Positions 1 through 64,000 of a stretch of DNA of 64,000 nucleotides are shown here, in pieces. Position numbers and translations under genes: made by a program. The DNA is from Patiria pectinifera. Taxonomy: Eukaryota; Echinodermata; Asteroidea; Valvatida; Asterinidae. Each line of letters starts with the position of its first letter. Position 1 is the first letter of the stretch. The notes below the pieces were generated by a model. That model was not told where the DNA came from. It made no database searches and saw nothing but the letters and a program-made list of their open reading frames with translations. Location: NCBI GenBank assembly GCA_029964075.1, contig CM057129.1, forward strand, positions 22,683,430 through 22,747,429. Reading direction: 5' to 3'.

Positions 1-695
1 TGTTATTTTACAAGGCGTCAAGGAAATATAATATTCCAAGACAAATTTGTTGAGTCCTGCACAACCCATATATGTGATGATGCGCAATATTTGGCTATGG
101 CAGTCTTCCATTTGTTTTGCAATTTGAGTTTACTACTGTTTGTTTATTAGCCACAAAAAAAAAATGTCTGCTTCCGATTAATTGGCATTTGAAACTAGGG
201 TAGGTAGGTAGGGATATTTTTTTGGGGGGAGGGGGGCATTTTTTTGTTGTTGATCATATGTAGGTGTCTGTGTGTAGTCGAGGGTAAAGGCAGTAATTGA
301 TTGTTTTGGGGGTGTTTTTTCCTCAGTTTCATTTCCCCCCAAAAGAAATTAGTCAAAATAGGGTAGTTAGGGTAACCGGAAGCAGAAATATTTTTTTTGG
401 CCTAATGCACGTATGCTCCATAGTTGTTACATGTTCAGTACACCATTCTGATGCCTTTGTGGTGCTCAGTGGTCTTGTGTCACACTGGAAGGCTGAAAGG
501 GAGTGACATCCCTTGCCTTACAGTGCGATGACTGGCCAAGGTATTGTTTAAATAGGCTCCTAAGATGCCCAAAAAAGCATAGGAATTGGTCATAAAAAGC
601 CTGAAAGTTGTCCTGGAAAACTCATGGAATTTCATTTGAGATTAATGGGAACCCTGATGTTAACTTTCTGAATGTTCTGACATTCTTGCCGGCAG
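1..695. other. intron upstream of the ARRDC exon, no coding signal seen
   Basis: This stretch precedes the first arrestin-like exon and ends in a usable 3' splice site (pyrimidine-rich run, then CAG at 693-695). It contains G- and T-runs around 210-250 and 300-345 but no reading frame with family resemblance. It is read as intron because the exon that follows must be joined to upstream arrestin-domain exons lying outside the window. Confidence 0.6.
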
Positions 696-828
696 TTTGA
701 AGGTGACATAGAGAACACCCCCTTCGATGCTGAAGTGTTCTTGCCCATCACCATAGGGACTGTTCCGGTGTACCGCCCCGTCTACCCGGACCCCACGGCC
801 GTGGTGGTGCATCAGCCAGCCAGCAATG
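696..828 (+). CDS. arrestin-domain-containing protein, penultimate coding exon (partial gene)
   Basis: The exon codes for 44 residues plus one base. It contains the peptide AEVFLPITIGTVPV, which matches the last beta strand of the arrestin C domain in ARRDC/alpha-arrestin proteins, where a (L/I)PxxIGTxP motif precedes the PPxY tail. Alpha-arrestins are cytoplasmic adaptors that link membrane cargo to NEDD4-family HECT ubiquitin ligases. The acceptor is CAG ending at 695. The donor GTAAGA starts at 829. The leftover G joins TT at 1824 to make a Val codon, so the phase agrees with the next exon. The N-terminal arrestin fold lies outside the window. The family call is recognition of the motif plus the PPxY that follows; the exact orthologue is unknown. 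Confidence 0.82.
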
Positions 829-1040
829 GTAAGATCATTTGAACTCCTTGCTCGACCAGACCCTCCAAAACACTTTAGTACTTGCCTTAAGAACATTACT
901 AAGATGTGTTCAGTGGACCATTATTCAAAACCTACGACATACGGGGTATTTGCCATACACTCCAAGAGGTGCCAAGATAAAGTACCTATCATAAGGCAGT
1001 GTTGTAGTCGAGTCACTTAATGTTCTTTAGCTTTGCTTAA

Positions 1041-1517
1041 AGGGAATTTACAAAATTTGCAAACATCAAAAAAAGAAAAATACCAAATTATTATGAAATC
1101 CCTTACTGGGCTGTTAGTGAACGACAGTCTAAAGCATCCTGTAAAATCATGGCACCTTGGTGTGCTGTCATTTTCGAGAAAAGTAGAATTTTTGTATCAA
1201 ATACTGCCCCTAATTTACCATATTTAGTTAGACCGCATTTTGTTTGCAGTCGATTACACACCTATGAATGGGCACAAGCCAGCTAGTCTGGTTCCTTTAC
1301 CTTACAATTTTCCAAAGTCTATAAATTGCTCTATTTCATCTTAAGTGGGGTCAGGGAACCAGACTACAGGAACGTGATTGTTTTCCTTGGTTTTTCCAGC
1401 ATCTTCGAGCACAAAACTTCAAACAAGTCAGTGTGGCAATATTTGCCTCAAAATACTAACCTCCCAAATCTTTCCATTTCTGAAAATTACAGCAAAAGCA
1501 AATGTTGTATACTCCCT
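1041..1517 (+). mobile_element. MITE family A, copy 1, within the ARRDC intron
   Basis: The copy starts after TTAA (1037-1040) with AGGGAATTTAC and ends with GTATACTCCCT followed by TGAA, a decayed TTAA. Its body shares diagnostic words with three other copies in the window: GACAGTCTAAAGCATC, CCAGCTAGTCTGGTTCC, GGGAACCAGACTAC and AATTACAGCAAAAGC. It has no coding capacity and is diverged, so it is an old insertion. Confidence 0.7.
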
Positions 1518-1823
1518 TGAAAGGGTATTTTCAGAAAACAGACATCAGAATTATATTTAGTGTTAAGTCCGAGTCATGATGATCAAAGCCGAGTACGAGT
1601 GCGAGCCAAGTCACCGAACTATGATTACGACTTGAAATGTATTTGAGTCCAAGTCCTGGACCTGAGTCCTACAACACTGCTGCCATATAAGGGATTGATC
1701 TGCCATGGTTGATCTATCATTCTGTAAGCCAATAATTGTTTGCTGTTTTCATGTGACTAACCCTCAATTCACTCCATCTGAAAAATTTGCTAATCAAGAA
1801 GATCATTTATATCTTTATCCCAG

Positions 1824-2479
1824 TTCTGCCGCCTCCAAGTTATGAGGTTGCTATAGATGGACTCCAGGAGATTCCCAGCAAGAGTGGCCATGACTACACC
1901 TTTGGTAAGCTCATGTATGCCCCTCAGTACCCAACCTACAACCTGCCTGCAATGCCCCCGACCTGGGATCCTGCACACCCACCGCCAGTGGGAGACCCGA
2001 CGTACCCACCGGGGGGTTACCCGCCCCCTGATCAGCCAGGCTACCCTCCCGCCACTGGGTATCCACCTGCAGGTGCAGAGGGTTATCCACCACCTGCAGC
2101 TGCAGGTGCACACGGCTATCCACCACCTGACGGTGCACAGGGCTACCCGCCACCTGCAGGTGCACCAAGCTACCCGCCACCTGCAGGTGCACCAAGCTAC
2201 CCGCCACCTGCAGGTGCACAAAGCTACCCGCCACCTGCAGGTGCTGTGGTCAATCAACCAACTGCAGGCGCGCAGGGCTATCCACCACCTGCAGGTGCAG
2301 AGGGCTACCCGCCTCCTGCAGATGGGGAGGTCAACCAACCACCTGCAGGTGCAGAGATCGATCCACCACCTGCAGATGGGGAGGGTAACCCATCACCTGC
2401 AGAGCCTGCAGGTGAAGGAAGCGGGGAAGAAAAGCCTCTATTGGAAGGAAGTGAGGGAATTGAATTGAACAAGATGTGA
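1824..2479 (+). CDS. arrestin-domain-containing protein, last coding exon with YPPP-repeat tail
   Basis: After the junction the frame reads V-LPPPSYEVAIDG and runs to a TGA at 2477-2479, giving about 218 residues. PPSY is a PPxY motif, the docking site for WW domains of NEDD4-family ubiquitin ligases and a hallmark of ARRDC tails. It is followed by a region of roughly nine-residue repeats, xxGYPPPAGA, that resembles the proline/tyrosine tails of some opsins and annexins. The end is acidic and carries EEKPLL, which fits an acidic dileucine sorting signal ([DE]xxxLL). The acceptor is TATCCCAG ending at 1823. Standard ARRDC tails are shorter and usually carry two PPxY motifs; only one is visible here. 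Frames on the opposite strand over the repeat are by-products of the repeat and are not genes. A consensus-like donor (GGTGAGTAT, about 2489) just after the stop could mark a 3' UTR intron. Confidence 0.85.
2031..2400 (+). repeat. coding minisatellite, 27-bp unit encoding GxxGYPPPA
   Basis: A unit of about 27 bp encodes nine residues of the type GAQGYPPPA and is repeated about a dozen times with substitutions. Copies near 2150-2240 are almost identical, which suggests recent unequal exchange, while flanking copies are degenerate (for example VVNQPTAGA and EIDPPPADG). Because the unit is a multiple of three, length changes keep the frame. Confidence 0.85.
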
Positions 2480-2579
2480 ATTTCTCCAATGGTGAGTATA
2501 TTATTCCATTGAAATTGAAGAGTAGCTTAAGCATAGTTAGTTTTCATTCTTGCCTCTTGATGTAAATATATTACACAAA

Positions 2580-2585
2580 ATTAAA
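2580..2585 (+). terminator. candidate poly(A) signal of the ARRDC gene
   Basis: ATTAAA, the common variant poly(A) hexamer, lies 100 bp after the stop codon. A GT-rich stretch (GTGTGAGTGGG, about 2615) follows about 30 bp downstream, as expected for a cleavage site near 2600. No AATAAA occurs closer to the stop. Confidence 0.45.
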
Positions 2586-2889
2586 GTGAAGACATTTACA
2601 GTGACAGGGGAAAGTGTGAGTGGGACAATATCAAAGCATTACTAGTTATTTGTAACTGACTACATTTTATGCGTGGTTATGGACAACTTTCTTTCTTCCC
2701 AGGTTTGATGAAATGTCATTTTTGGCACCATTATTTTGCATGTGTTTTAAACAGGGTTGTAGTTGTTAGCTTTTGCATATGAATAGTTACGAATAGTTTT
2801 GCAAGATTATTTTAAACATAGTTATCAGGGTATACAAAGTTGTTAACTTTTGGAACACTACCGGTTATATTGCTTATTAAACTTGGTTT

Positions 2890-3560
2890 TTGCAGTTCGC
2901 ACTTTAGCCTTTCGCCCGGCAATTGTGGCTCAGAGCGGCGGAGTTGCGAAGACCGAAGCGAATGCAGCAAAGATTAAGTCGGCACGCACAAGTGGCAAAG
3001 CCTTTTGTTTAATTATTCATAGTTTTTATGCAAATAAGAAGAGTGCTGAAGGTTAACCAATCACAACACGGATTTTGCCTAGTCGCTTCCATTTTTAAAA
3101 GAAGGGTGAGTAAGGAAAACGTAAGAGCAAACAGCAAATAACTGTAAGTTCAGATGAAAAATAAGTTCATACACTCAAATAATTTCTTGAAATGCTATTA
3201 TAAGTAAAGTTAAAATAAGATAATGTAAGAACAATTATGCGGTCACGATCTCATGGAAAACTAGACTCGCATATTTTGTTTTTAAATTTTGTGCAAGCAT
3301 CCAGGCGCGTCAACGCGTCCGGGTAGTAGCCACGCACGCATGAAAAGGCTGATGATTGGTTGGAATTTTGCTACCCTTTTGGGGTAGCAAAAATCAAGAT
3401 TATAAAGAAAAACATAAGAATTTCTCGACAAGTTAGAAAAGGCCCTCGTGGCTTCGCCACTCGTGTGTGTGATCTCCATCTCCAGTCGCTTCGCAGTTTT
3501 GCCGCTTTGAATGCGGGCAAGTTAAGCCACGATGGCCTTGGTGAAAGGCTATTTGCACTT
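2890..3560. repeat. diverged inverted pair of GC-rich repeats
   Basis: The stretch 2905-3030 and the reverse complement of 3430-3555 share an ordered series of words: GCCCG(G), AGCGGC, TGCGAAG, CACA(A/G)... AGTGGC(A/G)AAGCC. They stand out as GC-rich islands in AT-rich sequence. The short open frames across each arm are not supported by any protein feature. This is probably an old fold-back or interspersed repeat. Confidence 0.4.
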
Positions 3561-5119
3561 ACAAATAAGTTTGTATATTAAATAGAGTTTTTGTTATGAT
3601 ATATTTGGTTTACAGTATTGACAACTAATTTGAAATAAAGGAAAGGACCAATGCTTCCTATTACCCTACCCACCTAGAAAATTATACAGAACCTAAATAA
3701 TTTTATTCGAAAATAAATTATATTTTTTAAATTGTGGTGCTGCCCCACCCTGGATTTTTGTAAACATCGTCCTGCATTTTAAAAAAATGTAATAAATTGT
3801 AAAAGTTGGTTGGCAGTGCGGTCTTGCCGCACGATGCTGCGAAGCCTAGAACAGCACAGCAAATGCAGATACAGTTGATTCACATGTTAAATGTTATGTA
3901 TACATGAAAAAGTTAATAAATAATTTTTAAAAAAAACCTAAGCAACCATCATCCCAGCCAATAAACAAAATTTAAAGCAAAAGTAGAATATTTTGTCCAC
4001 CTCATAACCAATTGTTTTTTACAATGTAAAGCAAACAATTTTTATATCTTAGCTACAAAAGTAATGTTGAAGTTCACCACAGATAGAAATGACTTATTGC
4101 AAATGTTGCAGTTATGTAAGAAATCGATGAAATATCGACTAAAATTATCAAATCAACTTAGTTCCAGGTCGGAATCATGTAACTGAGCTGCATTCTTTTA
4201 TTTTTGGAGGAACAAAAAACTTGCCATGAAAAAGAAACTGCCTGATATGATGAGAAACAAAAGTTTTATTTAATTATGTCTCTAAGGGCCAGTGCCCCTG
4301 TCAAAAGGTACATAGCAATCCAACTTCAGGTAATCTGTTTTCATGAAAAAGAACGTGTGTTTTACTATTGGTCAAGTTTTTATTGTGGTCACTTCCCCTT
4401 GTGAAATCACCAAATGCTAGGCAGTTTATTGTCAGTTTTTTTCTCACAACGTTGCCATAATGCTATTCAATCATTCATGGTAACTCATTAATTGCCAAGT
4501 ATGTGTGTGTCATTTGTGAGTGTGTGTTATGAACAAATTTTAAATATAAGCTCCCATTTTGAATTGTGTTGTTATTGCTTTACCGGAGACTTTACCCGGC
4601 ACCTCATAACACACAAGTATATAGGACAGACGACGGCCTCGTGCTTCAACTATCTTATTGCTTGCTATGCGTCTTGGCTGTGCCACCTCCCCTTCACTTT
4701 GATTGGCCCACTTCTCCTGCACACTCATGTGTCATGTTATACGAAGCACCCTATTGGTATGTAGGTAGATATTTACATTATGTTGACCCCTACGCCACAG
4801 GTCATTCGGACAATCCACACACTGGCCAGTATCGGACTTTAGCCTGCCATTTTGAGTCTGTATTCAGAATATATCACTGACAAACTAACGAAAAGTAACT
4901 CTGGCTGTGGAGGTTTGTAGCTCAGTACTTGTACATGCACAAATGAAATAATTTGAGTACCAGTTATTTTTCTAATTGCATTTGGGGACAAAAGTCATAC
5001 GTAATAAGAGATTAGCATGAGAGTCCTGCCCATTGGCGAAGAGGACTAATCAACCAAGTATACCAAGTAAGTATACCAAGTATGCAAAGTACAAATGTAT
5101 GTTGATTTCATATTAAAAG
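3561..5119. other. intergenic, no gene recognised
   Basis: This is AT-rich sequence with one more compositionally distinct block at about 4560-4880. That block contains several ATTGG/CCAAT-type words and an open frame of about 100 codons. The frame shows no domain, its composition is ordinary, and no splice or promoter architecture supports it. Confidence 0.5.
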
Positions 5120-5421
5120 AAATAAATTTGCCCCTGAAAAATCAAAATGTGTGTATTGATGCCTGCATATCTGCACGCAAATAACATTATGTACATACAT
5201 ACATGTTTACATATTGTAGTAGTATTATGATGACAATTGTTGGTGTAGCTTGACTTAGTAGTGTGAATATTTTTGCTTAGGAATTTGACCGATGATATGA
5301 TGTTTATGTGTAAACATTAATAATCCATAAAACTTTGCAAAGAACAAAATCATTCTATATATATGTGTATCTCAATTATAATTGTACTCCTAAAATTTAA
5401 ACGAGTATATTATCACTGTGT
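5120..5421 (+). repeat. local direct duplication, copy 1
   Basis: This 300-bp segment recurs at 6017-6341 in the same orientation. Shared blocks in the same order include GCATATCTGCA.GCAAATAAC, ATTATGTACAT, GTTTACATATTGTAGTA, TGATGTTTATG, GTGTAAACATT and GTATATTATC.CTGTGT. The copies differ by many substitutions and small indels, so the duplication is old, or both are fragments of one interspersed family. Confidence 0.6.
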
Positions 5422-5503
5422 TTATTATCACCCTTATTTATTTGGTAATCATAAAAATCTAGGACAGTTTACCCATTCTTATTGGTCGAGAGCCCGTCAC
5501 GTG

Positions 5504-5528
5504 GCCGGTCTTAATGATAAAGACCGGC
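5504..5528. other. perfect 9-bp stem hairpin
   Basis: GCCGGTCTT and AAGACCGGC form a perfect stem around a seven-base loop. It sits next to an ATTGG word and the E-box/CRE-like TCACGTGG. No role is assigned. Confidence 0.5.
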
Positions 5529-6016
5529 TGGCTGGTCTTAAAACACTTTTCCAGTGTCACATGAAATGTGGACTCAGATGAAATCCAGTGCCTTTTACCA
5601 TTTTATTGGTTAAACGTTCACAATCCTTATGTAGGCATGCGCAATACTACCAGTGAGTCAGTATTTCATAGTCCTAAATTCACAACACACCGCCACAGCT
5701 GCATTCTGCCCGACATCGCATAGTACGCACAACAACGCGCTCGCCAATCTCCATAAAAGGAGTTTTTTACAACTTTCTTACCAGCTGCACACTCCATTCT
5801 ATAGCTTGAGGGGTGTTTCGAAAAACATGAAGTAAAATTGTTGAACAAAATTGTTGGAAATTTGAGACTTTTGGGCTGAAAAGTTTTGCTTTGAAAAATT
5901 ATTGATGAATGGGAATAAATATTTTTTGGCCAGTATTTAACACTATGTACTGGTTGGAGTCTGGATGCTGATAATTACCCCAGCTGAACATGTGTTAAAA
6001 CCTGCCAAGCACATCA

Positions 6017-6341
6017 AAGAAATAAATTCACCCCCAAAAAAAATAAAATATGAGAATTGTTGGCTGCATATCTGCATGCAAATAACATTATGTACATGTA
6101 CATGTTTACATATTGTAGTATTAATTGTTAAGACAATTGTTGTTGTGAAGGTTGCCTTAGTAGCTAGAATACTTTTGCCTGGGATTTTTTGACCAATGAT
6201 CTGATGTTTATGGATGTTTGTGTAAACATTGTATAAACCATTACACTTTCTCAAGGATAAATTTATTCTATATATACATGTTTCTCAAATGTAATCATGT
6301 TCTGTACCTTTGAAATTTTAAAAGTATATTATCGCTGTGTA
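6017..6341 (+). repeat. local direct duplication, copy 2
   Basis: This is the partner of 5120-5421, about 900 bp downstream in the same orientation; see that entry for shared words. The last shared block is near 6340 (GTATATTATCGCTGTGT). Confidence 0.6.
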
Positions 6342-6829
6342 ATGTCAAGCGATGAAAGTATAATGGCTGAATATTTTCCTTTATAATTTGGCATTAAGCA
6401 ATATTAAGTTTTTAAGCTAATATTCTTTTCAGCTAATTCAACCATTTTTTACTTGCCTTTACAATAGCTACCTTTTGTAGTTATTTTTTTCATTTCTTTA
6501 TTTACTGCTGACAACCACATACGTGAGTTGCAATATATGTATGTAGTTACTTTATTATTTTGGTTATAGCACAAGGTTTTATTTTTGTTAATAGTTTTCT
6601 ATCTGAATTGTTTAGTTTCTGTGGGTTTTTTTGGTGACAAATTTTAGGGTTTTGAGTGTTTTCAGTACTATTTTTGTTATATTGGTATTACTTTTGCTGC
6701 ATGTATGGTTTGTATGGCTATTTGTATGATAAGAGTGGATGGGGAGTTTTTAAACTCGTTTTTGTAAGCAAATTGATAAATACATTTCTCAATTTGAAAA
6801 TCGACGTATCCGATCAATTGCTTTTTATG
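6342..6829. other. intergenic, nothing recognised
   Basis: T-rich sequence with only short chance frames. Confidence 0.5.
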
Positions 6830-7010
6830 CATTTTGTTTATTTCCAATAATAACATCACTTAAAATCCAAAGAAGAATGTCGAGAACATAACCTGGTGAA
6901 GTTTCAGCTCAGTGTATTATTAGCTTAAAAAAAGTGAAAAACTGCGCACAACCTTTTGATCACCAGACACAATCTCGTCGAAATAACTTCTCAGTTTCCA
7001 AAACTCAGTC
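6830..7010 (-). mobile_element. fragment related to MITE family B
   Basis: The words TTTCCAATAATAACA.CACT, AAAGAAGAATGT and AACCTGGTGAAGTTTCAGCTCAG match, in reverse, the interior of the complete element at 56716-57017. They also match, in the same orientation, the fragment at 58735-58920. No intact termini are visible here. Confidence 0.5.
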
Positions 7011-8514
7011 AATTAACTGATCTTTGGAAATCACCTACATTTCTTGATTTCTTTTGAATGACAGCGAGTCCGATGGAACAATTTCACGGGGATGGAATAA
7101 TTCCAAGGAGAAATGCAAATGATCCTGTAATTTCTTTAAAACTTTTCTTTTTTTTTGGAGGGGGTTCAGACTGGCTATGTTATTTTGAGGATCCAAAACA
7201 TTTGATTGAATATTGAGAGAGGAGTTAAAATAAGTACATCTTTGCCGACCCAAAGGGTTTTTGTCTTCCTTGTGTGTAATGAAAAGTTAACAATCCGGAC
7301 CCCATTTTTTCCCCCTGTAAGTTTCACTTTGAGCACTCGGACACATCTCCATGCTTTTTATTCGGAGTTGAATCCATCCTTGTTCTCGTACTAATTCTGT
7401 TAATTTTTTTTTACAACCACAAGGATATCTGAGCTTTTGAATTGTACTCGGAAACAATGGATTGGTTTTGAATGATAGTGCGGTGGCACTTGAAACTTGG
7501 GTTGAAACTACAACTTTGTGGGGCTATGAAGCTTTGGAATATGTGACAAACTCGTGATGGCCTGATTTGCATGAAATCTACTCGTGCAATATATTGGAAA
7601 TTTGCCTGTAATCGTTTGATAGTGTAATACACACAATGACCCATGATATTTATGTGCACCTGTCTTTTAAAGAAATATGTGATCGGTGTTTTTTTAAGAA
7701 ACTATAAACATGAAGGTATTTATACTTTATTTACATATCATTTAGTTCCAGAGATTAGAAATATAAAACTGTCTGTCTCGCTAAGCCAAATATCTTTCAG
7801 CCACGATCAAAATGAGGACCACATTTAAAGCTCATTTTGAAGTTCATGATTAAAAACAACTTAAAGAAGTCACTTTCCAATCTGTACTTTCCAATCTGTA
7901 TATCATCTTGCATCTCTGAACTGACTATAACTAATTATAATTCTACCTTTTTCTTCCTGTGCCGTTCTTGTGAACTACTGCCTCTTGCATGATGTTTTAA
8001 CATTTACACTATTTACATCATTGCGAGTGTTAAAATATTAACGACAGTAAAATATACTGAATATATATCAATCAATATTAAAATGGAAACTATAAAATGG
8101 AATCAAGTTTAATCCGATTCTGTTCATTTAGTGTGTCTAAAGCAATATATAGTGGAGTCTATTTAATACTTCTTTAGAATACTAAATGTGTCTGTCATCC
8201 GTGACAGGAAAAAAAATGTATCTTGGCAAGTTTTGTTATTCTCCAAATGATAATGATGAAACAGTTTCCACTGCATGCCTAAAACTCAGTTTACATGAAC
8301 AAAATGAGAAATTTGTATACCAAAACCAATGTGAATTTACGTTTTTCTAGTTGACTAGTTTAAAATAGGTCCCCGTTTGCAGAAAGTATACTTGGGTGCG
8401 AGTAGAGCCCAGAGGACCAACATTTAGTCATGTTTCATGTATCCCATGGAATTTCATATTGGTGTCGTGTAGTTTGAAACTGACATTTTCCAATTGGAGA
8501 TGAACAATTTAGCT
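7011..8514. other. intergenic, nothing recognised
   Basis: No reading frame with domain-like composition and no repeat structure was seen beyond short A/T runs. Confidence 0.5.
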
Positions 8515-8650
8515 TTGAGTTTTGAAAGGTAAGCTCGGTGCGCGACTGAGCAGAACGTCGTGGGTTCGATCCCCACCCAGACAATTTGTGATGTCCCCCT
8601 TTTTAACGAGCTCTCGGGCAGCTGGTTACTAGCTAGGAGCACACCCATAA
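8515..8650 (+). mobile_element. tRNA-derived SINE head, second family
   Basis: The stretch from about 8531 to 8583 keeps a tRNA-like D arm (GCTC...GAGC) and a perfect T arm (GTGGG TTCGATC CCCAC), which serve as RNA polymerase III A and B boxes. The anticodon arm is missing: only eight bases separate the two arms. A missing anticodon arm with intact promoter boxes indicates a SINE head, not a tRNA gene. The body continues to about 8650. Confidence 0.6.
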
Positions 8651-9252
8651 AAGTTGTGTAAATGAAGGGCTAAACCCAATTAACAGAAATGAATCCAACA
8701 GGCGGTCGATTTGTTTTTCAGGCTTATACATGCATTGGGAGTTATGACGTTCACTGGACGCATTCATACGTGTACCACAACTACGGGGTGATTAGGGTCA
8801 CATTCCAGCCGAGTTTTGACGGTGATTTTTTGCAGTATAACAATGAATTGACGATGTCAATAAACTGTTCCCTGTAAAACCCCATACAAAGTTGGCATGA
8901 AGTCTCCACACGTACACTGACATTTCGGGAAAACTTCTGAACAAAAAAACAGAGTTCACGGAACTTGTATTCTTTTTAACAGGTGGATTTTAACAAGCCG
9001 GGCCAGACTCAGTCAAGGCCACCTTAACTATATATATTTTCAGCACACCCACATATTATTTATGGGAGTGTTTTTATTCATTTATTTGAGTGATTGCTTA
9101 AATTACATATTTGAGACTGATAGCAATATCACACCAAATTAAGGTTCGCACAAAATTAAGGTTATTAATATAAAACATAGTTGTAACCTTGCAAGGACTG
9201 ATAAAGGGGGTGGCTACCACGCCCCGCCCCCTCCCCTCCCCAATCAACTAAT

Positions 9253-9330
9253 CAATGTTAACACTAGCCCGACTGCAGAGCTTTTGATAGTATTGTACGG
9301 CCAGATGCAGTCGGGCTACAACATTAAAAC
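9253..9330. mobile_element. small fold-back element
   Basis: TAGCCCGACTGCA at 9265-9277 is perfectly inverted at 9306-9318 around a 28-base loop. Outside it AATGTT on the left and AACATT on the right extend the stem with a small bulge. No target duplication was found. Confidence 0.5.
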
Positions 9331-10680
9331 AATTTCCAAAAAATCCAAAACAACTTTCAAAATAATATTGAAAATCTATAATTCCTGTTCCTTTTTATGC
9401 GTTGAATGCAACGCCTAAGCCATACCCGGAAACACCTAGCTTCACTCTTTGGAAAAGTGGTCTCGTTCACTGTTTTGAATTAAGAGATGTATTTATGAGG
9501 GAAAGTGTTTTCTATCCACCCGGAATCCGTTCATCCGTCCAATTGTGGACTATGATCTCCTTGAAACTGTACATCGGTTTCCGTTTTAATTTTTGTACTA
9601 GTCGTGGAGGAAGGAATAGACTTCCAAAGTTCCATGGTCAAGTAGAACCAAAAAATGTACCTTTTATTGGAGATGTTGCCCCTTACACCAAGTTCCATTC
9701 GTAATTCTGAAATTATTACTTCCTTAAAATTATACTCTTGCACACCGGAACTCGTGTGACTTTCCAAAGGAAATAAACTTGGTTTTATAAGGGAAATCGT
9801 TTACAATTTTAAGACAGTCATTTATTTATTTTTTCTCCGCTTCAATGATTATAATACACCCGGGTCACAGTGACGGGATGGCAAAGAACACTATCCTGTG
9901 TGTACTAGTACTAGTCCCTTACACTTCAGTCTGTGACTTGACATAAATCAGCCATTGTTCAATTCAAAGAAACGCTTGCCTGCGTCTTCGCACATCCGTG
10001 ACGAGAAACTTTATGGGAGTGAAATGGCCAACTTCACTTCGCATGCCAGAAGTCAACAAAGAACTTACTGTATAGTAATTCAATGGAGTTTTCAGAGAGT
10101 TTGTTTTTTTGCTGATGGGGCGTCTGTAAGCGCAAGTTGGGCTGCCTGGCCATGCGCATCTTAACTGGTGTTCAATAAAAGCCACCGCGTGCCATTCTAA
10201 AGTGTTTTGTAAATCTTTGAATTTTTCATTAACACGCCCACATACCACACTCATCCTTTGTGCGGCATGCAGTAGCCCGAAGCAAGTGGTGTTGCGCAGG
10301 AGTGCAAAATGAATCAGCTGAGATTCGTATGAAGGACATTTGTTGACTCACACAACTGTACTGACTCAGTGATTGGCACTTCATTTTTACCAACCCGTTG
10401 GCTGGTACAACATTATATTTACCGAATGTGATTCTCTTGTTACCCAAGACATTGTTGCAGGAAGGATGTATTTATAGGCATAACATTCCGGTATTATGGG
10501 GAGTTTTAATCCCTCAGAGGTCGTGTTATTATTCGACAACACTGCAGACGCCGTATCCCCTGCGTGCACTCTTCGCCGGCACACTGTGTGTCAATAACAA
10601 TGTTGACTGGAAACTGAAAGTGCCCTCGGAAATCTCGGGGTTACAGTAGATTTTGACTAGTGATGTGGTGTGACCCGAGC
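9331..10680. other. upstream region of the Ig receptor gene
   Basis: The frame of about 100 codons at 9402-9704 lacks a leading ATG (it opens at TTG) and shows no domain, so it is not called. From about 10480 the GC content and CpG frequency rise, as expected on approach to the promoter and 5' UTR of the gene at 10933. Confidence 0.4.
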
Positions 10681-10932
10681 TTCAACTGCCGGAGTTATAT
10701 TACCAGGAGTGAGGAACAACAAACCTAACGTCATGCTGAGATGTAAGGAACATTCAATATCGGTGTCTTGGCTACCAGCACGTACACTTTACCTTCTGCT
10801 GGGTTGGAGCTGACTCATCGTCGGTAAGTCATCGATCTCGCTGTGTTTCTCACGCTAGTTTGACGGCATCGGTCTTCAGTTCCGGACTGGTATTTTTTTC
10901 TGCGTCGTGTGAGAGAAGAAGTGATTGCCAAT

Positions 10933-13011
10933 ATGTTGAAGTTACTTTTGACTGTCGTGGTCACTGTCGTCATCACCGGTGTGTCGTGTGAAGCTGTCGT
11001 GGTGCTGGAACACGAGGAAACGACACTGACGTGCGACATCAGTCCCACAGCGCCTAAAACATCGCCCGTGTTTTGGTATTCCAACTCCTTACTGGAATAC
11101 CTAACAACTGACGATGACTTGATCACGGAATTGCGCGATGCTGCCCCGTCCCTCTACTATCGACTGTCGGTGGAAGGGTCGGTCAGAAGGGGCAGGTACA
11201 ATCTCCGCATCGTCGATGTGAGAGCAGAGGATGCAGGGGATTACGTCTGCGGTTACTACCGAAACGGGGACGAGTGGATCACGGTCAAGACTGTGAGTGT
11301 CGAGGTGCTGATTCCCCCGGGGCGAGAGTTCCCTGCCTGTTCGGCGCTGTCGCCCGCTGACACGCTCCTCCTGCCGGGGATGCTGGTCAACCTGAGCTGC
11401 ATCTCCTACGGTGGGAGTCCCCGTGCTGTTTTGGCTTGGTACCGCGACGGTGTGCCACTGGAGAGCGCAGTGGCTCACGATGGGCTCTGGGTGTACCATC
11501 AACGTCTCATACAGGAAGACGACAGCGGTGTGCAGTTCACATGCCAGGCAACCAGCCGAGCACTGCAAGAGCCGAAGAGCTGTAGCATCGTGCCCTATCG
11601 CAGAGCCCCGCTGTTGTACATCGAGCACGATCACGGTGGTGTGATAAACTCAGGGGATTCGGCAACATTCACCTGCACCAATCAGGAACTTCTCACTCCC
11701 GCCAGCGGTGGTGAGGCGCAGTATCGGTGGTACTTCAATGGAGAACCGGCTGAGGAGAGTAGATCGGGGGTGGTGACGGAAAGCGGGATGTCACTCGTGC
11801 TCGACAACTTAACTTCCATGGACGACAAAGCCGTCGTGTCGTGCGAGAAAGTTGACGAGTTTACAGCCAGGAGTTCGGCATCGATGACAATCTTAGTCGT
11901 CTCTTCGGCGAACCCGATGCTCTTTTACGACGAAAGAGACTCGACTCCATCCGAGAAACCTGCCTCCACGCCTTCGCCTTTCGTAAATGTCAGTCAAGCG
12001 GGGTTTGTCATGTGCATTTTTGGTGCAATCTGTTTCGGGATGTTCTTCATGCTTTTTCTGATCTTAGTCACACGCCTGTTCTGTAACTATGCTCGGAAGC
12101 GCGGCCGACTGGATTTTAATACAGAACGTGAAATTGCCGTCGGATGGCAAAAAGCTCTCAATAACTCGCCTTGTCATGAAGCAAGACAGGACAGCATCAC
12201 CATCATCGATAAACCGACTCGAAACACGCAAGTGCTTACTTTTAAGAAACCCAACGGTGTGGTTGCAAATGGTAACCTCCCGAGGAATGATTGTGCGGAG
12301 TGTTTGAGATGTAGCAACACGGAGAGCAATCTTGCCACCGATGTAGACACACCTTGCCCGGTGGCTTCTTCTGACAGATCCGCTGCTCGTCTCAGTCGAC
12401 AATCGAGGAACGCCGTCTCACAGGACCTCCTTCCAGGTACATCCTCCCGGAGGAAACCTCCACCGCTCAGTCTGTTTAATGAGACCAGGACACCCTTGCT
12501 GTCCCCTTCCTCCATCCCCAGAGCCGGCGGTATGAGGCTGCCTTCCGTTGACCGGGACTACACTGCCTCCATGCCCGATCTGGCCTCTCGCTACTACGGG
12601 GAGCGCGGTCTGCCGGCGACCTGCCCAACAGACCACGATTACGTCAACTTACCCGCCCCGTCCTCCTCCAGAGAAGGATCCGGCAACACCACCCCCTCCT
12701 CCTACGTCAACTGTGAATTTGTGAGCCCTATTCCGCCCACAACTCCAGTGAAGCAAGTTCGTAAACCTTCTTTTGGTACCAACCAGAAGTCGCTGTCGTA
12801 CGCAGAGCTTGATCTACCGAGAACTAGGGAGAGACCGTCCACTCCCGCCACACCAGTGAGCCCGGGCGGCAGCAAAGTACGCGCTGGTAGCGTTTCCGTA
12901 GAACGCACCAAATATGCACAAATCGCTTACGTGTTCAAAGACAGAAGACAACAGAGCCTTCCGTCTGTCAAACTCGTCGGACTTAGCGAGGGGTTTGGGG
13001 AGAGAGTCTGA
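10933..13011 (+). CDS. three-Ig-domain type I membrane receptor with ITIM/ITSM-like tail, single exon
   Basis: The frame opens at ATG 10933 (an upstream in-frame extension has no ATG) and gives 692 residues. Residues 1-19 are a hydrophobic signal peptide (MLKLLLTVVVTVVITGVSC). Three Ig-type domains follow with canonical Cys/Trp/Cys at about 34/48/106, 156/169/204 and 248/266/304; the first has the classical DAGDYVC. N-glycosylation sequons are near 153, 292 and 352. One transmembrane helix spans about 358-382, followed by a basic stop-transfer (RLFCNYARKR). The tail of about 300 residues carries DYVNL (Tyr 570) and SYVNC (Tyr 591), which match Grb2 SH2 sites (YxN). It also has LSYAEL (Tyr 623), an ITIM ([ILVS]xYxx[LVI]), and TKYAQI (Tyr 661), an ITSM (TxYxx[VI]). 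There are also Ser/Pro stretches and RRQQSLP, a 14-3-3-like site. In vertebrates such motifs recruit SHP-1/SHP-2 or adaptors. No intron interrupts the frame, which is unusual for an Ig receptor. Codon use is GC-richer than the flanks. Orthology is not assigned. Confidence 0.88.
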   Translation: MLKLLLTVVVTVVITGVSCEAVVVLEHEETTLTCDISPTAPKTSPVFWYSNSLLEYLTTDDDLITELRDAAPSLYYRLSVEGSVRRGRYNLRIVDVRAEDAGDYVCGYYRNGDEWITVKTVSVEVLIPPGREFPACSALSPADTLLLPGMLVNLSCISYGGSPRAVLAWYRDGVPLESAVAHDGLWVYHQRLIQEDDSGVQFTCQATSRALQEPKSCSIVPYRRAPLLYIEHDHGGVINSGDSATFTCTNQELLTPASGGEAQYRWYFNGEPAEESRSGVVTESGMSLVLDNLTSMDDKAVVSCEKVDEFTARSSASMTILVVSSANPMLFYDERDSTPSEKPASTPSPFVNVSQAGFVMCIFGAICFGMFFMLFLILVTRLFCNYARKRGRLDFNTEREIAVGWQKALNNSPCHEARQDSITIIDKPTRNTQVLTFKKPNGVVANGNLPRNDCAECLRCSNTESNLATDVDTPCPVASSDRSAARLSRQSRNAVSQDLLPGTSSRRKPPPLSLFNETRTPLLSPSSIPRAGGMRLPSVDRDYTASMPDLASRYYGERGLPATCPTDHDYVNLPAPSSSREGSGNTTPSSYVNCEFVSPIPPTTPVKQVRKPSFGTNQKSLSYAELDLPRTRERPSTPATPVSPGGSKVRAGSVSVERTKYAQIAYVFKDRRQQSLPSVKLVGLSEGFGERV

Positions 13012-13165
13012 ACTGTTTGGATATTTAAGGAGGCAGCGCGGACCTATATTAATTTTTTGTTTCACATTAAATGCGAAACATAAATTTGCTGGAATATGAG
13101 CTAATTACCGAATGTAAACTACCGAATGTAAAAATTAAAAATACCACCCCAATGCAGCAGGAATG

Positions 13166-13171
13166 AATAAA
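13166..13171 (+). terminator. poly(A) signal of the Ig receptor gene
   Basis: AATAAA lies 155 bp after the TGA of the receptor frame and is the first canonical hexamer downstream. It implies a short 3' UTR in the same exon. Confidence 0.6.
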
Positions 13172-13659
13172 TATTCACGAATGAAAAGCACGCGCTCGCA
13201 AATAGGCTATATGCGTCAAGGCAGCGTTAGAGGGCAATGATTTTTGTATGATTGCGTAGATAATTATAAGGAACGAGTAAACCTTCATTGTTGCTAGATT
13301 CAAATAACAAGGAATATCATCTGAGAGCCCGGAACGCAAAAGGTCTTTTAAAACTGTTGGTCGTCTTTTACACCTTTTTTTTCACAGCGTACATTTGTAT
13401 TTTCCTTTATATTGAGCATTACCATAAATTTCAAAATTATTACAATGTATTTTCTTAAGGACATGCTGCGTATCAAGGCCCTCGTCCAAGGTGGTCATGA
13501 CGTCATACCATGACGCTATAAACTCCAAGAAACCAATGATTTAGTCAGTGCATTTGTTGCCCTACTAGTCAAGAAATAAGGCCATGGGATGTACATAGTG
13601 TAAAATGTCTTTCCCTTTTCGAGGAGGGGGTGTACCCATGAACCTGTTGCCGTTGTTAA
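13172..13659. other. downstream flank of the receptor gene
   Basis: AT-rich spacer. It contains a CRE-type palindrome, ATGACGTCAT at about 13497, with no promoter or exon context around it. Confidence 0.4.
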
Positions 13660-14179
13660 AGGGAATGTACATCATTGGCTTTTGCTGTAATTTTAAGAAA
13701 TGAACTATTTGAGGGGTTTATAATAGATAAAATATTGTTCCACTGACATGTTTGAAGTTTTGTGATCGAAAATGCTGGAAAAACCAAGAAAAACAAAAAT
13801 GTTCAAGTAGTCTGGTTCCCTGACTCCACTAAAGATGAAATGGATCAATTTATAGATGCCGGAAATTTGTAAGGTAATAGAACCAGTCTAGCTGGCCTGC
13901 ACCCGTTCATGAACATGTAACCATTAGCAAACACAATTTTGACTGAACAAAAAGGTACATTTGGAGCAGTAGTTGAAAAATAGTTAGGTTTTTCCAACGG
14001 TGGTCGGCTGACCACCGTTGTAAATTTATACAAAATGCCACTTTTCTTGAAAATGACTTCACACCTGGTGCCATAGTTTTACAGGATGCTTTAGACTGGC
14101 ATTTACCAACATCCTAGTATATTTTGTAAAAAAAAAAGTACTTCTGTTTTTCGATATTTTCAAATGTTGTATATTCCCT
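13660..14179 (-). mobile_element. MITE family A, copy 2
   Basis: It lies between TTAA at 13656-13659 and TTAA at 14180-14183. The termini AGGGAATGTAC and GTATATTCCCT are inverted relative to each other. It runs in the opposite orientation to copy 3 and shares the internal near-palindrome CAACGGTGGTCGG...CCACCGTTG near 13995-14020. No coding capacity, so it is a TTAA-type non-autonomous element. Confidence 0.78.
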
Positions 14180-14507
14180 TTAATGTCTAAAGATTTAAAA
14201 CTAAAATTAATAATTTGGTATATACTGTGTAAATTTTGTTTCCTTAAACATTGTACAGAAGGGTATATATAATTCACATTTTTATATTTTAATTTGAAAT
14301 GACAAATATCACCACTCAAAGTCGGCGTTAACATGACACAGTTTTCACTATTGTATGAAATACTGTAATTTACATGTACGAGGTTTAAAGAAGTTTAAAA
14401 CACAAGCCAAGAAGAAAGATTCTATAAGACAAAGGCTGTACAACATGCAAAGGTCTGTTAATGAACAAATAGTCAAAATGTTTTCCAACAATTTCTCTGG
14501 ACATCTA

Positions 14508-14686
14508 GGCCGAGCTCGGGCGGTCTGTTCTTGACGTGGTAGGCCTATATTGGTCGTGCAAAACCCTGACGGACGGGTGATCGTGTTCCGAGTGTAGTGT
14601 TATAAAGTTCGTGGGTTGTGTTTCCGCCGTTTGAGCGCGAGAACAATTGTATACCCGTATCAAGAACAGACCGCCCGAACTCGGCC
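14508..14686. mobile_element. fold-back element with 27-bp terminal inverted repeats
   Basis: Arms at 14508-14534 and 14660-14686 are inverted copies with one mismatch; they begin GGCCGAG and contain GGGCGGTCTGTTCTTGA. The 125-bp interior is CpG-rich and codes for nothing. No target duplication is evident at the arm boundaries, so the true ends may be slightly different. Confidence 0.7.
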
Positions 14687-15994
14687 CAAGTCACACCCTT
14701 CCGATCGTGTTGCGGGGTGCTCTTTAAACTTTAAAATTAAATAAGCCTTCAAATCAATATTTTATATTTTAAAAACTGATTGATTAGTAAAATGCATTTC
14801 TTTTTAACGATTGTATGTTTATTCAAATCTCGAAGAGAAATAAATGATGTAGGCAGAATTTGACATTTTTAAAAACCTTTTAAAAATAACTTGACTGCAT
14901 ATGCGTGTTAATGGTGTAAATCGAGGACACCTTTCAGGATCAGTGCATGTACAGTACAGGAACCCAGATTGTACTTGTGAAAGAGGCGTTTGCCACTCAG
15001 TAGAGGCCTACCCTTTTCGTGGTCCATCTTCAGAGATAATCTTAAAAGGGTGATGCGACATTCCGTAAGGATCTTTGGCGAATATTATAAATTCATAAAT
15101 GTGTCTTAAACAATTTCTTTTTAATTCACGTTTGGAAAACTATATTGTTCCTCAGTCGGCAAAAGCTGAAAATCTTCATAATTCCAGAAATATTCATCAT
15201 TTTAACATAAACAAAATATTATCTTAGTGTAATTTGCCTCAGACACCCACAGATTATACCCTTGGTATCTTATTGTTTACCGTGGGATTTTTTCGTTCAA
15301 ATATCTTGTTAGGATAGTAGTGAACGCTTCCTGATCAAAAGTAAAAGCTACAAACGTCACACTCTGTAAACTATACACTGTTGGTGTTAACTCACTCGTG
15401 TTGAACGGCGCCGTCTGCAAGGTTAGTTTCAGCACCAGTGACTGTTAATTCTACTCACCAGTAAATATATGTATTTATTTATTTATTTATTTACATGTAC
15501 ATGTATATACATGCGAACAGGCCGCAAAGCTGGGACTGTTGATTTTACTTGTCCTTGTGCTGTGTGATCTAGTCTGGTATAATGAGACGAGAAGTCAGTC
15601 GCAGTTGGGGGCCGAGAGGAGGTCGTACATGTACACAGACAAGGATGACACAAACAACTATCAAATTTGGAAATTGTGCGTTACTTGGAAACCCAATTCC
15701 TGCAATGTACTCTGTAGGAAATACTACATCAGAAGTCTGTACACATTTTAACGACTTAAAACAGCTAGGTATAGGTGCGCTATGTGTTTGTTTACAAGGT
15801 TATGACAAGACAAAGGGTTTATTTCTGAAATTGCGGATTAAATAATGTCAAATGCTCCCAATTTAATTAAAAGAAACACACAATCCAGGAAGCCCAAAGC
15901 ATTGTGGGGCACCGAGATCGATAAACGTACACTGTGCGGAATGATCAAATTAATTTAACAAAATAATAAGTTGATTAATTAAAAGTAAGATTAC
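14687..15994. other. intergenic, nothing recognised
   Basis: No gene-like frame. ATTT tandem units occur near 15472-15493, followed by a TACATGTACATGTATACATG run. Confidence 0.5.
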
Positions 15995-16154
15995 AGCAAG
16001 ATAAAGATTTACGGTAGCACCATGTGACAAAATCAAGTCTCTTGACGACGGGCACACTGTCCGAAACGTTGAGTTTCCTCCCGGTTTTTTTTCTTCAGAA
16101 CCTCACTAACTAAAGAGATTTGTCACATGATGCTACATCTTTATCTTATTTGCT
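15995..16154. mobile_element. 160-bp inverted-repeat element with a hammerhead-like core
   Basis: The outer arms, about 36 bases, are inverted: left AGCAAGATAAAGAT with ATGTGACAAA, right TTTGTCACAT with ATCTTTATCTTATTTGCT. Between them, at 16041-16069, is the sequence TTGACGA, a short GC stem (GGGC/GTCC) and CGAAACG. That order (near-CUGANGA, stem, GAAA) resembles a hammerhead ribozyme core as carried by Penelope-like retroelements. The first core base is U instead of the required C, so activity is doubtful. Relationship to Penelope-like elements is an inference from this motif. Confidence 0.5.
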
Positions 16155-16319
16155 ATCTTCAGCAAGCAAACCTTCAAATCGTGTCCAATATTATATCCCC
16201 CCGAGGCCCCCCCCCCTTGGGTGCGCCACTGCCCTATCCACCTCAGCCCTAGCTTAAAAATTTACCAGGTTTTGTGCAATTTTTGCGAAATCGCGAAAAA
16301 GGTATTCAGTACGTTACAG
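16155..16319. other. spacer, nothing recognised
   Basis: Contains a C-run (about 16209-16217) and no other structure. Confidence 0.4.
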
Positions 16320-16660
16320 ATTAAAAACGGGGTCCGCGCATAAGTCCGACGCCTCATAAGTCCGACAAAATCTCATCCCCCAACCAAAATAAAGGCCCAT
16401 AAGTCCGACGCCTCATATCTCTGACGCCTCATAAGTCCGACACCTCAAGTCCGACGCCTCATCCAAGTCCGAAACATCGTTTGTCCGTTGTCGGGATTAG
16501 GAGGCGTCGGACTTATGAGGCATCGGAGCATGATCGGAGCTATGAGGCCGAATCCCTAAGTTCAATGCCTCATAAATCCGACCTCATAATTCCAAAATTT
16601 CGGACTCATGAGCCGTCGGACGTATGAGGCGTCTGACTTCCGACGGACCCCATTAAAAAC
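16320..16660. mobile_element. MITE with perfect 9-bp target duplication, built of GTCCGACGCCTCAT units
   Basis: The direct repeat ATTAAAAAC occurs at 16320-16328 and 16652-16660. Between them the element (16329-16651, 323 bp) starts GGGGTCCG and ends CGGACCCC. The left half is an array of the word GTCCGACGCCTCATAA in one orientation and the right half carries the same word inverted (TTATGAGGCGTCGGAC and variants), so the whole element can fold back. A 9-bp duplication with inverted ends is typical of Mutator-like elements. No transposase frame is present. Confidence 0.8.
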
Positions 16661-17340
16661 CACTACCGTTTTCCTATGAAATCTGGATGAAACGCATACT
16701 GAACTGTATTATTCAAAAGAGGGCGCTATTTAGAGCGGCCGCTTTATGCTCAGGCGAAAACACTAAGGGAATGTATGGTCTCTAGAAGTCCCCCACCTTT
16801 AAAGAAAAATTCGTTCGTTGTTTAGAACGGCACTTAACTATTACTTTGCATTCTAAATAGCAATTTGACTCTTCATTTAAATGCGAATTAGTTGATAAAA
16901 AAATACGTCCATTCAAATTGCGTGCTTAATAGCGCCGTGTCCGCGTACGTACGGCGCCTTGGTTAACATGATTCAGAAGAGCGCCCTCTTTCTTGAATAT
17001 TATATCCACAAAACAAATTTTGTTTTCTAAATAATTCTTATTGTTTGTAGCGTCCAATTAATTAAAATATTAATACTTCCCTTCGATAAATTAAATTGTG
17101 CTCGTATACACAAACATGATGACACGCCCTTAATTGGAGGGAGTAACTGTTGAACTTAACGTTCACTCCCCGTGCTATTTTGGAGTCAGCCCGAAAAAAA
17201 AATCCTTTTCTAAATTGCTATTTTCTACTAACAATACAAAAGTTATTCACTTTTGAATGAGACATCGACCGAAAAAAAAATCGGCCCATGTTTGGTTGTT
17301 GAATTGTTCCTTTCCAATTTTAATGATTGGCTGTTAAACG
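16661..17340. other. intergenic, nothing recognised
   Basis: Short CpG-rich words occur (16725-16745, 16930-16965) but no exon, promoter or repeat architecture is visible. Confidence 0.4.
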
Positions 17341-17630
17341 GGGAGTCAGGTTGGCGTAGCAGTACTTTCCTCGCCTCCCACCGCTGTGACCCGAGTTCGA
17401 ATCCCGCCTGAGCCAATATGTGGATTGGGTTTTCAGTCCCTACCTGATTCCGTGGGTTTTCCTCAGAATATTCTTCTGGGCTTTTCCTCCCACCTCTGAA
17501 ACTGTAATTTCTTCTCATTGTCTTCTCTCCACAGGTTTCTTCAGGCTTGCGAGCTACAGTGCCTAGGGCGCTTTTGAGGAATCCTTGGTTTCATTATCAA
17601 AAATGATTAATAATAATAATAATAAACAAT
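17341..17630 (+). mobile_element. tRNA-derived SINE family 1, full copy
   Basis: The 5' head has pol III box A (TTGGCGTAGCAG, about 17351) and box B (GAGTTCGAATCC, about 17393). The body contains TTTTCAGTCCCTACCTGATTC, AGAATATTCTTCTGGGC and CAGGTTTCTTCAGGCTTG. It ends in a TAA-type tandem tail (about 17607-17626). Two more copies are at 24765-25015 (reverse) and 61480-61717. Confidence 0.82.
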
Positions 17631-17820
17631 AAATTCGTTCTCGCGGGGTACGGTATATAGGCTGGTCATGGGCGTCGCCAGGATTTTTTCTAGAGGGGGG
17701 CAAAAAAAAAATTGCCAAAAAATGCTTGTATTTCTCAACACATTCTCGATTTATCAGTTTTAGAGGGGGCAGACATTTTTGCCCCCTCCAAAATTTTACA
17801 CCACCACTTTGTCTTCGCCT

Positions 17821-17829
17821 TTTTTTTTT

Positions 17830-17876
<47 letters not shown>
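17821..17876. repeat. poly(T) tract
   Basis: About 56 bases of T interrupted by a single C. It follows a G-rich/C-rich segment at about 17690-17800 and may be the reverse-strand tail of a retroposed sequence, although no retroposon body was recognised. Confidence 0.8.
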
Positions 17877-18354
17877 TTTTTTCAGGTGCCCCCCTGCCCC
17901 CCCACCCGCCCCCATGAGGCTGGTTTCAGCCCACTGGCAGTAATCGACACCGGGAGCAAGCCTGTTTGCAAAACGGATCTGTTTGTAACTAAAATATAAC
18001 CCTTTTTTTCAGAGGGTTGCAGACGTCCATATTAAAAAGGGAAAAAAAATTGGGGGGAGGGGGAATAAAACGTACAAATTGTAAATTTATAAATAGAAAA
18101 AAAAGAACTCTTGAAGAGTGAGGCCGGGCCTACTGTTACGGTCTTGGGTCCGAACAAACGTTATTTTTTGCAACAGCGAAATCACAACCACATTTCTTTC
18201 GAAATCTCATCGCTTTGTAACCCCTCCAACATGAAGCAAGTGAAATTACGGAACGTAATGCGCAAAGTGGATCTCACGACGCAGCCGCTACATCCATTCA
18301 AACCATTATGTGAGCTGTTGAAAGTTTCAGAAGGCGGGCTTTCCAAATATGGCG

Positions 18355-18395
18355 CAAGCGACGTCATCTCCGTAGCGATGACGTCAATTGGTTGC
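18355..18395 (+). promoter_or_regulatory. CRE pair with CCAAT box
   Basis: CGACGTCAT (18359-18367) and the full palindromic CRE TGACGTCA (18379-18386) lie 12 bp apart. The second directly abuts ATTGG (18387-18391), an inverted CCAAT box. CRE and CCAAT boxes close together are characteristic of proximal promoters bound by CREB/ATF and NF-Y. The region is GC-richer than its surroundings. It faces the candidate leader exon that ends at 18544. Confidence 0.6.
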
Positions 18396-18399
18396 TAGC

Positions 18400-18544
18400 T
18401 GCCCAGATTCCGTGGGACCCTCCCCCTAAATGCAGCGATTCTCCAACTTTCTGACTTCGTCCTTCACCGACAACTACTTGTGGACAGAGTACGGGCTTTG
18501 TGGATTGTTCCTCCATGCCTGAGCTGTGAATATCGGACTATCAG
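18400..18544 (+). other. candidate non-coding first exon
   Basis: Downstream of the CRE/CCAAT cluster, unusually GC-rich sequence ends at a strong 5' splice site, ATCAG followed by GTAAGATA at 18545. No ATG opens a useful frame, so it would be a 5' UTR exon. The start is approximate. It could be the leader of the plus-strand exons seen far downstream; this link is only inferred from strand. Confidence 0.4.
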
Positions 18545-18869
18545 GTAAGATACTAAACGACTTAACTGGGATTTTTGTGTTGTCCCGCAGTCACATTGTA
18601 ATCAAAACGGGAATCTACCTTTCTCAAAATAACATCGTGATCAGTTCATTTACATATATGGCTGTAAAGTGGCCTGCGGAAGTGTGACGTAAACAAATTA
18701 ATCCCATTATTTTGATTTTGCAACTATTCCCCTGTTTTTTAAATAACACGATATATCACATAAATTATACTTCGAATTTTTATACTCCATCCTTTACAAC
18801 CGGAAATTGTCATAATCACGTCCAAACTTTTTACATTTTTTACTTGGCACGGTTTCAATATTTTGCGGA

Positions 18870-19020
18870 GCGATATTTTACGTCACGTTGAATGCTATTC
18901 GCCGCACGACATGGGCATTCCAAAACATCGCGGTTCTCGCGAGCCAGACGACAGTTTGTGCAGCAGGTATTTCTCGATCGACTAAAAATAGCAGCGCGGA
19001 GAATCAGCGTTTATTACTGG
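18870..19020 (+). promoter_or_regulatory. second promoter-like block with TCTCGCGAG
   Basis: TACGTCAC (about 18878) and TCTCGCGAG (about 18934), a motif known from bidirectional vertebrate core promoters, lie in a CpG-rich stretch. The stretch ends at a good donor, TTACTG followed by GTAAGTAA (19021). A short frame from ATG 18893 stops at the donor. It could be an alternative leader exon. Confidence 0.3.
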
Positions 19021-19525
19021 TAAGTAAAAATAGAATTAAAATATTCGGTAACACGTTGGTGGCAATGCCGATACCGAATGTCGGTCGACTGGTTCCTATT
19101 TTGGGGATGGAAATGTGGGAGAATCATCGTTTGTTTAAATGCATTTGTACGTGTAGAGTGAAGATTTGTCCACAGCACCGTGTTTGTTTTGGTTTTTACA
19201 TGGCTTTCGCATTGGGAAGTGCATCTACATGACTGCATCATGCATGCACCACGTTCGTGTAAATTTGGAGGGATGTGTTTCTGGCAATGGTTTTGCTCGT
19301 CTTTTTTTCAGGTGCAGGTCTAGTAACGTTGGAAATATTTTTCAAATTTTGAAGTAGATCATCTGGATTGATTCGTGATAGTCAAGATGTGCGCGAAAAT
19401 TCAGTTCTAAACCGTAAACGTGATGTGATTATTTTAAGCATTATTTTGTGGGCAAGGTGTTTTCCTAGTGTGTACTGTATTGACGCCTGGTCATTGCATT
19501 GAGCATTCGGATATGGTCTGGCCAT

Positions 19526-20971
19526 GTCCGAATGTAGCCCCATAAATATGGCCAATTTACTGGACTACCTCCGCAAATAAAGGCCACACTTCCACCATGT
19601 ACACAAAAACATGTCGAACTTTGTCAAATTTTGATTTTCACATTTAGGCTTTGTAGTTTGTTCAGTCGTTTTCCTAGTTCCGGATAGCAAACATCATTCA
19701 CGCTGCTTTCGGCTCAACTACTCCACGAATTCAAGTGACATTGATTTAAAAGTTTACCTTGAGTGATGGAGAGACCACGAAATAATTTTCAAAATGTAAG
19801 CTCTTTTTATTTTGATTTTACGACGTCTAAAGTACTGATGTCACTTTTCCTAGTTCCGGATCGGTTCAATCAGTTCCAAATCGATCAAAACTGCTTCAAG
19901 CGACAAAAAAAAATCACGCGAAAATTTTTTTTTTTTTTTTCAGCCAGAACCAACTGAATCAAGCCTATTTTCTGATAAAGTATTATTTCATTTTCCAAAA
20001 ATAGTTCATTCAAGAGAATTCCAGCAAATTTTAAAAAGAGAAAAAAACGTAAATGATTTTGAAACTTTTGTCTGCAGTGCAACAGCTCAGTCAAACTCAT
20101 GCACGGACCGAAAATCTTTGACCCATCACAGAAAACGTCACACAAAATCGATTAAGTCGTAAGTGCACGCGCTATCCGGAACTAGGCAAAAGCATACTGC
20201 ATACAGTCATTCGTTGGCGAATTAAAAAAAAATTAGAGACTTTACAACTTATTTTGATTCAACAAGCATTCGATGGAAGAGTTTATACGACTGTAGTTGT
20301 ATGAACAAAATATTCAAAATCACACGGTACAAGTGATATACCGAGGAGAAAATGTATCGTCGATTCGCAACTCCCGCGATTTTCTACAAACCATCCAAAC
20401 GTGTCAAAGTGCGAGTCGGAAATCTGGCCAAAATTCTTCTTCTAAAGATTTTATCGGAAAAATCTTTGTGTATCAAGGAGCTTACATTTTCCTTTTCAAA
20501 ATGCACATTGTTGGAAAAATTTTTTTTGGAGACTAATCAAAAAGAGGTAGTTTTTTTATTTTAAGCTATCTGGAACTAGGAAAAATCCGGAACTAGGAAA
20601 AGGACAGTAGTTTATTTTTGTTTTAGAAGCATAGGCCTACTCACCCTCTTTATAGGCTAATCAGAGAGTGTTGCCTTTTTCAGATGTTTATTTTTCGCGA
20701 AATTTCCATATTCTTTTGCACACGTTTGCGTATCAAAATTTCAACATAAAATTTCACGAAACTTAGACATCTGAAAAAGGCAGCACTTTCTGATTAGCTT
20801 ATTAAGAGGGTGAGTATGCTTCTAAAGCAAAAGTAAACTACAAACTAAGCCTAAATGTGAAAATCAAAATTTTGACAAAGTTCGGCATGTTTTTGTACAT
20901 GGTGGAAGTGTGGCCTTTATTTACGGAGGTAGTCCAGTAACTTGGCCACATTTATGGGGCTAGTCCGAATG
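19526..20971. mobile_element. 1.43-kb transposon with long inverted termini and 9-bp target duplication
   Basis: GTCCGAATG occurs as a perfect direct repeat at 19526-19534 and 20963-20971. The element, 19535-20962, begins TAGCCCCATAAAT and ends with its inverse; the inverted arms extend about 125 bases at roughly 90% identity (shared: TTACTGGACTACCTCCG, AATAAAGGCCACACTTCC, ACCATGTACA). The right half contains a second inverted pair (about 20608-20705 with 20750-20848, sharing CTTTTTCAGATGT and TACTCACCCTCTT). The word CCTAGTTCCGGA or its complement occurs five times inside. No transposase frame is present. Long termini and a 9-bp duplication point to a non-autonomous Mutator-like or fold-back element. 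Confidence 0.85.
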
Positions 20972-21110
20972 TTAAAAAAGCGATAAGTTGGGTCCAAGTA
21001 ATACTAGGACTAAGCATGGATAAAATACGATCTAAACAAAATGGCCATGGCCATGATCTGTACATGCATCAGCATGTAGCCAAGAGGAAGTAAAGTTAGG
21101 TGATTATTAA

Positions 21111-21644
21111 AGGGAATATATATACAACATTTGCAAACATCGAAAAATAAAACTACCAAGTTTTTATGAAATACCTTACTAGGATGTTGGTAAATGACAG
21201 TCTAAAGCATCTTGTAAAATTATGGCACCTGGTGTGAAGTCATTTTCAAGAAAATGGTATTTTTGTATACATTTCCAACGGTGGTCGGCCGACCACCGTT
21301 GGAAAACCTAACTATTTTTCAACTACTGCTCCAAATTTACCATTTTTTCAGTCCAAATTTTGCTTTGCTATTGGTTACATGTTCATTGTTCATGAACGGG
21401 TGCAGGCCAGCTAGACTGGTTCCCTTGCCTTACAATTTTCCATCATCTATAAATTGATCCATTTTATTTTGTGTGGAGTCAGGGAACCAGACTACTTGAA
21501 CATTTTTGTTTTTCTTGGTTTTTCCAACCTTTTCGAACACAAAACTTCAAAAATGTCAGTGTAACAATATTTGATCTATTATACTAACCCCTCAAATGGT
21601 TCATTTCTGAAAATTACAGCAAAAGCCAATGATGTACATTCCCT
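21111..21644 (+). mobile_element. MITE family A, copy 3, with a perfect 34-bp palindrome
   Basis: It lies between TTAA at 21107-21110 and TTAA at 21645-21648, with inverted ends AGGGAATATA and GTACATTCCCT. It is the best preserved copy. At 21272-21305 a perfect palindrome begins TTTCCAACGGTGGTCGG and is followed immediately by its exact complement. Other copies hold decayed forms of it. Confidence 0.82.
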
Positions 21645-22104
21645 TTAATGTTGATGAACCAAAATAACTCGGTGATGGTGTGGTTACAATGCTCATTACT
21701 AGAGTAGAGGATGAAAATCCAATATTAGACTCGCCAAACTACATGTAGCTAGTGCCATTTATTTTTAGGACCGCTTCCTATATATGTGACACAATGAAAA
21801 TCCATTTAGATTTAATTTTTCTTTTTGAAACATGGCTGTGAAGGAATTTTTAAATGGAAGTTTTAAAAGTCCAGGAACCGTTCGGTTGGCAACTGACACA
21901 CGTGTACAGTGGTTGACTTCTGTAAAATGGTAACACTACAGCGGAAGAAAAAGAGGAGTCCTAAAAGTAGAATGTAAAGGCGGACTAGTTTAAAGGGCAG
22001 GGTTTTGAATATTTGAGGTAAAACAACGTCCCTAACAACAGTCCTCCTCCCTCCTCAAAATCAATGATTTGCACCACACTAGTTAGGTTAGGGTAAGTTA
22101 AATG

Positions 22105-22131
22105 AAAAAAAAAAAAAAAAAAAAAAAAAAA
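22105..22131. repeat. poly(A) tract, 27 bases
   Basis: Uninterrupted run of A. No retroposon body was recognised next to it. Confidence 0.9.
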
Positions 22132-22528
22132 TGCCTTCCTTCTCTCTCCTTCATCATCAAACACAAAGACAAAAGTAAGAAAAAAAAAAAGGATTTAGAA
22201 TCCAGACGCAACTTCTTGTGTACAAAATGTATGGAGAGTCAGTCGGGTGCATTTTAAAAGTATTTAAATTGGAAATGTTTCTCAGTGCCAGATTCATGTC
22301 TTTTCAAATTGTTTGCATTGACTGACCTTCATTGAGATACAACTACATGAAAAAAGCAACTTTCTTTCCCTTAACTTGGAAGCCGATGTCATTTTGAAAT
22401 GATAAACAGAGATGAAACTTTTCCGATTTCAATGTGGCGCTTTTTTTCTTTTTTTTCCTTAAATGTTTGTGTTTTGATTTGGATCCTGTAGTAGGGAGAA
22501 CATTATGCAGAAAAATGTCTAGTATTAA

Positions 22529-22749
22529 CCCTAACCTTTCCAAATCCATCAAAATCCATTCTCACATTTTGGGGATTTTGGTAGGCATTACTAGGCAACC
22601 CATGAGTACCAAGTCCATCAAAATCCACCTGTAGTATAGTGATGGTCTTGAGGTGCATTTCAGCGGATTTGGTCCTAAAGCATAATGTGAAGCAGGGTCA
22701 GTGATGGCTTTTGGTGGACTTGGTCCAGTACTTAGTAAAAGAGTTAGGG
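22529..22749. mobile_element. TTAA-flanked MITE with CCCTAA termini
   Basis: TTAA at 22525-22528 precedes CCCTAACC and TTAA at 22750-22753 follows TTAGGG, the piggyBac-type arrangement TTAA-CCCT...AGGG-TTAA. Inside, the word AA(A/G)TCCATCAAAATCCA is repeated directly (about 22545 and 22608), with inverted forms GATTTGGTCC and GGTGGACTTGGTCC near 22668 and 22711. No frame with coding features. Confidence 0.6.
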
Positions 22750-22753
22750 TTAA

Positions 22754-23734
22754 TAGTAACAATGGAGTGATTTTCCTCTTCACATCACAAAGTGCGAGGC
22801 AATTTTAATTTTTGCTATACAAAAAAAATTACAGATTACTATACATTTATGTGTTTTGTTGTGCAAATAAACAACACAGTTTGTTATACAATGTACGTGT
22901 TTTCAGTTTACATCGGTCACTAAAAAGGGCATGAATTTATGCGAGTATGTTTAATTGTTTATAATTTTTAGCAGAAACAAAAGTTGTATATCTTATTAAT
23001 TGCTTCCCCTTTGAAAGTTGATACGGTTTTTGTTTGAAAACATAATTGATGTCATTTCCGATGTGTTCATTTTTACTGCAGGATTTTTTTGCGGACAAAA
23101 GTTGAAGCAAAAGTGTGTAATTAGACTAGTCTCCATTGAGAATCAAATTATATCCCATGTCACTGATTTTAGGTCAATTAATTAAAAACCCATTGTTTAC
23201 ATTTACTAATGGTGAAACCAGATGGAATAAATACTCATAAAATGTGCTGTGAATCAAATATTAGCCAATACTGATATATCCGCAATTGTGGACAAACAAA
23301 AGATAAGGGATCTATTTCAAGCGTACTATCCAATTCAATTTACTTTGAAATACCACGCCTTTTCATATTCTTCTTGAGTAGTCTGGTGTTTTTTTTATTT
23401 TCATGACATCTGGTTGTATTTCCAGTATGGGCGGGGTTAATGTTTGTCAAGTTCATAAAACAGCTGCAATTGTTTTTAAGCAGTGTTGACTCTTTTCAGA
23501 TTATGGTCGGCCATTTTCATGATTTGTAATTAAAGCGTGAATTGTCCTACAAAGTACAAATAATTTGATGTATTCCTGCAAACTTGGATGCTTGGGGGAT
23601 ATCAGTTTACCAGTTCATTGAAGAATCTGTTAAATTATAAGAGTCACTGAACAGTGCCATTTGTTATCTGGATTAGAAATTCCATCATTAACCTTCCCTC
23701 TCTGGCTGGCTAATTATTACACAAAGCCATCCCA
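22754..23734. other. intergenic or intronic, nothing recognised
   Basis: AT-rich; no exon with paired splice sites was found. Confidence 0.4.
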
Positions 23735-24060
23735 GCAGTCAAAATCAACCAAGTGACTGTTTTTAACAGTTGAGAGCTCCCTGCCCACATGTACATCAAG
23801 CAGGATGGACTGGCTGTGACTTTTTATGAAACTTGAATACTTGATACACCTATATGCTTGGGCTGTAGTAGATTGATAAGCCAGTTGTACCTACCAGTTA
23901 CCAGTACTTGCTTAGTCTGTTGATAGAATTTGACTAGTCACAGTGCATATTAGAAATTATATGATTCGACTGTTGGTGACTAGCTGTGTATAAGTAATGG
24001 GAAGAAAAATCTAGCATTGAATTTTTGACTGCCTGTGACTGATCAAACAGTAAGAGGGTT
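23735..24060 (+). repeat. interspersed repeat D, copy 1
   Basis: Shares ordered blocks with 34110-34400: CTGTTTTTAACAGTT, GGA(T/C)TGACTGGCTGTGACT or its variant, GATTGATAAGCCA, TTTGACTAGTCACAGTGC and GACTGTTGGTGACTAGC. It ends in a block containing TGTGACTG and CAGTAAGAGGG. A third copy is at 38640-38890 in reverse. No coding capacity. Confidence 0.65.
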
Positions 24061-24222
24061 TGTTGAAATGGGTTACACCTCTTTGTTCCGACACCCCTAT
24101 GTTCCGACTGCACATATTCCTATTCCCCACCCTAACCCTAACCGGGGGGAGTAACACAATCTTGTGTGTGGGTTGTGAGAACATAGGGGTGTCGGAATAT
24201 AGAGCAGTCACCTGTTGAAATG
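24061..24222. mobile_element. MITE family E, copy 1, with 10-bp target duplication
   Basis: TGTTGAAATG is directly repeated at 24061-24070 and 24213-24222. The 142-bp element begins GGTTACACCTC and ends AGCAGTCACC, with inverted blocks TTCCGACACCCCTATGT and ATAGGGGTGTCGGAA. The centre holds CCCTAACCCTAACC. A second copy is at 28635-28813. Confidence 0.8.
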
Positions 24223-24764
24223 TGTTGAGATTATTTTAAATGGGGAAAATGAAAATGAGAAAAAAAACCCCAAAACCATAAATTTCTACCTTTTACTGCA
24301 CGCTGACGCCTCCATACGATGGTACACAAAAAAAATTGGCAAAAAACCCAACCCAATTCCCTATCTACCTACCCTATTTTGGAATGCCTCATTGTCTTGA
24401 AGAAAAGTTAGACGTAATATCTGGTTGTCTGTGAACACACATACATGTAGGACCATTTTTGACATTGACTTTGACAAAATTGATTGAGGAACAGTTAGCT
24501 GTGACATTCTTCCAGCATATGGTATGTGGGTTGAAAGAAAACATCAATATGAAAGATAAAAATCTCATATGCGGTCTGTTTGAATTGGTCAAATGGTAAA
24601 TTGGAGGCAAATAGTTGACCAGAAAACTAGTTTTCAAAAGAAGTTATTAATTTTGAACTAGTTAGGCCCTATAGATTGAATGGTATCCCCTTTCTTCATT
24701 TCAGTTAGTCAAGTTTTGAAAGCTTTTTCATTGGATTGAACAGAACACATCTGTTGCTGTTATT

Positions 24765-25015
24765 TTTGGTAATGTAACCAAGAATTCCTCAAAAGCATCT
24801 TCTAAGGCACTGTTGCCAGCACACCTGAAGAAACCTGTAGAGAGAAGAAATCACAATTACAGACCTGGACGGAAAACACGAGAAAAATATTCTGGGGACA
24901 ACCATGGAATCAGGTTGGGACTGAGAACCCAATCCACATGGACCAGGACAGAAATCGAACCCGGGCCATAGAGGTGGAAGGCGAGGAAAGATTCACTGCG
25001 CCAACCTGACTCCCC
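24765..25015 (-). mobile_element. tRNA-derived SINE family 1, reverse copy
   Basis: In reverse it shows the head GGGGAGTCAGGTTGGCGCAG, box B region GGGTTCGATTTC, and the family 1 body (CAGTCCCAACCTGATTCC, GAATATTTTTCTCG, CAGGTTTCTTCAGG). Compared with the copy at 17341 it is moderately diverged. Confidence 0.8.
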
Positions 25016-25288
25016 TGGTTGGTACAAAAATGGTTGCAAAATGGTATTACAAGAAATCTGAACAGTCAACACGGTAGATTATATTTTTGAACATGCAGTT
25101 CAAAGTGTTCTGCAGATTTGTCTTCAAACTTTTTGTGAATTTACCCAAACGTACTATCTGTTGGAAGCAAGTGGAAGGCACTTGTACAATTTATACTTTT
25201 TTGACCTATAAAAATATATACACCTACGTACTTTGAACATACACAGTGAGTTGGAAATGTCGTGAATTTGTTACTTTTGCCTCCCCAG

Positions 25289-25383
25289 TTGAATTTCTGC
25301 ACCAGATCAAACCGAGCTTGGTGCCCGGTGACTTTTTACTCTTCCGTAATCGGAAAGAGCAGAGCTCACGCATTTTGAGATGA
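25289..25383 (+). CDS. weak candidate exon of unknown protein
   Basis: A strong acceptor (ACTTTTGCCTCCCCAG, ending 25288) is followed by an open frame, one base short of a codon, reading EFLHQIKPSLVPGDFLLFRNR and continuing to a TGA at 25381. Two weak donors inside it (25328 GTGACT and 25346 GTAATC) both leave one extra base, the phase needed to join the exon at 39292. It could also be a terminal exon or chance. No domain is recognised. Confidence 0.28.
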
Positions 25384-26166
25384 CATCAGCGTTCACGCAA
25401 TTTTCCCCCTCCTTTCTACAAGTGGCACTCGGCCAAGAATCGTGGTGACCGTCGTCATTCCGGTGCGTGGCCCCTCGTCTGCCGTGTTTCCTGCCCTCCC
25501 CCCTTTTCCCTTCTGCACCTGCTGACATTTGAGAGAAGCGGTTAGTGGCACTCTGCCCTGGGCACCGAACCGCTGTGCCTTACAAGCCACACTCTTGCCC
25601 AGCACCAACAAAATTTGGCCACAGGCTACTTCGGAAAAGATACCGCTTAATTTCCCCCTTTGTGGGAAATTACACGTTAAAATATACACAGACCACCCAC
25701 CAGATGTATCACACAGCACTTAGCCATTTTTCCTACCGTCTTAAGAATTCTGAGACATCACAAGTGTCAGGGGCAATTTTTGAAATAAATAGAGTCAGTA
25801 AAGCCTTATATGAAAATGAAGTTGCTTCAGGACCCCAACACCTAAAACTTAAAAACTTTTTAGCTGCTCATTTTGCCGCTCTTTCGGCTAGTGGAGGCCG
25901 AAACTTTTTGAAATTGTCCCGGTACAAATAAGGTTAGGATCGAAAATAGGGTTAGAAACTGTAAACATATGAAAGTTCCTGAATGCCCTCTAAACCTGAA
26001 GCATCCTACACTTTCCTTTGCTGCACCCAGAGAGCAGAGGAATATCAGCTAGTCTGGGAATTACTAGGAGACTGGCAAATGATCAACATTGATTTCAACT
26101 ATCAATCCACATAAGGAAACTTGCATGAGTTTGCTTCAAAACATGTAAAGGTAAACAATGAAAATT
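25384..26166. other. CpG-richer block, no gene called
   Basis: Positions 25390-25560 are C-rich with an overlapping 128-codon frame (25545-25931) that has no domain and no convincing splice sites. Confidence 0.35.
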
Positions 26167-26238
26167 GACTGGAGCAGTGTTCGAACCTGCGACCTCCGGA
26201 TTGCTGTTCCAGTGCTCTACCAACTGAGCTACCCACCC
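26167..26238 (-). tRNA. tRNA-like sequence, Ala(AGC)-like, probably a pseudogene
   Basis: Read on the reverse strand the 72 bases fit a full cloverleaf in length: 7-bp acceptor (with G-U pairs and one G-G mismatch), perfect D stem GCTC/GAGC, 5-bp anticodon stem CTGGA/TCCGG, five-base variable loop, and T loop TTCGAAC on a stem with one G-A mismatch. The loop ACAGCAA would give anticodon AGC, but the base before it is C instead of the universal T. A TTTT run follows two bases after the 3' end. The mismatches suggest a pseudogene or SINE head. Confidence 0.5.
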
Positions 26239-28634
26239 CTATGTACATGTAAGTGGGTTCCCCATTTTTTTATTCAGGGGGCGCTAGTCAGAAGCCATTA
26301 AGTTTGATTTTTGAGACTAGACACAAGCGTGAAGGGCACGGAAACAGGCTTATTGTTTAGTGCTCTCATAAGTTGTATACATGTGAAAAAGACTTCCGGG
26401 TGATTGTGCTGGATCAAGTTCTTTGATGTTCTCTTAAAAGTTACCAGAAATTGGGAGGAGGGAGGGTTGAGTTTGGGGTCAAAAATCAAGGTCATTTTGT
26501 TTTGGGAAAAAAGCCTCTGCACACTTGGAAGGGTTGAGGTGGTTTTTAACAGGTTGCAGTATATTTGAAGCAAGTTTTTGTCACTGAAAATTGATTAAAT
26601 GGAAGCTGGACAGGAATTATTCATAATGGGTCACCTTCAGACTAATAACTTCCTTCCTAAAGTAACACGTTGCCGTCCAGTGTTACTTGTGTAGTTGTCC
26701 ATGCGTGGGTAACAGTCCTAGTTTGCTGTGCGCACAGAGCCTGCGTAACTGCGCAAAGTAGTTACGTCCTTTGGTGCAATTTGCGTGCTGGACTCGGGCG
26801 CACTGATGTGAATGTTGGCACTTGATCAAGAGCTGTGCATGTAGGATGGGATTTCCTAGGTCTGGATTCTGTTAAGATTAATATTTGAATCCGTGCCGAG
26901 ATAGGTGTAGCTGTGTGGTGGAAATGTGGCTATCTGTAATACTTGACCTTCAATCCTTGAGGTCATCACCAAAGTCATGCAACAAATGTCATGGTCTACT
27001 TTTCACAGGGGTTAGCAAAGACCTGCGCTAACTTTGACAAAAAGGTTGTGCTGATGTTTAGCATCTTTCGTTCCTTAGTATTAAGTAGAGAATGTTTACT
27101 TGGAGCAGTCACTCAGCATTGTTTCGTGCAGTTTTTAGCATTCTGTCTTTGTCTTGCTTATGGCCGACCCCCAAGTTTGCGCTTGTGCATGCACAGTTAC
27201 AATGTTCATCCCTTAGCACAATGTCAAACTCAGATGATGTGGAGCGCCAACTACATGTACATGTATTGAATGCAAACCCAGATATTAAGTTTTTCCCTCG
27301 TAACCGGAGCAGTTTTGTGATTGACTTACTAGTTCTTCATGACATTTCATTGTTGGATTTACATCTATAAAGTTTAGTCTTCATAAACAGAGGATCACTG
27401 CACACCAAAAATTCCCAGAAATTTTGTTTTATTGTTTTTTTTTTACTGAACCAGCCAAGTTTAGTAGTACACTGTGGTATGCTCTTTGATTCTGCATCCT
27501 TGTGTAACATCGTCACTGATGCCTAAGCAATCTTGACAGCTTCTGGAAAAGTAGGTTAACTTTCTCACCAGAAGAACGTTGGGGGGGGGGGGGGAGTATC
27601 AAGAAATGTCAACTTTCCAGCTACCCCGTCTGAAATCCTTGTTATATTTTAAGGATACACCCTTTGACCTTCACTTATCTTTTTTGGGTGTAGTCTGGCT
27701 ACCCTGGATGGGGCGGGGTACTAAGTATAGCTTCGAGGGGCCTATTTTTGAGTCGTGGAGATAAGGATACATGTATAGAGGAGGAAAGGATGTTTTTGAA
27801 GCTCAAGTCCTGTCGTGATGTCTTGTTAGCACCTGCCCCACAAACTTTGGCTTAATAAGAACTGGCAGGATGTTTGGTCACTTCCTACATGAAGAGTCTC
27901 TAAAGTTTGTAAGTGTGATGATATAGCTGCCTGCCATGGTAATATCACAAACCGTAGTTCATAATTTACTCCACACAGGACTATATTCAGCGTTTGAAAA
28001 TGTTGGTCCAATTTGCCATGAACTGAAAAACATGGCATCCAATTATTTTAGTTACATGGTGTAATTTAATGGCATACATTTAATAAATTACATTTGCATT
28101 GCAAATAGCGTCCAAATAGCCTCCATGTACAAGGTGTCCAAAAGATGCCCAGACATCCATATATGGCCGAAATCTTGCTTCACTTTGCAGAAATTTCAGG
28201 CCACATTTGAATCTCTTTAACAGTGTAGGGGGAATTGGAAATTAATCCCGCCTGAGCAAAATGTAAATGTTTGTAGTATCCTCAAAAGTGGAGATTGAAA
28301 ATAACATTTTGGCTTTTCAAATAAGCATAACTTTGTATAATTTGTTTGGTTTTCTCTTTTTCACCAAGTCTGGTAACCTGTCTCAATTGTCTTCCAGATA
28401 GGGCAATAATGTTATCAAAGTGAGCATTTGTCAGAGTGAGACTTAATATAAGGTGAAGGCCACCAATTTTCAGGAAGCTTCTGTAGTTTCTTGTGTAGTC
28501 GGAGAGGACCTTGAAATACGGTATTAAGGGAAAAGATATCACTTGCAGTGCACATACTATGTTCATGCAATACCTATTCTGCATTATGTACGTAGAAAAA
28601 GCATAAGTTGATGTTCACACCAACTAGACATACC
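26239..28634. other. intronic or intergenic, nothing firmly recognised
   Basis: Contains a slightly GC-rich, CpG-bearing patch at 26650-26900, a chance frame over 26991-27269, and a G-run at about 27581-27594. No exon with paired splice sites and domain-like coding. Confidence 0.4.
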
Positions 28635-28822
28635 AGTTACACCTCTATGTTCCGACACCCCTATGTCCCGACTGCACATATTCCTATTCCTAACCCTAAC
28701 CCTAACCTTTAATCCTAAACCTAACCTTAACCAGGAGTTACACATCTTATGTGCGGGTTGTCGGAACATAGGGGTGTTGGAACATAGGGGTGTCGGAACA
28801 TAGGGCAGTCACCAGACACACC
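28626..28822. mobile_element. MITE family E, copy 2, with near-perfect 9-bp duplication
   Basis: AGACATACC (28626-28634) and AGACACACC (28814-28822) flank an element of 179 bp that begins AGTTACACCTC and ends GGCAGTCACC. The inverted block TTCCGACACCCCTATGT is present on the left, and its inverse occurs in two to three tandem copies on the right (GGAACATAGGGGTG). The centre is a degenerate (CCCTAA) run. Confidence 0.75.
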
Positions 28823-31560
28823 TATCAATCCCCCACTCGACCCCTCTGTCAGTTTGATAGCAATTCCCTTCCAGGTCAGTGATGTCTGTGTGATCTACAA
28901 CAGTTTGGTTGGTGAAGGTGTGTATGGTGGTTAACTATTCCGTGTGGAAGTCTGCGCCATTTTAATTCATGTTTCTGCATGGATGGCATATCGGTAAATG
29001 GAAAAGTTCAGGTGCGTAGCAGCAGTGTTGGTGTCAGGTGCATGAGAGAATGTGGTGAACTTTGATGGCGTCAACATTATGTGCTCTTGCATACATGTTG
29101 CCAGCGCTGCTTTTTATTGTATGGGAGTCGACGCGGAACATTAAACCATCTTGTTACTTACTTGAACTTATTGAAAATAAATGTACAAAAATGTGATGAA
29201 TACTTTTGTTAACTCTTTGTACATGTATGTACGTATACATGTACACGTACATGGTATAGGAACAGTGTTTTTTATTTTTTTTTTTTTATTTTTATAGTAA
29301 ATGGGCACTGTATAGACTGTATAGGCCTTCAGAATACCTGAAAGAAAATGGAGTACATGTACATGTACATGTAGTAACCACAACAAAATTAAAACAGTTA
29401 ATATTTCCTAATGTCATTGTGAAGAACATGTACAGCACCTGTGCAAGTGCACATGTTTTCTTTATATCAATTAAATGTTTACTAATGAAAAAGGTATCTG
29501 CAAAACATATTCAAGAGAAAAGTGATTTGGGATGCCTGTAGGATTTTATAACTTGTATTGTGAACCGGAACTTGAAGGCTAACCTCTCAGATAGTATTAA
29601 CTTCAACATACATGTACTATCGCTATCACAGTATGCAGTGTCTGTTTCAGGATGCGGTGATTAGCGTAGGAGCCTCTGAAGTCTTTTATTCAGTAATCGT
29701 GTTAATCTCCGGAAGTGTCTCGTGGGATGTGTACAAACTACTTGTGTGATGACTTTGATGTCTTGATGGATTGTGTATCTACTATCTAGCCATTCAATTT
29801 GTAGACCTATTAATTTTAGGTAAATATCGCATTATCTCTAAATCCATGAAACGATTTAATCTAAAACAAATTAAGCCAGCTGTCTCCCATCTGAGAAAAG
29901 CCTACATATACATAGGCAGTGTTAATACATGTAAGACATTCAAACTTACTTGAAGCTCTATGCCCTTTGAAAGTTTGGGTTTAAAGAATTTGCTTTTGTG
30001 TTCCTCCACAGTGGAGGATTTTGGAGGGTTCAGGGAGTTTGCAAGCAAAACTGTTTAGGGTTAATACATCAAACGCATACTAAACCCCTCTTCTTAATGT
30101 CACAAGTTTGACATGTGCAGATGTTAAAAAAAAAACAAAAAAAATTAGAAAAGGCTACATCGTACAATGGAAAATGCCGCTGCCCCCCCTTCCAAATTGT
30201 TTTATCCAGACCAGTAGACTGCCCTGGCGAAATGCTGCTTTGCTTGCGGGCATGGTACAAGATGCCACAGGTGGCCCTTTTGAACAGCCCCGCACAGCAC
30301 TGCGTGGCACCACGTGGTGTTGTTTGTCTTAACGCGTGCGTTTGGGGCTCATGAGCTTTCTGTGCTCATGACTCAGTGCTCCGTGTGCTTCCTGCTGATA
30401 ATCTGTAGCAAATGCTGTCTGAGTGGCTCAGTCCCTAAACTCCCCCCCCCCAAACTAAGCTGAGGGTTGTTTTCTTCAGTTAGACTCCATTTTGTGTTTC
30501 AAGAGCTGTGGTACGGCTTCGAGTAATGTCTTGAAATGAGTGACAGTTTTCACTTTCTCAACGAGGTAACCATCGGTTCCTATAATACCAATCCGGAAAT
30601 GCTATCAGTTCTGTCATGAAGGCCCCCCTCAATGGCGGAAGCATTGTGCTACATGTAGCTATTATTCAAATTATCCATCACAGGGTAGTTGCTTGTGCCC
30701 AATGGTTTCTCCGTTGAAATGGGCCTCGTGAATATTCAGTGTTTGTGTGCCTGGATTCATCTGATCTATGTATACGTAGACAAATGAACACCAACCGCAT
30801 CACCTCAAACTCCCCCCTCCCCCACCTCCTCCCTGCTCCTCCCCTCCCATTTCCCCTTACCAACTTGTGTTCTGCCTTCAAGGATAAAATACCTACAGGG
30901 AGTTCAGCCGAGTGCATTAATTGCTAGCATTTAAATACAGGTGAATATGTAATTAAATGAAAGTTGTTATGAATTTTATTCTGTTCAAAATCTACAAGTC
31001 TACTGTGTTTGAAGTTATTTTTATTCTCTTGTTTATGAACCTGAGAAGTGAAAGTGTCAAATGATTGATGACATGTCTGCCCCAGCTGACACAGACTGCA
31101 AGCTGTCAGCATAACCTGGCTTCAAATTTTTAATCATAAAGATAAGTTGGCTCAAGTCTCCATTCAATGTGCATTTCGGGCACGTGCACAATTATTGTGC
31201 AAAGCTGCTGTAAACAGTTGTACGCAATGTCAATGGTTTACTTCAGCAGTGTTGAGAATTGTTGCACCATTACTGATTAACAGACAGTAATTAGTTTATT
31301 TACAACTTGTCAATTTTATCGCGTCTCAAAAGCAAGACAGTCTGATAAGATACGTAGATCCCATGCTTTCACCGCGTGATTGTGTTTTTTTTTCTGAATT
31401 ATTAGTAAATTTTTATCAGTCAAGGTAAGGTCCACTCAGTTGAACAACTTGGATCCCAAATATTATCTGTTAAGTTTTTCCGTTAATCTCCGCACAGACA
31501 AAAGGTGGAGATGCTACTATCAGTGCACCACGCCACAGTACAAAGCCCCAAGAAAGCCAA
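28823..31560. other. intronic or intergenic, nothing firmly recognised
   Basis: Features seen: TACATG runs near 29219-29260 and 29353-29372; a GC-rich patch at 30170-30380 with the AP-1 word TGACTCA at about 30369; a C-rich patch at 30810-30855. None has exon architecture. Confidence 0.4.
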
Positions 31561-31566
31561 GGATGA

Positions 31567-31760
31567 CTAAAATAGCCCCACCACGGTTATTTATAGGCCT
31601 CATTGAGGTGCCGGCCGGCTAAAAATAGCCCCCCTCCACTTCGCCCAGCTATATATGGTAAGCGGGGCTGTCGCAGCAGGAATCAGTCGATTACGCATGT
31701 CACTATAGGCAAACATTGAGGAAACAGAGCACCGCGGCACAAGCCCTGGGTTGACGTCAC
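31567..31760 (+). promoter_or_regulatory. MEF2/CArG cluster with TATA, Inr and CRE
   Basis: Within 92 bp lie TTATTTATAG (31587-31596) and CTAAAAATAG (31619-31628), both exact matches to the MEF2 consensus YTAWWWWTAR. CTAAAATAG (31567-31575) is a near match, and CTATATATGG (31649-31658) is a one-mismatch CArG box that also contains a TATA sequence. An initiator TCAGT sits 35 bp downstream (A at 31685), and a CRE palindrome TGACGTCA is at 31752-31759. Intervening DNA is GC-rich. This is the architecture of muscle-type promoters or enhancers in animals. Which gene it serves is not known; strand is set by the TATA-Inr order. Confidence 0.5.
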
Positions 31761-34109
31761 TAAGCTTGACTGCTGGGCCACACACACACATACCCAACGC
31801 ACACACTCTCTATACACTACACAGGCAGCAATCGCTCACAGTCACAGCTCCACTGTTGCAGATCGCTTGCAACAACAGGCCTCCGAATGGCAAGGGTTGA
31901 AACTTAGGGGGAAAAGACTCTTCAAAATGCAGCTATTCAGCGTAGAGCTATGGCAACCGTACACGTAATAGCCCCTGCATACTCTCTGACACTGTTGCCC
32001 TCTGGGTTGTCACTGTTGAGCGCTCATAAAGAATGGCATTGTCCAAAAAAGTCCAGTTTCTTGTATGTATGTAAATTATATACCTGTATATGGGAGCTGT
32101 GACCAAAATAACTTCAATGAATAATGAAAAGTTTTATTTCTTTTTTTTTCTTTCTGGGAACAAGAAGAAAAAAAAGGACTGGGCCACTGGGGCTTAGCAG
32201 AATGACGTCAACAGTTCAGCTTTCTAGTCAAATATGGATCAGTTCACAATCCACTTTTCTTTTTGTGTAAATTACACAATTATTTAGTAGCAACAGTTGA
32301 TTCGGGGAAAAAGCAAAGTGAGGCCATAATTTAATAAAATATTAACATGTAATGACCCAGAATGGGAAACTTATAGCTCTGTACATGTGGACGATGACGC
32401 CTGATTTGCATTCTGCCTATCTTCAAGGATTTTTGCACGTAAGGTTATCTGAGTTAATTAACTTAAATCTTCAGCAGTCTCCTTCATGCATGCACAATCA
32501 TTTTGGTAAGCCATATTCGGATTTGTAAAAACTTTCCTAATTTTAAATTTTTCTTTCAAATCAACATGTACATGTAGCTGTTAAATTTTAATCACCAGTC
32601 AAGCTCTTTGAAACTTGAGTGGCTCCTTAACAGAAAACAATAACAGGCAGATTTGAAAGTCGGTGAAAACATTGGCCAACAACAACATAACCATGTACCG
32701 GTCTTTAGAACTTACATACGGTACGGTACACACAACACAACTCATGCAAGAGGTACATTGTACATGTATGATGTATGGCAAACTCTAACACATGTGTAGA
32801 TTCTCTAGTATGCAAATTTTTAAAGTCTTATTTACGTACATGTGCAAGTTGTTTGTGTGTGTGTGTATTACGTACATGTATTATGATCGTCAGGGTGTGA
32901 CAGAGTAAAGTTTATCCAAACTCTGCATGAGGACACCCTCTGAGGAATTCCCTCCCGCCAGTCCAGGTATTCACACAAACAGGGCTCCAGGGAAGCCAGT
33001 GCTTGCCACCACACGGCGCGCTGACAAACGTTCGTACTTGCGCAAACCGTGCCCGGAATGTCCAGCCATTAAGCACTGTTGTCCCTACTCCCCATGCGGC
33101 GGAGTTGTTGGAATTTCGTCTTGACCCCCGTCAACCGTCTCAATTTTTTTTCCGTTATACTTTGCGTTCTGATCTGGAGTAGCAAAGTAATATAAGTAGT
33201 TGGATGTGTTTAGTGTGTGTGAGTTAGAATGAAATGCTTGGAATTTTGTCATTGATGCTTCTCGCATGTTGTGTACTTGAAATTGAAGCACTGTTACTTA
33301 GGCCAAGAAAAAATAAATGTTGTGTTTCCAATAACATTGCCAAAAAAAATGAAGGGTTGGTAGGTAGGATTTTCCTTGGTGAAACTACTTTTTTACCCAA
33401 AATGTGTACATGTTTTTATACGAGAGAACAACTGCACAAGTAGATGTGTACTTAGTAAGATGATGCTTTATTGCACTCTTAAAAGTATTCGAGACTGGTA
33501 TAATTTGGGTGATTTTGTTCTCTTCCAAAAAAACTAAAATATGTATCAATAAAATTCACCACAAAAATTATGTACATGTATAAAATTTAAAAAATAATAT
33601 TACTAGAAAAATATCAACTACTGACCCTAATCACCCTACAACCAAAATATTAGGATTGATTGGATTACTGGAAACAACACATTTTATTTTGTTGGCCTTG
33701 CACAGTAGGTGTATATTACTGGTACATGTACAAAGTGTGTGTACATGTATACAGATGAAGATGCTTGAATATATGCCTTCGACTTCCTCAGCAATGTTGC
33801 TACTGCATGAAATTGTGAACACATGCTTCATAGATATTTTATAGTTATTAATTATGCCTTGGAAAGAAAGATAATGGCTTTGAAATGTAAACAGGATTAT
33901 TTTCAACAATGTCCGTCAGCATGATAAAGCCATTGAGCACTTGAAGCGAAAGTGTGAAACGGAATGTAAATATTGGCCATCTATTATCTCTAGCCTTAGA
34001 TAAGGAGGTTGCAGCAGTATACATCTGCCAATAGTGGTACCGTACCTACAGTTTTAACTAAAAATATCCCTCCTATGCAAACGTACACATTGTGCAAAGT
34101 TGTTCTTCA
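31761..34109. other. intronic or intergenic, nothing firmly recognised
   Basis: A GC-rich patch at 32930-33125 holds a 65-codon frame, but no domain or paired splice sites. TACATG runs are near 32760 and 33575. Confidence 0.4.
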
Positions 34110-34400
34110 GTTAAAATCAGTCAAGTGCCTGTTTTTAACAGTTAAGATCTCCCAGCCTACATACAGCAGGATTGACTGGCTGTGACTGTTTATGTAACTT
34201 GCCTGTACATGTACCATAGGTGATTGATAAGCCAACTGTGCCTACCACTTGCCTGCTTGTGTCGGTAGACTGAATTTGACTAGTCACAGTGCTTGCTTGA
34301 ATTATGATCTGACTGTTGGTGACTAGCCTGTGTAAAAGGCATGGCAGGGGAAGAGGATTGTTTTTTTACTGTATGTGACTGTTCAGACAGCAGGAGGGTT
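34110..34400 (+). repeat. interspersed repeat D, copy 2
   Basis: See copy 1 at 23735-24060 for the shared blocks. The left end has CTGTTTTTAACAGTTAAGA and the right end TGTGACTGTTCAGACAGC, suggesting short inverted ends. Confidence 0.65.
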
Positions 34401-36624
34401 AAGTTGCGTTGACCTTTTTGCGTTGAGGTGGAGATGAGGTGAACGCCGTGGAGCCTGTCCTTGCTCAACTTATCAAGGTTGATACAAGAAACTCACAGCT
34501 TTGTGTTTGAAGTAAATGAATTGCTATGTTACCTTTGATAGAATTTTGATTGTCGCCGCATGATTACTAAAAAAGTCAAACATACTATTTTCAAAATGGC
34601 AGGCGGAGGTGATTCAATGACTGTTCTGTGACCAAACTGAAATCATACACACAAACAGCCCTTGTAAAAGCATTTACATGTATTAGCCTCATCCAAGATA
34701 TTTACATTACTATGCGGAGGCTTGTGAAATCAATATGTTTAATGTGCAGCTGTACAATAGATTTATTGCATAAATCCAACGCATTGCGTACCTTTTGTAC
34801 TGTTCCTGAAATCAGCTGCAGGTGTATTACCCAGTATAAACAAAAGTTTATTGGTCAGCTTGTCCTAATTGAAGTTTGAGTCCTGAACTTTTAAATATTA
34901 AAAAGAAAAGGAAAAAAAAAACACATGAAGTTAATTTTGGGTCATTTTGACCCTTAAAAACTAACATTTTTGTTTTTATTTATTGTTCGACAACAGGACA
35001 ACTTTCCTATCAAAATGTTACATTTGTTGTCCTTTAAAACTTTGTTTACATGGTTCTGGCATTCTGTTAACTTGAAATGAATTCTTTTGGCTGAAGAGAC
35101 GCCACGATATAATCCACGTGTTGTTGTTTTTGTTTGATTGCTGGCTAGAAAAACGCCAGTGGGCAGTGAGTGTTTATGCATAGTAGGTTTACACAATACG
35201 AGGGGCTCAAAAGAGAAAGTTGGAAAAGGTACAGAAATGTTAATTGATGCACACACGCTTGCCGGGCTTACAGGGTCTCGCTGTACAACAAACTCACACG
35301 GCCAAGGTGTCTGTTTACCAGCTTTCTCCACAGGTCCCAGATGAATGGATGCGTGACGTTGGCATTGAACTATAGAAGCTTCTATTCTGTTTGTCCCGGC
35401 CCCTGCGCCCTTCGAGCAAAAACACACACTCAGTCAACATCTTGTGACGAGTAAGGGGCTTTATTGTACAGCGTAGCTAGACTTACTTACATGTATCACG
35501 TGCGCTTGTTTTTGTGTTTTCGTGTGTCGCAAGCTTGAGCAAGATGCATGTAACAACGTACATCTGAAAAAGCTGACGACATGGTGTGTTTAGTGTCGTG
35601 ATGTGCATAATAGTGCGTATTGAGCGTAGTGTTATTGAAATATAACATAATGTGACAATACACAGCATTTTCAACAATTTGACCTTAATTTGTGTTGCAA
35701 TGGCATCGTAAAAGTAAAAGGCATTGACCTTAAAAAGGACAGATGTACTTTTTTGACCTTGCAAAAGGTGCCTAATTCTACACATTGGGTTTCACTTTGA
35801 AAAGTTATGAAATTACAGTAGAAAACAATATTGTTAGAAAGTTAAGTGCTGGTTTTTGATGATGATAAGAAGTAAAACTAATGACAAAAAAGATGTCTTT
35901 AGTTCCAAAATTGCAGGGAATTCAGGGAAGTAAAGTTTTCTTGAGATGATTCTTATAAAAAAGAGATAAACTTATATAATTGTTGAACTCTCTTGTTTTT
36001 CTCTCTGGATAATAAAGCATTTGAATTAAGTTCATTTGCAAAAACATTTTAGTGCAAATCTCGCTGTTTCACATTTGATAAATGCAGTATTTATTTTCAT
36101 CACATTGTAAATACTCCGGCCCCCTGACTGATACAGTGGATACAGGTATGGTATGTACATGTGAAGCTTACATGCCCTGCTATCCAACTGTATTCAGAAA
36201 GATATTTTGTGGCAATTTTGAACGCATCATGTACTGTAGTACATAACACATGTACATGTACTTGCAGTCGTGCCTGTACATGTACATGTACGTACACATT
36301 GCTCATCGCTAGTCAAGCATGTCGTTCCCCTAGTTTCACATCAGTACGGTTCCCGCAAAAAAAATTAGGTCACGTAAAACTTTGAACAGAAAAAGGAATG
36401 GTTTGTAAGGGGTCATGTCCAGCATTGTTGCATTTGTCGCCCTCGTGTGAGCATGACGGCAGGCATCACAGTTGGAGGTATTGAACCCCACCCATAGAAT
36501 AGTCCCAACAATAGATGGGACAGTCCCTACCATAGTTCAGACGACCCCGACTTATTGTTGGGATCATCTCAACTAAAAGGGATATGGTCCCAACTTTAGC
36601 TAGGGAGTATACTATTATCGGAAA
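34401..36624. other. intronic or intergenic, nothing firmly recognised
   Basis: A GC-richer patch at 35130-35420 is open on the reverse strand for 157 codons, without domain features. A TACATG cluster lies at 36241-36295. Confidence 0.35.
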
Positions 36625-37161
36625 AGGTCTATCAAGGGCCGGGTTAAGTGTTCTGTAGGCCCTAGGCACCAGTGTTCCATAGGCCCTACTCATCCCTAGG
36701 CACTGGTACCATTTGCACAAGCGCTGAACCCTCGCATTTCATGTTGATGCTAAAGTTAATGCTAAGCTGTACTAAAAGCAAGCCATACCAAACTGGTAGC
36801 TCTACAAGCCTGTGCAATGTACTACATGTATTGGGTTCCCTCCCAGTTATTACAATGTATTACATGTTTTGGGTTCACTACCAGTTATTACAATGTATTA
36901 CATATATTTGGTTCCCTACCAATTATTACATTGTATTACTCAGGTCAGCTACACTACTAAGCCTTCCCAAAATTGAAAACTCAGAGAGAGAAGCCAAAAC
37001 TGTTCATGTGTCTGTGTGGGTTAGGGTTGTGGGTGTGGTTTTTTTTTTAGGCACACTGGTATTTTCATGTGTACTCTCAAATTATTTTGTCACAGACCCA
37101 TAAACCCCTATATGCACAGTGCCTGCTGTGCCTATTTGATAATCCTGCCCTAGGTCTATCA
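36625..37161. mobile_element. 517-bp transposon with perfect 10-bp target duplication
   Basis: AGGTCTATCA is directly repeated at 36625-36634 and 37152-37161. The element (36635-37151) begins AGGGCCGGGTTAAG and ends GATAATCCTGCCCT; the termini are imperfect inverted repeats (AGGGCCGGGTTA versus AGGGCAGGATTA). Its interior includes a 38-bp tandem repeat. The 143-codon frame inside (36672-37103) is a product of that repeat and has no transposase motif. A 10-bp duplication fits a Mutator-like superfamily or another 9-10-bp class. Confidence 0.8.
36815..36939 (+). repeat. 38-bp tandem repeat, 3.3 copies
   Basis: The unit starts CAATGTA(C/T)TACAT and ends CCAGTTATTA, with few differences between copies. 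It lies inside the transposon at 36635-37151. Confidence 0.8.
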
Positions 37162-38639
37162 GCCTGTAGAAGATAAACTACATGTAGCTTCATTCACTGT
37201 TGTTTCATCGATGATAATCCCTTTGTCAATCTGCTGATGGTTTTCCAGCTGTCCGGCCTTGCCCTTGCTTACATGTATTGTTTTCGTTTTCATTTATTTT
37301 CATGGGTGTTTTTTTTTTAAATTGAGGGGGAAGGTACATGTACGTGTAGGGAATGTTAAATCGGATGCATAATTATCATTTCAATGAGAACAGGGATTTC
37401 TGCTGCTGGCCAATTTAGGCATTTTAAATTAATGTTTGAATGAATTAGTCCTCTTGGTTGTTCATCACAATTTTTTTTTTTTGCATTGCAGCGATAGTAT
37501 ATGTTGTAGTGTTTCTTTATACGTAAACAACATCCCTTATGTGAATATTTGATTTTGAATTTTATTTATTCCTTTTCAAAAGTCTGTGCACAGCACAATT
37601 GACTAAAAAAACACTGTGCATTATTAAATAAATTATTGATTATTCATAATTACATGTAAAGTTTTTTTTATATTTTTTACCAGTGCAGCATGACTAGGAT
37701 AATAAATTTATCTTCAAATTGATTAAATATCACATTTATCTTGTATTTGGATGCATGCACTGCGCCAGCAATTGGTGCTATAGTGCATGTGTGCACACAG
37801 TGCATGTACAGGTAGGATTAGTAGTGATGCATTGTGCACAATGTATCATCAAGCCCAGACATTAGTTCTTGTGATCAAAGTCCCAAAAAGGTATCTTTTA
37901 TTTAATTGATATAATAATGGGACAGGAAACGAACTTCCATGCTCGAAGCCTAGACATCTTTAAGAATTGGTTAATGCACATCGTGTTGCTCCTTTATAAG
38001 TATTGGGGACTGACAAATCAGCATATGTATGGTACATGTGGGACTTAAATTTGGTTGAAGATAAATTTTAATTTGTACATGACCATGTACATATGTACAT
38101 CAGTGACCATCAGACAAACACTGCATTGTACACATTTTGTGTGAATTGTAGGTTATGTAGACCATAAAAAAATGAAACAAAGTAATTTTCTCAGTAGTGA
38201 ATTTATCTTTTATGTCCGTTCCAATCTATTCTCCAAACTCCCACCCCTCTCCCCCTGACACACAGCTAACTATCTGGGTTCTGTTTGACCCATATTTTCA
38301 GGAATCGTTATCATCAGCATGCACTAATTACGATCAGACTCTGGACCATTGTGAGCCCTTTTTGGATATATCGATCCACAAATACTTGTGCAGTATCTTT
38401 GAATGAGATACGCAATCTGACCTACATTGTAAGTCCAGATAGTCAAGAGTTTCTCATTTTCATCAAATTCATTTCAAGTCAAAATATTTTGTGAAGTTAT
38501 TGGTCTAATTCAGATTTCAAACTGGTTACTGGTATTTTTTTTGTCGGGGGGGGGGGGTGGGGTGCCGGATGCCCATTCATACCCGGTACATGTAAATGTC
38601 ATCTCTCAGAAGTCAGAACAAAGGAACATCTTGACAGAC
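37162..38639. other. intronic or intergenic, nothing recognised
   Basis: AT-rich; a G-run near 38546-38556. No exon seen. Confidence 0.4.
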
Positions 38640-38890
38640 TAATGCTCCACAGCAGAACCAGTTTACAAGCATTCTTCTGTCTTTGATTGTTTGAGCAGTC
38701 ACAGACAGTCAGAAATTCAATCCACCTATACACCGGCCAGTCACCAACAATCAGATCATAGTTCTTGTAGGCACTATGTGTACAGTCAAATTTCATCAAC
38801 AGACCTAAACAAGTAACTGGTAGGCACAGCTGGCTTTAATATTCTGTTTACAACAGTTGTGAACTTGCCAGCCAGAGAGGGAAATTTAAA
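38640..38890 (-). repeat. interspersed repeat D, copy 3 (reverse)
   Basis: The words GCCAGTCACCAACA.TCAGATCATA, GTCAAATTTCATCAACAGAC and GGTAGGCACAGCTGGCTT are the reverse complement of blocks in copies 1 and 2. It is more diverged than they are. Confidence 0.55.
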
Positions 38891-39291
38891 AGCAGAAGTT
38901 TAACAATACAATAAGTGCACATGAAGGTCTAAGAGGAAGCTCCATGAAACATGAATTTGTAAGATCCTTTTTGATCCAGCAAATTGCCCGCAGTTGGTCT
39001 ATAAATGCCAAAAAAAAATATAAAAATTAACAAAAACAAAAACAAAACAAAAACAACTAATTAACAACAAAAATAAAACGAAAACTGAACAATAATAGTG
39101 TAACTTACATTGTAAGGTGAAGGATGTGTGTGCTGACAAGAAACAAGATTTTTCATGGGTTTATCTTTTTTTCCCTTGACTTGACACAATGAAGTGTTAA
39201 AGTGTGGACCTTGACACCACCGATGGTGCTGTACATGTACGACACTCGTGATTGGGTAGATATTTGTAAAATTGTTACATTCCTGGTACAG

Positions 39292-39360
39292 GCAGCGGTG
39301 GAGGCATTTTGTGCGCACTTGTTGCTGTTGAGGGTATGCCTCTTGAGCTCATAAAATCAG
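39292..39360 (+). CDS. internal exon of an unidentified plus-strand gene
   Basis: The acceptor TACATTCCTGGTACAG ends at 39291; the donor GTGAGATT starts at 39361. The only open frame with matching ends uses two leading bases (GC), then reads SGGGILCALVAVEGMPLELI-KS, and leaves one G. That G plus AC at the start of the exon at 51291 makes an Asp codon, so the two exons join in phase. The peptide is glycine-rich then hydrophobic, which could be a beta-strand/helix of a globular enzyme. I do not recognise the family and assign no function. Confidence 0.5.
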
Positions 39361-40379
39361 GTGAGATTATTTTTAGTACGTGTACGCATCATTTTCAGTT
39401 ACATAAGTTTGGGCTGTTGTCATTATACGTACCGGTACGTTGCTCTGACTGACAATAGTACGTGTATGTGACTACATGGAAGCTGCCGAAAACACTTCCC
39501 ATTGTACATATGACTACAGCCCACCCTGGGTGAACATCGCTTCACACTTGTTTCATGCAAAGTGAAACTATGCATGTTTTCCACCCTGCGTCAACCCCGC
39601 GTCAACCCCGAGATTTGTCTAGTGTGAAAAGGGCTTACTAGACCTAGCTGTAAGTACATGTAATTCTAGCGCAGCCTCAGCAACAAAAACTACTGTGCAT
39701 ATTTGTCATGTCCGTTGTGTGGGTTAAAAAGTGAAGTCTTTGATTTATTTTTGTTTAAATGATCATGTATTTTTAGTTTTGTTCAGAATATTTTGGTCTT
39801 GGTTTCTGAACAAAACCACAAAATGTTCTGCACATTCTAACATGCATTTACACATATTGCATCATAAAAACACCAACTTAATGTGCACGGATACATATGT
39901 GTAACATGGCCAGTCATTACGTGTACCGTATGTTTCTGGGGAGAACGGTAGAAACTTGAATTTATTCCTATTTTGCGTGTGTGTGCCATTTTGTGCTAAC
40001 AAGTGATTTTGGCAGCGTTAGAGGAAACGATATCCCATCGTGAAATAAACTAACTTGATGTTTGAACTCCCCAAACTCAGTTGAGTCATTGGTTGGCCAT
40101 TTTTCATTGCCTTGGTTGTCGTGTTTGCCAGCTCAGTGTTATTTTCCTCCTTTTTCTTAAAGGGAAGGGGAGGGGAAACTGGAAAGAGTTGTCCATCATT
40201 GACAAGTAAAGCCCTGTACATCTTGAATCTGTGTTTGTCACATACATGTATACATACATGTTGGTCCTACACTTTTGTTCAAAGAAATACGCAAGGTGTG
40301 GATTGAAATGTTGGGAGGGGATCAGGATTGCACAGATTGTACCGGATAGCTGACTCAAAGGTATTGCAGAGTTGTAATC
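39361..40379. other. intron, nothing recognised
   Basis: Would be the start of a 12-kb intron between the exons at 39292 and 51291. Contains GTACCGGTAC at about 39430. Confidence 0.4.
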
Positions 40380-40895
40380 GATTCATCACAAGGCAATTAC
40401 AAGTCATCACAAGTCATCGCAAGGCAATCACAAGTTAGCACAAGGCAATCACAAGTCATCCAGTCGCAAGTCAAGTGACAAGCTGTTCAAGTAAACTGTG
40501 ACAAAGACATTCCTTTTTCATCGTTTGTATCCTGTTACTTTAATTGTGACTTGACTTGCGATTGACTCGAGATACATATGACTTGTGATTGACTTGAGAT
40601 ATGGCTTGCAATTGACTTGAGGTAAATGTGTATGGCCTGTGATTGACTTGAGATATGGCTTGTGATTGACTTGAGATATGGCTTGTGATTGACTTGAGAT
40701 ATGGCTTGTGATTGACTTTGAGATATGGCTCTTGATTGACTTGAGATATGGCTTGTGATTGACTTGGGATATGGCTTGTGATCGACTTGGGATATGGCTT
40801 GTGATCGACTTGGGATATTGGCTTGTGACTGACTTGAGGTATGGCTTGTGATTGACTTGAGATATGGCTTGTGATTGTCTTGATAAATTAACAAA
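40380..40895. repeat. opposed minisatellite arrays
   Basis: The left part (40380-40480) repeats CAAGTCATCACAAG-type units. The right part (40545-40890) is an array of about 14 units of roughly 23-24 bp built from GATTGACTTGAGATATGGC and TTGT. The right unit contains the complement of the left words (GACTTG, CTTGTGATTG), so the two arrays can pair as a long imperfect hairpin with a 65-bp spacer. Open frames of 119-134 codons on the reverse strand are produced by the repeat and are not genes. Confidence 0.85.
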
Positions 40896-43800
40896 AAACA
40901 GTATTGTACACATAAATTTCAAGTGGTATACAATGGTGTAAGCCCTTAAGTTTAACCTTCATTACAAACACAATTTTGACCACCTTGTGAAAGTTTTGTA
41001 TATATTCAAATCAGCCAACATTTACAGACAATAAAATCTTGTACCACTTCCCCACAAATAATGTTGCATTTACAGTATACATGTACCGGTAGGCCCCTAT
41101 GTATATAATTTCAAAGCAATTTCTAAGCAAAAGTAAATAATGAAGTTTTTGTCTTTGGCCATAAGAGATTGTTCATTGCACCCTGTGTGTAAACCACATC
41201 AACAGGCAGGATATGGAGTTGGATAGAGTTAATTCTAAGTGAGATTTTGTTTTTGCAGTGTCATGCACACATATAGTCATGTGGCTTTTTCGTATTCAAA
41301 AACTATTCATGTGACTTTTTTTTTTTAGCATTTACGTAATTGGGACACAAACAGGAAACTTGAACAAATTGGAATTCCCTGAACAAACACCCATGTGTCA
41401 GTGAATCCTCTTTAATACAAAAGACAAAAATTAGTATTCCGTGTACAAAAATGGTAATTTAGTACATGTACGGTATGTGTACATTTTCAAATTTTGATTT
41501 TGATTTTGATCAAAATCAGGTTAGTGTGGGAGGGGAAAGTGAAGCACTTGTAATCAAAACCAGAAAAAATAAAGGGGAAATTTTTAGAAGTTTTTGTGTA
41601 CCTCACTTTGTAATTTTTTAAAATAAGATAACAATCAGATTGTATTTTGGTGTCTTTGTGAGCTATTTAATGTTGCTTTTACAAAGTCAAACAATGTAAT
41701 AAACTTGAAATTTAATCTGATGGACATCACATGCTTGTATAGTTATAAAGTTTAGGAACATCTGCAAATTTGGTAAGTCCGAAAAAACATGTGTAAACGG
41801 CCACTTTACATTACGTGTTCATGTGTGATTTGAGAGCTGTGATAAATATTTAAAAAAATTTAAATATTAAAAAATCTGTGAAATATGTCAATTATCAACT
41901 AGTCAGCTACCTCAAATACATGTACATGTACTTGGTATTCATAATTTTTATTACCTCCATGTTAGACGTTGAAATAATTGAATAAATTATTTCGAAAAAT
42001 GCCCAGCACTACAAACATTTTACATTACAGCAGCCAACTCTTAATTTTGAAATTACTAACGTTCACAGCTGTAATCGGGAATCAGAATCTGTGTGTACAT
42101 ATGTACATTGAGAGTAATTTCCTATCAATGCATTACGGGAGTGCACTTTAATAGTGATGTGACGTGTGATATGACGTGACTGTAAAATTGATTAGGACGT
42201 TGACGTTGTGTTTGTTTTTTTAGAAAAACAATTTTCTTTTTTTTTAATTCAGCAGAAGCTAGATATGAATGCCTACAAACATCAATGTTTTGTACTTGAA
42301 GCCAATTCTTATACAAATTTGTTTGGTTTTGATGGTAAAAGGAGGATTCAGGTCCAGCTTTTGGATTCTGTTTCAGCTTTTGGATTCTGTTTGATGTTAA
42401 TCTTTAGAAAGAAAACACAAAGGGGATCTGGGCCAGAGACATATCCTTTGCAGTGTATTAGGACAGGGAGAGGGAAGTCTTTTTTTCATCAGGTTTTTAT
42501 ATTGCAAACAATTCAAACTAATCACTCCAGCCAAAAAAAGCATAGTGAGATAAAAAAAATTATGCGAGCTGCGTAGAAAAGTTATCTTTTGGGTAATTGA
42601 TTTCTCCGTGGAGTACAGTGCACATGTAGCGCGGTACTGTGCGAGGACAAATTCCTCAGCAGTACAAAACATGATTGTTTTCTCATTCTTATCGCCAACG
42701 AGATAAGCAACATGAGTTCTGGTGGCGCGTTACTGCCCACATACAGGGCACTTTCAGTTTGCAAACCAGCGTTTTTGAGAAGTGCTGGTTTATTACGGTG
42801 ATGATGAAAATGGCGATGAAAAACCTGCCAATAGCACGTACATGTAATATCAATCAAAAGTCTGTCCTTTGAGTCGGTAAGCTTGGCGGCTAGGCCTGCG
42901 AACAAACACTGTCTGTTTTCGATAGATTTGGGGGAACCTTATAGGGCTGGTTGTCAGACTGTGGATAGTGACTTGTGAGGCATCCTATCAGTGCATTGGC
43001 CAGGTCAGCTGGCTGATATCGTCTGAAGTTATCGTTAGATGTTGTTTCTGCCCTGGCGGCAGTACATTGTACCTTCTCTGTTTCAGATTCTGAAACCCGT
43101 GTTGAATGGTTAAGAAGTCTACTTGGAACGTAACAACCTGGAACCCACTGGTGGTGATGTGGAATATTCTTGGCTTTTACGTTTTTATTATTACGTGGAT
43201 AACTTTGGGCATTCTCAAAGCGAGTTATTCCCCACATTTTGTTTCAGTAAGTAAAAAATACTTAATTAGAAATATCATTGAAAAATACAGTAAAAAGAAT
43301 GTTGACCCCTACTTCGTCGCGTCAGTGCAACAGGGTCGTAACTTGATTCTGCTATAAAGTCGTATCTCGCGCGAATACACTCCATGCAACAAGGTCGAAT
43401 CTCGCGTATCTCGACGTCCATTGACTTTGTGTGTCCATCCAGGTTATTTTAAGCGAGATACGACCTTTTGACATTGAAAACTCACGTTTCACGTACATGA
43501 CGTCACATGCCATTTTAGGAGATACGACCTTGTTGCACGGACACGATGACTGGGTCTTTGCTTTATTTGGGTTCACAAGTACCCCCTCAGCGGTTAGGGA
43601 GAGTTGGGGGAGACCACTGGGAGGGACATTCGAACACATTGCTGACATCACCTGGTGCTCATACCACGCTACTGTTTGGAACACATCCAGAATAAAACTA
43701 ATCATGGGTACATCGTGATATACGAGTGCGAACTAGTACGCGCACATGGTCTGTTCCTCCAATGCCAGAGGTAAAAAAAACACGCCATTTGCTGTTCATG

Positions 43801-46613
43801 CATATGAGTGAATGGCACTCATTCATTGCATTGGGGGGGGGGGGGGGGTTGGACTTTAGGGTTGGTATCTGAAAACTCCAAGGGTCTATATTTTAGTACA
43901 CATAAAAGGATCACTTCACTAGTAAATAGCCGTAAGCTTTTATTTGTTTGGCCCACAACAGCCTGTTGATAGTTCCACGGACTTTGGCAAGCACATGATT
44001 TATGACAAAGAATGACTTTATCTGTACATGTACACGAAGTTGAGGAACATTTATCCATAGTTCATTTTTTTGTATGTGTAAAGGATGCAACTGGCTTCAA
44101 AAACTAACGCAAGCATGCTTATGCTGAGAAGGTTGACGTGATAAGATCTGTGATATATCTGGCGGGTGCACGTTTAAATTACAGTAACATAAATCACATT
44201 TCAAAGAGTTTTTAAAGAGTTTTGGAATTAGATTTACCGGTATCTAAGCTTGAAAAAACAAACATGGCATATTGAATTGTATCAAGTATGTTCCCAATCT
44301 TGAGGTTGGGCCAATGTGTCAGCAGAATCCAACATGTCTGTCACAAAAAAAACCCCAACTCTTGTAAAGTGTACAAATTAGGGATTTCTTCAGACGTTAA
44401 GAAAATGTGGTTGGACAATCGTGAAATTGAGTGTTATTCCTGTACAGGTGTCATTAAAACTTCTGACAATTTGGCCCAAGGAACAACAGTCACAATGTGC
44501 ACTCGGTGGGTGAATGGTATCATTTTACTTGGACCAGTCTTGTCAACAGAGGGCCTCCTCTATGCATCATTGCATCAGTACATGTGCAGGCTTTAGTCAA
44601 TTGTCTTTTATCATGCTGCCACCATTTCAGTCATGTTTTCTGTATCTAATAACAGTATTGAGTGATGTTTTTTGTGCAAAAAGGAACCAGACTATTTTTC
44701 CTTCCAGTCTCGCTTTGGTTACGTTGATTTGAATGGGGAACAAAAATCAAGTTGCCGGCAACATGATAATGGTCTATTGATGTTGAGAGACACAGAGAGA
44801 ACTTCCGTGTATTTCCACTAATTCCTATGGTTTCCCCTATTTTCCCTAATGAGGATTCTAGGCTTTCCCCATTGTTGTATTAATGAACTAATGTACTAAT
44901 GGGTTTTGCCCTTGGATATATGATATTCATGAGTAAATATGTAGATTTCTTGTTAACAAAAAAAAAAATTGCTGACAAAAGTATTTAGGTTTTTTTCTGC
45001 ACTCCGTTCGGTTGTTTAAGTTTCAAATTCCTCGCAACATTTCCTGTCGGTGATTTCATTCCGTGTGATTTCACTTCCAATTGCTGGCTGCAGTCATCAC
45101 CGTTATGTCTGGTCAGCCACAAGAGGAAACAGGGCGTGTGTTGTAGGCGCTAACTCTTTCCGCTCACAGCGTACAGCTGTTGAGCCAAGCCAAACAAGAG
45201 AGTAAAAAAGACATCATTGCTAAAAATTTACCGTGCGTGCTAGTGCTTGTTCACTCCCTTCAAAGCAACCCCCACTCCCTTTTTTTTTTAACGTAAATTT
45301 GCTTTCATATTGCAAAACAAACTCGGATTGCGTTGGAAAAATAAGGGGGAAAAAAGCCATGAGTCAGGATGATACGGCTGGACTCGGCGGGCAGGAAAGG
45401 CCCCATTAGCCCCATAGGAAGATCAAGTCAGGGAACGCTGGGCCACAGACGTTGAGGGGGGGGGGGTTACTGCCTGGGCTGGCTTCCTGGAGACCGAGGT
45501 AGGGTTCGTTAACTTGGCCTGAGTCGTGAGGAAATTCACTCCACGTACATCCTGGCACGGAGGCTTGGCTTGGCTCGGCTCGGCTCGAGTCTTTTTCCTT
45601 GTCGTCAGAACTTAAGCGGAGTTCATTTCGAAGATGGCTTTCAAAGTGATAGCTGCAATTTGTGCTACATGTGCAATGTGCATATTGTGCTGCTGAAGTT
45701 GAATTGGTTATTTCTTAAACAAAGGAGTTTTCTAAAACAAGTTATCAGTATTTAATGACACAAACAAGTCAACATTGACTCACAAGTTAAAAGAATGTAT
45801 GTGCACCATACATGGGTGTTATTATTTGTTGGATTGTTAACTGTTTACAGCTAGTACAACTACAAGTATAACAACTTTTCAGCTTTCCTGACTTTTGGCT
45901 GACTTTTTACCAGGTCCTAACTGGAGTCACAAAACTTTCAATTCCAAGAAGAATTTTCAATATTTCACTTCAGATCTTTTGCTTTGGGCGTAGCTTGTTG
46001 CAGTGCCTTTGTAAGATTTTGGCCTTGAAACTGTGACTTGACATTGAAAATATGGATTTGAAAAGGGGGTTTTATTTGAGAAAATGCAAAAGAAACAACA
46101 AAAAAGACTGGGATTTTAAAGACTCTTGACTTGCAAATTAGAGTGTAATTGTTGGCGTACTTTTTGGAAAGAAAGAATTTCCCCGAAGATTTCCTCTGAA
46201 ATTTTTACTCTTGTCCTGGAACAATGGACACTAATTAGCCTTAAATCTAGATCTCGCCTACTGGGCTTTCACCAAGGGACACGTTGTGATTTCTTTAGGA
46301 AAAAAAAGTAGTTATTGGCTGCAATAGAGGTTTTGCTTACTGGTCTTTGCTTGGAGATTGTAACTGAAATTGGAATTCATTCTTGTTTATATTTTGGAGA
46401 GAATATCCCAGAGGGTTTGTCTTCTGTAGAAAGAGTCAGTCATTTCCAGTTTGTTTCAAACATTTTAATTTCACGCAGACTACTGGGAAATCAAGTATCC
46501 CTGAAGATTTGTCACCATTAGTGAAAAGTAAATCACCTCTTCCACAAACGAATTCCGTAATTGAATTTCTCAGACTAAATACATGCATGCACATGTACAT
46601 ACCGTACTACATG
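40896..46613. other. intronic or intergenic, no gene called
   Basis: Features seen: an A/T palindromic patch at about 41845-41880, a GC-richer patch with GATA words at 42600-42900, a G-run of 17 at about 43833-43849, and GC-rich patches at 45090-45200 and 45390-45600. An exon-like segment at 43087-43246 was considered and rejected (see rejected list). Confidence 0.35.
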
Positions 46614-47111
46614 GTTAGGAGGGTGTATGCGACTTCAAGCTCTGGCAGTAATTTTCAAAAATTGATGGATTAGGGGGTTAGTATTTCATAGCAACATTAC
46701 ACTGACCTGTTCAAAGTTTTGTGTTCAAAGGAAAACCAAGAAACAAAATGTTGTTCTTGTAGTCTGGTTCCCAGACCCTACTTCGGATGAAATGGAGCAA
46801 TTTATAGATTTTGGGGAATTGTCAGGTCAGGGAACCAGACTAGCCGATTGCCAAAAAAAATGTGGACTAGCTAAATTTGGTAAATTGGGCACACTATTTG
46901 AAGAAGAAAAAAGTCAGTTTCTTTCCAACGATTGTAGGCTGACCATCATCGGAAATTGATACAAAATGTGCGCTTTTCTTGAAAATGACAGCACACCGAG
47001 CGCCATGATTACACAGGATGCTTGAGACTATTATTCTCTTACAGTCAAGTAAGGTTTTTCATAATAATTTGGTGGGTTTTTTTTTATGTTTGAAAATGTT
47101 GTATATTACCT
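46614..47111 (-). mobile_element. MITE family A, copy 4
   Basis: The right end GTATATTACC is followed by TTAA (47112-47115). The left end is decayed (TTAGGAGGG in place of TTAAAGGG). Internal words CTGGTTCCCAGACC, GGAACCAGACTAG and TTTCCAACGATTGTAGG match copies 1-3, including a remnant of the central palindrome. Confidence 0.65.
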
Positions 47112-48477
47112 TTAAGGTGTTGCATTAAAAAAAAAAAAAAAGACAGACAGACACTGTACCAGTATGTCACTCAGTGGCATGAACTCTTCCACCCACAAAT
47201 GGACACATCATCAATACAACCGTTCTTTCCTCCAAGCGGCTATTCAAGTATGGAAATCTAGACCAGAGAACCTTGTACATGTATGTAGATGTGCCTTACA
47301 AAGTGGCAGCAAAAACAGTTTTGTACCAGGGTACCTCATCTCAACAATATTAGACATTACCACATTACGCCAATTTATAACTGTGATGCTTATGTTTGTG
47401 TTATCTCTTCTGTCTGGTTGTTTTTCAATGTATTTATTTCATTTATTTATTATCTTTTGCTATTAGCCTTCAGTTGTATAGATCTGCGCTAAATCTACGT
47501 TTGGATTTATCCGTAAATAAAAAGAAATATATTAACATACATGTACATGTGGACAAAAGCAAGGCTTACATTAAAATACAACTGGAGTCAGTTGGCTGTA
47601 GATAAAAATATTTTGGCCTTATGGTTTAGGAACAATAAAAAAATTGCTGATTTTCAAAAGCACCTGTGCATTACTTATGATTGTCCGCAACATGCTCGTG
47701 TAATGTACATTGTACATGCACATACCAGTATTATACAGTACACGTACTTAACGGATCTCCAAAGTCTGATCTTCTGAAAAATCCAATCTGCATTCTAATT
47801 GAAGGAAAAATCCCCAACTAAGTAATACTTTGCTTGAGATGCAGTGGGTTTTAACTGTCTAAATATAGACGACTTTCTAATCCGACCCGGACTGCAGATG
47901 ATTTTGTGAGACTTTTGCTTTCTATATTTAGATTGAGGGAAGAAAAATGAAGCTTTCCTTTTCAATGAGTTCCTGTGTGGTAATATGGCGGATGTTGTCA
48001 AATCATGGTGTTTGGAACGAAGCTTTAATTGGGACCATTTACAAACATGTGTATGCCCTTGCAGCTTTTTTTGTGTGTCTTGATCATTTTGTTTTGATGT
48101 ACTGTATTAACAGGTTGTTTGTTTTGTTTCACATGGAGTTTTTATACGTTGCAGTTTTTTAAAATTTTGTAGTAGCTTCAAAATAGAAATGCACATAGAG
48201 ACGTTAAAGATACTGCTCTTCGTTTAAATTGTTGCTCAGTTTCCAAACAAATTTTGATATTGATAATGAATTTGGACCTTTGAATGTTTTATCAAATTTT
48301 ATTTTATTTTTGTGTGTCTAACACTGCAACACTCTGAAAACAAAAGGCTTTTATTTGGGATTGCTTTTGCGTGCATACAAACAATCTGCCCTGTGAGTAG
48401 ACGGGTTTTCACTCCCTACAGTACATGTACATGTACTGATATCGGCTGCCGCGTGGTCCCCTGGCCTGATGAACGGG

Positions 48478-48558
48478 GTAATAATTATAAAGCGCTTTGA
48501 GATTGTTGATACGATGGAAAGCGCTATATAAGCACAATTATTATTATTATTATTATGT
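48478..48558 (+). mobile_element. retroposon 3' tail with (TTA)n
   Basis: AAAGCGCTTTGAGATTGTTG and GGAAAGCGCTATATAAGC followed by ATT tandem units resemble the 3' ends of SINE/LINE elements common in marine deuterostomes and fish. The body upstream (about 48400) is not recognised. Confidence 0.5.
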
Positions 48559-49350
48559 AGATCTGATCCTAAAAGGAGTCAGAACCAGACTACCACTGCA
48601 AGAACTGAATTACCGTTGTGTAGCAAATGGTTTGAAATTTTGGGGAAAAATCTTTAACTATTAACGTGGGTCAACTTTTTTTCGGGAGATGTCTCATTCC
48701 AAAAATGTCTCATTCAAAAGTAGCGATTAACTTTTGTATTATTAGAGAAATAGCAATTAACGATTTTTAAGAGTGGCACTGTACATGTACATGTACCGGT
48801 ATGTATTTATAAACCTTTCTGTGGTTTACGGTACATACATTGTTCATTGAATTCAAGTTTGTATTGCCAGCTAACATTTTAAGCTTTTGCCTGCTTTCTT
48901 TTTCTTTCGGCAACACCTTTTGCCTCAAAATGGCACATTTACGGGACACCCGTAATAGTATGTAAAACAGATCTTCAATTTGTTTTGGGGTATTGTTGTC
49001 TATTGATTTTAAATTATGTCTATACTTGCCCCCTCCCCCTTTTTATAACATTTTAAAGTAATTCTCTTGGTTTGCAATACTTGCACTCCAAACAGTAGGC
49101 CTATGGCAAAAACTTGTACATGTAGCTACGGTAGACGTAGGATGCCATGTGTTTTAGTGGCTGCAAGATTTTTTTGTATTAACACTTTACTAAAAAAAAA
49201 GTCAAGATATTTCTTTATGATATGCAAGAAAAACATTTGGAGGTGCGAGGACTTTTCCCCCCCTTTTTAGGGTTTTTCCCTTTTAACAGTTCTTTCTTTT
49301 CAAATTGTGAATGGTAGGATAACCCCATAGTCGGTCGCACATGCACTCAC
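48559..49350. other. intronic or intergenic, nothing recognised
   Basis: ACATGTACATGTACCGGTATG lies at about 48780-48802. No exon seen. Confidence 0.4.
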
Positions 49351-49406
49351 TCCAGTGCAGTGTCACCAAGGCCATTCTGAGGTTGTCGCAGCAGATGACG
49401 TAAATC
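49351..49406 (-). CDS. candidate 56-bp internal exon, minus strand
   Basis: On the reverse strand a strong acceptor (ACTTTCTCTTTCCAG, then G) precedes and a strong donor (GGA then GTGAGTGC) follows. The first frame reads DLRHLLRQPQNGLGDTAL and contains an LxxLL motif (LRHLL). The second frame is also open (IYVICCDNLRMALVTLHW) and would be in phase with the candidate first exon at 51572-51678. Which frame is used cannot be settled here. The plus strand is open too, but with much weaker splice signals. Confidence 0.38.
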
Positions 49407-49682
49407 CTGGAAAGAGAAAGTTAACTTTCATAAAGGTGAAATCCCATGGCAGTTTACTGGGAGATGTCAGTCTGCATTAGAGTGTTTCCAAGGGAGGTAT
49501 GGGGAGATGGGGTTAGGAAGGGGGTGGTACTGTCCTTCTTAGGGATGTTGTTGAACTGCAAGTTCGTGGCCCGGTTTTGAAAAAAACAAAATAAGACGAA
49601 CTGGCTGAGGTTTGTAGACCGCCAGCTTGGAGCCATGATGCACGTGGATGACGTAGGCATCATAATAGATACGATACATGTA

Positions 49683-50114
49683 TTAACCCTAACCCACCTC
49701 ACCTCCCCAAAAATCCTCTGGCTTTTTTTGAGGATCTAGAAGGATTGAGGATGAATGTGAGTTGGATCAAATGGGGATTCTGGAGGAGGATGAATGGTGA
49801 TTGAAGCATGAGGATTTTGAGGATTTGAGAGGATTGAATGAATGATGTGAATGGAGGCATTTTGGGATTTGGGAGGAATGCATTTTGAGGCAGGACTGTC
49901 TGATGATTTTTGATGATTTGAAGGATTTGGCGTTGGTTATCCTTCATTTATAAGTTTTGGGATGTTTTGGGATTTTGGAGATTGGAGAGGAATGAGGAAT
50001 GCATTTTTGAGGCAGACTGTCTGACAAAAAAAAAAAAATGTGGCGGAGTTGAAAAATTTTTGGAGATTTTGGAGGATTAGTGGTTGTAAAGCAGGCCTAG
50101 GCCTAGGGGGTTAA
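49683..50114. mobile_element. possible TTAA-flanked element with strand-asymmetric G/A-rich interior
   Basis: TTAA at 49683-49686 precedes CCCTAACCC and TTAA at 50111-50114 follows CCTAGGGGG, a piggyBac-like arrangement. The interior is almost free of C on the plus strand for about 300 bp, made of GGATT, GAATG and TTTTGAGG words. It includes a near-duplicate block (GAATGCATTTTGAGGCAG near 49876 and 49999). The reverse-strand frame over it is a composition effect. Confidence 0.4.
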
Positions 50115-51290
50115 ACAGGTCATTTCCCCCCCCCCCCCTTTTTTTGATTTTTTTTTTGCCAGTTGTTTTCATTTGGGAAAATTTGCCCTCGTGTTTGTCT
50201 GTTAAAGGTTCATGACCGTTCTCGACAAGACTAAACCTACATGATTAACAAGGGCTCTAGTTTTTGCAATGTCACCACACAAATTATAATAGTAGTAACT
50301 TAGACAAAGAGGGCAGAAATGTTTGGTGTTTTTTGGAAATTACATATACATTTCAAGTCAGTTGCTAGTTGTAATGCTAGTTGTAATACTGTGAAGTAAT
50401 TGCATGGTAAATTACATGTACATGTACATAGGTGGCCATTGTACAGAAAACCGGCCTAATTCAGTTGAATTGAGTGACTTCCATTTTTTTAAAGAGTGAT
50501 GATGTTTTAACTGGTTAAATACCGGAGGCACAGTACTTGCATGGTTGAGTGTATTTCAATAACAATACACAAACTTGTGAGCACCTGTTACATCAATTGA
50601 CATACAAATAAATTTAACCTAAATGCCCCTGTTGTTGCTCAAGTTTAAACTTATAAGCTCCATCAACTTGCAAATGAATAATGTTGTTATCGTCAACATG
50701 CGTTGAATAACTTTGACCTCCACAGACAAACTTACTTGGGAGTCATGTCATGAGTACATGATTAGTGCACGCAGCAGACGCATTCTAAATGGGCATTTGC
50801 TTTTAACAGCAACATTTAGAGTTCAAGTACGACATTAGAAGTGTGAAACTAAAGTCAATTTATGCTGCACGGTACCTTAATGCCACAAAATCCTGGCATG
50901 GTTTCAGGAAAAGCGGAGACTTAAGCCATATCATAAAAAAATCAGCTACCGAGGTATCTTGTTTCTGAATACGGCCTTGCATTCTGATCCATCTGTGGTG
51001 AAATAGAGCCCCGTGTTCAAGTGGAAACATGATCTGGTTTGTAAATTCCAGTATGTACCATCACAATATTACTCAATTCGCCAATGAAAAAACGAAAGTG
51101 ATTCGTGTTACACCTTTGTTGGGCAATTTTTATTTATTGCTTGTATAAGTGTCTGTGATTCTAAGACACTACCCGCACGTTTGAATATTGAAGACTTCAG
51201 CACCTGGGTTACGTAATGTGATATGTTGCTGGTATTAGTGTCACAAGCGTCTGCTCTAAATTTTTGGTTCAAATTTTGTTCTTTCCTCAG
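50115..51290. other. intron, nothing recognised
   Basis: C-run and T-run at about 50126-50160; TACATG run near 50415. The last 20 bases are a good pyrimidine-rich acceptor. Confidence 0.4.
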
Positions 51291-51352
51291 ACAATTTTGA
51301 GGACTACTCAGCGGAAGTCCACAAGGATCTGATCCAGAGAGGCGTTGATAAG
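51291..51352 (+). CDS. internal exon of an unidentified plus-strand gene
   Basis: The acceptor TTTTGTTCTTTCCTCAG ends at 51290 and the donor GTACGTAT starts at 51353, both strong. Of three frames only one is open: two leading bases, then NFEDYSAEVHKDLIQRGVDK, ending exactly on a codon. The peptide is amphipathic and looks helical. The leading AC completes a codon with the single base left by the exon at 39292 (giving Asp), supporting one gene. No family is recognised. Confidence 0.58.
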
Positions 51353-51553
51353 GTACGTATCCCCAGCCCTTGGGGGTTAGACGGTGCATGTTCATTCAGG
51401 TGTAAATGTCCATCGAACCCTGTTAAATTCATCTTGCAGGCGTGTGACGTTTGCTTTTTCAGCATTTTATTTACCTCGCCAGTAAGAACCCACCACCTAA
51501 TTCAATACTTCCTACAAATTATGCCACTGTCGCGGTGCACCTCCCCCACTTAC

Positions 51554-51760
51554 CAGATAGCTTGACGTCACCTGCACCGGTACTCCTGTGGAAATCGCTC
51601 GTTGAGACATACAAACGGGATGCCCAGGTTGTTTGGAGGAGAGAGTAGAGTGAACTCATTGATCCCCCGGCCCTCCATTTTCGGTAGACTTCCGGGATAT
51701 ATTACAAGAACGCGAGGGGAAAAAAAACGCAGCCTTTTTCACGGGCTTGGGTTACATAGC
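51554..51760 (-). promoter_or_regulatory. minus-strand promoter-like block with candidate first exon
   Basis: On the reverse strand CCGGAAGT, an ETS-type core promoter motif, lies just upstream of an ATG in strong context (AAAATGG, 51678). The frame encodes MEGRGINEFTLLSPPNNLG and onward for 36 codons. It would continue through a donor CAG/GTGACG (exon end 51572), or else stop at TGA 51568-51570 before a stronger donor CTG/GTAAGT (exon end 51554). In the first case it could join the exon at 49351-49406 in phase. In the second it is a 5' UTR exon with a short upstream frame. A plus-strand reading is also open, so the call is tentative. Confidence 0.35.
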
Positions 51761-53999
51761 CATTATACCATCGCCCGTGTTAGGGGATTTGCGGTTCATA
51801 ATGAAATTCCAATAGATCTGGTCGGGGAAAGTCCTCTCGCGCCAGGTTTGAGGACAGGGTAATCTTTCCCGCTCACCCCTTAGCACGTTCCCAGTGGTGT
51901 CTTTGCCATCGCGCTGCTCGTGCGAAATCTTCCAATTTATGCCGCAGTTTGCTCTCACTGTAAGGCAATTTGGTTAGGGGATCACTGGAGGATCAGGCAT
52001 CGTACGCAGGGTCATTGGTGCATTTGGAGGCTCGGCTTTGAATGTGATACACGGGCAACTGCTGGATTGAGAATGAAATACAGTCGTAAACCGTCATTTA
52101 GTTGAGATTATGGCCGGGCAAATACCCCCAAAAGGTCAAATCACGTCAGTTCCTCTAAAGCACTTTCTTGAGCTAAGCTTACAGGGACTGTGGTATCTTC
52201 TTCTATTGCAGTCAAAAATTCAACTTGATAGGCATTCAGATTTTAATGTCCAAACATCCTTCCATTTTATTACTATTATTATGGTTAATTTTTTTTATCC
52301 AATAAATAAAGTTTCAGTCATTGGCCATTGTAGAAAAACAGCAAGAACATACATGTCCATGTTGACCAGATTCTAAAGACCGACTTATTTACACCTTATT
52401 TGGATACTTCCTGAGGTGAAACTCACTTGTTCAGTGGAGAAGGTAGTCTCTATTTTTGTCGCATTTCGTGCGTAACTTCAAATGCCCGTTTACAAGTGTT
52501 TTAGCATGCAGGGTTCTTGGAGGCCCTCATGGTATGCATTTACGTCTTGTGAACTTTAAAAGGCAAAAAGAAAAAATCCGGGGGAAAGGGTGAGCAGAAA
52601 ATTCTTCTCGGGCGGCACTCCCAGGGTCAGAGTACCGTGGGAACAGCAGTGCACGCACAATTTGCAGTCCGCCTTGACCAGAACAACTTCCCCTTGTTGA
52701 GCTGCCCAACCGTCAAGAGGATTTGCAGGGATAAAAAATGGCGCAGTTGCGTCACAAGCCATTATAGATGTAGCCTCTCACTGGCCAAAGAGTACTGTGC
52801 AGTGTAGCAGTACCGGGATGTCAAAATGTGACTTCAGATAAGCCTTACAGACAGCTTTCTAGAATTCTAGCTGGGGAACTGGAGTTGGCATAGGGTGCAT
52901 TTATGATTGGAAACCAGACAAATTTTACCATACTTATCTGAAATCTGGTGTGCCAAACAAATATTAAAGGAAATTGAAACCAGCATTTGATACATGTAGT
53001 TGAAAATTGACTGCGCTCACTCATTTTTGGGGGGCTCAGTTTTGCTTAATTTCACTTTCAGGTGTCAGATTAAATTCATTCCCGCCCAGTTTTTTGTTTG
53101 TTTAAGAAAGTAGCGTTTAGTATCCCCATAAATTAATTGTAACCGGAAGTTAATTTGCCAGTGATACATGAAATTAATTGGGAATTTTAATCAGAAGAAA
53201 ATAGAAAAGTTCCATGCCTCTTTTAGCACTTACATTTTGTATGACCAGCATTCTGTGCTAACAACACTGGTAATGCGTTGCATTGTTACATCATTAGGAA
53301 GGAACACAATGCTTCAAAAGGAGAAAAACTACAGGATGACTATGTCATATGTGTACGTGCATGTGGGTCATTCCATACATTAGGGGTCCAATTTTTTTTC
53401 TCGTGTGTCTGTTACATATGATATAAGATGTTGTAAATTCAGGACATATTTTTTAGTGCCTTCTACCTCTAAGAGTGATTACATGTGTGTAAAAGCAAAG
53501 TACATGTGCCTGCCAAACAAATATAAAATAGTTTGTAGTCAATTTGGATGATGCTTGCGTGGCAAATGAAACAGGTCAGTATAACAAGGACACACAAAAT
53601 GTCACATTTTAGGACCCTCAATTTATGGAAGGACCCATGAATGCAAACAACCCAATTTCCGTATCCGTAGCTCTATGGTGTAACCCATGAAATGTGCTTG
53701 TTGCTGTCACAAACTTGTAGACCTGTATACATGCACATTTACCTGAGATTCTCCACTTACCGGTATGGTGAGCATAGCCATGTAAGACCAAATGCATACA
53801 TACTGAGAATTCTCACACGCATTTGTAAACATTTTGTAAGTCAACCCAGTTTCTTAATTGTGTCACACTCGTACAATACAAGCAGTATTACCAGTCTGTA
53901 AATCCACTACTACATGTAGTTCAGGGATCGCCCTGCTGATTTTTATCCCCCTTGTTCATCCGCATGTACAGTAATAAAGACGTAACCACCTGTTTTTAT
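51761..53999. other. CpG-richer block followed by intronic sequence
   Basis: 51760-52060 and 52540-52760 are GC-richer. Open frames of 60-88 codons occur on both strands without domain features or convincing splice pairs. Confidence 0.35.
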
Positions 54000-54023
54000 A
54001 AGAAAAGATTTGCTGGTAGTGGT

Positions 54024-54065
54024 GCCGGGCATCTACACTGTGGCGCCGGACATCTGCACTGTGGC
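54024..54065 (+). repeat. 21-bp tandem duplication
   Basis: GCCGG(G/A)CATCT(A/G)CACTGTGGC occurs twice in tandem with two differences. Confidence 0.85.
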
Positions 54066-56711
54066 AACAGTTTTATAGACACTATAGGCCATTCATGCGT
54101 TTACGTGCATACTTACATGGATATATATGCTTTTGTTTTTCAAAGTACAAGAGCAGTGCTAATAAAGTTTCATTGATGTAATAATATAGTATCTGTTTCG
54201 TAATACATACATGTACGTGTACAACTGTAGATGTGCTGTTTGGCTGGTGAGGAGTTTGGCTCTTTGTCAATTGAAATAAAAAGTAATATCAATTAAACTA
54301 TCAAAGGGCGTTTCTTCAGAAATTGAAACTAAATTAATTTTTGGAGAAAAACGTTTTTATGTGATGTAATACAAAAGTGTTGCTAGTACCGGTAAGTAAA
54401 GACGCAAATTTCTCAAGATGTTTCATAAGTTGGTTTAACATGCATAAATTAGCATAAATTTAATTACAAAATGTTACACATGTGACCGATCAAAATGTCA
54501 CACACGTGACCACAGAACAATTCCCATTTAGTAAAACTAAAGCAGAGGGTGTACATTGTTTATTGTACTCTGTAAATCACAAAAGACTAGTCTGGCTCTA
54601 AAATTAGTATGGATGTGTGTGTCCTTAGAAATTTGGAAAAAAGTGTGAATTTCCGATGTGGGCCCGATAACATTTTTACGTCTGAGGTAGCAAACTTTGA
54701 TGACCCCTCCCAATATTTTAACACAATTTGTGAAAGTAGAAACTATACTCTGAGGTAGGGAGTGATTAGTACTAACCTGATAAATCAGTGAAAGAAATAT
54801 GTCAGATGTAGTTAGCAAGGGGTAAAGCTAAAAAAATCAGACGAGCCCAATTTTATGTCGCACAGTGACCACAGAATGGCCCCAAAGGGGACTGTTAAAG
54901 GGCTAATATTTTAAAGGGCTAAAAAGTAATGATATTATTGAAGGGGTTTGGGCACTTTATTGTTTTTTTTTTAAGCAACAATTGTTTAACTAATTCAGCA
55001 GCATTAGCTACATTTGTGGCACGGTAGCTACATGTAACCCATGCATGCATATTTGCATGTCTTTACAACATGAACTCTTTTCATGTACATTGAACCTGTA
55101 CTGCACAGTAATGTGCATCGAATATAAGATGTGCATGCGGTCAACATGTACTTGTATGATATGCACCTGTAAAATACACTGGATTACAACAATTCTAACA
55201 ACATTCTGAGAAATGCTTCATGGGTGAGACACTAGTACTCTCACAGCATCTATACCAATACATGCTTATAAATTACTATTAGTGAGATAAGAAATTTGAA
55301 AGTTCTTTCAGTTTCGGATTTCAAACACCTGTCAACTCGTTAAAACAGATGTGCAATCATTTAGATTGTACATGTTATGCGTACATTAAAACATGCAATA
55401 CTAACCCTATTTTTGGCTGTGATATCCCTAAAAATATGTATTTTTAGATTAATTTGAATAAATTGTGGCCAAGACGAAAATAACCAACAGATAAGGTACA
55501 TGTATACATGTACATGTATGTATGTACATACTGTATGAATAATTCTCAATTTCTAAAGGACATGTACATGATGTTTAATGCATGACAAGAGTACATGTAC
55601 ATGTACCGGTATGTTGCGTAGTCAAGTTTCTTGTCGGATTTCTTTTCTCTTTTAATTATTTGTTTTTCAGGTTTTTATTTTAATTTTAAATACAGTCACA
55701 GCCAAAGTAGCCCGAAATAACACTGTTCCTTTTAAGCCTTATTTAAGGCCAAAGAAAAAGTCTCTGGTTTCTGGTATGCGCACGCGTCACTGTAGCCATG
55801 CGCGTGGCAAAATGAAAAAGTTTTTTTTCCAATGTAAGATGATGTCTAAAAACTGCCAAACTCACTGGTTTGACTGGAATCCTGCTGTTTCACAGTCTTA
55901 ACGTGTTTTTAGATCATGGGGTTACGATCGAGTATAAGCTTTAGGTGGCCTCTCTGGACTCCCATATGATTTGCATCAAATTTAGTCGGGCACCATTTGC
56001 AGTCATCAGCCAACATTTGAAGAAGAAAAAAAGTTTAAAAAACAAACAAACAAACAAACCTCATCACTTTTGGGGCAAGCTCCAAACCGGAGACTTTTTT
56101 TTGGGGCCTAACCAAGTAAAAATCATTGTAACTGGCCAATTTAACCCGCACAATCAACCAGGGCTGTTTTCACTCAGCCAAGCTCAAGTAATGTTTGAGA
56201 TCCCATAGGCCCCCCTATATCACTTTATACTGTAACTGTGAACAGTTATGCCCTTGTTGTGTGTATTAGGTCAGTGCTTGTCTTTTAATCAGGTGTGGCT
56301 GGCTTGCCACACACCATCTTGAAAACTACTTGTTTACTGTTGAAGGGATAAGGGATTAACCAGTGAGGGATTAGGATCACTGATTATATGTTTACAAGCT
56401 GATTTACCGGATCATGGATCATGAGGCCCATTTGTGTTGGGGTTTGTAATGTGGGGAAAAATAATGTTGAATTACAGGGTAAATTGTCCGATAACTTAAT
56501 AAAGGTGAATGGTTGAAGCCAGATTTGTTACTTAACAGTGACTGAAATAAATGGTTGAAAACAGTAACCCCTATGTAAGGATGTGACGTTTACAAGTTCA
56601 AGTGAAAACAATTCTAAATTTGTTTACAAATTTTCCAAAAATGTTTAAACGAAACCCAAATTTTTTAAAAGGGACCTATGTACATTTATGTTCATGCAGT
56701 CTTCCTTTGAG
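54066..56711. other. intronic or intergenic, nothing recognised
   Basis: TACATG clusters at 55497-55530 and 55559-55610, the latter with TACCGGTA; an (AAAC)n run near 56040-56060. Confidence 0.4.
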
Positions 56712-56715
56712 TTAA

Positions 56716-57017
56716 AGCCAGAGTCTATCATTTGCAGCTTTCCAAAAAGTAACTGGTGAATTATTGTTGAAAAACATACTTTGTTGTAATATAGTAAGGG
56801 GACTAAACTCCCTGTGAAATTATTCTTTCTGGTAAGCTGTCATTTTGAAGAAATCAAGAAAAGAAGGCTTTTCCAACGGTGCTTCTTAAGAAATATACAG
56901 CTAAAGCTGAGCTGAAACTTCATCAGGTTAGTTGTTCAGTACCCTTCTTTAGATCTTGAGCACTTTTGTTGCTTCAAACAAACAAAATGCACAAATTACA
57001 AATGATGGACTATACCT
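56716..57017. mobile_element. MITE family B, complete copy
   Basis: It lies between TTAA at 56712-56715 and TTAA at 57018-57021. The left end AGCCAGAGTCTATCATTTG and the right end (read inverted) AGGTATAGTCCATCATTTG form imperfect terminal inverted repeats of about 19 bp. The interior matches fragments at 6830-7010 and 58735-58920. No coding capacity. Its right TTAA is shared with the next element. Confidence 0.72.
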
Positions 57018-57021
57018 TTAA

Positions 57022-57485
57022 CCCTAAAAGGGCCAAGGGGGGGGGGGCGCTGAATCCCGCCTCAACTTCTTCTTTTTTCGCAACCCGAGCTGTTATGACT
57101 TTTTAGCTTCGAGCCTTGCGCATCTTTTGATACCAAAAACATAAAAAAATGGACCACAGGTTGCCGCGCAGCGAAAAATTTTCCGGTGCTACGCGCAGTG
57201 AAAACTGACTCTTCCCATATACGTCGTGTACACAGAGCACAACATTTTTACCATTCTTACATATGAATAATTAATTAGCCATAATTCCAAACCCATTGAT
57301 CTATAGTCATGAAATTTCTTGGGTATGTTCATGATGAGTTGCTCTGTGCATGTACCGAGTTTCAAAATTTTTTGTCACTCGATGGCCGAGATCGGGCGGA
57401 ATCCGCCCCCTGTATAACTTGGGATTGAAGTGGATTTACATACTGTATGTTGGAGGAACAAGTACACTTTACCTAGATTAGAGGG
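57022..57485. mobile_element. piggyBac-type MITE abutting MITE B
   Basis: TTAA (57018-57021) is followed by CCCTAAAAGGG, and at the right AGAGGG is followed by TTAA (57486-57489). TTAA-CCCT...AGGG-TTAA is the canonical end arrangement of piggyBac elements. Inner blocks GGGGGCGCTGAATCCCGCC and GGCGGAATCCGCCCCC are inverted relative to each other. No transposase frame. Confidence 0.65.
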
Positions 57486-57489
57486 TTAA

Positions 57490-58734
57490 GTTCAAATAAT
57501 GATGCACTTTTAACAACACTCCTCCACCTCCATGGTTTTGTAATGTGAAAATATCACAAGACTGGTCCAAATGTTTGGAATTGAATACATGTTCATGATT
57601 CCTTCAGGGCCTACTCTTTACTTTTTCCAACTCTTTACTTTTTTTGTCTTGAACCTCAAATCCCACAAAGTTGATAAAGTTTTGGGTCCTTACTTTGTTT
57701 TTCTTCTCAAACACACACCGTCTCTGCCACCAGTGTGTCGCTGGCTTTTTGGTATCAGATGGATTCCATCTTCCCAGGAACCTGTTGCGTTTTACACCAA
57801 CACTTGGTCCTTGATTGGTCACCCAATATGGGTCCCACCTTGCCCGGCTGCTTGGTTGACCAACACTTCCATAAACACCCCCTTGGCGGTGTCCAAACAG
57901 TCAGAGAGCAGACAGGAAAGCAAAAAAGGCTGTCTTTGTCAGCGTGTTGCAGCCTAACATATACATTTTACACAACTCATTTGCCTTTTGAAACTCTATT
58001 TTAGACTTTACATGTGTAGTTTTGGGATAACTAATGTGTTTTTGTAGCTCAATGGATATACTGTAGCACAGTTACCAGTACATGTAGTTTATTTATAATC
58101 TAAGATATTCAGACTTGAAAAAATTTGGAAGACCACCTACCCAACCTGTAAAGCATGCCCAACCACAAACCAAACTCAGCCCTCGCCTTCTCCTGAATAT
58201 TAAATATATTAAAGCGTGCATAAACTTTTAGTACATTCCAAAAACTTTGCTTGTTCGTTCCCAAAGTATATTGTTTATATATTTATTTAAATCATAAAAA
58301 GTAAGTGGATCGTAACCTAGGCCCTCGATGCACGTATTTTATTGTAGACTTGAGGTCAATCCAGTCAGTAAGCAGTTTGCAGTTTGCAGTTATATTCAAT
58401 TCATTTTGTTATTTATCATTATATTTTATTTTTTTATGGCAATTTTAATTTACCTGTCCAGTGTACGTACACGTACAGTGTACAAAAACGTGTGCATACA
58501 GTATTTGGTTTATGGCTATTATGTAAATTGTACCAACAACAAAGAGGTTTGGCTGAAAAGTACACAAACACAGTGGCATAGCTAACAGTGTGTACAAAAA
58601 GACATTGTGTTCCAAATTCTTGGAATCTGATAATTGCATTTATAAAATAAAAAAAATAACTTTCAGAGTTCAAGACTTAACCGAACCGATTTGGAAGGTA
58701 TATAAAAAGGATCATTTGCTTTTCATGCAGTTTG
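57490..58734. other. intronic or intergenic, no gene called
   Basis: A GC-richer block at 57720-57960 is open in all three plus frames over parts of its length. None shows a domain, so it was left uncalled. Confidence 0.35.
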
Positions 58735-58920
58735 TTCGTTTCCAATAATAACACCACTAAAAAACACGAAGAGAAATGTTCAAAACCTAACCTGAAAGAT
58801 ACGTGTTAGCTCAGTGGATATTATACTTTTTTCAATAAAACAGTGAAAAACCATGTAGAACCTTGAGCATGATTTCGTCTATAGATAGCACTCTTTATTT
58901 CCAAAATTCAGTCTAGATAA
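58735..58920 (-). mobile_element. fragment related to MITE family B
   Basis: The words TTTCCAATAATAACACCACT, CCTAACCTGAAAGATACG and TTAGCTCAGTGGATATTA align with 6830-7010 and, in reverse, with the interior of 56716-57017. Confidence 0.5.
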
Positions 58921-59292
58921 ACGGGGCGGAGTGACATCATCCGAAGAAAGCATCGATCATTTGCACACCAGTTTTACCATTCAGCACTCCAGACTCAAGA
59001 ACCATTGAGTTTCAAGAACATACGCGCCTACCTAGATTGACTGATCGTTGGAAATTGGCCAGACGGAATAATTTTCAGGGTGTTAATCCAAGAAAGCTTT
59101 TTGATCATGATTTGGTATGTTACATGTACTTTTGGATAAATGTAAACGATCCTATGTGCCTTTTATAAGGAAACTGTAATACACGTGCCGTTAATGCAAT
59201 GTATATGTTGTACATGTACATGTATGAACAATGTACATGTACCTGTTATGATTTTGTGCATAATGTGCATTACTAGTGAGCAATTTGTACAG
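58921..59292. other. spacer, nothing recognised
   Basis: TACATG runs near 59208-59242. Confidence 0.4.
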
Positions 59293-59371
59293 GTTTGGCT
59301 TTAATTGCTACATCTTCCCCACTGCGTTCGGAAACTATACCCCAGTGGTGGAGGACATTCCAGACGAGTGA
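59293..59371 (+). CDS. weak candidate terminal exon
   Basis: After GTACAG (acceptor with a poor pyrimidine tract) one base and then FGFNCYIFPTAFGNYTPVVE-DIPDE run to TGA at 59369-59371. The composition and acidic end look like a protein C-terminus. However, an exon with start phase 0 and end phase 2 would be needed to connect it to the exon at 51291, and none was found. A 25-codon open frame can occur by chance. Confidence 0.27.
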
Positions 59372-61479
59372 TACCCATAGTCCTACGGGCTCTTTTATCT
59401 GTGGGAGACCTGGTCGTGGGTGTCTTGGGAAGAAGAAAGCTCTCTCCGGGAAGAAACTGTGGCTTGGAGAGAATTTCTTAACGATTAATCATTAGTGAAC
59501 AATGCTGAAGGTTGTTTTGTTTTGATTTTCAAATTGTAGATGCAGATAACACTGCAGAGTATTGAAAACAAAACAAAAACGAAAAACAAACCAGAGATGA
59601 TTGGGATCATGTCTGATTGGCCCTAATGAGTACAGCAAAACATGTAAGCAATGTACATTATAGCGTTAATGACATATTTCTGTATGCATGTGAAGACCTA
59701 GAGTGAACATTGTACTTGCTACTACGAAAGCTTAAAATGCAAACTCTCATTCTGTAGTAAGACTTTTAAAGTGCTACCTTACTTTTTAATAACTGTTGTC
59801 TGCTGTCGCAGTCATGTAGTCCATGTTCACCTGAGGTCCGCAAATGACAACCGAGACGAAGCCAAGGGTGCCATTTGCCCCTGAGGGCAAACAAAACCTG
59901 TGGACATTGTATACCACAACAGGCAACAATTGTTTTGTTACAACATGGTTTTATTTTTTTCTAACTTGTTTGAGTCTTTCAGAAGTCAGAGAATGATCAT
60001 TAAAAAGTCATTTTGCCAAGACAGGACCTGTATACCTACATAAATGAATAAATGTACCCATATGTTATCTTTTGTTGTTGTAATTCTTCATTTCCAAAAA
60101 TCCACGGGCCAAACAAAATAAGTATTGTGTTTCTGGTAACAATGCCTAAAAAGGAAGGGTCATTGGGTGGTGTTTTTTTGGTACAAATGTACACAATACG
60201 ATGCAAGTACATGGTACATGTATTGGAAGATACGGTAACAAGACAAGAAAACATACTTGTAAGAAGGTCTTTTATTCCCTACTTGTATTCCAGACTTGTA
60301 GGTTTTTTTCACGACTTGTATTAAGGGTATTTGTGACCTACTGTGGGAAAATGAGGAATGTCTTCCAAAACCATGTTTTGAGTAATCAACGCCTGAAGTT
60401 TGATACACTAAAAAGGCATGTCAAAATCAATATTGGATTTGTTGTATTTTTGAGTAGCCAAGGTATCCAAGATTCACACTATGCCTTTTATTGGGAATCT
60501 CTAAAAATTTTGGATCTCCAAAAGTTGTAAACTGAAGAACGTTTTCCACTGCTGTTGATGGCGCAATGCGTATTTTTTTCCTCAAAACCATTTTTTTTTT
60601 CTCGAAATGAGGTTGGCGAAGTTAGACAGAACACTGTTGAAGTTCCTGCAGCATATCTTTGGAATATATTAAGCTACAGATATAAATTTAGTATCATTGG
60701 AACGCTAATGATTTGCACTTTAACATGATGTACGTAACTTGAAAAGTCAAAGGTCGGGGTTTTTCCTCATTATGATATGGCAGGTTACATTTTTTATGTA
60801 AAGTCCACAAAATATTTTTGAAAAGTCAACTGCCGACTTTACATGTACATATGACATGTACAGTACACCTAAAATTTTAGGTTTGGTTGGGTTGCACGTA
60901 CATGTACGTGTATACGCACTGACACAAAACCACACTACTATAGCATGATGTGAAGCATCAGTGCAATGGTATGCAATCAGCTGTCGGATGATTTCGATGC
61001 ACCAACAGAAAATCACAATTGGAGAACCGTTATCAGTCAGTCCGGTTATCGCAATCAGATGTGAATGCACATCAGTCCGTAATGGGCAGGGCCCGGACCC
61101 CCTAAAAATAGCAACGCAGCGTTTGTTTAACTGATGGGACACAGATTCCATTTTTAAACACAAAAGCGGCCCCTCCCACTGCTGCCGCAATGCAATGCGA
61201 GCAAAGATATCTGCTGGATAAAAAAAAATTGTGCAAACAATATGATAGGTCCACAGTTCATCAGATGGATTCACTCAAGCAACCTAAGCACACGTGCGTA
61301 AATGCACAAATATCCCCCGAAAAAAGCCTGTGCACCACCCCTTTCTGAATGAACAGATATCGTGATCTCGTGACTAATCTATTTTTAGATTTAAGTCTGG
61401 ATCGCACATAATTCAGGTTCATGAACATGAATATGAGTGTACATTTGTATGTGTCATCAAAGTTTGACTGTTGGTTCTT
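59372..61479. other. intergenic, nothing recognised
   Basis: A 175-codon reverse frame at 60747-61274 has no domain, includes TACATG-derived residues and lacks splice or promoter context; it is treated as chance. Confidence 0.4.
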
Positions 61480-61717
61480 TCCTGCCCTTCCACCTCTATG
61501 GCCCGGGTTCGATTCTCCCTCTGGTCCACTAGTGGATGGTTTTCAGTCCCTACCTGATTCTGTGCGTTTCCTCCAGAATATTCTTCTGGGCTTTTCCTCC
61601 TACTTCTAAAACTGTAACACCTTCTCACTGTCTCCTCTATCTACAGGTTTCTTCAGGCTTGTGAGCTACAGTGCTTGGGGCACTCTTGAAGATTCCTTGG
61701 TTTCATGACCAGAAATA
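61480..61717 (+). mobile_element. tRNA-derived SINE family 1, 5'-truncated copy
   Basis: Retains box B (GGGTTCGATTCTCC) and the family 1 body (TTTTCAGTCCCTACCTGATTC, AGAATATTCTTCTGGGC, CAGGTTTCTTCAGGCTTG, TTCCTTGGTTTCATGA). The box A end is missing. Confidence 0.8.
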
Positions 61718-62857
61718 GAAAATAACATGCAGACTATAGCAAATGGTTGCATTACATACGCATTGTACTACACGTAATTCACACATCCCTAAACCTGTTA
61801 AATTTGTATGTGTACGTAAATTGCCATTGTTGTGTTGTATGGCTGGCAAGTTAAGCAAAGCAAGCTCCTGGCAGAACATGACTGCTTGCAGTTCTACAAT
61901 TGCATGTAACAGCAATTCCATTATCAGCTGAATCATCATCTGCATACATGAATTAAGACCCACTGAGCCACTACACAAAAAGTTATGACAAAAATCATTT
62001 ACTGTATGGGTGCCTTTGAGTTTTGGGTTGTTCCATTTTGAGTGGAGGGGGAGGTGGCAAGCACTCCCATGTCATGCATATTGCCCTTTAAGTAGTAGAG
62101 CCTTGAATTACGCGTGAATGATGAAGAAAGACCATTTAGTAGTACATTTATTTATTTATTTAAAAAGGGGTGCGTAATGAGACCTACATGTACATGTACA
62201 TGTGTACTCGTCATGATTATATTTGCATTAAGGTTCAGCGTGCGCCAATTTTTCACACCTCACCGTGTATCTGTGGAGAGTTAGGCAATGAATCAGTGGC
62301 CAACTTTGACGTACATCGGTAACAGTGAGTCAAAAAGAGCAGTGCATGCAACCGTACGTACATGTACGTGCACCTCCGAGCTACATGTGTGACATTTAAA
62401 CTCCCTTGATGGGTAGTGGTGCACGCCGCTCATGCATTATTCATGAGGTGGCTGGGGTTTGTTTGACATCATTGCGTGTGACTGGGCACCCCATTGGATT
62501 ATTGTTGCACACAAGTGGCAGGCCGTGAATTCTACAGAGTTGCAAGCAACTGTGTTGTAGTAGTAGCAGCAGAAGGCAGAACACTTCACGCACACACTCA
62601 CTGTGTTTTTAGGAACTCTATAGTGGTTGGTGCATCTACTGTATTGCAGTCCGTAGTCCGCACTTCTAGTCTACATTTATACTCGAGGAAACTTGTCCGG
62701 GAACATGCAGTACACTTGCTGAGCGGGGAGCACATTTGAGGACATGCAAAAGTCGGACGACACACAGATGTTGACAGCAATTGGCCAGCCCTCTCTTTCA
62801 AATTGGTTGATATCTCCTGCTTGTCGGCGCCCAAGATAAATCCGGCAGTCTGGGAGT
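61718..62857. other. upstream region of the right-edge promoter
   Basis: From about 62400 the sequence becomes GC-richer. CCAAT-type words (ATTGG) occur near 62492, 62781 and 62803. Confidence 0.35.
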
Positions 62858-62894
62858 TATAAATACACGCACTGAGATCTGTATCACGGTCAGT
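62858..62894 (+). promoter_or_regulatory. TATA box and initiator
   Basis: TATAAATA at 62858-62865 is followed by an initiator TCAGT with A at 62892, 34 bp from the first T of TATA. Two ATTGG words lie upstream. This is a plausible core promoter on the plus strand for a gene extending beyond the window. Confidence 0.45.
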
Positions 62895-63032
62895 GCTATA
62901 GCTTCACACATGAACTGATGCTTATTTCTGAATCACGACCGCCCAGTCAAGTTCAACGCGTACATTCTTTGGCGCAGATGATCTGGGACATGTGAACAAG
63001 TGCACCAGACTATCTGGCCATTATTTTGAAAG
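62892..63032 (+). other. candidate 5' UTR exon
   Basis: Runs from the predicted start to a donor, GAAAG followed by GTTAGT at 63033. Its ATGs open only very short frames, so it would be a leader exon; the coding exons would lie past 64000. Confidence 0.35.
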
Positions 63033-64000
63033 GTTAGTTGTGTAGGGCGGACAAGAATTGTCGGTTGATGTCATCATGTGTAAATGGAAGTTGTGTCTAT
63101 TTTCAAGGTATTAAATGACAAACTGGGCAATCTAACGTGCAGTCACTGTCTCTTGCAGACAGTTGCGTGTACATGTATTTTTGAAATGCATTGAATATTT
63201 TTCTGGGACTGACGAGAACACTTTTTAATACTTTCAGATTCGTGTATTTTTGTTGACAAAGGCTGGCTTTTTTTGTGTAACTTTTTTAACAAATGACTTT
63301 CGAGATGTTTCAACATTGTGCTGCCCCAAACGGCATGTACCCACATGTACACATGTATGTGAAACATACATGTAGTGTACATGTAGATGGTTTACATGGA
63401 CAAGAAGTTGCAATAAAGTGTTTCTTGGAAAATTAGTGTTCATGTATACATATACACATGTACATGAAGAGCTTTTCTTGTATGGTTTGAATTGAAATGT
63501 CGTGTACATTATTTACAAAATGCATGTCTGTTTATAAAGTTAAAAACAATTGCAGTTACTCATGGAGGGAACAAATTGAGAGACATTTCATACACGTATG
63601 CAAAATTTACTTGGGGAAAAAAGAGTGTTCATTGTGACAATGCTTGGCACTGGATGGAGAAATTTTGTTGAGTTTGTTCAAGTTTTTGTCTGTAATGTAT
63701 AAACATTAGCATTGTAAAACAGAGATTACACGAGTGAAATCATTGAGTGTGGTCTTACTATCTATACAATACGTATAGTTGCACAAAATCCATATGTTAT
63801 ACATGCTAGCTTGTAATAATACAGAATTTCCTTGAAACAGTCAGCAGTATTATAAACAAAAGTGCATGCCAACCGCTGTGTGCACATGCAGACTGTACGT
63901 GTTGGCCATTTTCTTTCCTCATGCGGTATCGTGCAATGCTTTTTCCGGCCATAGTTCCTGTCTCGGAAGCGACCCGTTGTTCGGCTTAGGGCAGTCAAAC
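63033..64000. other. intron or flank, nothing recognised
   Basis: Dense TACATG/ACATGT words at 63160-63180 and 63340-63470; the reverse-strand frames there are products of these words. Confidence 0.45.

Follow-up and report, generated by a model that had tools for sequence, protein, structure and literature searches.

The window, a 64,000-nucleotide stretch of the Patiria pectinifera genome, carries on its forward strand a gene, L001, for a type I receptor of the immunoglobulin (Ig) class (Table 1). Its single coding exon runs from the ATG at 10933 to the stop at 13011 and encodes 692 residues, as the first-pass annotation had it, in a frame that is open from 10864 behind an in-frame stop at 10861. 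The product consists of a signal peptide, three Ig domains, one transmembrane (TM) helix, and a 312-aa tail with nine tyrosines, Y570, Y591, Y623, and Y661 among them. A Pfam scan recovered three Ig stretches, including a V-set match at residues 22-126 (E 4.6e-9) and a C2-set_2 match at residues 151-214, and hydropathy peaks at 2.78 near residues 355-383. When 20 of the 41 family rows described below are aligned, the pairs C34/C106, C156/C204, and C248/C304 are invariant, as are C136 and C217 and the tryptophans W48 and W266. Pfam, hydropathy, and the invariant cysteines agree with the architecture proposed at first pass (signal peptide, three Ig domains with intact Cys pairs, one TM helix), and LSYAEL and TKYAQI, 38 residues apart, are present in the tail together with DYVNL and SYVNC. 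The ectodomain resembles many Ig proteins: at E<=1 it matches 286 distinct PDB sequences, foremost among them FCRL5, CD276, KIRREL1, CADM4, and butyrophilins. No second copy of the gene lies in the window, where all 41 tblastn matches fall inside the L001 open reading frame (ORF). A proline-rich ORF at 1757-2476 is without a Pfam match.

Table 1. Features of the receptor gene L001 and its 5' flank, in window positions
Feature	Position	Strand	Evidence
Donor-like GTAAGT (10824) and acceptor-like TTTCTCACGCTAG (10846-10858), putative 5' UTR splice signals	10824..10858	+	Pattern scan
Single-exon coding region, 692 aa, type I Ig receptor	10933..13011	+	ORF; dN/dS <1 in paralogue pairs, L001 in none
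Signal-peptide-like N-terminus, about residues 1-20	10933..10992	+	Hydropathy
Ig domain 1, V-set, residues 22-126, C34-C106	10996..11310	+	Pfam V-set E 4.6e-9; invariant Cys
Ig domain 2, C2-type, residues 144-214, C156-C204	11362..11574	+	Pfam Ig_2 and C2-set_2; invariant Cys
Ig domain 3, about residues 237-310, C248-C304, limits approximate	11641..11862	+	Pfam; invariant Cys, Trp266
Transmembrane helix, about residues 355-383	11995..12081	+	Hydropathy peak 2.78
DYVNL, Grb2-type YxN site, Y570	12637..12651	+	Tail motif scan; position not conserved
SYVNC, Grb2-type YxN site, Y591	12700..12714	+	Tail motif scan; position not conserved
ITIM LSYAEL, Y623, first half of conserved module	12793..12810	+	Motif scan and paralogue recurrence
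ITSM TKYAQI, Y661, second half of conserved module	12907..12924	+	Motif scan and paralogue recurrence

The annotation had described the gene as being without an intron. This holds for the coding region but not necessarily for the 5' UTR, where an intron is possible because donor-like and acceptor-like stretches precede the ATG. The 3.5 kb downstream of the gene contain just one run of 10 or more A, at 14128, which is more than 1 kb away.

A protein search with L001 over the 613.5-Mb assembly (E<=0.001) met 117 candidates, of which 64 were scored, so that its counts are lower bounds. It found at least 56 places, L001 itself and at least 55 others. Of these others, 54 of 55 are free of internal stops in open frames of 362-1270 aa; the one exception, L024, is broken by a single stop and has an open part of 323 aa. 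The matches listed include no short exon, in a search that disregards introns and favours long frames and that a diverged short-exon relative could escape. The matches are often clustered, at 4.79-4.84, 8.92-8.95, and 9.23-9.30 Mb of C1, at 9.80-9.98 Mb of C9, and at 2.35-2.37 and 14.18-14.22 Mb of C12. SH2 domains gave 70 matches in the same genome, 62 of them in frames of at most 189 aa. Short frames of this kind are expected of ordinary intron-bearing genes, and the single-exon state therefore looks characteristic of the L001 family, which apparently expanded by duplication. The first-pass suggestion of a lineage-specific intronless family is thereby supported within one genome, whereas its other suggestion, local retroposition of a multi-exon parent, is not supported, given the long unbroken frames of the relatives found. 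No intron-bearing parent of L001 is present among the at least 55 matches at this threshold, with 64 of 117 candidates scored.

We sampled 40 of the 55 others, leaving out 15, which with L001 gave 41 rows; a signal-like N-terminus is present in 37 of them and a TM helix beyond residue 250 in 39. The paralogous proteins are under selection: dN/dS is 0.26-0.62 for the ectodomain in all 17 paralogue pairs and 0.08-0.92 for the TM helix and tail in 15 pairs (2 were not computable), L001 being in none of these pairs.

Of 200,000 shuffled versions of the L001 tail, 35% contained an ITIM and 5.7% an ITSM; 1.8% contained both motifs and 0.15% the full set of four sites. A lone ITIM therefore means little, and the motif set of L001 taken alone is suggestive, not compelling. 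The strength of the pair comes instead from its recurrence across paralogues. We defined a tandem as an ITIM followed by an ITSM within 15-45 residues and counted it in 36 tails, after dropping L014, L018, and L024 (tail <40 aa) and L044 and L048 (no TM helix found). Seven tails carry it (L001, L016, L017, L019, L027, L029, and L032) against a shuffled mean of 0.049 and a maximum of 2 for the 36 tails (5000 shuffles), a comparison among related rows that are not independent. The strict pair is missing from the other 29. L001 has a cytoplasmic ITIM and ITSM behind a single TM helix, as ITIM/ITSM inhibitory receptors do, and the pair recurs beyond chance in a subset of the family. An ectodomain tree of the 41 rows (bootstrap not settled) groups five of the seven tandem rows, together with five pair-less rows, in one supported clade of 10; L001 and L029 lie outside it, L001 at a placement without support, and a label shuffle on the tree gave 2 changes versus a shuffled mean of 1.9.

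The module can also be found by its tail. A single 55-aa tail used as the only query (E<=10) retrieved 7 places, 4 already known and 3 new, the latter on C21, C12, and C6. All three new genes are single-exon and have Ig domains (Pfam) and the C-terminal module, with N-terminal hydrophobicity and TM helix judged by eye; L055 and L057 bear the exact pair, and L056 is off consensus at both sites. Retrieval by the tail and retention in 7 of 36 tails bear out the PD-1-like ITIM-ITSM layout that had been read from L001 at first pass. With the L001 tail itself as the query, no other module was retrieved in the genome. One match to that query, L054 (E 5.6), has no Ig features by eye.

In all seven tandems, which had been selected without an Ala criterion, both tyrosines of the closest pair have Ala at +1. 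Across 12 modules selected by eye and centred on Tyr-Ala, with the variants L012 and L015 included, positions +2 and +4 of site 1 are D/E in every case, position -2 of site 2 is T in 10 modules and its position +3 is I in 10, and the tyrosines are 20-38 residues apart, with L001 the longest at 38. In the tails of L016, L017, L019, L027, and L032, the motif flanks (Tyr excluded) are identical at 81/108 versus 471/1516 elsewhere, a contrast that arises partly by construction since the rows were selected for having the pair; positions aligned at other tyrosines, counted apart, are identical at 28/44. We read this flank conservation as selection on the two motifs.

The remaining tyrosine sites behave differently from the pair. 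The first-pass annotation had made its interpretation depend on conservation of all four motifs, and this stands for the ITIM-ITSM pair, kept in a subset, but fails for the two YVN sites. As judged by eye on the aligned tails, no other tail has them at the same place; YVN occurs in three others (L033, L043, and L047) in other contexts. We therefore rejected the YVN part of four-motif conservation, since positions differ between paralogue tails: the L001 tail is a conserved two-motif module with variable extras. YxN as such is found in 16/36 tails versus 8.5 by shuffling, and at least two YxN in 6/36 versus 1.3. Yxx-hydrophobic sites are enriched overall (90 versus 41.8 in 500 shuffles, maximum 59). 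A strict ITAM is present in three of the 36 tails (L009, L023, and L026; shuffled mean 0.47, maximum 5, P 0.011). An ITAM-like pattern that allows V, set after the tails were seen, is present in 10 (mean 1.1, maximum 6), including L020, L021, and L025 and also the tandem tails L027 and L032.

Tails and ectodomains do not share one history. L017 and L020 are 79% identical in the ectodomain and 27% in their tails, which are unrelated, that of L017 being of the ITIM-ITSM type; for L019 and L021 the corresponding values, 67% and 24%, contrast in the same way. L020 and L021 are 92% identical in the tail and 54% in the ectodomain. Compared in sliding DNA windows numbered from the TM helix, L020 and L017 agree at 86-98% between -1094 and -254, and the figure drops to 42% at -74. 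L020 matches L021 at 49-58% from -1089 to -561, at 60-87% across the third Ig domain, and at 93-98% from -33 to +327. L020 thus has a sharp breakpoint ahead of the TM helix, in the third Ig domain or the stalk, and ectodomains and tails have recombined between related genes of the family. Four ITIM-ITSM tails (L016, L017, L019, and L027) lie at 8.92-8.95 Mb of C1; the other tail type lies at 9.23-9.30 Mb of C1 (L020, L021, L022, and the early-stopped L024) and on C21 (L025). The L020-type tail has YxxV and YxxL sites and is devoid of a strict ITAM. Homologous ectodomains on different tails, the mark of paired receptors, are what L017/L020 and L020/L021 present; L001 has no close partner among the rows fetched, so that pairing is seen in its paralogues only. 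These recombined pairs are an addition to what was first read from the window, and by analogy the arrangement has the anatomy of vertebrate paired receptors.

We compared the 36 tails with the human PD-1 tail peptide, whose two tyrosines are 25 apart in the sequence given by PMC7078208. L001 scored highest (48) and L016 second (42), scores reached by 1 and 9 of 5000 shuffles, respectively. With 500 shuffles for each tail, six tails had P<=0.05: L034, which passes without a tandem (P 0.046), and all of the seven tandem tails but L029 (P 0.056) and L027 (P 0.10). A nine-module profile searched against the PDB returned 8 matches, with GAB1 best (E 0.037), MPZL1, a ligand of SHP2, fifth (E 1.2), and ghrelin receptor constructs making up the other six. 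Two further PDB searches with modules (L001 alone; six modules without L001) returned no match, which makes the likeness to GAB1 and MPZL1 weak; we treat it as a possible functional likeness and claim no homology. The tandem site of GAB1 is described as an SHP2 activation motif (PMC12905495), and SHP2 activators are described as two SH2-binding motifs on a flexible linker (PMC10231330).

We consider it rather probable, from the sequence of the gene and its relatives, that L001 is a Src-kinase/SHP-type inhibitory receptor of a large single-exon Ig family, with a tail ending in a tandem ITIM-ITSM. A ligand that probably sits on another cell or on a microbe would bind the outer Ig domains and cluster the receptor, upon which a Src-family kinase would phosphorylate Y623 and Y661. 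Both SH2 domains of an SHP1/SHP2-type phosphatase, or possibly SHIP, could then bind the doubly phosphorylated tail, and the recruited phosphatase would damp a neighbouring activating receptor, possibly a family member with another tail, which would give L001 its inhibitory sign and a presumptive immune role. The two YVN sites of L001 may add Grb2 binding. Such wiring is plausible outside vertebrates because amphioxus, Botryllus, and Hydractinia receptors carry ITIM-type motifs. A larger picture, which we advance tentatively and hold to be somewhat less probable, is that of a germline-encoded paired-receptor system of single-exon Ig genes, in which recombination close to the outer face of the membrane would keep in step a set with PD-1/BTLA-like ITIM-ITSM tails and a set of closely related ectodomains on other tyrosine tails. 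The family would then be an independent counterpart of the inhibitory/activating KIR, SIRP, and CEACAM types, and L001 would be a divergent inhibitory member.

The tandem of this receptor family could instead be a bisphosphoryl activation motif like that of GAB1, a scaffold through which SHP2 and Grb2 would act positively in adhesion or growth signalling, and no immune brake. GAB1 is indeed the best PDB match of the nine-row profile, SHP2 also promotes Ras/MAPK signalling (PMC10231330), L001 has two sites of the Grb2 type, and its ectodomain likeness takes in the adhesion proteins KIRREL1 and CADM4 beside FCRL5, CD276, and butyrophilins. The second site nevertheless fits the ITSM consensus in its T at -2 and I at +3 (each in 10/12), and the family is large, clustered, and tail exchanging, which together make a scaffold unlikely. 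Large clustered families with tail exchange are usual for immune rather than developmental receptors. We give less credence still to an adhesion family of the nectin/KIRREL/CADM kind with tails mainly for trafficking, in which Yxx-hydrophobic sites would be endocytic AP2 signals. The enrichment of such sites (90 versus 41.8) and the generic Ig proteins among the 286 PDB matches speak for it; against it, T at -2, Ala at +1, and the C-terminal pair are conserved, none of which an AP2 signal is known to require.

Two further explanations are very improbable. One is that L001 was recently retrocopied from a multi-exon Ig receptor and may be a pseudogene, as its intronless coding region might suggest and as a search biased towards long frames, with 64 of 117 candidates scored, might have concealed by missing a short-exon parent. 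The unbroken frames of 54/55 matches, with no short exon among the matches listed, the dN/dS below 1 among paralogues, and a nearest A-run more than 1 kb off in the 3.5 kb scanned downstream all argue otherwise; we rejected a lone retrocopy or pseudogene on the strength of the at least 54 unbroken long-frame relatives found with 64 of 117 candidates scored, together with that dN/dS, measured in pairs without L001. The other, which we rate just as low, is that the motif set arose by chance in a long tyrosine-containing tail. The frequency of an ITIM in shuffled tails fits this, but the pair recurs in paralogues and is retrieved by a tail-only query, so that chance is contradicted for the pair, though not for the YVN sites.

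The functional class favoured here, that of the inhibitory receptors, is a known one. As in PD-1 and BTLA, an ITIM is followed by an ITSM near the C-terminus, at a similar spacing (25 in PD-1, 20-38 in the family), and as described for BTLA the ITIM of the family modules has Ala at pY+1. This residue, found also in SIRP-alpha, is reported to permit SHP1 recruitment, which the Gly of PD-1 does not (PMC8631942). L001 differs from PD-1 and BTLA in its long tail and single coding exon, and also in its three Ig domains, which set it apart from the PD-1/CD28 family with its single V-type Ig ectodomain. According to one account, none of acorn worm, sea urchin, sea squirt, or lancelet has a convincing homologue of CD28, CTLA4, or ICOS (PMC11599192). 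The vertebrate paired receptors CEACAM1/CEACAM3 and Siglec-11/16 are described as near-identical ectodomains on different tails, kept alike by recombination (PMC5112662, PMC5701461). Related ectodomains of the L017/L020 type sit likewise on different tails; here, however, the breakpoint falls within one exon and not between exons.

Botryllus FcoR and Hydractinia Alr are Ig-superfamily candidate allorecognition receptors with ITIM-type tails (PMC12065747); in the account given there, neither a tandem ITIM-ITSM nor single-exon genes figure in their description. FcoR, as described, further differs in its sushi domain and order of Ig domains (V - sushi - C2 - C2), and no Pfam match to a sushi domain was found in L001 or the 7 relatives scanned. 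Amphioxus BbLcLRR is a non-vertebrate ITIM receptor for which phosphorylation by Lck and binding of SHIP1 and, to a lesser degree, of SHP1/2 are reported in human T cells (PMC8211107), although its ectodomain is of the LRR type and its ITSM-like site is described as extracellular. The intronless state has a precedent too, since AcFREP1 of Aplysia, which is assigned to the Ig superfamily, is an invertebrate gene without introns (PMC11999971), but it is a fibrinogen-related protein whose description there includes no receptor tail.

The apparent novelty lies in a family of single-exon three-Ig receptors that conserves a tandem ITIM-ITSM end and exchanges tails between near-identical ectodomains; in a literature search that covered subscription journals thinly we found neither this combination nor any single-exon Ig family with ITIM-ITSM tails. 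Discussion of tandem ITIM-ITSM tails and of paired receptors has usually centred on lymphocyte control in vertebrates. If our interpretation is true, wiring of the checkpoint type arises or is kept beyond the CD28, Siglec, and KIR families of vertebrates. The case is directly testable: peptides of the modules can be synthesized, and from the recombined pair one would expect common ligands but differing outputs.

Tyrosine motifs are arranged in several ways in the cytoplasmic tails of the single-exon Ig receptor family to which the window gene belongs. The tail of the paralogue L025 (C21:30.81 Mb) holds five near-identical repeats of 24-25 residues, four of which carry SEYLEL and one SEYLGL; this array is a tyrosine motif amplified in tandem. 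In the paralogue L009, 19 tyrosines are spread over a tail of 285 residues, several of them within YE-P contexts, a layout that would be expected to suit SH2 adaptors, not phosphatases. Twelve partial SH2 matches, all on one strand, lie at C14:13.05-13.56 Mb of the same assembly (G000), and this cluster is an SH2 gene family expanded in tandem.

Two relatives on contig C332, L014 and L018 (frames of 715 and 1270 aa), have long ectodomains and tails just 14 and 7 residues long, respectively; they are possibly decoys or adaptor-dependent partners.

Other features of the window
Feature	Position	Strand
Proline-rich ORF with PPSY	1757-2476	+
27-bp tandem repeat, ~12 copies	2063-2402		
Dispersed repeat	~13652-14183		
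tRNA-Ala (AGC)	26166-26238	-	
23-bp satellite, ~11 copies	40631-40883		

The 27-bp repeat lies inside the proline-rich ORF and encodes YPPPAGA-type units. A Pfam scan of this ORF returned no match; our guess is that a WW-binding protein may have its final exon here. The dispersed repeat adjoins several receptor-family members, with copies 72-90% identical also near L013, L021, and L037.
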